From the IMG/VR virus record IMGVR_UViG_3300030090_005624, positions 1,424 through 38,494 of that record: DNA of 37,071 nt. One strand, written 5' to 3'. Each line of letters begins with the position of its first letter. Positions within the stretch are counted from its first letter, which is position 1. Source of the DNA: a virus. Below the pieces are notes generated by a model. That model had not been told where the DNA came from and made no database searches. It saw nothing but the letters and a program-made list of their open reading frames with translations. This document shows positions 1 through 37,071 of this stretch, one piece after another. Position numbers and translations under genes: made by a program.

Positions 1-22
1 AGATCACCCCCCAAAAGGTAGG

Positions 23-400
23 GTGCAGGTATACTATAACTTGCACAAAAAATGTTTGTCAATTAGGTACAAAGGAAAAGTCATCGAACACGCTCGCGAA
101 GTTACTTTGACAGATGCGAAGTTTCATGTTCAGCCTGCAGGCCGTGCGCGTGTACTTCGTGAAAAGAAAAAGAACGTGCACGCTTACGTTTCGGGAAAGT
201 TAAAAGAAAGTTTTTGGTTTACACAAGCACCCGCCTACGTTTGGACTGCTGAAAAGCGCGTGACATACAACCCATATAAAAACGAAACTTTCGTTGATAA
301 ATCAAACAACGAAATTGTAACCAGCGCAGAGGTTGTACATATTGCAGACAAAGTTATAACTGCTGGACAATTTGATCAAAAAAATCGTCGAGCTTGGTAG
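23..400 (+). CDS. Conserved phage hypothetical protein, 125 aa
   Basis: The reading frame opens with GTG at 23, preceded by an AAAAGG ribosome-binding site 4-5 nt upstream, and ends at TAG 398-400. The protein is basic and mixed alpha/beta in character. Its start (YYNLHKKCLS followed by KGKVIEHAREV) and an internal Arg/Lys-rich patch (RARVLREKKKNVHAYV) resemble a small hypothetical protein that I recall from marine tailed phages. No catalytic motif is visible. It is the only plus-strand gene in the first 4.3 kb and converges with the minus-strand array ending at 535. The true upstream context lies outside the window. Function unknown. Confidence 0.8.
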   Translation: MQVYYNLHKKCLSIRYKGKVIEHAREVTLTDAKFHVQPAGRARVLREKKKNVHAYVSGKLKESFWFTQAPAYVWTAEKRVTYNPYKNETFVDKSNNEIVTSAEVVHIADKVITAGQFDQKNRRAW

Positions 401-498
401 GTCGAATTGAGTGACAACTAAATACGAAACCAATAAATAGTAAATACAAAATCTCAAGCACTATGTAAACAATTATTAAAAAAATTAAATTTTATAAT

Positions 499-518
499 CG
501 GCGGGGCCCCCCGAGGGG
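499..518. repeat. GC-rich hairpin block (copy a)
   Basis: GGGGCCCC (503-510) overlaps a CCCC-CCGA-GGGG stem in a strongly AT-rich surrounding. It lies just past the stop codon of the minus-strand 53-aa gene and before the end of the plus-strand gene, so it could end transcription from either side. Similar GGGGCCCC-centred blocks occur near 1065, 2340 and 2650. Confidence 0.6.
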
Positions 519-519
519 T

Positions 520-535
520 TGGCACGGTTCTTGCT
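520..535 (+). promoter_or_regulatory. Perfect sigma-54 (-24/-12) sequence match
   Basis: TGGCAC-GGTTC-TTGCT, with GG at 521-522 and GC at 533-534 separated by exactly 10 nt, matches the RpoN consensus. It points rightwards into the antisense of the small gene 535-696, where no plus-strand gene is credible. It is either an antisense/regulatory promoter or a by-product of the GC-rich cassette next to it. Only the sequence match is certain. Confidence 0.4.
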
Positions 536-696
536 TAGTGCATCCAGCTGCCTCCCTCCAATGCGCTCCAATCGCGCTCCTCAGAAAAAACCTCCTCCAA
601 CTCCACCTCACCAGCGAAGTCGTGCTGCTTGGCCTCACGCGTCAGAGCCGCGTCCTGCTCATTCATCCAGTCGATATGCTTATCCTTTTCACTCAT
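535..696 (-). CDS. Small acidic hypothetical protein, 53 aa
   Basis: ATG at 696 runs to TAA at 535. The product (start MSEKDKHIDWMNEQD, end ALEGGSWMH) is acidic and probably helical. No family is recognised. The start is set by a TTGACT/TAAACT promoter whose -10 ends 9 nt before the ATG, with no room for a ribosome-binding site. It is the last gene of the minus-strand small-gene array and is followed by the GC-rich hairpin at 499-518. Confidence 0.65.
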   Translation of the reverse strand: MSEKDKHIDWMNEQDAALTREAKQHDFAGEVELEEVFSEERDWSALEGGSWMH

Positions 697-705
697 AACA
701 AAAAC

Positions 706-733
706 AGTTTAACAGAATTTAAAAAAAAGTCAA
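706..733 (-). promoter_or_regulatory. Sigma-70-like promoter of the 53-aa gene
   Basis: On the minus strand, -35 TTGACT (728-733), a 16-nt spacer and -10 TAAACT (706-711). The -10 ends 9 nt before the ATG at 696, so the transcript would be almost leaderless. Confidence 0.65.
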
Positions 734-742
734 CTAAAAAAA

Positions 743-964
743 TCAATCCGCGAGCGTGTCGTAGGGAACGAGATTGGCATAAGGGTCATCGCTCCAAACA
801 ACCTCACCCTTGAACGTGACGCAAGCGCCATTATCAAAGGCCAACTTAATGGCCTTTTCAAGACCATCGTGAGAACGCGGAAAACCAGCAGTGCCAAGCT
901 CCCACTCCACCTGATACATATCAGCCAACATTTCGTCGAACGAGTTCAGTTTCATATCTCTCAT
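743..964 (-). CDS. Small hypothetical protein, 73 aa
   Basis: It starts with ATGAGAGAT (MRD), the start signature shared by the array, and ends at TGA 743-745. The product is acidic and mixed, containing FDEMLADMYQVEWELG and a possible strand-rich C-terminal half (ACVTFKGEVVWSDD). Its promoter abuts the start codon. No known domain recognised. Probably an early-expressed host-takeover type gene, judged by context only. Confidence 0.75.
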   Translation of the reverse strand: MRDMKLNSFDEMLADMYQVEWELGTAGFPRSHDGLEKAIKLAFDNGACVTFKGEVVWSDDPYANLVPYDTLAD

Positions 965-974
965 AACGGAAAAC

Positions 975-1002
975 AGTATATCACACTTTCAGATAATTGC
1001 AA
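975..1002 (-). promoter_or_regulatory. Sigma-70-like leaderless promoter
   Basis: -35 TTGCAA (997-1002), 16-nt spacer, -10 TATACT (975-980), then 10 nt to the ATG at 964. Upstream on the minus strand lies an A-rich tract (about 1003-1034) that could act as an UP element, preceded by GC block b. Its closest relative in the window is the promoter at 2554-2581. Confidence 0.75.
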
Positions 1003-1042
1003 CCTTTTTTTTGCATTTTTATTTATTTTTTTTACACGCAAC

Positions 1043-1078
1043 TTGGCACGACATCTGCTGGCCAGGGGGGCCCCGCCC
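1043..1078. repeat. Regulatory cassette element b: TTGGCAC plus GGGGCCCC block
   Basis: Contains TGGCAC-GACAT-CTGCT (1044-1059), a one-mismatch version of the sigma-54 consensus, and GGGGCCCC (1067-1074). Element d at 2623-2667 has the same order and orientation. Short inverted repeats (TGGC/GCCA) suggest structure in RNA. It lies between the end of the 67-aa gene and the promoter of the next gene. Confidence 0.6.
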
Positions 1079-1107
1079 AAAGTTGTCAAGTTTTATTTTA
1101 GGAAGGC

Positions 1108-1126
1108 GGCTAGGATTAACCTAGCC
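1108..1126. terminator. Perfect 7-bp stem hairpin
   Basis: GGCTAGG-ATTAA-CCTAGCC, a 7-bp stem with a 5-nt loop, placed 15 nt after the stop of the minus-strand 67-aa gene. The downstream minus sequence is AT-rich without a pure T-run, so termination strength is uncertain. Confidence 0.6.
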
Positions 1127-1141
1127 ACCTCCCATCGAACC

Positions 1142-1345
1142 CTACATGATGTTGATGCCTTGGCGCTTGAACCATCGGCGCAACTCGTGGATTGCCTTTT
1201 CGCTCGGGTGAGCGAGGTACGGCGTGACCTCTGGGTTTGGGGAAAAGTAGAACGTGCCTTTCCTTGTAGGCTCGAGACGAAAGCCGAGCTTCAGCGCTTT
1301 GCGCTCGATTTTTTTGTAGGTAGAAGATTGATGCTTGTTTGCCAT
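1142..1345 (-). CDS. Small basic hypothetical protein, 67 aa
   Basis: ATG at 1345 is chosen over an upstream TTG because AAAGGA lies 9 nt before it. The product is strongly basic: an N-terminal KHQSSTYKKIERKALK helix, a central GTFYFSPNP turn and a C-terminal helix (HELRRWFKRQGINIM). The charge would suit nucleic-acid binding, but no family is recognised. It follows the 81-aa gene by 24 nt with its own ribosome-binding site, so the two share one promoter. It is followed by the hairpin at 1108-1126. Confidence 0.7.
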   Translation of the reverse strand: MANKHQSSTYKKIERKALKLGFRLEPTRKGTFYFSPNPEVTPYLAHPSEKAIHELRRWFKRQGINIM

Positions 1346-1369
1346 ACTCAATTATCCTTTGTAACATTA

Positions 1370-1615
1370 TTATTTTCCGAAGTAGTCGTGGTCTACAAAA
1401 GCTCGGTCAACTCCAACAACTTCCCAAACGTCTCCGTTTGTCCATTGATTATTGAACTTCTCAGCCTCAAAAAGTTTGACCATGTCCTCCTGCTTTGTTT
1501 CGATTGGAAACGTGGTGTGAACTCGGGTGCAGCTTGCATGGATATGCTCGCCTGTAAACTCAGGATTTCTGCGGGTCTTAAAAACTATATTCCAGAATTC
1601 TTTCTTTTCTCTCAT
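1370..1615 (-). CDS. Small hypothetical protein, 81 aa
   Basis: The start at 1615 gives MREKKEFWN and matches the ATGAGAGA signature of the array. A longer in-frame start at 1654 would run through the promoter and is rejected. The product has a strand-rich middle and ends with VWEVVGVDRAFVDHDYFGK. No known domain recognised. First gene of a two-gene unit with 1142-1345. Confidence 0.7.
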   Translation of the reverse strand: MREKKEFWNIVFKTRRNPEFTGEHIHASCTRVHTTFPIETKQEDMVKLFEAEKFNNQWTNGDVWEVVGVDRAFVDHDYFGK

Positions 1616-1625
1616 AACTTCAAAC

Positions 1626-1654
1626 AGTCTATCACAATTTTCTCCAAAAGTCAA
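1626..1654 (-). promoter_or_regulatory. Sigma-70-like leaderless promoter
   Basis: -35 TTGACT (1649-1654), 17-nt spacer, -10 TAGACT (1626-1631), 10 nt to the ATG at 1615. Confidence 0.75.
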
Positions 1655-1663
1655 GAACTTTTT

Positions 1664-1837
1664 TTACCTTTCGTCGAGCATATCTTCGTGGCAGTCGGTG
1701 CAGATCGTCCCGTGGTCGCATGGATTCCACCACCTCCAAACTTCGATTTCTCCACCCCATTGGCTCTTGGCTCCATCTTCTCTCTGGCACACTTGGCAAA
1801 CCAGTACTTCTTCATTTTTTGTTGTCATTTCTCTCAT
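1664..1837 (-). CDS. Small cysteine-rich, probably zinc-binding protein, 57 aa
   Basis: This ORF runs from ATG 1837 (MREMTTKNEEV) to TAA 1664. It has Cys14 and Cys17 in a CxxC knuckle, then Cys40, His42, and a second CxxC (Cys46, Cys49) followed by His50. That arrangement fits one treble-clef or zinc-ribbon-like site, with aromatic residues (IEVWRWWNP) between the knuckles. It starts with the array's ATGAGAGA signature and has its own abutting promoter. Possible roles include binding a host protein or nucleic acid; none can be assigned. Confidence 0.7.
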   Translation of the reverse strand: MREMTTKNEEVLVCQVCQREDGAKSQWGGEIEVWRWWNPCDHGTICTDCHEDMLDER

Positions 1838-1847
1838 AACTCAAAAC

Positions 1848-1877
1848 AGTCTATCACAATTCTTTTCAAAAGTCAAC
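1848..1877 (-). promoter_or_regulatory. Sigma-70-like leaderless promoter
   Basis: -35 TTGACT (1872-1877), 18-nt spacer, -10 TAGACT (1848-1853), 10 nt to the ATG at 1837. Confidence 0.7.
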
Positions 1878-1880
1878 ACT

Positions 1881-2087
1881 TTATTTCAACTTTTTTTCCA
1901 TGTGGTCAGCCCATTCTTTGGCTCGCCTTTCGCGGTCTGCGATTGCCAACATCGGAAAATCTTTGTCCTTTTGCGTTGGTGGTAGTGTGAACATTCCGCG
2001 TTTGAATTGTTCCCACGTTGGGCGGTCGATTGGGTGAATGTTTTCCCATGCTCGTTTCAGTGCTTTTCTTTGTTCTATTTCTCTCAT
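1881..2087 (-). CDS. Small basic hypothetical protein, 68 aa
   Basis: ATG at 2087 (MREIEQRKALKRAWENI) is preferred over an upstream in-frame ATG at 2120, because a promoter lies between the two. The product is rich in Lys, Arg and Glu and probably helical at both ends (last residues AKEWADHMEKKLK). No known domain recognised. Only 3 nt separate its stop from the -35 of the next gene's promoter. Confidence 0.7.
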   Translation of the reverse strand: MREIEQRKALKRAWENIHPIDRPTWEQFKRGMFTLPPTQKDKDFPMLAIADRERRAKEWADHMEKKLK

Positions 2088-2097
2088 GTCGGTATCT

Positions 2098-2125
2098 AGT
2101 ATACAGATTTTTTTGATCAAGTCAA
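2098..2125 (-). promoter_or_regulatory. Sigma-70-like leaderless promoter
   Basis: -35 TTGACT (2120-2125), 16-nt spacer, -10 TATACT (2098-2103), 10 nt to the ATG at 2087. It begins 3 nt beyond the stop of the 36-aa gene. Confidence 0.75.
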
Positions 2126-2128
2126 GTC

Positions 2129-2239
2129 TTAAAACGGTATTTTGTTGACTAAAAAGTCAACTGCCTTGTCGATGAATTCGTTCGTGGCATCAACCGCCTT
2201 TTCGATTTTTTCGTTGAGTTTGTCTATCACGTTCAACAT
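2129..2239 (-). CDS. Micropeptide, 36 aa
   Basis: ATG 2239 to TAA 2129 encodes MLNVIDKLNEKIEKAVD, continuing with a second heptad-like stretch ending FLVNKIPF. It is one amphipathic helix with alternating hydrophobic and charged residues. Its own promoter (TTTAAT -10 ending 6 nt before the ATG) and the lack of any alternative gene here support it. Such a helix could bind a membrane surface or a host protein; function unknown. Confidence 0.55.
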   Translation of the reverse strand: MLNVIDKLNEKIEKAVDATNEFIDKAVDFLVNKIPF

Positions 2240-2245
2240 GCGTAT

Positions 2246-2274
2246 ATTAAACCACAGATTGACCCGAAAGTCAA
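2246..2274 (-). promoter_or_regulatory. Sigma-70-like leaderless promoter
   Basis: -35 TTGACT (2269-2274), 17-nt spacer, -10 TTTAAT (2246-2251), 6 nt to the ATG at 2239. It shares a TCAATC...TGGTTTAAT core with the promoter at 4006-4034. Upstream on the minus strand are an A-rich tract and GC block c. Confidence 0.7.
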
Positions 2275-2314
2275 CACTTTATTTCATCTTTTTTTTCTTT
2301 TTTTTATCTGATAA

Positions 2315-2357
2315 TGAGACACAGTCTCAACGCGGCGGGGCCCCCGCTGAGCGCGGG
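2315..2357. repeat. Regulatory cassette element c: two hairpins around GGGGCCCC
   Basis: TGAGAC-ACA-GTCTCA (2315-2329) is a perfect 6-bp stem. It is followed by GGGGCCCC and CCCGC-TGAGC-GCGGG (2343-2357). The pair sits between the stop of the 56-aa gene and the A-tract/promoter of the 36-aa gene, the same place that blocks b and d occupy. Confidence 0.65.
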
Positions 2358-2372
2358 TACGTCAACTATTTT

Positions 2373-2543
2373 TTATTCGCACTCCCAACACATGAAATTT
2401 TCAAGGTTGTGCCATTCGGCAGCTTCATCGTGGTCGATGTGGTGCTGCTCGCCGCATCCGCAACAAGTGCAGGAAACCAGTTCAGTGTGAGCATAGAAGT
2501 TGGACTCAAAAACCTCTTCGCAAGTAATGTTCATATCTCTCAT
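2373..2543 (-). CDS. Small Cys/His-rich, probably zinc-binding protein, 56 aa
   Basis: ATG 2543 to TAA 2373. It begins MRDMNITCEEVFESN. The NxxCEEVFExN stretch recurs in the 56-aa product of 3790-3960, so the two share an N-terminal segment. The middle carries Cys25, Cys27, Cys28, Cys30 and His34, His35, His38, and the C-terminus a CxxC (Cys52, Cys55), enough ligands for one or two zinc ions. The dense cysteines argue for an intracellular protein. Function unknown. Confidence 0.7.
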   Translation of the reverse strand: MRDMNITCEEVFESNFYAHTELVSCTCCGCGEQHHIDHDEAAEWHNLENFMCWECE

Positions 2544-2553
2544 AACTGGAAAC

Positions 2554-2581
2554 AGTATAGCACAGTCTCAGAGAATTGCAA
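2554..2581 (-). promoter_or_regulatory. Sigma-70-like leaderless promoter
   Basis: -35 TTGCAA (2576-2581), 16-nt spacer, -10 TATACT (2554-2559), 10 nt to the ATG at 2543. An A-tract (about 2594-2611) and element d lie upstream on the minus strand. Confidence 0.75.
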
Positions 2582-2622
2582 CACTTTATTTCACTTTTTT
2601 TATTTTTTTTTAGCCCATGACT

Positions 2623-2667
2623 TGGCACACAACATGCTGTGCCTGGGGGGCCCCGCCCGAGGGCGGG
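2623..2667. repeat. Regulatory cassette element d: two hairpins around GGGGCCCC
   Basis: GGCACA-N8-TGTGCC (2624-2643) is followed by GGGGCCCC and the stem CCCGCCC-GA-GGGCGGG (2652-2667). TGGCAC-ACAAC-ATGCT (2623-2638) also resembles a sigma-54 element with one mismatch in the -12 box. Placed 15 nt past the hydrolase stop, it could terminate that transcript before the next promoter. Confidence 0.65.
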
Positions 2668-2682
2668 TGTGTCAACTACTTT

Positions 2683-3153
2683 TTATAGTTTATAAAAAGC
2701 GTGCTGACCGATTACCTTGACGGGTTTCTGTCCCTTTGCCCAGTACGGTTTCTTTTTCATCCACGTTGCGTGGTAGTGGTTGGCGTAGCCAATGAACTGG
2801 CGTGACAAACTCTTGACGTTCTTCGCCACGGTGATGGCGTAGCTTGCCTGTGGTGTCTTGAGTAGATGCTCAAGATCTTTAACGCTCTTGCCATTCCAAC
2901 AACTGAACTGCCACTTCTTGAGGCAAACCTCTGTTGGTGTTCGTTTACGTTCAAACGCTCGCTGCGCTATGCACGCACCAACCGCATACATACCAGCCTC
3001 ACCCTCACCTCTAGCCTCTGCTAGTATAGTAATGGCAACCACCTTAACCTCATGAGTTAACTGATGGTTTTTATGTGTGTGATTAGCTTGTGCGCTAGTC
3101 CACCACAACAAGCAACTGCTTACAGTCAACGCCGTGGCGCAAGTGCGTGGCAT
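2683..3153 (-). CDS. SleB/CwlJ-family cell-wall hydrolase with signal peptide (probable endolysin)
   Basis: This is a Hydrolase_2 (SleB-like) peptidoglycan-cleaving domain. The motifs are AEARGEGEAGMYAVGACIAQR, PTEVCLKKWQFSCWN and the C-terminal YANHYHATW followed by IGQHAFYKL. The Glu in AEARGE is the usual catalytic candidate. The start at 3153 has GATAGG 7 nt upstream and gives a short signal peptide (MPRTCATALTVSS, hydrophobic core, SAQA cleavage site), so export by Sec is likely. An in-frame ATG at 3198 would add 15 residues but has no ribosome-binding site. It probably degrades the host wall at lysis, although it sits in the early-type array, far from the virion genes. Confidence 0.85.
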   Translation of the reverse strand: MPRTCATALTVSSCLLWWTSAQANHTHKNHQLTHEVKVVAITILAEARGEGEAGMYAVGACIAQRAFERKRTPTEVCLKKWQFSCWNGKSVKDLEHLLKTPQASYAITVAKNVKSLSRQFIGYANHYHATWMKKKPYWAKGQKPVKVIGQHAFYKL

Positions 3154-3304
3154 CTTGTAACCTATCTTGATTAGCTTCAACAAAGTCTTGAGTAACATAG
3201 TAATTCTTTTTTTTAAGTTTATGATTATTTTTATCTATTAAGGCAAATGCAGTATTGTCATTTACTACTGTCAACAACCAACCGAGGTCAGAGGATGTAG
3301 TCAT
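3095..3304 (-). CDS. Possible small overlapping gene, 69 aa
   Basis: ATG 3304 lies 17 nt inside the end of the acidic gene and directly after a GAGGAGGAGG run that could pair with 16S rRNA, which suggests translational coupling. The product includes DLGWLLTVVNDNTAFALID and KNYYVTQDFVEANQDRLQD, which read like real protein. Its last 59 nt overlap the hydrolase start in another frame. It explains an otherwise empty 130-nt gap, but its small size and double overlap keep this a moderate call. Function unknown. Confidence 0.4.
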   Translation of the reverse strand: MTTSSDLGWLLTVVNDNTAFALIDKNNHKLKKKNYYVTQDFVEANQDRLQDATHLRHGVDCKQLLVVVD

Positions 3305-3554
3305 CCTCCTCCTCGTCGGCGTACTCGTCATCACGTTCCCAGCTAAAGCGTTCGCTTGGATCGCGTCCGATGCTCATGTCGATGATATTCTCATCGTTAG
3401 AGTCTCCAACGTAATCATCGTATGGGTTAGTACCCATGATGTCACGTTCACAATCAATCTCGTCCTGCGATGCGTAGTTGTTCGCAGAGTAGTGTTCAGC
3501 GTTTATGATATTATCGTCCATAACTTCGTTTAATGTATCAGAAAAATTGTCCAT
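3288..3554 (-). CDS. Highly acidic hypothetical protein, 88 aa
   Basis: ATG 3554 has AAAAGG 6 nt upstream; an upstream TTG is rejected. It follows the 57-aa gene by 15 nt and shares its promoter. The product is extremely acidic, with DDEYADEEEDDYIL at the C-terminus and Asp/Asn-rich low-complexity sequence throughout. Its charge resembles DNA-mimic phage proteins, but that is only an analogy from composition. No family recognised. Confidence 0.7.
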   Translation of the reverse strand: MDNFSDTLNEVMDDNIINAEHYSANNYASQDEIDCERDIMGTNPYDDYVGDSNDENIIDMSIGRDPSERFSWERDDEYADEEEDDYIL

Positions 3555-3569
3555 TGTCAACCTTTTATT

Positions 3570-3743
3570 TTATGCTTCCAAGTATTTCACGCAGTCCTCA
3601 ACAGACCAATCATTTCTCATGGCCCATTCAACCGCACCTTCAACGTCGCAGTATTGGCGTACTTCGTCGCACACCAAAGACTCAACTTCAGCCAAGAACT
3701 TCTGGGAGTTCAACTCGTTCATCGTATGTGGATTATCTCTCAT
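3570..3743 (-). CDS. Small acidic hypothetical protein, 57 aa
   Basis: ATG 3743 (MRDNPHTMNELNSQ) to TAA 3570. The product is acidic and helical, with Cys25, Cys32 and Cys51. The end, EWAMRNDWSVEDCVKYLEA, looks like a compact helical hairpin of UBA/CUE type, but this is not certain. It starts with the array's ATGAGAGA signature and is the first gene of a unit with 3288-3554. Function unknown. Confidence 0.7.
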   Translation of the reverse strand: MRDNPHTMNELNSQKFLAEVESLVCDEVRQYCDVEGAVEWAMRNDWSVEDCVKYLEA

Positions 3744-3753
3744 AACGGGAATC

Positions 3754-3781
3754 AGTATATCAGATTTTTTTGAAAAGTCAA
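3754..3781 (-). promoter_or_regulatory. Sigma-70-like leaderless promoter
   Basis: -35 TTGACT (3776-3781), 16-nt spacer, -10 TATACT (3754-3759), 10 nt to the ATG at 3743. Confidence 0.75.
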
Positions 3782-3789
3782 CCTTTTTT

Positions 3790-3960
3790 TTACTTTTTTA
3801 TGTCAACTCCGAGGGCATTCCAGAACGCCTCTTCAGCGTATGCTCGCATCCATTCGGCATCCTCGTCCTGCGCTTTGATGGCATCATTCTGCCACTCATC
3901 ACACATTGCATTCAACTCGAAGACCTCTTCACAACTCAGGTTATCAAACGTAGTATTCAT
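3790..3960 (-). CDS. Small acidic hypothetical protein, 56 aa
   Basis: ATG 3960 to TAA 3790 encodes MNTTFDNLSCEEVFELN, then an acidic, helical, Trp-rich remainder (DAEWMRAYAEEAFWNALG). The N-terminal CEEVFE motif is shared with the product of 2373-2543. Unlike its neighbours it has a leader of about 40 nt between -10 and start and lacks the ATGAGAGA signature. First gene of the array on this strand. Function unknown. Confidence 0.65.
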   Translation of the reverse strand: MNTTFDNLSCEEVFELNAMCDEWQNDAIKAQDEDAEWMRAYAEEAFWNALGVDIKK

Positions 3961-4005
3961 TTTTTTATTCGTTAGGCGGTGGGCTTTCCCTCACTCGCTG
4001 GAAAC

Positions 4006-4034
4006 ATTAAACCATGGATTGAGGAAAAAGTCAA
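4006..4034 (-). promoter_or_regulatory. Sigma-70-like promoter with longer leader
   Basis: -35 TTGACT (4029-4034), 17-nt spacer, -10 TTTAAT (4006-4011), 45 nt to the ATG at 3960. An A-rich tract (about 4048-4065) lies upstream on the minus strand, then the hairpin element at 4078-4093. Confidence 0.7.
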
Positions 4035-4077
4035 CACCTAAAACAACTTTTTTTTATTTTTTTTTCGTGCGTCGCAT

Positions 4078-4128
4078 AGCACATGCCGTGCCAACACACC
4101 CCGTTTTTTCAAAAAAATTGACGCGTCA
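4078..4128. promoter_or_regulatory. Intergenic element e: TTGGCAC repeat and 10-bp palindrome
   Basis: On the minus strand TGGCAC-GGCAT-GTGCT (4078-4093) repeats the motif of elements b and d in the opposite orientation; it also forms a GCAC/GTGC stem. TGACGCGTCA (4119-4128) is a perfect palindrome followed on the minus strand by a T-run. The gap 3961-4326 holds no gene. It carries the promoter at 4006-4034, this element and the sigma-54 promoter at 4299-4314; I see nothing else defined in it. Confidence 0.45.
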
Positions 4129-4298
4129 GGTGGGGCTACGCAGGGGTACGGCCTATTTTTCAATATCGACTAGAGTCTCCCACAAACCAAATAAAGCTAG
4201 ACACAAAAAAAATCCGAGCCCGCATCTCCCCAGACAGAATGTATAAAAAACAACAGAGAAGAAATTAAAATCCCGCGAATACTCTAATAAAAATAAAA

Positions 4299-4314
4299 TG
4301 GCACAATATTTGCT
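4299..4314 (+). promoter_or_regulatory. Perfect sigma-54 (RpoN) promoter of the ammonium transporter
   Basis: TGGCAC-AATAT-TTGCT matches the -24/-12 consensus at every conserved base, with GG (4300-4301) and GC (4312-4313) 10 nt apart. Transcription would start near 4324-4326, directly at the transporter ATG (4327). Bacterial ammonium transporters are classically driven by sigma-54 with NtrC. No convincing NtrC site was seen upstream, so the activator is unknown. Confidence 0.8.
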
Positions 4315-4326
4315 AATAAAAAAATA

Positions 4327-5541
4327 ATGACTGAGCTAAAATTCATGGTAGATAATCTTTGGATATTAATCTCTGCATTATTGGTATTTATAATGCATTT
4401 AGGATTTTCTACTTTAGAAGTCGGACTAACAAGACAAAAAAATACCGTCAATGTTTTGTTTAAGAATATGTTTATTATAAGCATCGGGTTAATTACATAC
4501 GCGCTTGTAGGTTTTAATACTATGTATCCTGGTGAATTTAATAACATATTAAGCATCGGAGGTCCAATAGGATTTGTTGATGCAACTAAAAATCTAACCC
4601 ATGAATATGGTGATTATACATATTACAGTGATTTTCTGTTTCAAGCAATGTTTGCAGCCACAGGAGCAACAATTGTATCTGGAGCAGTAGCTGAACGAGT
4701 AAAATTAAGTAGTTTTCTTATTTTTGCTGCGTTGTTAGTAGGATTAGCATATCCCATTGCAGGAGCATGGAAGTGGGGTGGAGGATTTTTAGATGATATG
4801 AAGTTTTATGATTTCGCGGGCAGCTCTGTAGTTCACGCTTTTGGAGGATTCGCGGCTTTAGCGTGTGCGTGGCTTTTAGGTGCGCGTGCAGATAAGTATA
4901 AAAATAATAAAATAAACGCTCTCAACGGTCATTCTATGCCATTAGTGGCTATTGGAGTGTTCTTGTTGTGGTTTGGATGGTATGGATTTAATGGTGGCAG
5001 TGTTTTATCTGCTGATCCAGCTTCTGTTTCTTTTGTTTTTGTTACAACTTCATTGTCTGCGGCATGTGGAGTATTATCTGCAATGTTTATTTCATGGTTT
5101 AAAAACAAAAAACCAGATTATACCATTACAGCTAACGGTGCATTAGCAGGTTTAGTAGGTATAACAGCAGGTGCAGATGTTGTTTCTATATGGTCTGCAT
5201 GTGCAATCGGACTAATCTCAGGTATACTACTTGTTTTTGGTAGTGATTTAATAGAAAAAATCTTAAAAATTGATGATCCAGTCGGTGCAATTACTGTTCA
5301 TGGTATTTGCGGTGTTTGGGGAACAATCGCGGTTGGTATTTTCAGTGCTGAACACAGTATTTTAATACAAACTGCAGGATCATTAATAATCAGTGTTTTT
5401 GCTTTTGTTTTTTCTTTTATTGTTTTTGGTGCCCTTAAGAAAACTTTGGGTGTTAGAATCAATGGTGAGCTAGAACAAAAAGGTTTAGACATACTGGAAC
5501 ATGGTCATACAGCTTACCCCGACTTCCAAACAAGCTCGTAA
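4327..5541 (+). CDS. amt: Ammonium transporter (Amt/MEP/Rh family)
   Basis: A 404-aa integral membrane protein of full Amt length with about 11 predicted helices. It moves ammonium/ammonia across the inner membrane. The family motifs are intact: SGAVAERVKLSSF (118-130), WKWGGGFL (149-155), the signature DFAGSSVVHAFGG (162-174), LLWFGWYGFNGGS (213-225) and ITVHGICGVWG (322-332). The two pore histidines are H170 and H325, and D162 matches the conserved Asp. The C-terminal tail keeps GLDILEHGHTAY. No PII (glnK) gene is adjacent. ATG 4327 has no ribosome-binding site, and ATG 4345 (residue 7) is an alternative start. It is driven by the sigma-54 promoter just upstream and closed by a strong hairpin. 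Probably acquired from a host. Confidence 0.95.
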   Translation: MTELKFMVDNLWILISALLVFIMHLGFSTLEVGLTRQKNTVNVLFKNMFIISIGLITYALVGFNTMYPGEFNNILSIGGPIGFVDATKNLTHEYGDYTYYSDFLFQAMFAATGATIVSGAVAERVKLSSFLIFAALLVGLAYPIAGAWKWGGGFLDDMKFYDFAGSSVVHAFGGFAALACAWLLGARADKYKNNKINALNGHSMPLVAIGVFLLWFGWYGFNGGSVLSADPASVSFVFVTTSLSAACGVLSAMFISWFKNKKPDYTITANGALAGLVGITAGADVVSIWSACAIGLISGILLVFGSDLIEKILKIDDPVGAITVHGICGVWGTIAVGIFSAEHSILIQTAGSLIISVFAFVFSFIVFGALKKTLGVRINGELEQKGLDILEHGHTAYPDFQTSS

Positions 5542-5557
5542 TTGTTACAGTGTGTCA

Positions 5558-5582
5558 AAGGGGGCGCTTTTAGCGCCCTCTT
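5558..5582. terminator. Bidirectional hairpin between amt and the nucleotidyltransferase gene
   Basis: GGGCGC-TTTTA-GCGCCC, extended by flanking AAG/CTT pairs, lies 16 nt after the amt stop and overlaps the last codons and stop of the minus-strand gene. On the minus strand it runs into TTT, as expected for an intrinsic terminator. Confidence 0.75.
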
Positions 5583-5998
5583 ATTAACCAACTGCTGCTT
5601 TGTACTTTTTCTCCCAAGCCATAAACAGATGTTATGCCTAATTCTTCACAAATTTTATGTTCTGGAGTATTTTCGCCATTGGTACGATCACCACCATTGC
5701 AAAACATAATTTCTTGGTATGTGTTTTTTTGATTTTTATAAATATTTTCTAATGTACGACACACAGTATCATCGGTATCTGCACACGGTATAACTTTGTC
5801 AACACAATAAATAGATTCTACAATACGCATTCTTTCTGCAAATGGCATAAATGGCTTGCCTTTTTTACGAATTAAAAATTGGTCATTGTTCACAATGACA
5901 AAAAGACGGTAGGCTAGTGATTTCGCGCGTTCAAACAATTCTAAATGACCAACATGCAACGGATCAAATCCACCACTAACTATAGAAAGTTTAATCAT
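5570..5998 (-). CDS. Cytidylyltransferase-like nucleotidyltransferase, 142 aa
   Basis: A compact HIGH-superfamily nucleotidyltransferase. SGGFDPLHVGH at residues 8-18 contains the HxGH nucleotide-binding motif. The C-terminal SSSWLIRGR corresponds to the ISSTxxR motif. Length and the GGFDPLHVGHLELF start resemble the C-terminal domain of HldE/RfaE and TagD-like enzymes, which transfer NMP or AMP to a sugar- or glycerol-phosphate. It could activate a sugar for modifying surface polysaccharide or DNA; the substrate cannot be read from sequence. Last gene of the tubulin operon, coupled to the 36-aa gene by an ATGA overlap. Confidence 0.85.
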   Translation of the reverse strand: MIKLSIVSGGFDPLHVGHLELFERAKSLAYRLFVIVNNDQFLIRKKGKPFMPFAERMRIVESIYCVDKVIPCADTDDTVCRTLENIYKNQKNTYQEIMFCNGGDRTNGENTPEHKICEELGITSVYGLGEKVQSSSWLIRGR

Positions 5999-6105
5999 TT
6001 AGGTTTTAAATCTTTATAAGCATATTTTGGTTTGATAAAAATGTCTTTTTGTAAATCTTCTTTGCTTTTTACACCTAATATCTTTTTTAAAAGTTTAAAT
6101 ACCAT
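5995..6105 (-). CDS. Basic micropeptide, 36 aa
   Basis: ATG 6105, with AAAAGGA upstream, lies 19 nt inside the end of the papain-fold gene, and its TGA overlaps the next gene's ATG as ATGA. It encodes MVFKLLKKILGVKSKED, ending KYAYKDLKPK. The N-terminus is an amphipathic, Lys-rich helix that could lie on a membrane. Its place in a chain of overlapping genes supports translation. Function unknown. Confidence 0.55.
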   Translation of the reverse strand: MVFKLLKKILGVKSKEDLQKDIFIKPKYAYKDLKPK

Positions 6106-6563
6106 ATGCTTTCCTTTTGTTTTTTTGATAAATTTAAATAATCGCCGCCGTCTGGCTCAAAAAATAATATTTCGTCATCGTTTCCTATAACCATATTGAT
6201 TGCATGTGCAGATCGTGCAGAATTATTATAAGACATAACACCAACAGCTACAGCTTCTGCATCAGTAGCATTTTTATTTTCAGAATTAAATGTTTGTTTA
6301 AAAGCAAGTGAGTTTTCGCGGGCATGGAGAATATTTAAAAATGTTTTAAAAGTTTGTGAAAAGTTGTCGCAATCCCAATTTGTGCGCCATTTAGTAACCC
6401 CAGCAAAAGACAACCACTTATGATATGCTGGATACGCTTCTTTTTTCAGCCAGTCAGTGTCTAAAACAACATATGACTTATCATTCAAGTGAATACTACA
6501 TTCTTCACTGAAATTTTGTGCTTCTAATAATTTTTTTAGTTTTGTTTTTGTATAAGTTATCAT
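6087..6563 (-). CDS. Papain-fold protein resembling the MOA lectin C-terminal protease domain
   Basis: At 158 aa, it has NWDCDNFSQTF (Cys65), SAHAINMVIG (His120) and ILFFEPDGG (Glu136). Their order and spacing resemble the Cys-His-Glu set of the Agglutinin_C/MOA-type papain-fold domain, so it may be a cysteine protease or transglutaminase-like enzyme. No signal peptide is seen, and the lectin domain of MOA is absent. Coupled by ATGA to the lipoprotein gene upstream and part of the tubulin operon. Target unknown: it could process a phage or host protein. Confidence 0.6.
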   Translation of the reverse strand: MITYTKTKLKKLLEAQNFSEECSIHLNDKSYVVLDTDWLKKEAYPAYHKWLSFAGVTKWRTNWDCDNFSQTFKTFLNILHARENSLAFKQTFNSENKNATDAEAVAVGVMSYNNSARSAHAINMVIGNDDEILFFEPDGGDYLNLSKKQKESIWYLNF

Positions 6564-7324
6564 ATCATGTTAAGTTTCTTTTTTGCTTGATTAATACGCC
6601 AACGATCTTTTTCGTCTAAATTGCCTTTTAAATGATTGTCTATTTGAGCCAGCATAGGGCTTTTCTCGCCTTGATGGTCATTTCGGATACTCTGTATACC
6701 CTTTACTAATTTAAGCAGCGTAGAAGTAGCTCCAGAGGCTGGCATTGCAAAAGGCGCGATTACTCCTGTTACCTTGATAGCAACACCCGCAAGTCCGATT
6801 AATATTACACCACCAACAATCCAATATACTTTTTGCATCAAGCTTTGGTATTTAGTAGCCATCAATGCATTTTCTTGATTAGTAGCTTCTAATTTTGCTT
6901 GTGCAGAAGATAATTTACTTTCTAGTAGTTTGTTTTGATTTTGTACAGCGACTAATTGTGAGTCAAGTTGTTGTAATAATTTTTGACCTTCTTTTTCTTG
7001 CTTTGGATCTTCAGATAACAAGTCACTTACTACTTTAGTGGACTTTATTGCATTTTCTGCTTGTGGAGGCCCTAAGGCAGTAATTCCACGAGTAGTCATT
7101 TGTTTTGCTACTTGTGAATGTTTTGAAGGAGTTGGATCTTTTTGTAACGCTTGATCTGCAGCATATACAAAAGTTCTACCGCTTTCAATTTCTTTTTCTT
7201 TGTTTTTGTCTATATTTTGACTTATGCCTGTAACAACGTCTTTTTGTTTATTAAACTTGCCCAACGGAGTTGAACAACCAGCCGCGATTAATGCTACACA
7301 AACATATGTAATTTTATTGGACAT
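6560..7324 (-). CDS. Coiled-coil lipoprotein with an internal membrane segment, 254 aa
   Basis: Starting at ATG 7324, the protein has a lipoprotein signal (MSNKITYVCVALIAAGC, acylated Cys17). A Lys/Glu/Gln-rich helical region with a coiled coil at about 110-163 follows. Then come a hydrophobic helix at about 167-190 (IVGGVILIGLAGVAIKV) and a basic C-terminus. A lipid anchor plus a second membrane helix joined by a coiled coil recalls a unimolecular spanin, which bridges both membranes at lysis. The 65-residue tail after the helix is unusual for that, so the spanin idea is only tentative. ATG overlaps the tubulin stop by 11 nt, implying coupled synthesis. An ATG 30 nt upstream would bury the signal. 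Confidence 0.65.
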   Translation of the reverse strand: MSNKITYVCVALIAAGCSTPLGKFNKQKDVVTGISQNIDKNKEKEIESGRTFVYAADQALQKDPTPSKHSQVAKQMTTRGITALGPPQAENAIKSTKVVSDLLSEDPKQEKEGQKLLQQLDSQLVAVQNQNKLLESKLSSAQAKLEATNQENALMATKYQSLMQKVYWIVGGVILIGLAGVAIKVTGVIAPFAMPASGATSTLLKLVKGIQSIRNDHQGEKSPMLAQIDNHLKGNLDEKDRWRINQAKKKLNMI

Positions 7325-8432
7325 ACTCTTTGGGAACCCATTGAGCAAAGTCAAACCATTCTTTTGCTGGCTTTAGTCCACCAATCACAGTATATACTGC
7401 AATCCCTGGCTTGTTCGACGTATAAATACCACGATGAACCATACTATCTTTTTCCAACAACCTATTAAGTTGCTCAAAACCATGTTCTAGCGCTTCTTGT
7501 GGTACATTATCCATCAATTCATTGTTTACTACCATCACACAAGCTGCTACATTACCAGTAGAAATATCTGCACCTGCTAAAATATTACGTTTTAAATTGT
7601 CACGTATTGCTTTGCTGATGTCTGTATCGTTTGCTTGCTCTGTTTTGATTGGTGTAGCTCCAAAAGTGATAATTCCAGAATTTAATACTGTGTCAAGGTC
7701 TGCCTTGTCAAAAGTAGTATACGAGCTGTCTTGTGCAGAAATCTTATTAAACAAGTGAAACAGCGAACAAACACTATTGTTGGCTGTACTCCAAAACTTA
7801 TTGACAGATAGTCCTGGATATAATTGTTTTATTTTTTCATTGTTCAAAACAATGAGTGGTGATAAAATACCATCTTTGGCATATTCAACCACTTTTTGCA
7901 TTGTTCTTTTTGTATTTTTGGCGACCTGGTTTCCTTCTGCATTGGTTGGCAAAGCAGAAATAAAACCTACTGTGGCATCAGTATTTTCTTGTGCAATTTT
8001 AAATACTACTGGCGCTCCTCCTGCGCCTGTGCCACCTCCCGCACCAGCGCAGACCAGCACTCGATCATATGTTGTGCCTAATTTTGCACGAAAAAAGTCA
8101 CAAATCTCTTCAGAGTTCTCTTGGAAAATTCTTTCTGCGGTCTCAGGATCTTTACCTGCCCCACCATGGTCGAGTAGTAATTTTCTGTCCTCGGGGATAT
8201 TAATATATTTTAAGTCCTGCTTTGCAGTGTTAATTACGCAAACTCTTCTATATCCTAAATTCCAGAATGTTTCCGCTATTCTAGATCCACCTTGACCTAC
8301 GCCAATAATCGCAAATTTATAAGCGCCGTCAAATTCGTCCTCAATTTCTTGAGTTTGAGCGTTTTCGTCGGGCATGGGAATGTCTGGCAAATCAATTCCA
8401 ATATCATCTATGTTTGAAATATCCTCTTCCAT
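7314..8432 (-). CDS. Tubulin/FtsZ-family GTPase (phage tubulin)
   Basis: A 372-aa protein with an acidic N-terminal tail (MEEDISNIDDIGIDLP) and a tubulin/FtsZ core. Landmarks are AIIGVGQGGSR (about 41-51), the tubulin signature AGAGGGTGAGGAP (about 129-139) for GTP phosphates, and DKADLD (about 242-247), the likely T7-loop acidic residues that trigger hydrolysis in the next subunit. It lacks the FtsZ C-terminal FtsA/ZipA-binding peptide. Phage tubulins such as PhuZ position replication compartments, and TubZ moves DNA; which role applies here is unknown. ATG 8432 lies 11 nt beyond a GTGTAA late-type motif. First gene of a five-gene overlapping operon. Confidence 0.9.
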   Translation of the reverse strand: MEEDISNIDDIGIDLPDIPMPDENAQTQEIEDEFDGAYKFAIIGVGQGGSRIAETFWNLGYRRVCVINTAKQDLKYINIPEDRKLLLDHGGAGKDPETAERIFQENSEEICDFFRAKLGTTYDRVLVCAGAGGGTGAGGAPVVFKIAQENTDATVGFISALPTNAEGNQVAKNTKRTMQKVVEYAKDGILSPLIVLNNEKIKQLYPGLSVNKFWSTANNSVCSLFHLFNKISAQDSSYTTFDKADLDTVLNSGIITFGATPIKTEQANDTDISKAIRDNLKRNILAGADISTGNVAACVMVVNNELMDNVPQEALEHGFEQLNRLLEKDSMVHRGIYTSNKPGIAVYTVIGGLKPAKEWFDFAQWVPKEYVQ

Positions 8433-8443
8433 GATATATATTA

Positions 8444-8449
8444 TTACAC
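8444..8449 (-). promoter_or_regulatory. GTGTAA motif upstream of the tubulin operon
   Basis: Minus-strand TTTAGTGTAATAATATATA, 11 nt before ATG 8432. One of about a dozen copies ahead of structural and associated genes. Confidence 0.55.
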
Positions 8450-8485
8450 TAAATTGAATTTTTTTCAAAAAATAAAAAAATATAT

Positions 8486-8493
8486 GTGTATAA
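8486..8493 (+). promoter_or_regulatory. GTGTATAA, variant of the late-type motif
   Basis: TATGTGTATAACTAT, 32 nt before ATG 8526. It is divergent from the tubulin copy, giving a bidirectional control region of about 90 nt. Confidence 0.4.
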
Positions 8494-8525
8494 CTATTTA
8501 CGGGTCCAACAACATACAACATACT

Positions 8526-8822
8526 ATGGCACAAGACAATAAACCAAAAATCACATTTGCTGATCTGGACAACTTTTTAAAAATCGCACCAATAATCGGC
8601 CTGGCAATTTTAGCTTATTTACAAACACTTTTTCCAAGTAAAACTGAATTTAAAGAAATACAAACTCAGTTGATACAAATGGACAAAAAAATAACGGAAA
8701 TGACTGTTTTACAAAAAGCTATAACGAGTAATACTTCAGACTTGAAACAAATTGATCAACGCCTTAGAATTTTAGAACTTGAAGTAGCACGGCACAACGC
8801 ACAAACAGATGATGTTAAATAG
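8526..8822 (+). CDS. Small membrane protein with coiled coil, 98 aa (holin-like?)
   Basis: ATG 8526 is used; an upstream ATG at 8454 would overlap the regulatory region. Residues about 22-39 (APIIGLAILAYLQTLF) form one membrane helix. The rest (about 45-90) is a helical coiled coil with heptad-like Leu/Ile spacing (ITEMTVLQKAI, LRILELEVARH). One helix followed by a coiled coil is seen in some single-TM holins and XhlA-like proteins, but also in many other membrane proteins. Overlaps the next gene by 14 nt, so the two are coupled. Function uncertain. Confidence 0.7.
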   Translation: MAQDNKPKITFADLDNFLKIAPIIGLAILAYLQTLFPSKTEFKEIQTQLIQMDKKITEMTVLQKAITSNTSDLKQIDQRLRILELEVARHNAQTDDVK

Positions 8823-10059
8823 GCGCAAATTTCTGGGCGGCATGGGCTTATCATTCATGTTGCCAAACTTAGAAGCTTTAGGAAATATTAAGCCAGACGT
8901 AAAACGCTTTGCCGCAGTATACGTTCCTAACGGAATCAATATGCACCATTGGACCCCAAGCTATCAAGGAGATTTAATTGATTTGCCTGGTACTTTGTCT
9001 CCGATGCAAGATCATATTAACAATATGCACATCTTGTCTGGATTAACTCATGATAAAGCAAGGCCAAACGGTGATGGCGCTGGAGATCACGCAAGAGCTT
9101 GTGCAACTTTTCTTACTGGTGTTCAAGCACATAAGCATGAATCTTTAATACGTTCTGGAAAATCTGTTGATCAATATCTCGCAGATAAATACAACGGAGT
9201 TACAAGATTCGACAGTTTACAATTTACAGGCTCAAAAGCTAGAATTATTGGTAAGTGTGATTCTGGCTACAGTTGTGCGTATCAATACAATTTATCATGG
9301 AAATCTGCATCTCAACCAATGGCGTCCATGTATGATCCCAAAGACATTTTCAATAGATTGTTTAACGTTGAAAAACTTGAGCAAAAGAAAAAACTATATA
9401 AAAAATCAATTTTAGATTTTGTTTTAGAAGAAAGCAAATCTTTATCTCACAATATATCATCAAAAGATAAAGCCAAACTTGACGAGTATATGTATTCTGT
9501 TCGTGAAGTAGAATTAGAGCTAGAAAGACGCGATGAATTTAATTTATCAAACAATTTTGAATTTAACTTTGATACAGAACAAAAGTCTGACAAGTTTAGA
9601 TTAATGTATAGTTTGATGCATTTAGCATTTTTAACAGATACAACTCGCGTAATAACATTTTTAACTGCGCATGATGGCTACAATGGTCCTCATAGAGAAA
9701 TAGGCGTAAATGAAGGTCATCACAGTTTATCACATCATCAAAAAGATGAAAAAAAATTAGCAGCACTTGCTAAAATTGATTTGTTTAATGTTAGATTATT
9801 TTCTGAATTTATTGACAAACTTAAAAAAGACAATTTACTAGAAAATACAGACATTATTTACGGTGCAGGCATATCTGATGGAAACAGACACAATCACGAT
9901 GAACTTCCATGTTTGTTGGTTGGTGGTAAAAATCGCAGAAAACACATACGAGTAGAAAAAGAAAAACCAATGTGCGACTTGTTTGTTAGCTTATTGCATA
10001 AGCACAATATTGAAACAAAACATTTTGGCGACTCTACTGGCGAGTTTAATATAATTTAA
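8809..10059 (+). CDS. HXXSHH (DUF1552) family protein with Tat signal
   Basis: About 416 aa. The start NRRKFLGGMGLSFMLP is a twin-arginine signal, so the folded protein is exported. The family-defining HXXSHH motif is at 305-310 (GHHSLSHH). Other family-like landmarks are GLTHDKARPNGDG (78-90), CDSGYSCAYQYNLSW (150-164) and YGAGISDGNRHNHDELP (351-367). The family (PF07586) is best known from Planctomycetes, Verrucomicrobia and some Proteobacteria. It looks related to the alkaline phosphatase/sulfatase superfamily, but no activity is established to my knowledge. In a phage it may modify the envelope or scavenge phosphate or sulfate; this is inference. Start may be ATG 8809 or 8812. Confidence 0.88.
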   Translation: MMLNRRKFLGGMGLSFMLPNLEALGNIKPDVKRFAAVYVPNGINMHHWTPSYQGDLIDLPGTLSPMQDHINNMHILSGLTHDKARPNGDGAGDHARACATFLTGVQAHKHESLIRSGKSVDQYLADKYNGVTRFDSLQFTGSKARIIGKCDSGYSCAYQYNLSWKSASQPMASMYDPKDIFNRLFNVEKLEQKKKLYKKSILDFVLEESKSLSHNISSKDKAKLDEYMYSVREVELELERRDEFNLSNNFEFNFDTEQKSDKFRLMYSLMHLAFLTDTTRVITFLTAHDGYNGPHREIGVNEGHHSLSHHQKDEKKLAALAKIDLFNVRLFSEFIDKLKKDNLLENTDIIYGAGISDGNRHNHDELPCLLVGGKNRRKHIRVEKEKPMCDLFVSLLHKHNIETKHFGDSTGEFNII

Positions 10060-10403
10060 TTTCTTTTACCCCAAAACTTATGTTCATAATCTGGAGTATT
10101 TTCTTGTATTAAAGCTTGCCTCCATTCTGCCTTAGAATATTCAGAAAGTAAAATGTGATTACCCGTATTAGTGTCTTCAGACGCAATCCATCTTTTAGCA
10201 AGTTCGTACATTTGAGCTTCTTCGTATCCAAGCATGTGAGTTAAGTTGGCAAATTTTTTTAATAAAGTTTTTTTAGGAGGAGGATTTATTCCTCTCTCTA
10301 TCTTGCGCCACATAGACTTTTCTACTCCAATTATCTTACAAAATTTTTCAAGATTCTTAAAATATTTTATTCTTTGCTGTTTGACGTACTCGTTAAATTT
10401 CAT
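10056..10403 (-). CDS. Helix-turn-helix (XRE-like) DNA-binding protein, 115 aa
   Basis: The N-terminal half carries a lambda-repressor-like helix-turn-helix (LEKFCKIIGVEKSMWRKIERG, about 18-38), followed by a helical extension (KKTLLKKFANLTHMLGYEEAQ) and a 45-aa C-terminus without recognisable features. It probably binds operator DNA and could regulate this operon or host genes. Last gene of the nine-gene cyclase operon, joined to its neighbour by ATGA. Its stop overlaps the convergent HXXSHH gene stop, so no terminator separates them. Confidence 0.8.
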   Translation of the reverse strand: MKFNEYVKQQRIKYFKNLEKFCKIIGVEKSMWRKIERGINPPPKKTLLKKFANLTHMLGYEEAQMYELAKRWIASEDTNTGNHILLSEYSKAEWRQALIQENTPDYEHKFWGKRN

Positions 10404-10630
10404 GCTAGTAAATCAAGTCTGTATGTTGGCATAGTATCATAAAAAGCATTATACTCTGAAGTTTCATTTAGCTGCGCTGCTATATATCTTCCAAATAACA
10501 TATCTGAGTGAACTCTTCTTGCTGAAGAATAGCTTTGCATCTCTGATGTCTTTTGTTGTCTATCACTCCAAGCTTTTATACCTTTAGACTGAATGTCATT
10601 ATCTCCTATACTCCACGGGAAGTCTGTCAT
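10400..10630 (-). CDS. Hypothetical protein, 76 aa
   Basis: ATG 10630 to TGA 10400, coupled by ATGA on both sides. The product is polar, with SYSSARRVHSDMLFGRYIAAQL in its middle, and contains no signal peptide or membrane segment, unlike most neighbours. No known domain recognised. Confidence 0.65.
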   Translation of the reverse strand: MTDFPWSIGDNDIQSKGIKAWSDRQQKTSEMQSYSSARRVHSDMLFGRYIAAQLNETSEYNAFYDTMPTYRLDLLA

Positions 10631-10731
10631 AGCAATAACGTAAGTTCATGTACAATAAAACAAATAGACGCAGCTATAATGACTTTTATTATATCATAAG
10701 CTATTTTACTATTTCTTCTTAATATTGACAT
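10627..10731 (-). CDS. Single-helix membrane micropeptide, 34 aa
   Basis: MSILRRNSKIAYDI is followed by a hydrophobic helix (IKVIIAASICFIVHELTLLL). Its TGA overlaps the next ATG and its start overlaps the preceding gene by 23 nt, continuing the overlapping pattern of the operon. The Arg/Lys-rich N-terminus should face the cytoplasm. The ribosome-binding site is weak. Function unknown. Confidence 0.5.
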   Translation of the reverse strand: MSILRRNSKIAYDIIKVIIAASICFIVHELTLLL

Positions 10732-10969
10732 TTATAGGTTCGTGTTGTTTAGTTGTGTAAATATGATGCAATTCGTCGTACGCTTCGTTGTAATTCCACC
10801 TTGGGCATTTAAAAGACATTGTTCTATGCTTGGGATAATCTTCTTGCCATACCCAAGTACCGCTACAACCAGTAGAAAGAAAAAGAAGAAGCAAACATAA
10901 AATTAACCCACCAACAGGGATATATAAAGTCCACCTTTCTAAAAACTTTATTTCTTTGTCAAGATCCAT
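10709..10969 (-). CDS. Small lipoprotein, 86 aa
   Basis: A charged N-terminus (MDLDKEIKFLERW) precedes a long hydrophobic stretch ending in the lipobox LSTGC (Cys35). The mature part is short and polar, with WVWQEDYPKHRTMSFKCPRWN. It is probably processed by signal peptidase II and anchored to the envelope, or retained as a membrane helix. It begins 2 nt after the preceding stop. Part of the cyclase operon. Function unknown. Confidence 0.7.
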   Translation of the reverse strand: MDLDKEIKFLERWTLYIPVGGLILCLLLLFLSTGCSGTWVWQEDYPKHRTMSFKCPRWNYNEAYDELHHIYTTKQHEPINVNIKKK

Positions 10970-10971
10970 AT

Positions 10972-11205
10972 TTATATTTGTTTTTTATAGACTGGGTCTT
11001 CATAACTAAAATTATTTAGCGTTCTAAGATATTGCATATACTCATCTCGTTCTTCTCTAGAAAGCTCTTTAGCCAAATTGCCTTTTCTGTCTTGAATTTT
11101 TCTAGCTTTAGCTTCCACGGGTTCAGCTTTAAAAATAATTACACCAACGGTGACGCAAAAAAATAATAACATAACCTTGATAAACTCTAATAATAGTTTT
11201 TTCAT
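10972..11205 (-). CDS. Small membrane or exported protein, 77 aa
   Basis: MKKLLLEFIKVMLLFFCVTV is a Sec signal or membrane anchor with a possible cleavage after VEAKA. The mature part is Lys/Glu/Arg-rich and helical (ELSREERDEYMQYLRTL). Coupled to the upstream gene by ATGA. No domain recognised. Confidence 0.65.
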   Translation of the reverse strand: MKKLLLEFIKVMLLFFCVTVGVIIFKAEPVEAKARKIQDRKGNLAKELSREERDEYMQYLRTLNNFSYEDPVYKKQI

Positions 11206-11408
11206 TTTTTAAATTTAGATTTAAATATATCTATAATATATTTTGGCGCAACCAATATCCAACCTAAAAATATGAAAAATACCTCGATAATCTTTTGAAG
11301 TTTATTCATTTTTACTTTTTCTTTAGAAATTAATTTATTTATCGCTTGTAAAGATTTTTTGTCTGCACTCCATCTTTCATCCTTCCATGAAATACAATAT
11401 ATCTTCAT
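11202..11408 (-). CDS. Small single-pass membrane protein, 68 aa
   Basis: A basic 40-residue N-terminal part (MKIYCISWKDERWSADKKS) precedes one hydrophobic helix (about 41-57, VFFIFLGWILVAPKYII) and a Lys-rich tail. The ATG overlaps the previous stop as ATGA, which favours this start over the internal Met at residue 34. Function unknown. Confidence 0.6.
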   Translation of the reverse strand: MKIYCISWKDERWSADKKSLQAINKLISKEKVKMNKLQKIIEVFFIFLGWILVAPKYIIDIFKSKFKK

Positions 11409-11548
11409 CGAATGCCAGAACCTACTTTTTGAAATATCAAATCACTTTCCTGAATATTACCTTGGGCTTCGCATGATGAAACACACACCGCTGTTATAAA
11501 GATAACTCCTATGATGTATAGAATACGTTCTTTAGTTTTTTGACTCAT
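11405..11548 (-). CDS. Tiny lipoprotein, 47 aa
   Basis: MSQKTKERILYIIGVIF leads to the lipobox CVSSC (Cys26), leaving a mature lipopeptide of about 22 residues. Stop and next start overlap as ATGA, and its own start lies 17 nt inside the preceding gene. The size is typical of small outer-membrane spanin subunits or entry-exclusion lipoproteins, but nothing decides between these. Confidence 0.6.
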   Translation of the reverse strand: MSQKTKERILYIIGVIFITAVCVSSCEAQGNIQESDLIFQKVGSGIR

Positions 11549-12056
11549 TTTCTACATATTGTTTTTGACTTATAACTGGCGAGCTGACGAACTTGATTAT
11601 CTTTAAAGTTCCCACGCCAACGTTTTTTAACAAGCCAACTGTAGCCATAACTGTACCTTTACCACCTTCTGCCGCGGAACCTGCAGCCATACCGACTGGG
11701 ACTATCGCAGCTTCTGGATGCGCCTTTACAGCTTTATAAGTATCTTTAAATTTAAACAGTTGGATGACTTCTTTTGCAGGAACTTTTTCTCCAGACTTAG
11801 CTGCCTCTTTTAATTTTTTCCAATCGATCTTTATAATTGAATCAGTTACTTCTTGTGATCCTTGCATATAATGTCGCACATAATTTCTTTTAAACCAAGT
11901 TTTAGGTTTTTTTAATTTCCATTCAGGCTCTTCAGGATTCACCCAGCTACCATTTTCATGGATAATTGTTTTACCTAAAAATTTTAATTCTTGAGAATCT
12001 TCTGCGATTACGTTAAACGCGCAGAAAAACGATAGTGTTAATATTAGTTTTTTCAT
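11532..12056 (-). CDS. Exported hypothetical protein, 174 aa
   Basis: ATG 12056, one nt past the cyclase stop, gives a clean signal peptide (MKKLILTLSFFCAFNVIAED). A longer frame starting inside the cyclase gene would bury this signal. The mature protein has a charged Trp-containing N-terminal part (EPEWKLKKPKTWFKRNYV) and an Ala/Gly-rich hydrophobic region (AAIVPVGMAAGSAAEGGKG and VGLLKNVGVGTLKII) that could enter a membrane. Second gene of the cyclase operon. No family recognised; a pore-like function is possible but unproven. Confidence 0.65.
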   Translation of the reverse strand: MKKLILTLSFFCAFNVIAEDSQELKFLGKTIIHENGSWVNPEEPEWKLKKPKTWFKRNYVRHYMQGSQEVTDSIIKIDWKKLKEAAKSGEKVPAKEVIQLFKFKDTYKAVKAHPEAAIVPVGMAAGSAAEGGKGTVMATVGLLKNVGVGTLKIIKFVSSPVISQKQYVENESKN

Positions 12057-12057
12057 T

Positions 12058-13611
12058 TTAATTAAATTCTGCTTTCTTCGTTCCCCTCCAGTCAGGAAAC
12101 TCTGTTCTTCCAAAGTTCGGTCCGTAAGCCGTCCACATATGTACAGTCGAGCCGTGCTTGACTATAACAGGCCCCCAGTCATCAAATTTTAATCCTGGAA
12201 TATCCATTTGATTTACATATTGATGAACGCCATTCGATATTAATATATGATCATTGTCACCTGCATCCATACATCTTTGCGCCATGTTTATTCCTGCGCC
12301 ACTAACATTTGGATTATCATTGATATCTTTTACTGGGACAACGGGTCCAGAATATACTCCGTTACGTAATCCTATTTGGGGATGTTTGTAAGTCTTTTTG
12401 CCTACGTCAACAGCACACTTGAATGCAGCGTGAACAGAATTAAAGAATACGAGCGCCATACCGTCTCCTGTAGGCAATATTATTAACTTACCCTGTCTGT
12501 TTGCCTGTTGAAATCCTTCAGTACCTTTAACGTAAGATATGAGCTCATCAGTTACTCTTTTCTGTTCAGCAGTGCTCTTGTTTGAGTATCCAACAATATC
12601 CATAAAGTATGTATGAGCTTCGCAAGGACTGTCATAAACTAGTGACTCGCCTTTTAATTTAAATGGATCTTCTCCCCACTTCCATTTAATAACTCGTTGC
12701 CTTTTTTTCTTTTCTTCTTCTTGTTGAATTTTTTTTCTAGTTTCGGCGGCTTGATCTTCTTTTTGTTTCATTTGCGCTGCCGCCGCTTCTAGCCTTTTTA
12801 TTTTATCAGATTTAGACTCAAACAATTTGCCTAGCAATCCTTCTGGTTGCTTGGGAGCGTCTTCATATTCATAACCTTTAAATTCTGGCTCGCTATCACC
12901 ACCAACTTGAACTTGACTTATAGATTGTTTGTATTTAACTTGGCCTCTAGTGGAATGTTTCACTGCGCCTTTAGAAACAAGATACTTTAACATTTCCTCG
13001 TTCTCATTATCATTAGCTATTTCCCAAGGATTTAGTTGATCGAGTTCTGGTTCGAATGTAGATCCATTAACATTAGCCTTGTTTTCGAGTAATAATTTTA
13101 CTATTTCAAGATTGTTAATTTCAACTGCATAATGTATTGCCATCCACCCTCTAACGTCTCTTGCGTTTATTTTTATAGAATCATCTTCTAATAAACACTC
13201 TATTTCATCAACGTCTTGCATTTGCACAGCTTGATGTAAGTTTAAGTCTTCGCCGTAGAACTTGCCACCTTTTTTAATTAAGTTGTTTATTATTTTTGTA
13301 CGATTAGGACCTTCCGCAACGTCCATTGGGTAAACTATTGGAGTTTTGTCTGAGTTATCTTCTTCAAGGGCGAGGTTCCAGTCGTTTTGTTTTTTCTTTT
13401 CTGGAGGCACGCTTTTGATGTTTGGCGTAATTCCAGCATCTAACATTAATTGCACGATTTTAGCCTTACTGTGGTGAGAAGCATAGTGCATTGGACTCCA
13501 CCCCAGCTCTTTATCTGGAGATAAAAAAACTTTTTTATTAGTCATTTGGGACAAGGCTTTTTTTATGCCCTTAATGTTGCCGTTGATAGCTAAATTGTGT
13601 ATTTCTCCCAT
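12058..13611 (-). CDS. Ankyrin-repeat class III adenylate/guanylate-type cyclase, 517 aa
   Basis: N-terminal ankyrin repeats (about 36-66 GWSPMHYASHHSKAKIVQLM, 122-145, 152-185 RGWMAIHYAVEINNLEIVKL, 192-216) are followed by a charged coiled coil (about 268-308) and a class III nucleotide cyclase domain (about 328-500). Metal-binding Asp338 lies in TYFMDIVGYS and Asp383 in LPTGDGMALVFF. The transition-state Asn442 and Arg446 lie in GAGINMAQR. The Lys that selects ATP in adenylate cyclases is replaced by Leu/Pro, so the substrate (ATP, GTP, CTP or UTP) is open. It appears active and cytoplasmic, with the ankyrins as a sensor or adaptor. It heads a nine-gene operon and lies just downstream of a GTGTAA motif. 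Confidence 0.88.
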   Translation of the reverse strand: MGEIHNLAINGNIKGIKKALSQMTNKKVFLSPDKELGWSPMHYASHHSKAKIVQLMLDAGITPNIKSVPPEKKKQNDWNLALEEDNSDKTPIVYPMDVAEGPNRTKIINNLIKKGGKFYGEDLNLHQAVQMQDVDEIECLLEDDSIKINARDVRGWMAIHYAVEINNLEIVKLLLENKANVNGSTFEPELDQLNPWEIANDNENEEMLKYLVSKGAVKHSTRGQVKYKQSISQVQVGGDSEPEFKGYEYEDAPKQPEGLLGKLFESKSDKIKRLEAAAAQMKQKEDQAAETRKKIQQEEEKKKRQRVIKWKWGEDPFKLKGESLVYDSPCEAHTYFMDIVGYSNKSTAEQKRVTDELISYVKGTEGFQQANRQGKLIILPTGDGMALVFFNSVHAAFKCAVDVGKKTYKHPQIGLRNGVYSGPVVPVKDINDNPNVSGAGINMAQRCMDAGDNDHILISNGVHQYVNQMDIPGLKFDDWGPVIVKHGSTVHMWTAYGPNFGRTEFPDWRGTKKAEFN

Positions 13612-13620
13612 ATATTTATT

Positions 13621-13626
13621 TTACAC
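13621..13626 (-). promoter_or_regulatory. GTGTAA motif upstream of the cyclase operon
   Basis: Minus-strand ATCGTGTAAAATAAATAT, 9 nt before ATG 13611. It implies that the cyclase operon belongs to the same expression class as the virion genes. Confidence 0.5.
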
Positions 13627-13643
13627 GATTTTTATGCAAAAAA

Positions 13644-13649
13644 GTGTAT
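13644..13649 (+). promoter_or_regulatory. GTGTAT, variant of the late-type motif
   Basis: AAAAGTGTATATATAATC, 22 nt before ATG 13672, divergent from the cyclase copy. An AAAGGGCAAG stretch between them may be the ribosome-binding site. Confidence 0.45.
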
Positions 13650-13671
13650 ATATAATCAAAGGGCAAGCAAA

Positions 13672-16179
13672 ATGGCAAGAAACAGGACAATTTATTCAAA
13701 TGAAATTTTGATGGTAGCTCCATCAGCAACAGGATCACAATATCTAAATGATGGTGGCGCAGGAGAAAGCTTAATCAGGCAAGTAAAGCGAGTCCAGAAT
13801 GTTAATTATGGTTTTTCTATCAATCGAACTGATACCTATCAGTTTGGGCAATTAGCCAGAATAGATTCTGCAGTCTTATCTGCACCAACCGTTTCTTTAG
13901 ACTTTAGTTATTACCTCACTGATGGCCAAAACGAAAATCTGTTAGGATTCGACAACGCTGAAAATTCTAATTTTTTATCAGAAAGTTTTATAAACGACCA
14001 AGATGGTAGAAATTTTTATATTTATACAGCTGATCAAAAAAATGATGCCATAGGATCAACCTCAGATTTAGAAGCTCAATCAGACGATAATAAAAGCGTT
14101 ATTGGAATTGGAAACTGTTATGTAACAAATTATTCCGTAAATGCTTCGGTTGGAGGTTTGCCAATTGCTTCAGTTTCTGCAGAAGCTTTTAACATAAAAG
14201 TTGATGCTGGCAATAAAGCTGGAGACAGCCCAGGAATTAACATAAAAGATGGCACAAAATCTACCGAAACATATGTTATACCAAATGAATATATAAGCAC
14301 TGGAGACGGTGTAGCGCAATTATTACCAGGCGACATTGAGGTTGACTTTGGTACTGGCGCTTTATTAAGTTTAATATCTGATAGTGCTGGAGCAAATTCT
14401 GCTCATATACAAAGTTTTTCTATTGATGTACCATTAGGAAGAACGACTTTACAAAGAATTGGTAACTCGTTTGGGTACTCAAAAGTTTTAGATACTCCGA
14501 TTACTGCATCTGTCAGCATTTCTGCTATTTTAGCAGATCGCCCAGATGAAACAAGATCTTTGTTTGAAGAAGTTTACGCTAATAATAAAAATGATATTAA
14601 AATAACAATGCATAAACCTTCTAGTGCTGGAGCAAAGCAGGGAGACAAGTCTATTGTATATATATTAAAAAATGCTACATTGGAAAGCGAATCTTATGGT
14701 ATGTCCATTGGTGACAACAGAAGCGCTGATTATACTTTTACGGCACAATTAGGTGATCCTAAAAATGTAGCAGATGGCTCTTTGGGTGGATCATTTACAA
14801 TGAACTCTTCTGGAAATTATGAGCAGTTACAAGTAATTGAAACAGGAATGTCAACAGACACAAAAACTGATCAAGGCTATGGCATATTTAGCTTTGGCAG
14901 TGCTGTTGCGGCAAATGATGATTTTTTGGTTATTGGCGCAAGTGGATTTATTGGTGGAGGAGACTCATTTGAAAATGGTGCAGCATATATTTATAAAAAA
15001 GAAAAAGGTTTCTACAAGCAAATCCACCAAACAAGCGGAGAAGCGGGAATTAGACAAGCTGGATTAAGTAACACTGCAAAATTACCAGATGATAGCAGGC
15101 ATCATAATTTTGGCGGCGCAGTGGCCGTTAGCCCTAGTGGATTGATCGCAATTGCGACCCCAGATGCGGCTGGAGACGATGGATCAGTTTCAATTTTTGA
15201 GCCCAATGATGGCAAGAACTCTTTTACAATTAACACTGTTTTAACTGACGCTACAAATAACATCAGATACTCAGACGATATTGCTTTTGACAAATCTGTT
15301 AGTGGCGACGGTCAACAGCTCGGAGTTATAGGTGCGCCACATCAAACTGTCGGTAGCACTGGAAATCATGGGGCGATATATATATTTAAAGGAACAGTTA
15401 CAAACGGATATAAAACTTCTGCAGTTAATGCGTTTAGTGAAGCCCAGATCCCAACAACCAGTCTTGACTTGGCTGGCCAAATTTTCACAGCAGGTCAAAG
15501 ATTGGGGCATAGCGTAGCAATGCATAAGGGGGTTATTGTTGCTGGTGCGCCTGAAAATAATATCTTAGCAGGCACGCACCCTTCAGGATCTGCTCTGGTT
15601 TATGTTGCGACACAGGGACTTGGTGGTGGAGTTGGCCATTACAGGATAGTCGCAAATTTAACTGGCACTAAGTATGGATCAACTGAAGGAGTAACTCAAA
15701 ATTCAGCTTTTGGCACTGACGTAGACATTTTCGAAAATACTATTGTAGTTGGCGCTCCTAGTGGCAATCACAATGGAACTTCTAATGCTGGAGCAGTTTT
15801 TGTATTTACAGGATTTAACGATGCGGCAAGTGACGCAAAAAATTATAAGTCTAAGCCAACTCGATGGAAATACGCAGCTACGCTTAGTCAAACTGCTGCT
15901 GCGGCAAACGATTTATTTGGCTACACTGTATCAATGCCAACCGCTCATAAAATTGTTGTGGGCGCGCCAGGCAGAGGTGATGCTAATAAAGGCGCTGCTT
16001 ATGTATTTACTGGAGAAGGTGCTAGCTGGACCCAGACGCAAGAAATACAATATTCTGGAGTTGGTGGCACTGATAAACATGGAAGGCCAGAAACCGCATT
16101 AGCCACAACCGAAAAAGAAATTTTTATTGGCGGAGCAGGAAACGTTGTCTCAGAAGAGGTAATTCGTTATAGAATATAA
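13672..16179 (+). CDS. Virion protein: tube-like domain fused to an FG-GAP beta-propeller, 835 aa
   Basis: ATG 13672 (MARNRTIYSNEIL) is chosen because the products of 28699-29916 and 29994-31226 start alike. The first 375 or so residues are homologous to those proteins (for example NRTDTYQFGQLARIDSAVLS and LDFSYYLTDGQNENLLG). The rest carries about seven FG-GAP-like repeats near residues 407, 479, 545, 611, 680, 748 and 816 (FGSAVAANDDFLVIGASG, FGTDVDIFENTIVVGAPSG). These should close into an integrin-alpha-type propeller, a fold used for adhesion. It is probably a virion surface or tail protein that presents a receptor-binding propeller. The stop is followed by an inverted repeat. Confidence 0.8.
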   Translation: MARNRTIYSNEILMVAPSATGSQYLNDGGAGESLIRQVKRVQNVNYGFSINRTDTYQFGQLARIDSAVLSAPTVSLDFSYYLTDGQNENLLGFDNAENSNFLSESFINDQDGRNFYIYTADQKNDAIGSTSDLEAQSDDNKSVIGIGNCYVTNYSVNASVGGLPIASVSAEAFNIKVDAGNKAGDSPGINIKDGTKSTETYVIPNEYISTGDGVAQLLPGDIEVDFGTGALLSLISDSAGANSAHIQSFSIDVPLGRTTLQRIGNSFGYSKVLDTPITASVSISAILADRPDETRSLFEEVYANNKNDIKITMHKPSSAGAKQGDKSIVYILKNATLESESYGMSIGDNRSADYTFTAQLGDPKNVADGSLGGSFTMNSSGNYEQLQVIETGMSTDTKTDQGYGIFSFGSAVAANDDFLVIGASGFIGGGDSFENGAAYIYKKEKGFYKQIHQTSGEAGIRQAGLSNTAKLPDDSRHHNFGGAVAVSPSGLIAIATPDAAGDDGSVSIFEPNDGKNSFTINTVLTDATNNIRYSDDIAFDKSVSGDGQQLGVIGAPHQTVGSTGNHGAIYIFKGTVTNGYKTSAVNAFSEAQIPTTSLDLAGQIFTAGQRLGHSVAMHKGVIVAGAPENNILAGTHPSGSALVYVATQGLGGGVGHYRIVANLTGTKYGSTEGVTQNSAFGTDVDIFENTIVVGAPSGNHNGTSNAGAVFVFTGFNDAASDAKNYKSKPTRWKYAATLSQTAAAANDLFGYTVSMPTAHKIVVGAPGRGDANKGAAYVFTGEGASWTQTQEIQYSGVGGTDKHGRPETALATTEKEIFIGGAGNVVSEEVIRYRI

Positions 16180-16181
16180 CA

Positions 16182-16220
16182 AGTTTTAGTGTAATATATT
16201 ATGGTGATAACACCAAAACT
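16182..16220 (+). promoter_or_regulatory. Inverted repeat containing a GTGTAA motif
   Basis: AGTTTTAGTGT (16182-16192) and ACACCAAAACT (16210-16220) pair over 11 positions with one wobble. An inner GGTG-ATAA-CACC also folds. The left arm contains TTTAGTGTAATATATTATG (GTGTAA 16189-16194), so one element could terminate the propeller gene and start the PhoH transcript 25 nt downstream. Confidence 0.55.
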
Positions 16221-16244
16221 AAGCACTAAAATTTTTATAAAACA

Positions 16245-17069
16245 ATGGCTAGAAAATCTGCTATCAAGGCGGTGTCTAATGCTGACGTTATTTGCGAAAC
16301 TGACGAAAACAACATAATAGATTGCATGTCTTCTTTGAAAAAGAAAAAAATAAAATTAAACCCAGTAAAGTTTACTGAAAAACAAAAACAATTTTTAAAA
16401 TTATCGATTGCTAAAGATACGAAAATGATGTTTGTACGCGGTCCCGCTGGAACAAGCAAAACTTATTTGGCTGTATATACTGCACTTCAACTCTTCAATA
16501 TTAACAACGATTATGATATTATGTATGTTCGTACTATTGCTGAGAGTGGCGAAAAAGGTTTGGGCTCGCTTCCAGGAGACGTTAATGAAAAGTTTAATCC
16601 TTTTATGATGCCACTAAATGATAAGCTTGAAGAAATGATAGCTTCACAAGAAAGAAACTTTTTAGAACAAAAGAAAATCATAAATGCTATGCCCATAAAT
16701 TACTTGCGTGGCTCAAACTGGATTAATAAAATTATTATTGCAGATGAATCTCAAAATTTTACCGCAAAAGAGTTAACAACTCTAATAACAAGACTAGGAG
16801 AAAATAGTAAATTATTTATTTGTGGCGATCCTATGCAAAGTGACATTAATGGTAAAAGCGGATTTAAAACTATATCAAATCTTTTTAATGATAAAGAATC
16901 TAACGAAAAAGGCATATATTGTTTTGACTTTTACAAGGAGGATATTGTAAGAAGCGAGATACTTAAATTTATTGTTGGTAAGCTCGAAAAACTACAAGAA
17001 ATTCCTCCTCCAGCTAAAAAAAGAGCCACAAGGCAAAATAAAAGTGTAAACACTAAACGTTCAAGTTAG
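16245..17069 (+). CDS. phoH: PhoH-like ATPase, 274 aa
   Basis: A P-loop NTPase of the PhoH family. Walker A is GPAGTSKT (66-73), followed by the family-typical VRTIAESGEKGLGSLPGDVNEK (95-116) and Walker B IIIADESQN (163-171). CGDPMQSD (about 193-200) is the sensor region. A basic tail (AKKRATRQNKSVNTKR) ends the protein. phoH is very common in marine phages. The protein is thought to act on RNA, but its role in infection is unsettled. No adjacent phosphate-stress gene is present here. The start lacks a clear ribosome-binding site. Confidence 0.93.
   Translation: MARKSAIKAVSNADVICETDENNIIDCMSSLKKKKIKLNPVKFTEKQKQFLKLSIAKDTKMMFVRGPAGTSKTYLAVYTALQLFNINNDYDIMYVRTIAESGEKGLGSLPGDVNEKFNPFMMPLNDKLEEMIASQERNFLEQKKIINAMPINYLRGSNWINKIIIADESQNFTAKELTTLITRLGENSKLFICGDPMQSDINGKSGFKTISNLFNDKESNEKGIYCFDFYKEDIVRSEILKFIVGKLEKLQEIPPPAKKRATRQNKSVNTKRSS
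17044..17049 (+). promoter_or_regulatory. GTGTAA motif ahead of the zinc-ribbon/sigma unit
   Basis: AAAAGTGTAAACACT lies in the last codons of phoH, 50 nt before ATG 17100. Because it is inside a coding sequence, this copy is less certain than the intergenic ones. Confidence 0.3.
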
Positions 17070-17099
17070 AAATATTTTAAAAAATATATAAAATAAAAT

Positions 17100-17489
17100 A
17101 TGCCATTTAGATACTGTACACAATGTGGTTTTAAAAACGTTTATACTTTAAACGAGGCAAAATTTTGTGCTGGTTGTGGGCAATCACTGAACCAGGCGAC
17201 AGCAGGCAACGAACCACAAACCACAAACGCACCTCACCTGCAATCAGCACAAGCTAATTTAGAAGAGTCAACAGACATTCCAAATATTTCAAAATTAGAA
17301 TACTCTGTTGATGTTGGCGCCAATAACAAAACGACTATTGGTCAACTTATAAATTCAAAACAATCTTCATCTGAAGGTACGAGGATCTCAAACACTAGTC
17401 AAGCTTCAAAAAGAATGACTCGAGAAGAAATTGAAGCTGAAACTATGAGAGAATGTCAAAGTGCTCGTAACAGACCTTTAGATGATTAA
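17100..17489 (+). CDS. Zinc-ribbon protein, 129 aa
   Basis: The N-terminus has two CxxC knuckles (CTQC at 6-9 and CAGC at 23-26) as in a rubredoxin-like zinc ribbon. The remaining 100 residues are Ser/Thr/Asn/Gln-rich and probably disordered, ending in a charged helix (MTREEIEAETMRECQSARN). Its TAA overlaps the ATG of the sigma-like gene. It may be a transcription partner of that gene or a linker between proteins; both are inferences from the neighbourhood. Confidence 0.7.
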   Translation: MPFRYCTQCGFKNVYTLNEAKFCAGCGQSLNQATAGNEPQTTNAPHLQSAQANLEESTDIPNISKLEYSVDVGANNKTTIGQLINSKQSSSEGTRISNTSQASKRMTREEIEAETMRECQSARNRPLDD

Positions 17490-18205
17490 TGCCTCGCAAA
17501 AAGAAATATAAGTACGAAGACAAAGTCGAAATTATTGACGCAGAGCTTCAAAAAAGAAAACACAAGTGGCATCTAAATGCACTTGCATGGTTTGACTTCG
17601 AAGACGTTGAGCAGATCATAAGATTTCATATTTTTAAAAAGTGGGATCAATGGGATCAATCAAGAAATCTTGAGCCATGGGTTAACAAAATCATCTCTAA
17701 TCAACTTAAAAATATTTTAAGAAATCATTATAGTAATTTTGCGCGACCATGTTTAAACTGTCCATTCAATGAATCAGAAGAAGAAGGTGGCGGCGAAAAC
17801 AGTTGCTCGTTCACACCGAGTAAAAAACAATGCTCTGAATGCAAGCTTTATGCTAAATGGGAAAAAAGTAAAAAACATGCGTATGATATAAAGTTACCAC
17901 TAGCACTTGAAAATCATCAACAAGAAGTATTTTCTATTTCAACAACAGAGTTTAATTTTGGCGACTCTATAAAAAAACTACACATTGAAATGAAGATGGT
18001 ATTGAATACAAAACATTACAAAGTTTACGAAGACTTATTTATTAAAAATTTACCAGAAGATGAAGTTGCAAAAGATCTTGGTTATACCACTAATGAAAAA
18101 AACAGAAAAGCTGGATACAAGCAAATCAAAAACTTAAAAAAAATGTTTAAAGAAAAAGCTATTTTGATTATTAAGGAAAAAGATATTATAATAACAAATG
18201 AGTGA
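17489..18205 (+). CDS. Sigma-70-like RNA polymerase sigma factor with a cysteine-rich insert, 238 aa
   Basis: Residues about 31-80 (WFDFEDVEQIIRFHIFKKWD, then LEPWVNKIISNQLKNILRNHY) match sigma region 2, which binds core polymerase and the -10 element. Residues 178-222 (YEDLFIKNLPEDEVAKDLGYT and following) look like region 4 with a helix-turn-helix. Between them is an unusual segment with Cys88, Cys91, Cys106, Cys115 and Cys118, able to bind zinc. The protein probably redirects host polymerase to phage promoters, and the GTGTAA motif is its likely target. Overlaps genes on both sides. Confidence 0.72.
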   Translation: MPRKKKYKYEDKVEIIDAELQKRKHKWHLNALAWFDFEDVEQIIRFHIFKKWDQWDQSRNLEPWVNKIISNQLKNILRNHYSNFARPCLNCPFNESEEEGGGENSCSFTPSKKQCSECKLYAKWEKSKKHAYDIKLPLALENHQQEVFSISTTEFNFGDSIKKLHIEMKMVLNTKHYKVYEDLFIKNLPEDEVAKDLGYTTNEKNRKAGYKQIKNLKKMFKEKAILIIKEKDIIITNE

Positions 18206-19250
18206 ATTAACTGACGAGCAAAAAAAGTTAATTGCAGAAAACTACAAATCTATACCAGACTTAACACGGCTAACGCAAATAGTATCGGGTGACGATACCA
18301 TTGATGGTAGAAGCAAAATTGGACGTTCCATCAGAAAGTTCATGGTTGATCAAGGCTTGAACTATCAAACTTCTAAACACTCAAAGGTTGAGGAAATAAT
18401 TTTAACAGATGAAGAAAAAGAATTTTTAAATTCACATGCTGGTCAAGATATGTCAAGTATACAATTAGCAGAATTATTGTGGCCAAACAAAGAAATCAAA
18501 AAACTTTCAAAAGAACAGAGAGTCGTCGCAGACTACATTAAGAACCATCATCCAGACTTTGTAAAATCAGAAGAAAGCGCCGTGGGCACGAGATACAGTC
18601 CGCCAAAAGCTTTGTCAAGGTCAATCAAAAAGATAAATGACTTTGCAGGTAAAGATCTTGATGAAAACAAACTGCAAATGCAAGACAGAAAAGCTGCAGA
18701 GAGTTTAATGAACTTTTTATCAAGCCCTAGATTTTTACAAGTAATTAATAACTACGGCTCACAAGAAGACAGAGAATTGTTTGAGGCAGAGTTTGTAAGA
18801 TGCGTTTGGGATAAACCAGATTTAACGTCTGATGAAATTAATTTATATATCAATGTGTGCATGGATTATATAAATTTAAAACACATTGAACAACAAAAAG
18901 CTAAGTTAAACATGATGTTTGATGACGCTCAAGATCAACAAGAATTTACGATCCGCTTAACAGAAATTTTAAAAACCAAAAGCGAAGAATATAATCAATG
19001 TGCATCACGCATGGACAAGTTAATCACTAAATTAAATGGTGATCGTGCAAAACGTGTCGCATCTAGGAATCAGCAGAACGCTAGCATTTTAAATATTGTT
19101 CAACTTTTTCAAGAAGAACAAGAGCGTGGCATTATGGTTAAGATGGCAGAAATGCAAAAGAAGGTTGTTCGCAAAGAGGCGGACGAACTTGAGTCCATGG
19201 GCGAATGGAAGTCAAGAGTTTTAGGAGTGAGAAAAGACGATGTCATTTAA
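18198..19250 (+). CDS. Hypothetical helical protein, 350 aa (terminase small subunit candidate)
   Basis: The start overlaps the sigma-like gene by 8 nt. The N-terminal 100 residues contain helix-turn-helix-like stretches (LTDEQKKLIAENYKSIPDLTRL, then SIQLAELLWPNKEIKKLSKEQ). The remainder is mostly helical with a probable coiled coil (about 230-335). The position, two genes before the terminase large subunit, and a DNA-binding-like N-terminus would suit a small terminase subunit, but the sequence is not recognisable as one and no motif proves it. Confidence 0.55.
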   Translation: MSELTDEQKKLIAENYKSIPDLTRLTQIVSGDDTIDGRSKIGRSIRKFMVDQGLNYQTSKHSKVEEIILTDEEKEFLNSHAGQDMSSIQLAELLWPNKEIKKLSKEQRVVADYIKNHHPDFVKSEESAVGTRYSPPKALSRSIKKINDFAGKDLDENKLQMQDRKAAESLMNFLSSPRFLQVINNYGSQEDRELFEAEFVRCVWDKPDLTSDEINLYINVCMDYINLKHIEQQKAKLNMMFDDAQDQQEFTIRLTEILKTKSEEYNQCASRMDKLITKLNGDRAKRVASRNQQNASILNIVQLFQEEQERGIMVKMAEMQKKVVRKEADELESMGEWKSRVLGVRKDDVI

Positions 19251-20226
19251 CTGTAAAGAGTGTGGTAAAGATTTTGGCTCTGAGGCGGCACTTCATCGCC
19301 ATCTAAAAGGTCATGATATGACACTTGCGGATTATTATACAAAACATTTTCCAAGAAAAAATTTATTGACTGGTGATCTTTTACCATTCAAAAACAAGAA
19401 GGATTATTTTGCAAAAGATTTTTCTACATACAGTCAACTTTTAAAATGGTGCCACCATTCAGATGTTGATGAAGTTAAAAAGTATACTTTAAAAAAACTA
19501 AAAGAACGCATACAAGAAAAAGAGTTAAAGCTTGGCCCAACACATCTTGAGCTTTTATTAAGTGATTTACCAACAATAGACATTTACAAAAAGTTTTTCA
19601 CAAGTTACTCTCATGCCTGCAGTCAGGCTGGAGTACGCCCAATGCTATATAGAAACTTGGACGAAAGCTTTTTTACTCAAGAAGGTTTTGACAACTTAGA
19701 AATAGTTATTGACACACGTGAAAACAATCCGCTACCTTTTAAAAATACCAAAAAGTTTGCATTAGACTTTGCAGATTATACTGCAAGTGGCACTAAATAT
19801 GATTATACATTTGTAGAAAGAAAAAGCGAGTCAGATTTTAAATCTACAATGTCGTATAACTTTCCGCGCTTTAGAAAAGAAATGGCAAGAGCAAAAGCAA
19901 TGGACAGTTATGTGTTTGTTGTAGTTGATAGCAGTATACAAAAAATTAAAAAGCAAAATCACTTTTCTCCACATCCCGCAAACTTAAAATTTATTTTTCA
20001 CAATATGAAAGCATTATGCCACGAGTTCCCAGAAACATGTCAATTTGTTTTTTCTGGTAATAGAACTTCTTCGATGGATTTGATTCAAAGAATTTTATAT
20101 TTTGGAAGAAAGATATGGTATTGTGATTTACAATATCATATAGACGCAAGAAATTATGGCTTGGCAAGAAGGCAATCAAAAAAGAAGACTCAGCAAAACC
20201 CGCGATATAAACAAAGAGCTTCTTGA
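19240..20226 (+). CDS. C2H2 zinc finger-XPF/ERCC4-type nuclease, 328 aa
   Basis: Residues 5-25 form a classical C2H2 finger (Cys5, Cys8, His21, His25). The ERCC4 nuclease core follows at about 153-215: VIDTREN (156-162), ADYTASG (178-184) and VERKSESDF (192-200), the V-x-D-x-R-E...ERKxxxD metal site of XPF-family enzymes. It should cut branched or structured DNA. Between the preceding helical gene and the terminase it probably serves recombination, debranching before packaging, or host DNA breakdown. There is no helicase domain. The last 71 nt overlap the terminase gene. Confidence 0.82.
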   Translation: MSFNCKECGKDFGSEAALHRHLKGHDMTLADYYTKHFPRKNLLTGDLLPFKNKKDYFAKDFSTYSQLLKWCHHSDVDEVKKYTLKKLKERIQEKELKLGPTHLELLLSDLPTIDIYKKFFTSYSHACSQAGVRPMLYRNLDESFFTQEGFDNLEIVIDTRENNPLPFKNTKKFALDFADYTASGTKYDYTFVERKSESDFKSTMSYNFPRFRKEMARAKAMDSYVFVVVDSSIQKIKKQNHFSPHPANLKFIFHNMKALCHEFPETCQFVFSGNRTSSMDLIQRILYFGRKIWYCDLQYHIDARNYGLARRQSKKKTQQNPRYKQRAS

Positions 20227-22027
20227 AGGTGATCTTGGTTTCTTAGAAGAAAAAGAAGCCAAGCTTTTACTATATAAGTTCTTGCGAGAAAATACAACTT
20301 TTGCAGCAGATTTACTGATGGGTATAAAACTTTTTCCGTTTCAGCACATGTCCGTGAAGGCTATGTTTGAAACAGATTATTTTATGGGCGTGTGGTCTCG
20401 TGGTATGTCAAAGTCTTTTACAACCGCTATATTTGCCGCGCTCGATGCCACATTGAATCAGGGAGTTGAAATAGGAATACTTTCTAAGTCATTCAGGCAG
20501 GCAAAAATGATCTTCAAGAAAATAGAAGACATTGCGGCAAAACCTGAAGCGGCTTTGTTCGCTCAGTGCATAACAAAGAAAAGCAAAAGTAATGACGAAT
20601 GGTTGTTAGAAATTGGTAGCTCAAGAATACGAGCATTACCATTAGGTGATGGTGAGAAGCTGCGTGGTTTTCGTTTTCATAGAATAATTATTGACGAATT
20701 TTTGCTTATGCCAGAAAGAATTTACAACGAGGTGATTGTACCGTTTTTATCTGTCGTGGAAAACCCAACACAACGGGAAGATTTATACAATCTTGAAACA
20801 GATTTAATTAAACAGGGAAAGATGACCGAAGAAGAAAGATATGTTTGGCCAAATAATAAACTTATAGCACTTTCTTCTGCATCTTATAAATTTGAGTACA
20901 TGTATAAATTATACAGTCAATTTGAAAACTTAATTTTTAATCAAAATTCAAAAGACACCGCTCATAGAACAATTATGCAATTTTCATACGACTGTGCTCC
21001 TAAACAGTTGTACGATCAAAACTTAATCAACCAAGCAAAAGCAACCATGAGTGAATCTCAGTTTGACCGCGAGTTTGGCGCAAAGTTTACAGACGATAGT
21101 AGCGGATATTTTAAAATATCAAAAATGGCAGACTGTACTATACCAGACGGAGAAGATCCCTCTATAGAAGTCGCTGGTGAGCCTGGAGCAGAATACTTGC
21201 TAGCTTTTGACCCAAGCTGGGCGGAAAGTGAAAGCTCTGATGATTTTGCAATACAAGTTTTAAAATTAAATAAAGAAAAACAAATTGGTACCGTGGTTCA
21301 CAGTTATGCGTTGTCTGGTGCAAACATGAAAGATCATATTAGATATTTTCATTATCTGCTTACCAACTTTAATATTGTAATGGTAGTAGGTGACTATGCT
21401 GGTGGCGTACAGTTTTTAAGTGCATGCAATGAAAGTGAAACATTTAAAAAAGATAAAATTAATTTAGGAATTATTGATGTTCCATTTGAGCACTCTGAAA
21501 GTTACAGACAAGACTTACAAAATGCTAGAAATTCTTATAATATAAAAGAAAAAAAGATTTGCTATTTAAGAAAACCTACAAGCAATTGGATTAGACAAGC
21601 TAACGAGTTATTACAATCTAATTTTGACCATAAAAGAATATTTTTTGCGTCAAGAGCTATTGACGACTCGTATCAAAATCAAAAAAGAAAACATATACCA
21701 ATTGATACATTAAAATATCTGCGCGCTGGCGATAACGAGAAAATGGGCAGAGAAGCAAAAATGATTGATTTCATTGAACATCAAACAGACATAATCGATT
21801 TAACAAAAGTAGAATGCGCACTTATACAAATAACCACAACTTCCCAAGGTACGCAAACTTTTGACCTTCCGCCTAATCTAAAAAGGCAATCTGGCAGAGA
21901 TAAAGCTAGAAAAGATAGCTATTCAGCTTTAGTATTAGGCAACTGGATGGTAAAAACGTATTTTGATATGATGAACTTTAAACAAGAGTCTGTTCAATCT
22001 ACTTTTACTCCCATGTTTATAAACTAA
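20156..22027 (+). CDS. terL: Terminase large subunit, 623 aa
   Basis: This is the packaging motor ATPase with a nuclease domain. The Walker A is unusual: SRGMSKSFTT (81-90), lacking the usual second Gly of GxGKS. Walker B with the catalytic acid is IIIDEF (177-182), and the coupling motif is probably ALSSAS (238-243). The nuclease domain starts at LLAFDPSWAES (metal Asp352), with VVGDYAGG as a second acidic strand. Full length for the family. ATG 20156 overlaps the nuclease gene by 71 nt, with no better start downstream. It translocates DNA into proheads and cuts the concatemer. Confidence 0.93.
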   Translation: MAWQEGNQKRRLSKTRDINKELLEGDLGFLEEKEAKLLLYKFLRENTTFAADLLMGIKLFPFQHMSVKAMFETDYFMGVWSRGMSKSFTTAIFAALDATLNQGVEIGILSKSFRQAKMIFKKIEDIAAKPEAALFAQCITKKSKSNDEWLLEIGSSRIRALPLGDGEKLRGFRFHRIIIDEFLLMPERIYNEVIVPFLSVVENPTQREDLYNLETDLIKQGKMTEEERYVWPNNKLIALSSASYKFEYMYKLYSQFENLIFNQNSKDTAHRTIMQFSYDCAPKQLYDQNLINQAKATMSESQFDREFGAKFTDDSSGYFKISKMADCTIPDGEDPSIEVAGEPGAEYLLAFDPSWAESESSDDFAIQVLKLNKEKQIGTVVHSYALSGANMKDHIRYFHYLLTNFNIVMVVGDYAGGVQFLSACNESETFKKDKINLGIIDVPFEHSESYRQDLQNARNSYNIKEKKICYLRKPTSNWIRQANELLQSNFDHKRIFFASRAIDDSYQNQKRKHIPIDTLKYLRAGDNEKMGREAKMIDFIEHQTDIIDLTKVECALIQITTTSQGTQTFDLPPNLKRQSGRDKARKDSYSALVLGNWMVKTYFDMMNFKQESVQSTFTPMFIN

Positions 22028-22038
22028 AAGTAACTTTT

Positions 22039-22056
22039 TTAACTTTTAAAAGTTAA
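22039..22056. repeat. Perfect 18-bp palindrome between terL and portal genes
   Basis: TTAACTTTTAAAAGTTAA has no loop and is entirely AT apart from one C/G pair per arm. It is followed 14 nt later by a GTGTAA motif and then the portal start at 22086. It could be an operator or a weak terminator. Confidence 0.5.
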
Positions 22057-22070
22057 CATTCATAACTTTC

Positions 22071-22076
22071 GTGTAA
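22071..22076 (+). promoter_or_regulatory. GTGTAA motif upstream of the portal gene
   Basis: TTTCGTGTAACTAAAACAA, 9 nt before ATG 22086. Confidence 0.5.
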
Positions 22077-22085
22077 CTAAAACAA

Positions 22086-24092
22086 ATGGCCTCTAAAAGA
22101 AAATATACAAAGAAATCGGAATATTGGAATAAATTTGGCAAAGCTAGCTCTATTGAAGAAACTTTAGCTAATAATCCTTTGTTGCAAAACAGTACGTATT
22201 CTCCTAGTATTGAAGGAGAACCGTATATTGGTTCAACCGCAAAAGCTTCTTATGTTAGAGGGGGAGGTAATCCAGAGGTTAGAACTCGTTCAAATAGAAT
22301 TCATAGGGTACCTCAGAGAGATCAATACACAAATATTCGTGATGGACTATTGCCATACGATTACGCTGTTAGCGGTATCAATGTCAGAGAGGCTATCGAG
22401 CTTTGCCAAAAAGCATATGCAAATGTAGCTATTTTTAGAAATGCTATTGATATCATGGCAGAATTTTCTAATGCAGATCTTTTCTTGGATTCTGGCAGTA
22501 AAAGATCAAGGGATTTTATTGAAGCTTGGTTTAGAAAAATTAAGATCTGGAAATTAAAAGATCAATATTTTCGCGAATATTATAGATCTGGTAATATTTT
22601 CTTTTACAAGATCGACGGTAAATTCAATACTGAAGATTATGTTAAGATGCTAAAAACTTATGGATCAAATGGAGTATCTTTAAATAAGTTGCCAGTGCGA
22701 TATATTATGCTTAATCCTTTTGATGTAGTAGCAAGAAGAACTACTGGGTTTGAAACCACAGGAGTTTATGCAAAAGTTTTAAGTGAGTATGAAATTGAAA
22801 GATTAAAAAATCCAAAAAATGATTATGATCGTGAGGTCTACGAATCTTTGCCACAAGAAATGAAAGATAACTTTAGTAGGAATGGATATTTTCTTGACGG
22901 AGCTAAACTTGAGCTAGAGCCAGAAAGGCTAAGATATTCTTTTTACAAAAAGCAAGATTATGAGCCTTTTTCTGTACCATTTGGCTTTTCAGTTTTAAAA
23001 GACATTAACATGAAACTTGAGTTCAAGAAGATTGACCAAGCTATTGTCAGAACTATTGAAAACGTCATTTTGTTGATTACAATGGGCAATGAGCCTAACA
23101 AGGGAGGCATTAATCATAACAACCTTGCGGCAATGCAAGAACTGTTTAGAAATGAAAGCGTTGGCCGAGTCTTAATATCTGATTATACAACTAAAGCTGA
23201 ATTTTTAATTCCTGATATGAACAAAGTATTGGGATATGAAAAATACAGAATTGTTAACGAAGATATCAAGGAGGGTTTACAAAATATAGTTGTTGGCAGC
23301 GAAAAATATAGTAACACTGCAGTAAAAGCAGAAATCTTTTTAGAAAGATTAAAAGAAGCTCGAGAAGCTTTTATCAACGATTTCCTACAACCTGAAATCA
23401 AACAGGTATGCAAAAACATGGGTTTTAGAAATTATCCAATTGTAAGATTTAAAGAAGTTGACACTAAAGATGAGACTCAATTGCAACGTGTTGCCACGCG
23501 ACTTATGGAGCTTGGTTTAATGACTCCGCAACAAGGCATGGATGTTATAAACAAGGGAGTATTTCCAAATTCAGAAGAAGTTGACAAAAGTCAAGAAAAA
23601 TTCATCGAGCAGCGCAAGCAAGGGTACTACAATCCGTTGGTTGGTGGCGCGCCTATGATGGATCTAGATGATGACTTAGGTGAGCCAGAGAAAACTGAGC
23701 AGACCGTACCAGGAACTCCTGGTCGACCAAGCGGCACTACAGGTATTCCACAAGAAATCGCGCGCTCAGAAATATCTGCTAAAAACATTACAAATGTTAT
23801 TCATGCAAGTGAAAAATTAGAAACTTTTGGTAAGAAGCAGGCAAGAAAACACTACAAGATCAAAAGATTGTCAAAAACACAAAATGAAACAGTCAATGAT
23901 TTATGTAAAAAAGTGATTATGGCTAGTGATATGGAAGACTGGGAAAATCAAATCAGTAAATGTTTTGAAGACTCAAACTCTATACTCGGACTATCGACGA
24001 TGGAGGAAATTGAAAAAACTGCAGAAGAACATCACTTAACTGATTACAGCGCAGCATTGATTTATCATTCGAAAAATTTCTCAAACGAATAA
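22086..24092 (+). CDS. Portal protein, 668 aa
   Basis: The gene lies between terL and the protease/scaffold gene and has the length of T4-type portals. The N-terminus is basic and flexible. The core includes IELCQKAYANVAIFRNAIDIMAE (102-124) and KLRYSF-like strands. A long helix runs through KIDQAIVRTIENVILLITMGN (about 315-335). The C-terminal region is acidic and Pro-rich (TEQTVPGTPGRPSGTTG) before a last helical domain. It forms the dodecameric ring at one capsid vertex through which DNA is pumped. Assignment depends mainly on position, size and overall pattern. Confidence 0.85.
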   Translation: MASKRKYTKKSEYWNKFGKASSIEETLANNPLLQNSTYSPSIEGEPYIGSTAKASYVRGGGNPEVRTRSNRIHRVPQRDQYTNIRDGLLPYDYAVSGINVREAIELCQKAYANVAIFRNAIDIMAEFSNADLFLDSGSKRSRDFIEAWFRKIKIWKLKDQYFREYYRSGNIFFYKIDGKFNTEDYVKMLKTYGSNGVSLNKLPVRYIMLNPFDVVARRTTGFETTGVYAKVLSEYEIERLKNPKNDYDREVYESLPQEMKDNFSRNGYFLDGAKLELEPERLRYSFYKKQDYEPFSVPFGFSVLKDINMKLEFKKIDQAIVRTIENVILLITMGNEPNKGGINHNNLAAMQELFRNESVGRVLISDYTTKAEFLIPDMNKVLGYEKYRIVNEDIKEGLQNIVVGSEKYSNTAVKAEIFLERLKEAREAFINDFLQPEIKQVCKNMGFRNYPIVRFKEVDTKDETQLQRVATRLMELGLMTPQQGMDVINKGVFPNSEEVDKSQEKFIEQRKQGYYNPLVGGAPMMDLDDDLGEPEKTEQTVPGTPGRPSGTTGIPQEIARSEISAKNITNVIHASEKLETFGKKQARKHYKIKRLSKTQNETVNDLCKKVIMASDMEDWENQISKCFEDSNSILGLSTMEEIEKTAEEHHLTDYSAALIYHSKNFSNE

Positions 24093-24097
24093 AAACT

Positions 24098-24103
24098 GTG
24101 TAA
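24098..24103 (+). promoter_or_regulatory. GTGTAA motif upstream of the protease/scaffold gene
   Basis: AACTGTGTAACAGGTTAATAG, 30 nt before ATG 24134; CTGTGTAACAG is itself a short imperfect palindrome. Confidence 0.45.
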
Positions 24104-24133
24104 CAGGTTAATAGGTACCAACAGTTTACGTAC

Positions 24134-25750
24134 ATGTATAAACACACAACAACATTCCTGCAGCCAATTATTGCATCAGCAGATATTGATCAAGACAGCC
24201 TGCAGATTTCTCAAGCATCACTAGACAGCCTAAAAACATTAATGCCCGAGTCGATCGACTTGGATAAAAATATTGATTTAGTTGGCGTCGCTTTTAACGC
24301 TGCTGTTGTTAATAAATTTAACAGAAATCATGATGGTATTGGCACTGAGACAGCTTTAGCGGTTAAAGACTATTTTGTTCACAAGCCTACCAACATAGAA
24401 CATAAAAAACAAAGAATTGTAGGCCACATTGTTTCTTCCGCTTTTTCTAGTTATGGAGATAACGAATTAGTTTCTGACGAAGAATTAAGAGAAACAAAAG
24501 ATCCTTTTAACATTGCATTAGGTGCAGTAGTTTACAGAATGGTTGATAAAAAGTTTGCAGAATTAATTAATCAGTCAGTTGATCCAGAAAGCCCATTGCA
24601 CAATCAAGTTTCTGCAAGTTGGGAGATAGGATTCAATGACTATCAAATTGCTCTGGGTAGCGAAGATTTATCTGAAGCAGAAATAGTCACTGATGAAAAG
24701 CAAATCAAAGAACTAAGTCAGTATCTAAAAGCTGCAGAAGGCAACGGTACTATGAAAGATGGCACATTAGTGCGAAGACTTGTAGTTGGCAACGTTTATC
24801 CGTTAGGAATAGGGTTTACTGCTAATCCAGCAGCCGATGTAGAAGGCGTTGTTCTAACAGAGAAAGATAGTGTTTCCTTTAACGATGAAGATGACGCATC
24901 AGTTATTGCTCCAGAAAAAGCTGACAAAATATTAAAAAATATTTTAAATTTTAAAAATAAAATTTCACAAAGTGAAAAAAACACTGTAAAAAATCAACAA
25001 GAAAGTAATTCAAGCATTATGAATACAGAACAACTAATCCAAGAGATTAAATCTGTGCTAGATGAAAAGCTTTCTTCTGAAAAAGTGTCTTCGGACAATT
25101 TCGCAGAAGAGTCTGTGGCTTCCATTTCTTCTATTGTGAATCAAGCGATTCGCGAAAAGAATGAAGAGTACAAAAATGAACTCTCGAAGGCACAAGAAGA
25201 AAAAGCTCAAGTCGAGGCTCAGCAAAAAGAACTCACCGCGTCAGTGGAGACTCTTAGCGAGAAGCTCCAAGCGGCCGAAGACAAAATTCGTCAATTCGAA
25301 GAAGATATCAACCGCCAGCAGGCAGTTGCTAGATTCGACGCTCGTATGGAAACAATCGAGCAGGGTTACGAATTAAACGAGGACGACCTTAAGATCGTTG
25401 CATCTGAGGTAAAAGACCTAGAAGAGTCTGATGAAGCTTTTGCTTCTTATCAGGAAAAGCTTGGTGTTATCTTCGCTCATAAGAGCAAGGAGCACATTCA
25501 AGCTCAGAAAGAAAAATTTGACGCAGCTGTAGCTGAGGCGGTAGAAAAGAAAGTTTCTTCTTTAGAAGAATCTAAAGCTTCTACTGAAGAGGCCACTGCA
25601 GAAGTAAATTTAGAAGAGGTTTTAGATGAAGCTCAAGAGACAACTCCTGAGATTGCTAATACCAATGAAGCTTCTTCTGGAGAGGCGGAAACTCTGAAAT
25701 CAAAGTTCCAATCCGCGTTTAGCAAAGAAAACATTAAAATAACCTACTAA
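24134..25750 (+). CDS. Prohead protease-scaffold fusion, 538 aa
   Basis: The N-terminal 240 residues look like a head maturation protease: NIEHKKQRIVGHI (His90), VSASWEIGF (Ser160 or Ser162) and VYPLGIGFTANPAADVEGVV. These match the His/Ser pattern of phage prohead proteases. From about residue 296 (MNTEQLIQEIKSV) the protein is a Lys/Glu/Gln-rich coiled coil typical of scaffolds, ending at SAFSKENIKITY. Codon use becomes more GC-rich after the internal Met at 25019, and the 11 nt CAAGCATTATG around it also precede the next gene. A separate scaffold could therefore be translated internally. The protease would later remove it. Confidence 0.78.
   Translation: MYKHTTTFLQPIIASADIDQDSLQISQASLDSLKTLMPESIDLDKNIDLVGVAFNAAVVNKFNRNHDGIGTETALAVKDYFVHKPTNIEHKKQRIVGHIVSSAFSSYGDNELVSDEELRETKDPFNIALGAVVYRMVDKKFAELINQSVDPESPLHNQVSASWEIGFNDYQIALGSEDLSEAEIVTDEKQIKELSQYLKAAEGNGTMKDGTLVRRLVVGNVYPLGIGFTANPAADVEGVVLTEKDSVSFNDEDDASVIAPEKADKILKNILNFKNKISQSEKNTVKNQQESNSSIMNTEQLIQEIKSVLDEKLSSEKVSSDNFAEESVASISSIVNQAIREKNEEYKNELSKAQEEKAQVEAQQKELTASVETLSEKLQAAEDKIRQFEEDINRQQAVARFDARMETIEQGYELNEDDLKIVASEVKDLEESDEAFASYQEKLGVIFAHKSKEHIQAQKEKFDAAVAEAVEKKVSSLEESKASTEEATAEVNLEEVLDEAQETTPEIANTNEASSGEAETLKSKFQSAFSKENIKITY
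25019..25750 (+). CDS. Possible internally initiated scaffold protein, 243 aa
   Basis: This in-frame internal ATG (residue 296 of the fusion) would give a free coiled-coil scaffold. Support: the sequence CAAGCATTATG is identical to that at the next gene's start (25759); the downstream half has the codon preference of the highly expressed capsid gene; and several phages make protease and scaffold from nested starts. No strong ribosome-binding site is visible. Confidence 0.4.
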   Translation: MNTEQLIQEIKSVLDEKLSSEKVSSDNFAEESVASISSIVNQAIREKNEEYKNELSKAQEEKAQVEAQQKELTASVETLSEKLQAAEDKIRQFEEDINRQQAVARFDARMETIEQGYELNEDDLKIVASEVKDLEESDEAFASYQEKLGVIFAHKSKEHIQAQKEKFDAAVAEAVEKKVSSLEESKASTEEATAEVNLEEVLDEAQETTPEIANTNEASSGEAETLKSKFQSAFSKENIKITY

Positions 25751-25758
25751 CAAGCATT

Positions 25759-26475
25759 ATGGCATATAGATTATTACCATTCAGACAATACGACGAAAAC
25801 GACGTTATTAATCTGTTCGCCAATGATACGTCGGACGCTAAGCCGACTACCAATGGGAACGGAAGTGCAGGAGTTTTTGTTAGTGTTAAGAGTGGTGGAG
25901 GAAACTTTAGTAAAGACCCCATCACTTACGTTGATCGCACGGAGCTTTCTGCTTCTTACGATCATGTTAAGAACCAGTATCCTGAAGTTCAGTTAAAAGT
26001 TACTGCAGCAGCTGCAGGCGCTTTTGCTGGTGAGGTACTTGGTATTACATTGAAGCAGACCCTTGAAAAGGACGAGAACGAAGAGAAGCTTCTCTACAAT
26101 CCCGTCAAGAGAGACGAGCTTCAAGCTGTACTTTCTGGCCAGGCAGTGCCTATCGCCACGAAAGGTATTTTCACTTTGACAAGTGACGCTTTTGACAACG
26201 CTAACAATGGTACTCCATCTTGTGTACCTGGCACTGCAGCAGTTATTTCTCCTGCAACCGCTGGTAAAGTAAGTGGTGTAGCTTTCTCTAGCTTGTATGG
26301 CGGCTTAGCTACTTCCGTAACTGGTTTGGCTCACGTTGGCCAGGGCGGAACTGTTGTGAAGTATACGACTGACCACGTTGTTGGTACTTGGATTGGTTCA
26401 GGTACAAGAACTTCTGTCGGTCCTGTTACTGATGTACACGCAGGTGCCTATGGCGTCTTAAAACTTAACGTCTAA
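25759..26475 (+). CDS. Probable head decoration/stabilisation protein, 238 aa
   Basis: It lies between scaffold and major capsid genes, where decoration proteins usually are. The product has MAYRLLPFRQYDENDVINLF, then a Gly/Ser/Thr/Val/Ala-rich, strand-rich body (TAAAAGAFAGEVLGITLKQT and VKYTTDHVVGTWIGSG), with no catalytic motif. Its codon use is like that of the capsid gene, suggesting high expression. Assignment by position and composition; it could also be another minor head protein. Confidence 0.65.
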   Translation: MAYRLLPFRQYDENDVINLFANDTSDAKPTTNGNGSAGVFVSVKSGGGNFSKDPITYVDRTELSASYDHVKNQYPEVQLKVTAAAAGAFAGEVLGITLKQTLEKDENEEKLLYNPVKRDELQAVLSGQAVPIATKGIFTLTSDAFDNANNGTPSCVPGTAAVISPATAGKVSGVAFSSLYGGLATSVTGLAHVGQGGTVVKYTTDHVVGTWIGSGTRTSVGPVTDVHAGAYGVLKLNV

Positions 26476-26504
26476 TCTTAGAGTATAGAAAGGAAATAAA
26501 TACA

Positions 26505-27659
26505 ATGAATATTACCTTAAAAAGAACAAATGAACAGCTTGAGTTAGTTCAGGCAATGGCCTCTAAGAACAGAGATGTTGCTTACGAAGCTCAGGTTGCT
26601 TTAGCCGAGTTTATCGGCCCAGTGATTAACGAAGTGGTTAACAACGCTCCTACTTTGAGCAACTTGTTCACCCCGCTTCAGTTTAATGCTGATGACAACC
26701 CCAGCATCCCCTTGGATGTTTATTACGATGTAGCTGACGAAGACTACATTAACGTTTACAGCTCACACGCTCCAGGTGGTCTTCCCACCAACCAAGTTAC
26801 TCCTTCTCATAACGAAGTGAAGTTGGCTACTTACAAGCTCGACACTGCAGTTTCTTTTGATAAGAAATATGCTTCTCGTTCGAGAATGGACGTAGTTAGC
26901 AAAAGTTTCACTCGCGCTGCCCAGGAAATTCTTCTGAAGCAGGAGAGAACTTCTGGTAACTTGTTATTGGGTGCATTAGCAAACGCTTCTACCACTATTG
27001 ATGGTTCAACTAAGAAGCATACATTTGCTAGCAACCAGGCTGGCCGCTTCTTGTTGGATGATCTTAACGCCTTGTTAACCTTGGCCAAGAGAATTCGTCC
27101 TTCGTTTGCTGGCGGAACTCCTGTGGCTGGTAGCGCTGGTATCACGGATCTTATCGTTTCTCCTGAGACTGTTGAAGATCTTCGTGAAATGGCCTACAAC
27201 CCAATCAACACTAGAGATGCTGACGGCGCCGTCGCTGCTTCTGCGGACAACTTAATTGCTGCTCCAGATTCAGTGCGTGCTGGCATGTATACTAGCGCTG
27301 GTATTCCTGAGTTCTACGGCGTAAGCGTAATGGAAATTCACGAGCTTGGTCCAAATAAGAAGTTCACTAAGATCTTCGCTGGCTTGGCTGGTTCTTCCCA
27401 GATGGATAATAACCCGAACGGTGGCGACAGCGCTTTCGATCATGGTGATGCTGATGACTTGGTTATCGGTATTGATCGTAGCCGCGATGCTTTTGTTCGC
27501 GCAATCGCAGTTGACAGTGAGACTGGTTCTGAGTTCAGCTTAGTTGCTGATGATCAGTACAGTGTTCGTCAACAGAAGATTGGCTACTATGGTTCTATTG
27601 AAGAAGGCCGCGTGGTCCTCGACGACAGAGCTATTGTTGGTGTTGCAATCGATCTGTAA
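26505..27659 (+). CDS. Major capsid protein (HK97-like fold), 384 aa
   Basis: A strong ribosome-binding site (AAAGGA) precedes ATG 26505, the best in the window, and codon use is GC-biased, both expected for the most abundant protein. An N-terminal helical segment (LELVQAMASKNRDVAYEAQVA) precedes the shell domain, which includes VSFDKKYASRSRMDVVSKSF, ITDLIVSPETVEDLREMAY and FYGVSVMEIHELG. The end (QKIGYYGSIEEGRVVLDDRAIVGVAIDL) resembles P-domain and A-domain strands of HK97-type capsids. The gene is closed by a strong intrinsic terminator. Confidence 0.88.
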   Translation: MNITLKRTNEQLELVQAMASKNRDVAYEAQVALAEFIGPVINEVVNNAPTLSNLFTPLQFNADDNPSIPLDVYYDVADEDYINVYSSHAPGGLPTNQVTPSHNEVKLATYKLDTAVSFDKKYASRSRMDVVSKSFTRAAQEILLKQERTSGNLLLGALANASTTIDGSTKKHTFASNQAGRFLLDDLNALLTLAKRIRPSFAGGTPVAGSAGITDLIVSPETVEDLREMAYNPINTRDADGAVAASADNLIAAPDSVRAGMYTSAGIPEFYGVSVMEIHELGPNKKFTKIFAGLAGSSQMDNNPNGGDSAFDHGDADDLVIGIDRSRDAFVRAIAVDSETGSEFSLVADDQYSVRQQKIGYYGSIEEGRVVLDDRAIVGVAIDL

Positions 27660-27680
27660 TCCATATCGACACAAACTCTT

Positions 27681-27708
27681 AACCCGCTCCATTTGGGGCG
27701 GGTTTTTT
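27681..27708 (+). terminator. Strong intrinsic terminator after the capsid gene
   Basis: AACCCGC-(TCC-ATTT-GGG)-GCGGGTT, a stem of about 10 bp followed by a TTTTTT run (27703-27708). It is the clearest rho-independent terminator in the window and isolates the capsid operon. Confidence 0.9.
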
Positions 27709-27730
27709 ATTTCTATTTTTAACTTAAAAA

Positions 27731-27736
27731 GTGTAA
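27731..27736 (+). promoter_or_regulatory. GTGTAA motif downstream of the capsid terminator
   Basis: AAAAGTGTAATAAGAATAG, 40 nt before ATG 27777, restarts transcription after the terminator. AAGG at 27761 may be the ribosome-binding site. Confidence 0.55.
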
Positions 27737-27776
27737 TAAGAATAGAATTCAAAGGTATAAGGAAATATTATAAAAT

Positions 27777-28196
27777 ATGAAAAAGACTACTTCAAAAAGA
27801 AAAGCTTCTGCTAAGAAGCCCAGAAAAAAGACGGTTGCTAAAAAACAGTCTGAGTTGGAACAACTTAATTTAATGGACGGAAAACTAGAAGTTGATAAAG
27901 TCAGAGAGCTTGAGGAGCTTTTAGGCGTGGATCAAACAACAGTATTTAAAACTAATGATTTAGAAGTTTTTAAAGACGACTTATCAGATATGACTTTAAC
28001 AGACATGCAAGCTTTAGCGGTAGAAGCTGGAGTATTTCCATCTGGTAATAGATCTGCTCTTAAACAAAAACTAGTAAAAGAGTTTGTTAGCCAGACAAAA
28101 GGTCGTAGATATACCACTGGTGAACAAAAGCCAATTATCGATCCAAGTGATCCACAATTTGATAAAGTAAAAAAACTAATGTCTGAAGGTTTCTAA
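27777..28196 (+). CDS. Basic protein with SAP-like domain, 139 aa
   Basis: The first 24 residues are almost all Lys/Arg/Ser/Thr/Ala (MKKTTSKRKASAKKPRKKT), like a DNA-binding tail. Residues 71-103 (MTLTDMQALAVEAGVFPSGNR, then ALKQKLVKEF) match the helix-extended-helix pattern of SAP domains. It probably contacts DNA, perhaps inside the capsid or at the neck. Its TAA overlaps the next ATG. Confidence 0.65.
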   Translation: MKKTTSKRKASAKKPRKKTVAKKQSELEQLNLMDGKLEVDKVRELEELLGVDQTTVFKTNDLEVFKDDLSDMTLTDMQALAVEAGVFPSGNRSALKQKLVKEFVSQTKGRRYTTGEQKPIIDPSDPQFDKVKKLMSEGF

Positions 28197-28702
28197 TGAA
28201 CGAATTTAAAGTATTAGCTAATAGTGTTTTTGTCAATGAATTTGACAGTGATACAGACATGGCCACTCTGAGTCAAATCTCGGGGTGGTTTGAAAATAAT
28301 ATTGGTGAGCTAAATACTTTAATATTTACTTCATTTAGCGGTTCTGGTATTGGTGTTACGGATAGTATTAAAATTGTGCCAGAAAATAAATTTGGCTACG
28401 AAGAAAGTGGAATATTTAAACAATTATATTTAAAACACTTTTATCGTAAAAAGGCTAGAAATGTATTAAAGGGCATTGATAGCAGCGTAGATTTTATTTC
28501 TTTGCGCGAAGGCGACTCAATGATTACTCGCACAAACAAAAACGAAATCGCTAAAACATATCGCGGTTTAGCAAAAGACGCGGAGGAAGAGTTGGAAAAA
28601 CAAGTTTATGCTTATAATTACTATCAAGCTCAACCAAGGCAAGTCGCAGGAACTGACGTTCGAGTAGCTCCAGTAACAGGTAATCGCGAGAATATAGTTT
28701 AA
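28196..28702 (+). CDS. Hypothetical virion-region protein, 168 aa
   Basis: Coupled to the SAP-like gene through TAATG. The product has an N-terminal alpha/beta part (FKVLANSVFVNEFDSDTDMATL), a central segment rich in aromatic and basic residues (FKQLYLKHFYRKKARNVLKGI) and a C-terminal helix ending in a flexible tail. Location after the capsid gene suggests a head-completion or connector role, but no family is recognised. Its stop overlaps that of the convergent minus-strand gene by 4 nt. Confidence 0.6.
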   Translation: MNEFKVLANSVFVNEFDSDTDMATLSQISGWFENNIGELNTLIFTSFSGSGIGVTDSIKIVPENKFGYEESGIFKQLYLKHFYRKKARNVLKGIDSSVDFISLREGDSMITRTNKNEIAKTYRGLAKDAEEELEKQVYAYNYYQAQPRQVAGTDVRVAPVTGNRENIV

Positions 28703-29916
28703 ATATCGCCTTTAGCAATTCCACTAAACTTAAATCCAGTAATTGGATTACATTCAAATGTAAAGGTGGCACTAACTTCCATATTGCTACCTATTGACTG
28801 TCCAAAATTTTGATTTTGTAGTCTAGCTTTGGTTATTTCTATTTCAATAGCTTTGTTGGAGGGTTTACGATCACTTCCCAAATCACTCGTGGGATCCATA
28901 AAAGTCAAAGTAAAATCATAATCATTATCTTCGGAAAATATATCGTTTACGTTACCATCCTCTATATTATTAGCTGTGGCTGTAAAACTTATATTCCCTA
29001 AAGATGGAAATTTTGCCCTTCTATCGTATGCATACCTAGACCCAAATCCAAACAATTCAGTTCTATTTATTGGAACGTCTATGCTAACGTCTGTAATGTG
29101 CATTTTATTTGATCCAGATAGGTTGATACCGCCAACTGTAGTTTCTTTAAAAGCCATTTGGACATCGCCAGGTCTTAAATAATGTATATCTCCACTATTT
29201 TGATGACCCATTGTATGAAAGTTTGTTCCTGGAGATTGAGCAAAGTCGCCAGTCCTTAATACGTATCCATAGGGATTTGTGGCAGGTTGACCATCAGCTG
29301 GGTTCACTGCTGGAATTAGACCAGAACCAATAGTGCAAACTGTACCGTGCGCATCTTCAAAACTCATTGTGCCGCTTGTTGTATCAAACTTAACATTAGA
29401 TGCTAAATATTCTACGGATGCAGTAGGAATCGAGCCAACAGAAGCTTGTATACTATAGTTTGTTGGAACACAGTTACCAAAACCAAAAACACTTTGATTA
29501 GAAAAATTATTTACAAGATTAAAATCTTGTTCTTGTTTTTCGCTAACTATTAAAAATAAATTTCTATCTCCGCTTGTATTTTGTTGGCCAGATAAGAATG
29601 CAGAACTTTCTCCAGATGGGCAAAAGCCCAACATACCTTCATTTCTCCCATCACTTAATAAGTAAGTAAAGCCTACAGATACGTCAGGTTGAACTACAGC
29701 CTTTCTAGTAGTAAGAGAATGGCCTCCAATTTGTTGTATTTCCGTTCTAGCGACGTTAAAATTAAAAGAGGCACTTTGTACTAGATTTATTTGTTTAAGC
29801 TTGCTAGGGACGTACTGGTGATTCGGAGTACTAGTGTGAGAACCAGTATGAAGTGAATATGCTGGAGTCGGTCCAACCAATAATCCTACGTTTTGATATG
29901 CTATCCTATTCCTCAT
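28699..29916 (-). CDS. Tail-tube-like structural protein, paralog 2, 405 aa
   Basis: Starts MRNRIAYQNVGLLVG. It shares with the products of 29994-31226 and 13672-16179 the start RNRxxYxxxxL, the segment corresponding to RTEIQQIGGHSLTTRKAVVQ, TYLLSDGRNEGMLGF, FGNCVPTNYSIQASVGSIPTASVE, and a C-terminal FGQSIGSNMEVSATFTFE. It is the most diverged of the three. The strand-rich repeated layout fits a tail-tube or related ring-forming protein. No signal peptide or enzyme motif. The ATG follows a GTGTAA motif. Confidence 0.65.
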   Translation of the reverse strand: MRNRIAYQNVGLLVGPTPAYSLHTGSHTSTPNHQYVPSKLKQINLVQSASFNFNVARTEIQQIGGHSLTTRKAVVQPDVSVGFTYLLSDGRNEGMLGFCPSGESSAFLSGQQNTSGDRNLFLIVSEKQEQDFNLVNNFSNQSVFGFGNCVPTNYSIQASVGSIPTASVEYLASNVKFDTTSGTMSFEDAHGTVCTIGSGLIPAVNPADGQPATNPYGYVLRTGDFAQSPGTNFHTMGHQNSGDIHYLRPGDVQMAFKETTVGGINLSGSNKMHITDVSIDVPINRTELFGFGSRYAYDRRAKFPSLGNISFTATANNIEDGNVNDIFSEDNDYDFTLTFMDPTSDLGSDRKPSNKAIEIEITKARLQNQNFGQSIGSNMEVSATFTFECNPITGFKFSGIAKGDI

Positions 29917-29928
29917 GCCTATATAAAA

Positions 29929-29956
29929 TTACACCACAATCAAAAGACTGTGGTGT
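29929..29956 (-). promoter_or_regulatory. 8-bp stem inverted repeat with GTGTAA in both arms
   Basis: ACACCACA (29931-29938) and TGTGGTGT (29949-29956) form a perfect stem. On the minus strand the arm reads GTGGTGTAATTTTATATAGG, 12 nt before ATG 29916. The same stem could terminate the transcript of the upstream gene 29994-31226. Confidence 0.6.
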
Positions 29957-29993
29957 AAAACTTTGTTTGATTTGAGTTTATTAATTATAAAAA

Positions 29994-31226
29994 TTAATCA
30001 GCCACTCGAGCTTCTCTAATCGAGTGAGCGCCACATTGTGTTCCTGATATGAACAAACCATTAGTCGTATCTTGTGGACCACCGACAGTAGCGGTGAATG
30101 ATAAATCAACAGATTTATTATCTCCAATGCTTGAACTAAATGATTCGCTGTCTAACGTTGCATTTTTGATAACATAAGCTATCTGACCAGCATCATTCAC
30201 TCCAGCAGAGCTTCCACCAACAATATTTTTATGCATTTTCAAAACGATATCATGTTTAGTGTTTTCGTATAATTCTTCGAACAAATTGCCCGCTTTTAAG
30301 TCTGCAACAGTAGCAGATACACTAACAGCCACCTGCACTGGGAAATCGATTTCTCTAGCGAAACCAAAAGAGTTCCCTAATCTTTGCAGCACGCTTCTTC
30401 CTAATGGCAGGTCAATTGAAAAACTATTAATATGAGCAGAGGTTCTGCCTCCATCATCTACTAATTGTGTTAGTAACCCTGTGCCCTGCAGACCTTCATC
30501 AGAAGCGCCAGCAAAAAGCACTTGTATATCTCCAGGCCTAATAACTTCTCCGACGCTGCCAGTTACTGGCGCTGGCAATGCAAATTTGCCCGTGCCCACT
30601 GTGCCTGCGTCAGGGTCAATAGCTGGAGTATCCATTGATGCTGAACCGCTCTGGGCGGTAATATTTAAGCCCTCCACGGAAACGCTAGCTGTTGGAACCG
30701 CACCAACTGACGCATTAACACTATAGTTAGTAATAAAACCATTTCCAATTGAAATTACAGTACTGTTTGAAGAAGCCTGCAAAGCTGAGTTGTTTGCATC
30801 AGATCCTTCTTTTACCGTTAGAATATGATAGTTTCTACCAGAAGTATTTGCAAGTACGCCAGAGATCGCAGACTCACGGGGACTTGCAACTGTGTTAAGT
30901 GCATTAACTGATATACCTAGCGCGTCTTCATTTACGCCGTTTGTCACCAAATATGTAAAATCCAGTCCCACAGTTGGAGCATCAATTACAGCTGTGTCTA
31001 TGCGAGCCAACTGCCCAAATTGATTAATGTCAGTTCTGTTGATTGCAAAGTTATAGTTTGCGCTTTGAACTCGATGTATTTGGTGAAAGTTGTCACTTTT
31101 CAATCCTTGGGTAGGATTGACTTGGCCAACGGTTCCACCGTTAACAATATCTATTGTATTGTGCCCGCTGTATTGGTGGGTCACATACAACGCTTCACTT
31201 TGATAAATTACTCTGTTTCTTGCCAT
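29994..31226 (-). CDS. Tail-tube-like structural protein, paralog 1, 410 aa
   Basis: Starts MARNRVIYQSEALYVT. It is clearly homologous to the first 375 residues of the propeller protein: VQSANYNFAINRTDINQFGQ with LARIDTAVIDAPTVGLDFTY, NGFITNYSVNASVGAVPTASVSVEGLNI, INSFSIDLPLGRSVLQRLGNSFG and ATLDSESFSSSIGDNKSVDLSFTA. It is probably the plain version of this structural module, such as the main tail-tube protein, with the propeller version as a minor decorated subunit. Tandem with paralog 2. A GTGTAA motif lies 106 nt upstream. Confidence 0.68.
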   Translation of the reverse strand: MARNRVIYQSEALYVTHQYSGHNTIDIVNGGTVGQVNPTQGLKSDNFHQIHRVQSANYNFAINRTDINQFGQLARIDTAVIDAPTVGLDFTYLVTNGVNEDALGISVNALNTVASPRESAISGVLANTSGRNYHILTVKEGSDANNSALQASSNSTVISIGNGFITNYSVNASVGAVPTASVSVEGLNITAQSGSASMDTPAIDPDAGTVGTGKFALPAPVTGSVGEVIRPGDIQVLFAGASDEGLQGTGLLTQLVDDGGRTSAHINSFSIDLPLGRSVLQRLGNSFGFAREIDFPVQVAVSVSATVADLKAGNLFEELYENTKHDIVLKMHKNIVGGSSAGVNDAGQIAYVIKNATLDSESFSSSIGDNKSVDLSFTATVGGPQDTTNGLFISGTQCGAHSIREARVAD

Positions 31227-31331
31227 GATATTTAAAAAGGTTTAAGGTTATTGTTGTTTACAACATTTCTACTGTAATGTGAAATTTTTTCTAAACTTAT
31301 ATAAAGTTAAAAGTCAACTTTATACTTTACT

Positions 31332-31337
31332 TTACAC
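31332..31337 (-). promoter_or_regulatory. GTGTAA motif upstream of the tube-like gene
   Basis: Minus-strand TTAAGTGTAAAGTAAAGTATA starts at the stop of gene 31338-32261. It leaves a leader of about 100 nt before ATG 31226, with a TTGACT at about 31313-31318 downstream of it. Confidence 0.45.
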
Positions 31338-32261
31338 TTAATTTGCTCTAGGCGAACGATATTTGTGTATTTCAAAATCAATAAATCCTATGAAAATGTT
31401 AGGATTCACACGCTTTTTAACACGATCACTTAACTTTGAAACGTCTACAGACTCAATATGAAACAAGCTGTCAGATGCATCACTTTCTACTTGATTGTAG
31501 CTATAACCCGTGGGATAACTTGATGACTTTATATCACCAAACTCTGTTGTAGGAAAATCTTCAAAGTCAACTTGCACAAAAGATCTTTTTTGAGCATCCG
31601 CTGCTAATGACAATACACAATCTAAACAATATAAATCACTAGTCATAACAACAGCTTTTACGTTTGTTTTTGTAATATCTAGTCCGCCAAAAGCAAATGG
31701 TTCATTTTGTACACTTTCAGAAGTAACAAAAACTGCTGGTAAAACTTGATCATAAGGCTCTACTCCAGTTGTATTGATTGAGCCAAATCTATCATTTGTT
31801 TTAAATTTTTCAATAACCAAATCTTCTTCTGTTTGGTTTGTCATATATAAATTAAAATCTTTTACCGCGAATTGGCCGCTCAAAGATAAATCATTGCCAG
31901 GCACATTTCCAGAATCGTCACCAGTAAAAAATACTCTACCGTTATCATAATCTATCGTTAAACCACTTGTTCCGCGAGGTATCTCAAAAGCCATTCCATT
32001 TTCTCTTTGACCACTAATTCTGTCAATAACTATTGCACCCTGTGTTCCTTGTGAATTCACAACTCCGCTATGCAAACCACTATCAAATATAAATTGTTTA
32101 TATTGTGACGAATAAACGTTATAATCACTTGATAGTCTATCATCTGTCATATTATAAAATACGCCAGTTTTGTTTTTGTAAGCGTCTCCATACTTTTGCA
32201 AATAGTTGTCAAACCAAAGAAAAAAGCTGGTCATTAATGTATGTTGAAATTGTGGTTTCAT
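31338..32261 (-). CDS. Hypothetical virion protein, 307 aa
   Basis: Starts MKPQFQHTLMTSFFLWFDNY, coupled by ATGA to 32258-32839. The body is strand-rich with Asp/Gly/Ser loops (LTIDYDNGRVFFTGDDSGN) and a C-terminal part with SLFHIESVDVSKLSDRVKK and FIGFIDFEIHKY. Position next to tube-like and neck genes suggests a tail-completion or sheath/terminator-type protein. No catalytic motif seen and no family recognised. Confidence 0.6.
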   Translation of the reverse strand: MKPQFQHTLMTSFFLWFDNYLQKYGDAYKNKTGVFYNMTDDRLSSDYNVYSSQYKQFIFDSGLHSGVVNSQGTQGAIVIDRISGQRENGMAFEIPRGTSGLTIDYDNGRVFFTGDDSGNVPGNDLSLSGQFAVKDFNLYMTNQTEEDLVIEKFKTNDRFGSINTTGVEPYDQVLPAVFVTSESVQNEPFAFGGLDITKTNVKAVVMTSDLYCLDCVLSLAADAQKRSFVQVDFEDFPTTEFGDIKSSSYPTGYSYNQVESDASDSLFHIESVDVSKLSDRVKKRVNPNIFIGFIDFEIHKYRSPRAN

Positions 32262-32839
32262 AGTGATAATTTATTTACTTTTAGTAAAAAGTTGTTTAGT
32301 ATTTCTGATATGTATTTAGTGTTTTTAAATCTTCCGCCGCGGATTTTTGATTGACTTTGAATGCCTCCTCCAGACCTACTAGCATCTGATTCTACGTTTA
32401 AATATCTGCCAAGACCAGACAATCCACTTTCAATACCTTTTAGCCAGCTTCTGCCCGTAGCATACGGTAATGGAGTTGCATCAAACAACTCCTCTTTAGA
32501 TGGATAATATATTTTAAAGTCAACTATTGCGTTTTTTACTCGGATAAATGCTATATAAGAAGATTCTAGCATATTTCTTACGGTTCTTACTGGTTCATCA
32601 TTTTTGTTAAATCCAATAAATCCAAATAAACTGCCTTTACTGACAAATGCACTTGGATCTGCGTCAACTCCACGCTCGAGCTCTTGCGTTACTGGGTGGC
32701 TATTAAATTCTGCAAGCATTTCTTGTTTTAATATTTCAAACTCTTTTATCAGCCTAGACTCTACATCTTTCCTGAGGAATTTGCCAGTTTGTTTATAAAC
32801 AATATCAATTGCTCCAGCTGGAACTACTACTCTACTCAT
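32258..32839 (-). CDS. Hypothetical neck/tail-completion protein, 193 aa
   Basis: An N-terminal helical region (KDVESRLIKEFEILKQEMLA) is followed by a GSLFGFIGFNKNDEPV segment and an Arg/Gly-rich C-terminus. GFIGFN plus NxxEPV resembles tail-completion or neck proteins that have a small beta-barrel. It overlaps both neighbours by a few bases in a three-gene minus-strand unit. The function is inferred from position. Confidence 0.55.
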   Translation of the reverse strand: MSRVVVPAGAIDIVYKQTGKFLRKDVESRLIKEFEILKQEMLAEFNSHPVTQELERGVDADPSAFVSKGSLFGFIGFNKNDEPVRTVRNMLESSYIAFIRVKNAIVDFKIYYPSKEELFDATPLPYATGRSWLKGIESGLSGLGRYLNVESDASRSGGGIQSQSKIRGGRFKNTKYISEILNNFLLKVNKLSL

Positions 32840-33284
32840 CGATTGGTTTTAAATAATAAGTGTAAAATCTCGCATCAAAAAGTCCGTGCGGTCTATAATC
32901 ACTAAAAATAGTAAACCTTCTGCCATCCAGTTGGACACGTTTTGCATCTTTTAAATAACTATGTGCATCTCCAGAAACCTTGATTCTTACGCTACCTGCA
33001 GGCATTTTAATTTTTAATTGAGAGTCAAGTTGGGAATCTGCAAAATATTCTTCGTTTTGATTCATATATTGAACTCTCGCTTTGTAACTGCCAGATTGTG
33101 TTACATTTACAACGCTTGTTGTTGATCCAGCGGTTCCGTAAACAGAGTTAAACTCTGAACTAGGAGTTGTAACTGTTTTTGTGGCTTCTTTGATTATTTG
33201 GATATCGCGTGCAAAAGTATCATGGAGACTGTCCATGACATCATTCAATGCTGATTTATCCGCAGCTGTAAGTAAACTTGCCAT
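32832..33284 (-). CDS. Hypothetical neck (head-tail joining) protein, 150 aa
   Basis: First gene of the minus-strand neck unit. It has an N-terminal helix (AADKSALNDVMDSLHDTFARDI) and a strand-rich rest (KIKMPAGSVRIKVSGDAHSYL and RRFTIFSDYRPHGLFDARFYTYYL), like small head-tail adaptor proteins. ATG 33284 lies 8 nt beyond a GTGTAA motif. It overlaps the next gene by 8 nt. Assignment from context only. Confidence 0.55.
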   Translation of the reverse strand: MASLLTAADKSALNDVMDSLHDTFARDIQIIKEATKTVTTPSSEFNSVYGTAGSTTSVVNVTQSGSYKARVQYMNQNEEYFADSQLDSQLKIKMPAGSVRIKVSGDAHSYLKDAKRVQLDGRRFTIFSDYRPHGLFDARFYTYYLKPIDE

Positions 33285-33292
33285 GCTTTTCT

Positions 33293-33298
33293 TTACAC
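33293..33298 (-). promoter_or_regulatory. GTGTAA motif of the neck operon
   Basis: Minus-strand AAAAGTGTAAAGAAAAGC, 8 nt before ATG 33284. With the plus-strand copy at 33314-33319 it forms a divergent pair 15 nt apart. Confidence 0.55.
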
Positions 33299-33313
33299 TT
33301 TTTATTGTTTTTT

Positions 33314-33319
33314 GTGTAA
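33314..33319 (+). promoter_or_regulatory. GTGTAA motif of the tail operon
   Basis: TTTTGTGTAATATAATTTAGG, 26 nt before ATG 33346, divergent from the neck-operon copy. Confidence 0.55.
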
Positions 33320-33345
33320 TATAATTTAGGTTTAAGGTTTAAATT

Positions 33346-33633
33346 ATGGACGCAAAAGGATTATTAGGCGATTATTATGGTCGTAATACTAAGAAATTAT
33401 TTAAGACATTTTTAATTTTATTAGAAGATTTAAAAACAGACCATGACATTCATTTTTGCAAACTTCGCAAAAATTTACCCAATCATAAAGAATTAATCGA
33501 ACAAGCTGATTATTTCGACGAAAAGAAGATGCAATATCTTCGTAAAAAAGTATTAGATATGGGCAATGAAAATATTCGCAATAATGACGATGATTTAGAT
33601 AAGTTCACAATAGAATTTCAATTTAAAAATTAA
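33346..33633 (+). CDS. Small hypothetical protein, 95 aa
   Basis: Starts MDAKGLLGDYYGRNTKKLFK, followed by helical, charged sequence (FLILLEDLKTDHDIHFCKLRK) and an Asp/Asn-rich end. First gene of the tail operon after the divergent GTGTAA pair. Position before the tail chaperone candidates suggests a tail-related role, but no family is recognised. Confidence 0.6.
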   Translation: MDAKGLLGDYYGRNTKKLFKTFLILLEDLKTDHDIHFCKLRKNLPNHKELIEQADYFDEKKMQYLRKKVLDMGNENIRNNDDDLDKFTIEFQFKN

Positions 33634-33651
33634 TATAATAAGGATCAAGGT

Positions 33652-34413
33652 ATGAACGAAATATATAGCTTTACAGTCGAACTTTCAAAGGAAAAAGAAA
33701 AGAAAGTCGAAAAAACAATTATTGATAAAGATACTGGTGAAGAAAAAACAGTGTCTGTCAATGAAAAGTTTACAGAAAAAGAGCCTGTGCGGGTTATTTT
33801 GAAAGAGCCTAATCGCAGACAAATTGAAGAAGCTGATATGGAGTACAGCATTGAAATTAGCCAATGCATCAAAAGAGGCATTCTTACAAAAGCTATGCTT
33901 GCTAAAAAATATAGTGATTCTGGCGGGTTGATGGCAGAAACTGATGCTCAAGTATTAACTCAAAAATACGGACAACTAAATCAACTTCAAACTGATTTCA
34001 CAAGACTAAATACAAAAACGGGAGATCGCACAGAAGAAGACGAAGAAAAAGAAAAACAATTAATTCAAGATATCGCGGCATTACGCAGAGACATTGTTGA
34101 TACTGAAACTGCATACGCTTCTTTGTTTAATCACACTGCGGACACTAAAGCTCAAAACAGAGTTATTTTGTGGTACGTTTTAAATTTAGCATATGTCGCA
34201 AGAGGAGAAGAAGATCCAGAGCCATTGTTTGTAGGAGACTCTTTTGAACAAAAAGAAAATCATTATTACGAACTTGATGAAGCTCAAGACGAATTATATT
34301 TACTAGTTCAATCAAAACTTGCAACCTTTGTAAGTTATTGGTATTTTACGGCGGGAGTAACTCGCGCAGACATTGAACAGCTAGATAAAGATATTGAAGA
34401 AGGTAATGTTTAA
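33652..34413 (+). CDS. Candidate tail assembly chaperone, 253 aa
   Basis: An AAGGATCAAGG stretch just before ATG 33652 provides the ribosome-binding site. An N-terminal strand-rich part (IYSFTVELSKEKEKKVEKTI, then PVRVILKEPNRRQIEEADMEYS) precedes a long helical region (about 100-165). The EPNRRQIEEAD motif resembles the start of phage proteins that recognise tape-measure or tail components. Two genes before the tape measure, in a TAATG-coupled pair, is the usual chaperone position. No slippery frameshift site was confirmed. Confidence 0.55.
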   Translation: MNEIYSFTVELSKEKEKKVEKTIIDKDTGEEKTVSVNEKFTEKEPVRVILKEPNRRQIEEADMEYSIEISQCIKRGILTKAMLAKKYSDSGGLMAETDAQVLTQKYGQLNQLQTDFTRLNTKTGDRTEEDEEKEKQLIQDIAALRRDIVDTETAYASLFNHTADTKAQNRVILWYVLNLAYVARGEEDPEPLFVGDSFEQKENHYYELDEAQDELYLLVQSKLATFVSYWYFTAGVTRADIEQLDKDIEEGNV

Positions 34414-35411
34414 TGGGTTTAGAACAAACACTGTTCAAGCGCATTTTTCGTGATGTTGTTCGCGGACATTCAATAAATTATTATAACAACAAAAAAATCT
34501 ACGTTAAACATCTTGGCGTTAATGAACAAGTTGATCTGGATGATTACAGATTAGAGCATTTAGAACGCGCAAAGCAAAGAGGAATCCCCGAAGAAAAAGA
34601 AGTATTAAAATTTCTAAAAGACAGTGGCGATTGGACAGATAAAGACGAAAAAGATATATCAGATCAACACTCTTTTATTCAAAGCTTGATAGACAATAAA
34701 GCTGGATTATATCTGCAAAGTCAAATAGATAAACAAGATGAACTGATTCACAAAGCTCGCGAAGAGCTGGACGAAAAACTAAAAATAAGAAGAGAACTGT
34801 TGGGCAATACTTGTGAAGATTATGCGGAAAAACGTTGTATTGATTTGTATATTATAAAAAGCTTTTATTATGATATAAAATTTGAAGATGATGTTTTTAC
34901 GCAACAATCATTTGACGAATTATCAAATACTGAATTATCAATAGTTAATGCTATATATAATGAAATATTTGGAACATATTCTGATTTAAATTTTCAAAAA
35001 ATGGTTTTAGAAGATTTTTACGGACCGTATATGCAGTGCTGTGATAAACCGTTAGACTTTTTCGGAAAACCTACTACTCTTTTAACACATTATCAATTAA
35101 GATTATATTCTTACACCGTAATGTTTAAAAACATATTTAATTCTGGAGAAGAAATACCTTTTAAAATCAGAAAAGATCCGCAAAAACTTATGGATTGGGC
35201 AAGAAATCCTAAAGGTAGAGAAAAAGCAAGAGAAGTTATGGAAAAATCTGGCGAAGGCGGAGCAGGCTTGTTTGGAGCGACAAAAGAAGACCTTGAATCA
35301 TTGGGCATTGAAACGCAAGGAGCTGGAACAGTTTCCTTAGAAGAAGCGGCAAAGAAAAAGGGTGGCACCTTAAACATGGAAGATTTAATGAAATTAAGTG
35401 GAATGGGTTAA
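34413..35411 (+). CDS. Hypothetical tail-region protein, 332 aa (second chaperone candidate)
   Basis: Its ATG overlaps the previous TAA (TAATG). The product starts MGLEQTLFKRIFRDVVRG and contains a coiled-coil stretch (SQIDKQDELIHKAREELDEK), a helical core with EDYAEKRCIDLYIIKSFYYD, and a Gly-rich C-terminus (MEKSGEGGAGLFGATKEDLESL). Directly upstream of the tape measure, it may act with 33652-34413 in tail assembly. A fused, separately initiated T gene is conceivable but not shown. Confidence 0.55.
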   Translation: MGLEQTLFKRIFRDVVRGHSINYYNNKKIYVKHLGVNEQVDLDDYRLEHLERAKQRGIPEEKEVLKFLKDSGDWTDKDEKDISDQHSFIQSLIDNKAGLYLQSQIDKQDELIHKAREELDEKLKIRRELLGNTCEDYAEKRCIDLYIIKSFYYDIKFEDDVFTQQSFDELSNTELSIVNAIYNEIFGTYSDLNFQKMVLEDFYGPYMQCCDKPLDFFGKPTTLLTHYQLRLYSYTVMFKNIFNSGEEIPFKIRKDPQKLMDWARNPKGREKAREVMEKSGEGGAGLFGATKEDLESLGIETQGAGTVSLEEAAKKKGGTLNMEDLMKLSGMG

Positions 35412-35418
35412 TTTTTAT

Positions 35419-35424
35419 GTGTAA
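35419..35424 (+). promoter_or_regulatory. GTGTAA motif upstream of the tape measure gene
   Basis: TTATGTGTAATTGCATATAAGG, 24 nt before ATG 35449; the AAGGA that follows may serve as ribosome-binding site. Confidence 0.5.
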
Positions 35425-35448
35425 TTGCATATAAGGATAATTGGACCC

Positions 35449-37071
35449 ATGGCCAGAGCAATAGAAGTACCAGTAGTAGCAAAAAGAGGAACGCTTGCAA
35501 AATCGATAGAAGGCGAGGCAGCAGCAGCGTTTAGAAGTTTGGGCAGATCGTCAGGAGCAGTAGCTCCGTTGGGCAGAATGCTTGGAAGGATAAGAGCGGA
35601 TGCAGACGAATTTACAAAATCTATTGAAGCTTCTAACGCTCGTGTTATTGCATTCGGGGCCAGCGTTGGCGTTATTAATGGTATCAGTAACGCTTTTAAA
35701 TCCTTAGTCGCTACTACGATCAATGTCGAGAAAAAATTAACCGACATTAATATTGTTTTAGGCGCTTCGCAAAAAGGCATTGCAAAATTCGGAGATGGGC
35801 TTTTCAGAGTTGCAAAAAATACTGCACAAAGTTTTGACGTGGTTGCTGAAGCTGCTACTGAATTTGCTCGTCAAGGTTTAAGTATTGAAGAAACATTAAA
35901 GCGTACAAATGATGCGCTTATTCTTACTCGTCTTACTGGACTAAAAGCCGCAGAGTCTGTTAAAGGTTTGACTGCTGCAGTTAACGGTTTTGGTAAAGCT
36001 GGTCTTACTACCACTCAGATTATTAACAAACTGTCTGCCGTTGACGTTCAATTTGCGGTGGGTACAGATGACTTGATTGACGCATTAAGTCGTGCAGGCG
36101 CTGTAGCTCAAGACGCTGGAGTTAGCTTTGATGAGCTGGTTGCTTTGGTAACAGTAGCACAGCAAAGAACTGCTCGTGGTGGCGCTGTTATTGGTAACGC
36201 TTTCAAAACAATTTATACTCGTATACAAGATCCCAAAGCTTTAGCAGCACTGAGGAGTGTAAAGATAGCTGTTGATGATGTAGCTGGGGCCGCATTACCA
36301 GCTAACAAAATTCTACAAAATTTAGCGCAATCATATGACGGCTTAAATAGAACTCAAAAAGCCACAATCGATCAGTTTGTTGCAGGAAAATTTCAAATTA
36401 ACATTTTAAAATCTGTATTAGGAGATTTAAATACCGTTAATAATGAATACAGCAGAGCTCAACAAGTTTCTGCAAATGCAACAGATCAAGCAATTCAAAA
36501 AAATCAACAATTAAATAAAACACTTGCAGCACTCGCAACTCAGGGTGGACTAGCTGTTGAAGAATTAGCAAAGAAAATTGGCGATATTAGTCTTGGCCCA
36601 GGAATGCGTAATATTCTTACTACTTTTAACGAACTTGTAGAAGGAGCAACTCGTGGGCTAGATGGTGAAGGTGCGGGATCAAACTTTGCAAAAGGATTAC
36701 TAAGAGGTATCGGAGGAATTTTAACAGGCCCAGGTTTAATTGTTATTGGCGGAGTATTTATAAAACTATTCAAAGATCTTACAATCTTCGGTGTCAAAAG
36801 TTTAAAAAACTTATTAGGACTAAACAATGCATCAAAACAACAAGCTGCACTTCAACAAGGCATTGGCCAGCTACTCGCTACAAACGTAAAATTTCAACAA
36901 GCAATTGCTGCAGCCTCAGGTAATACTGCAAAACAAGCGGCTGTCGTAAACAGATTTCTCGCAACCGAAGTTGCCTTAAGAGAGCGTGCGGCGGCGGCTG
37001 GAGCAAAAATGGCAGCAGGTGCATATGCAGGCGGCTTTGGAGTTAGCGCCGCAGGCTTTATAACAAAAGGA
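35449..37071 (+). CDS. Tape measure protein, N-terminal part (runs off the window)
   Basis: At least 541 residues are encoded with no stop before the window end. The start MARAIEVPVVAKRGTLAKS leads into a region typical of TP901-type tape measures: DEFTKSIEASNARVIAFGAS, VEKKLTDINIVLGAS, FDVVAEAATEFARQGLSIEE and VGTDDLIDALSRAGAVAQDAG. An Ala/Gly-rich hydrophobic stretch follows at about 420-445 (LLRGIGGILTGPGLIVIGGV). It sets tail length, may help DNA pass the membrane, and marks a long tail (sipho- or myovirus). The plus-strand operon continues beyond the window. Confidence 0.9.
   Translation, partial: MARAIEVPVVAKRGTLAKSIEGEAAAAFRSLGRSSGAVAPLGRMLGRIRADADEFTKSIEASNARVIAFGASVGVINGISNAFKSLVATTINVEKKLTDINIVLGASQKGIAKFGDGLFRVAKNTAQSFDVVAEAATEFARQGLSIEETLKRTNDALILTRLTGLKAAESVKGLTAAVNGFGKAGLTTTQIINKLSAVDVQFAVGTDDLIDALSRAGAVAQDAGVSFDELVALVTVAQQRTARGGAVIGNAFKTIYTRIQDPKALAALRSVKIAVDDVAGAALPANKILQNLAQSYDGLNRTQKATIDQFVAGKFQINILKSVLGDLNTVNNEYSRAQQVSANATDQAIQKNQQLNKTLAALATQGGLAVEELAKKIGDISLGPGMRNILTTFNELVEGATRGLDGEGAGSNFAKGLLRGIGGILTGPGLIVIGGVFIKLFKDLTIFGVKSLKNLLGLNNASKQQAALQQGIGQLLATNVKFQQAIAAASGNTAKQAAVVNRFLATEVALRERAAAAGAKMAAGAYAGGFGVSAAGFITKG

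Follow-up and report, generated by a model that had tools for sequence, protein, structure and literature searches.

The ammonium transporter gene (amt) considered here is carried by a virus, and the sequence directly in front of it raises the question whether a phage can keep a metabolic gene under a sigma-54 promoter, i.e. under the regulation of its host. The stretch of DNA analysed, referred to as the window (37,071 nucleotides), covers the greater part of an IMG/VR virus record of 38.5 kb. The sigma-54 polymerase remains silent until a dedicated, signal-driven and ATP-driven enhancer-binding protein opens the complex. A phage gene under such a promoter, if it has been kept so, would be a conditional metabolic gene, which follows the regulation of the host and not the phage timetable.

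The box TGGCACAATATTTGCT was located by direct reading of the sequence at 4299-4314, in front of the amt ATG at 4327. The order of the elements at the locus is AAATAAAA, TGGCAC (the -24 element, 4299..4304, plus strand), AATAT, TTGCT (the -12 element, 4310..4314, plus strand), AATAAAAAAATA and the first codons ATG ACT GAG; a TGGCAY at -24 and a TGCW at -12 are thus found at the fixed spacing which characterizes sigma-54 promoters. The gap between TTGCT and the ATG is 12 nt, in agreement with the first-pass annotation of this DNA. The same annotation had placed the transcription start on or next to the start codon, and this holds as well: when the C of the GC (4313) is taken as -12, simple arithmetic puts the predicted +1 at 4325 on the plus strand.

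The product of amt (4327..5541, plus strand, 404 aa) was identified as an ammonium transporter by its placement in the tree and by its full-length match to the Pfam profile PF00909 (E = 9e-117), which spans positions 1-399 of 399. The best solved relative of the protein by sequence is the ammonium transporter 6eu6 (E = 2.5e-71). His170 and His325, which we take to be the pore pair from knowledge of E. coli AmtB, are invariant in an alignment of 16 Amt sequences (A1). With a full-length family match and both histidines kept, the protein can be assigned to the Amt/MEP/Rh family. Close Amts were found on four viral contigs with identities of 99, 83, 81 and 75%, the last of them being truncated at its 5' end; among isolated phages no amt more than 42% identical to that of the window was found. 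No P-II match was obtained in the seven phage records, which are possibly partial, with the amt-adjacent genes present, so the viral glnK-amtB module, where a PII gene stands beside amt, was seen in none of the seven.

The exact pattern TGGCAC-N5-TTGCT has two matches in the window, at 520 and 4299, and likewise two in the whole 38.5-kb record, where the reversed control of the pattern has none. The relaxed pattern TGGCAC-N6-TGCT occurs at five sites, 520, 1044, 2623 and 4299 on the plus strand and 4093 on the minus strand, all in the left 4.3 kb of the window. The amt box is not the sole occurrence of the pattern; the second exact copy at 520 and three relaxed sites had been missed by the first-pass annotation. 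Under a second-order Markov model 0.007 TGGCAC-N6-TGCT sites would be expected in the leftmost 5.76 kb of the record, where five are observed; for the four extra sites this value holds only with reservations, since two or more of them are located within duplicated intergenic repeats. The excess in this part of the record is confined to the N6 spacing. Since counting alone is a weak argument, the relatives were compared.

A scan of the related phage amt loci for the -24/-12 box had been suggested together with the first-pass annotation, and it revealed TGGCAY-N6-TGCT 28-30 nt before the ATG in all of the clade loci in which the 5' end is available (4/4); the finding named there as a refutation, related phage amt loci without the box, did not occur within the clade. 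The boxes of the three relatives are TTGGCACAATATTTGCT (L006), TGGCATATCAAATGCT (L004) and TGGCACACCAAATGCT (L005), and the distance from the start of TGG to the ATG is 28 nt in the window, 30 nt in L006 and 29 nt in both L004 and L005. TGGCA is identical in the 4/4 phage loci, the sixth base being C or T, and so is TGCT (the -12 element is TTGCT in L006 and ATGCT in L004 and L005), while the six bases between the elements diverge. Calculated from the box position only, by the same -12 rule, leaders of 2 nt (window), 4 nt (L006) and 3 nt (L004 and L005) are predicted.

The four phage amt loci represent two independent lineages. The window and its close relative G003, the record of L006, are identical at 16/16 box bases, with a spacer of 12 nt in the one and 14 nt in the other showing little similarity. 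The similarity of G003 to the window (86%) extends to window position 4286 and restarts 11 nt before the box; G003 has an insert of approx. 1.17 kb at this point, 11 nt upstream of the box (L006 4824-5928), with two ORFs, one of which is a weak HNH and helix-turn-helix match. Between the two deeper lineages about 40% of the fourfold-degenerate amt sites are conserved, and TGGCA and TGCT are unchanged. The elements are therefore conserved amid diverged flanks, as is characteristic of a sigma-54 promoter, and it is this conservation, not the counting, which excludes chance: judged from the aligned loci, the amt box is not a chance match.

In approx. 70 other viral amt loci (41-58% identical) the box was absent from the 28-30 nt position in every case, and any match within up to 1 kb upstream was observed in two of them only, in L203 at -100 and in L222 at -256. 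The amt gene of L203 (3001-4176) lies between apparent sliding-clamp and clamp-loader genes, with TGGCAT-N6-TGCT at 2901-2916. L203 was considered as an independent second case and was rejected as near chance: a simple count predicts about 0.5 matches in the approx. 70 kb of upstream DNA that yielded this one.

The bacterial relatives point to the origin of both the gene and its promoter. In a genome scan the box was found upstream of 24 of the 62 bacterial amt relatives, and the reversed pattern upstream of 1; it was present in 6/6 Myxococcota, 11/11 Spirochaetota, 3/4 Verrucomicrobiota and 0/18 Bacteroidota. The closest bacterial Amts so far, from a search of 388 Verrucomicrobiota genomes, have an identity of 64% or less. 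Among the best 30 Verrucomicrobiota amt genes 23 have the box (control 0), the distance from the box to the first in-frame ATG is 62-128 nt, and the Verrucomicrobiota boxes are as free at the base preceding TGCT as the relaxed pattern of the extra sites in the window. The tree unites the four phage Amts in one clade, which is nested in a clade of 21 Verrucomicrobiota Amts with a support of 99/99, and the box is carried by 20/21 of the Verrucomicrobiota genes of this enclosing clade. The N-terminal extension found in the Verrucomicrobiota Amt examined is missing from the window Amt (the bacterial ORF of L282 is 489 aa long). The first-pass annotation had left two possibilities, that the virus keeps such a promoter or that it has evolved one; the 20/21 boxed genes favour the former over the latter. 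Taken together with the nested position of the phage clade, they suggest as the likely history that amt and its sigma-54 promoter were taken over as a unit from Verrucomicrobiota, and that the phage gene afterwards lost its N-terminal extension and the greater part of its leader.

A DUF1552 (HXXSHH) gene (8809..10059, plus strand; PF07586, E = 3e-81) near amt is common to these phages, and the best matches of the DUF1552 protein, 42-46%, were found in four Verrucomicrobiota genomes (20 genomes tested); one of these genomes has a DUF1552 gene on the contig that also carries an amt with the box. From gene ancestry, and not from CRISPR spacers or culture, we infer a Verrucomicrobiota host. The capsid gene was uninformative as to the host; its close relatives (G005, G008, G010 and G011) stop short of the amt region.

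The four further sites require separate treatment. Site A (TGGCACGGTTCTTGCT, 520..535, plus strand) is the other match to the exact pattern; transcription from it would be antisense to a leftward small ORF. In G003 it is inverted at the corresponding place (G003:C1:36037-36052), as if the hairpin had been flipped. Sites B (TGGCACGACATCTGCT, 1044..1059, plus strand) and C (TGGCACACAACATGCT, 2623..2638, plus strand) are relaxed matches followed by the palindrome GGGGCCCC, 7 nt on in the case of B and 8 nt on in the case of C; G003 has two copies of site B. Site D (TGGCACGGCATGTGCT, 4078..4093, minus strand), also a relaxed match and also present in G003, is found ahead of a leftward sigma-70-like promoter and, relative to amt, 205 bp upstream of the box. 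Sites A, B and C face away from the neighbouring genes, into leftward ORFs, and the extra sites are partly inside GC-rich hairpin repeats. The GGGGCCCC palindromes stand in intergenic hairpins (window 503, 1067, 2337 and 2647; G003:C1 31023-38480), some of them flanked by CTTGAC...GTCAAG, and number 5 in the record of the window, 8 in G003 and 0 in the other five related records. GGGGCCCC also occurs without a box elsewhere in the window's record and in G003, and among the other viruses the arrangement of box plus GGGGCCCC was found in G003 only. The hairpins matched no known RNA family.

The leftward small genes of this region (340-4260) have a strong sigma-70 promoter each, TTGACT-N-TATACT, followed by a GTTATGAGAGA start. 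These promoters lie in a repeated upstream block with 60-83% similarity (e.g. 951-1078, 2530-2658 and 3731-3801), and the same promoter array is present in G003. Sites A-D may be sigma-54 promoters or hairpin repeats which resemble one by accident. The phage might even possess a small sigma-54 regulon of its own, consisting of the near-leaderless amt and of A-D as live promoters or polymerase-loading sites, from which antisense or hairpin RNAs would be made over the early small genes when the host activator fires; we regard this as a tentative and rather doubtful extension.

If all of the TGGCAC-N6-TGCT sites, the amt one included, formed a single family of GC-rich intergenic hairpin repeats, they would be unrelated to sigma-54. 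In accordance with this, sites B and C and the G003 sites A', B and B' adjoin GGGGCCCC at a distance of 7-8 nt, GCAC-N5-GTGC dyads are formed at site D and at A' of G003, and similar TTGGCAC-N6-TGCT stretches within GC-rich repeats are found in L295, an unrelated phage. The amt box, however, has neither a hairpin nor GGGGCCCC, it is kept in the phages G001 and G002, where GGGGCCCC and further sites of this kind are both lacking, and the bacterial amt genes of the donor clade carry it as well. A hairpin origin of the amt box is therefore hardly conceivable, and because of G001 and G002 the extra sites do not carry the case for amt. The conserved bases could also represent the start of a coding stretch, ATG GCA CAN NNN NTG CTA, belonging to an upstream mini-ORF or to an N-terminal extension of Amt. 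An A precedes the box in the window, L004 and L005 and gives ATGGCA; the mini-ORF of the window (MAQYLLIKK and a stop) ends in TAATG and so overlaps the amt start, and in L005 the ATGGCA stretch is in frame with amt. But the coding reading differs in each phage, the window having a stop after 9 codons, L004 after 7 and L005 none before amt, and in L006 the ATG is replaced by TTG in another frame. Moreover, GCA and CTA keep their silent third bases although the amino acids encoded between the elements change, a pattern opposite to that expected under coding constraint; in the bacteria, the box is situated at a considerable distance upstream of amt. Since the frames are not conserved across the phages, both the mini-ORF and the extension were rejected as candidates, and a coding origin of the pattern must be considered very unlikely.

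The box might finally be an inherited sigma-54 relic, with amt now expressed mainly from phage promoters, through read-through or late transcription, so that sigma-54 would be irrelevant in infection. Phage genomes are densely transcribed, and in L006 a weak sigma-70-like match overlaps the box. On the other hand, the box is unchanged base by base amid drifting surroundings, a terminator is located just upstream of the amt box in L004 and a strong one just before the box in L005, and no sigma-70-like promoter was found close before amt in the window or in the stretch from the terminator to amt in L005, whereas the leftward small genes have clear TTGACT/TATACT promoters. We consider the relic explanation unlikely and, from the sequence comparisons, infer that the amt box has sigma-54 promoter activity.

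The account which we hold to be highly probable joins the capture of amt with its promoter, selection on the promoter, shortening of the leader, and transcription driven by host sigma-54 with its activator. A Verrucomicrobiota bacterium would have been the source of both the gene and its sigma-54 promoter; the promoter would have been held by selection during the loss of the N-terminal extension and of most of the 5' leader, leaving the box at 28-30 nt from the start codon. In the infected cell the host RNA polymerase with host sigma-54 would bind the box and wait as a closed complex, to be opened by a host enhancer-binding protein, most likely a response regulator of the NtrC family sensing nutrient (probably nitrogen) limitation. 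Transcription would begin near 4325, so that the leader, as deduced from the box position, would measure 2-4 nt, and the message would be translated without a Shine-Dalgarno sequence. Such a near-leaderless amt mRNA is believable, since most genes of the phage apparently have no Shine-Dalgarno sequence either. The transporter would then provide ammonium for phage synthesis. The polymerase, the sigma factor and the activator would be supplied by the host, since no phage-encoded sigma-54, enhancer-binding protein or PII was found in the available records (these are fragments, and the absence is provisional), and genomes of the candidate phylum have candidates for them: sigma-54 is present in the four Verrucomicrobiota genomes tested, and full-length NtrC-like proteins were found in 12/12 other Verrucomicrobiota genomes, all of them below the cut-off of TIGR01818 (true NtrC).

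NtrC, which the first-pass annotation had put forward as a possible activator, is unsupported so far. No NtrC-type dyad (GCAC-N7-GTGC) was found within 350 bp upstream of amt in any phage, which coincides with the earlier failure to recognise an NtrC site, and neither enhancer footprinting on six close Verrucomicrobiota genes nor dyad counts upstream of 23 Verrucomicrobiota amt genes gave anything above the reversed control. The assumption that the signal is nitrogen limitation is therefore based on the function of the gene and on general knowledge of amt regulation, and not on an enhancer site. Expression of amt only during nitrogen shortage, as expected in the first-pass annotation, is plausible but likewise unsupported so far. 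The conserved box suggests that the virus may use the stress circuitry of the host to time the production of the transporter.

Viral amt genes and the use of host nutrient regulons (PhoB, NtcA) by phages are already known; the sigma-54 variant is new. A literature search, with most subscription journals outside its scope, found no sigma-54 promoter driving a viral metabolic gene. The promoters of bacterial sigma-54 amt and glnK-amtB genes (Verrucomicrobiota, Myxococcota, Spirochaetota) have the same -24/-12 box before the same gene, but the phage box stands 28-30 nt from the start codon, compared with 62-128 nt in Verrucomicrobiota, and the phage version has neither an N-terminal extension nor, in the records, a PII gene, its predicted leader being 2-4 nt long. 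In oxygen-minimum-zone phages, glnK-amtB auxiliary genes are thought to raise ammonium uptake in infection; this viral amtB was reported together with glnK, and its origin was assigned to Bacteroidetes or Gammaproteobacteria (PMC8115048). The phages of the present clade are similar in carrying an ammonium transporter, but their amt is without glnK, is of probable Verrucomicrobiota descent and has a sigma-54 box; the scan in the earlier study covered only sigma-70 promoters and NtcA sites (PMC8115048). NtcA sites precede viral focA-nirA (PMC8115048), and cyanophage genes are under the control of the host PhoBR regulon (PMC10976474). These cases resemble the present one in that phage genes are placed under a nutrient-sensing regulator of the host; however, PhoBR and NtcA activate the sigma-70 polymerase, whereas amt here would need sigma-54 and an ATP-driven enhancer-binding protein. 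The Ostreococcus tauri virus likewise has an ammonium transporter, as cited in PMC8115048, and differs in being a virus of a eukaryotic alga, with no bacterial promoter. The conservation pattern described here provides a sequence test for retained host control, which is usable on other viral metabolic genes, and the contrast between the much longer donor spacing and the 2-4 nt leader predicted for four phages makes a near-leaderless sigma-54 message a testable proposition.

Some minor observations concern the neighbourhood of these genes. The DUF1552 gene, the function of which is unassigned, was seen at 25 viral loci (L339-L363) with 72-99% identity, and the box was present in amt carriers only. 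On a Verrucomicrobiota contig (L282, 2719-8578) a DUF1552 gene, a sigma-54 box, amt and a second, different amt lie close together. Directly 3' of amt a membrane protein with weak similarity to PHO4 phosphate transporters is encoded in L004 (4528-5481) and L005 (2785-3750). The window also encodes a tubulin/FtsZ-family protein (7314-8534, E = 1e-19) and an ankyrin-repeat protein (12058-13611), the C-terminus of which is weakly nucleotidyl-cyclase-like (E = 0.016). In the 36.6 kb of L295 there are three TTGGCAC-N6-TGCT sites (1905, 7319 and 10676; control 0), at least two of them in a GC-rich intergenic repeat, beside a repeated CGTAAGTC...GACTTACG palindrome.
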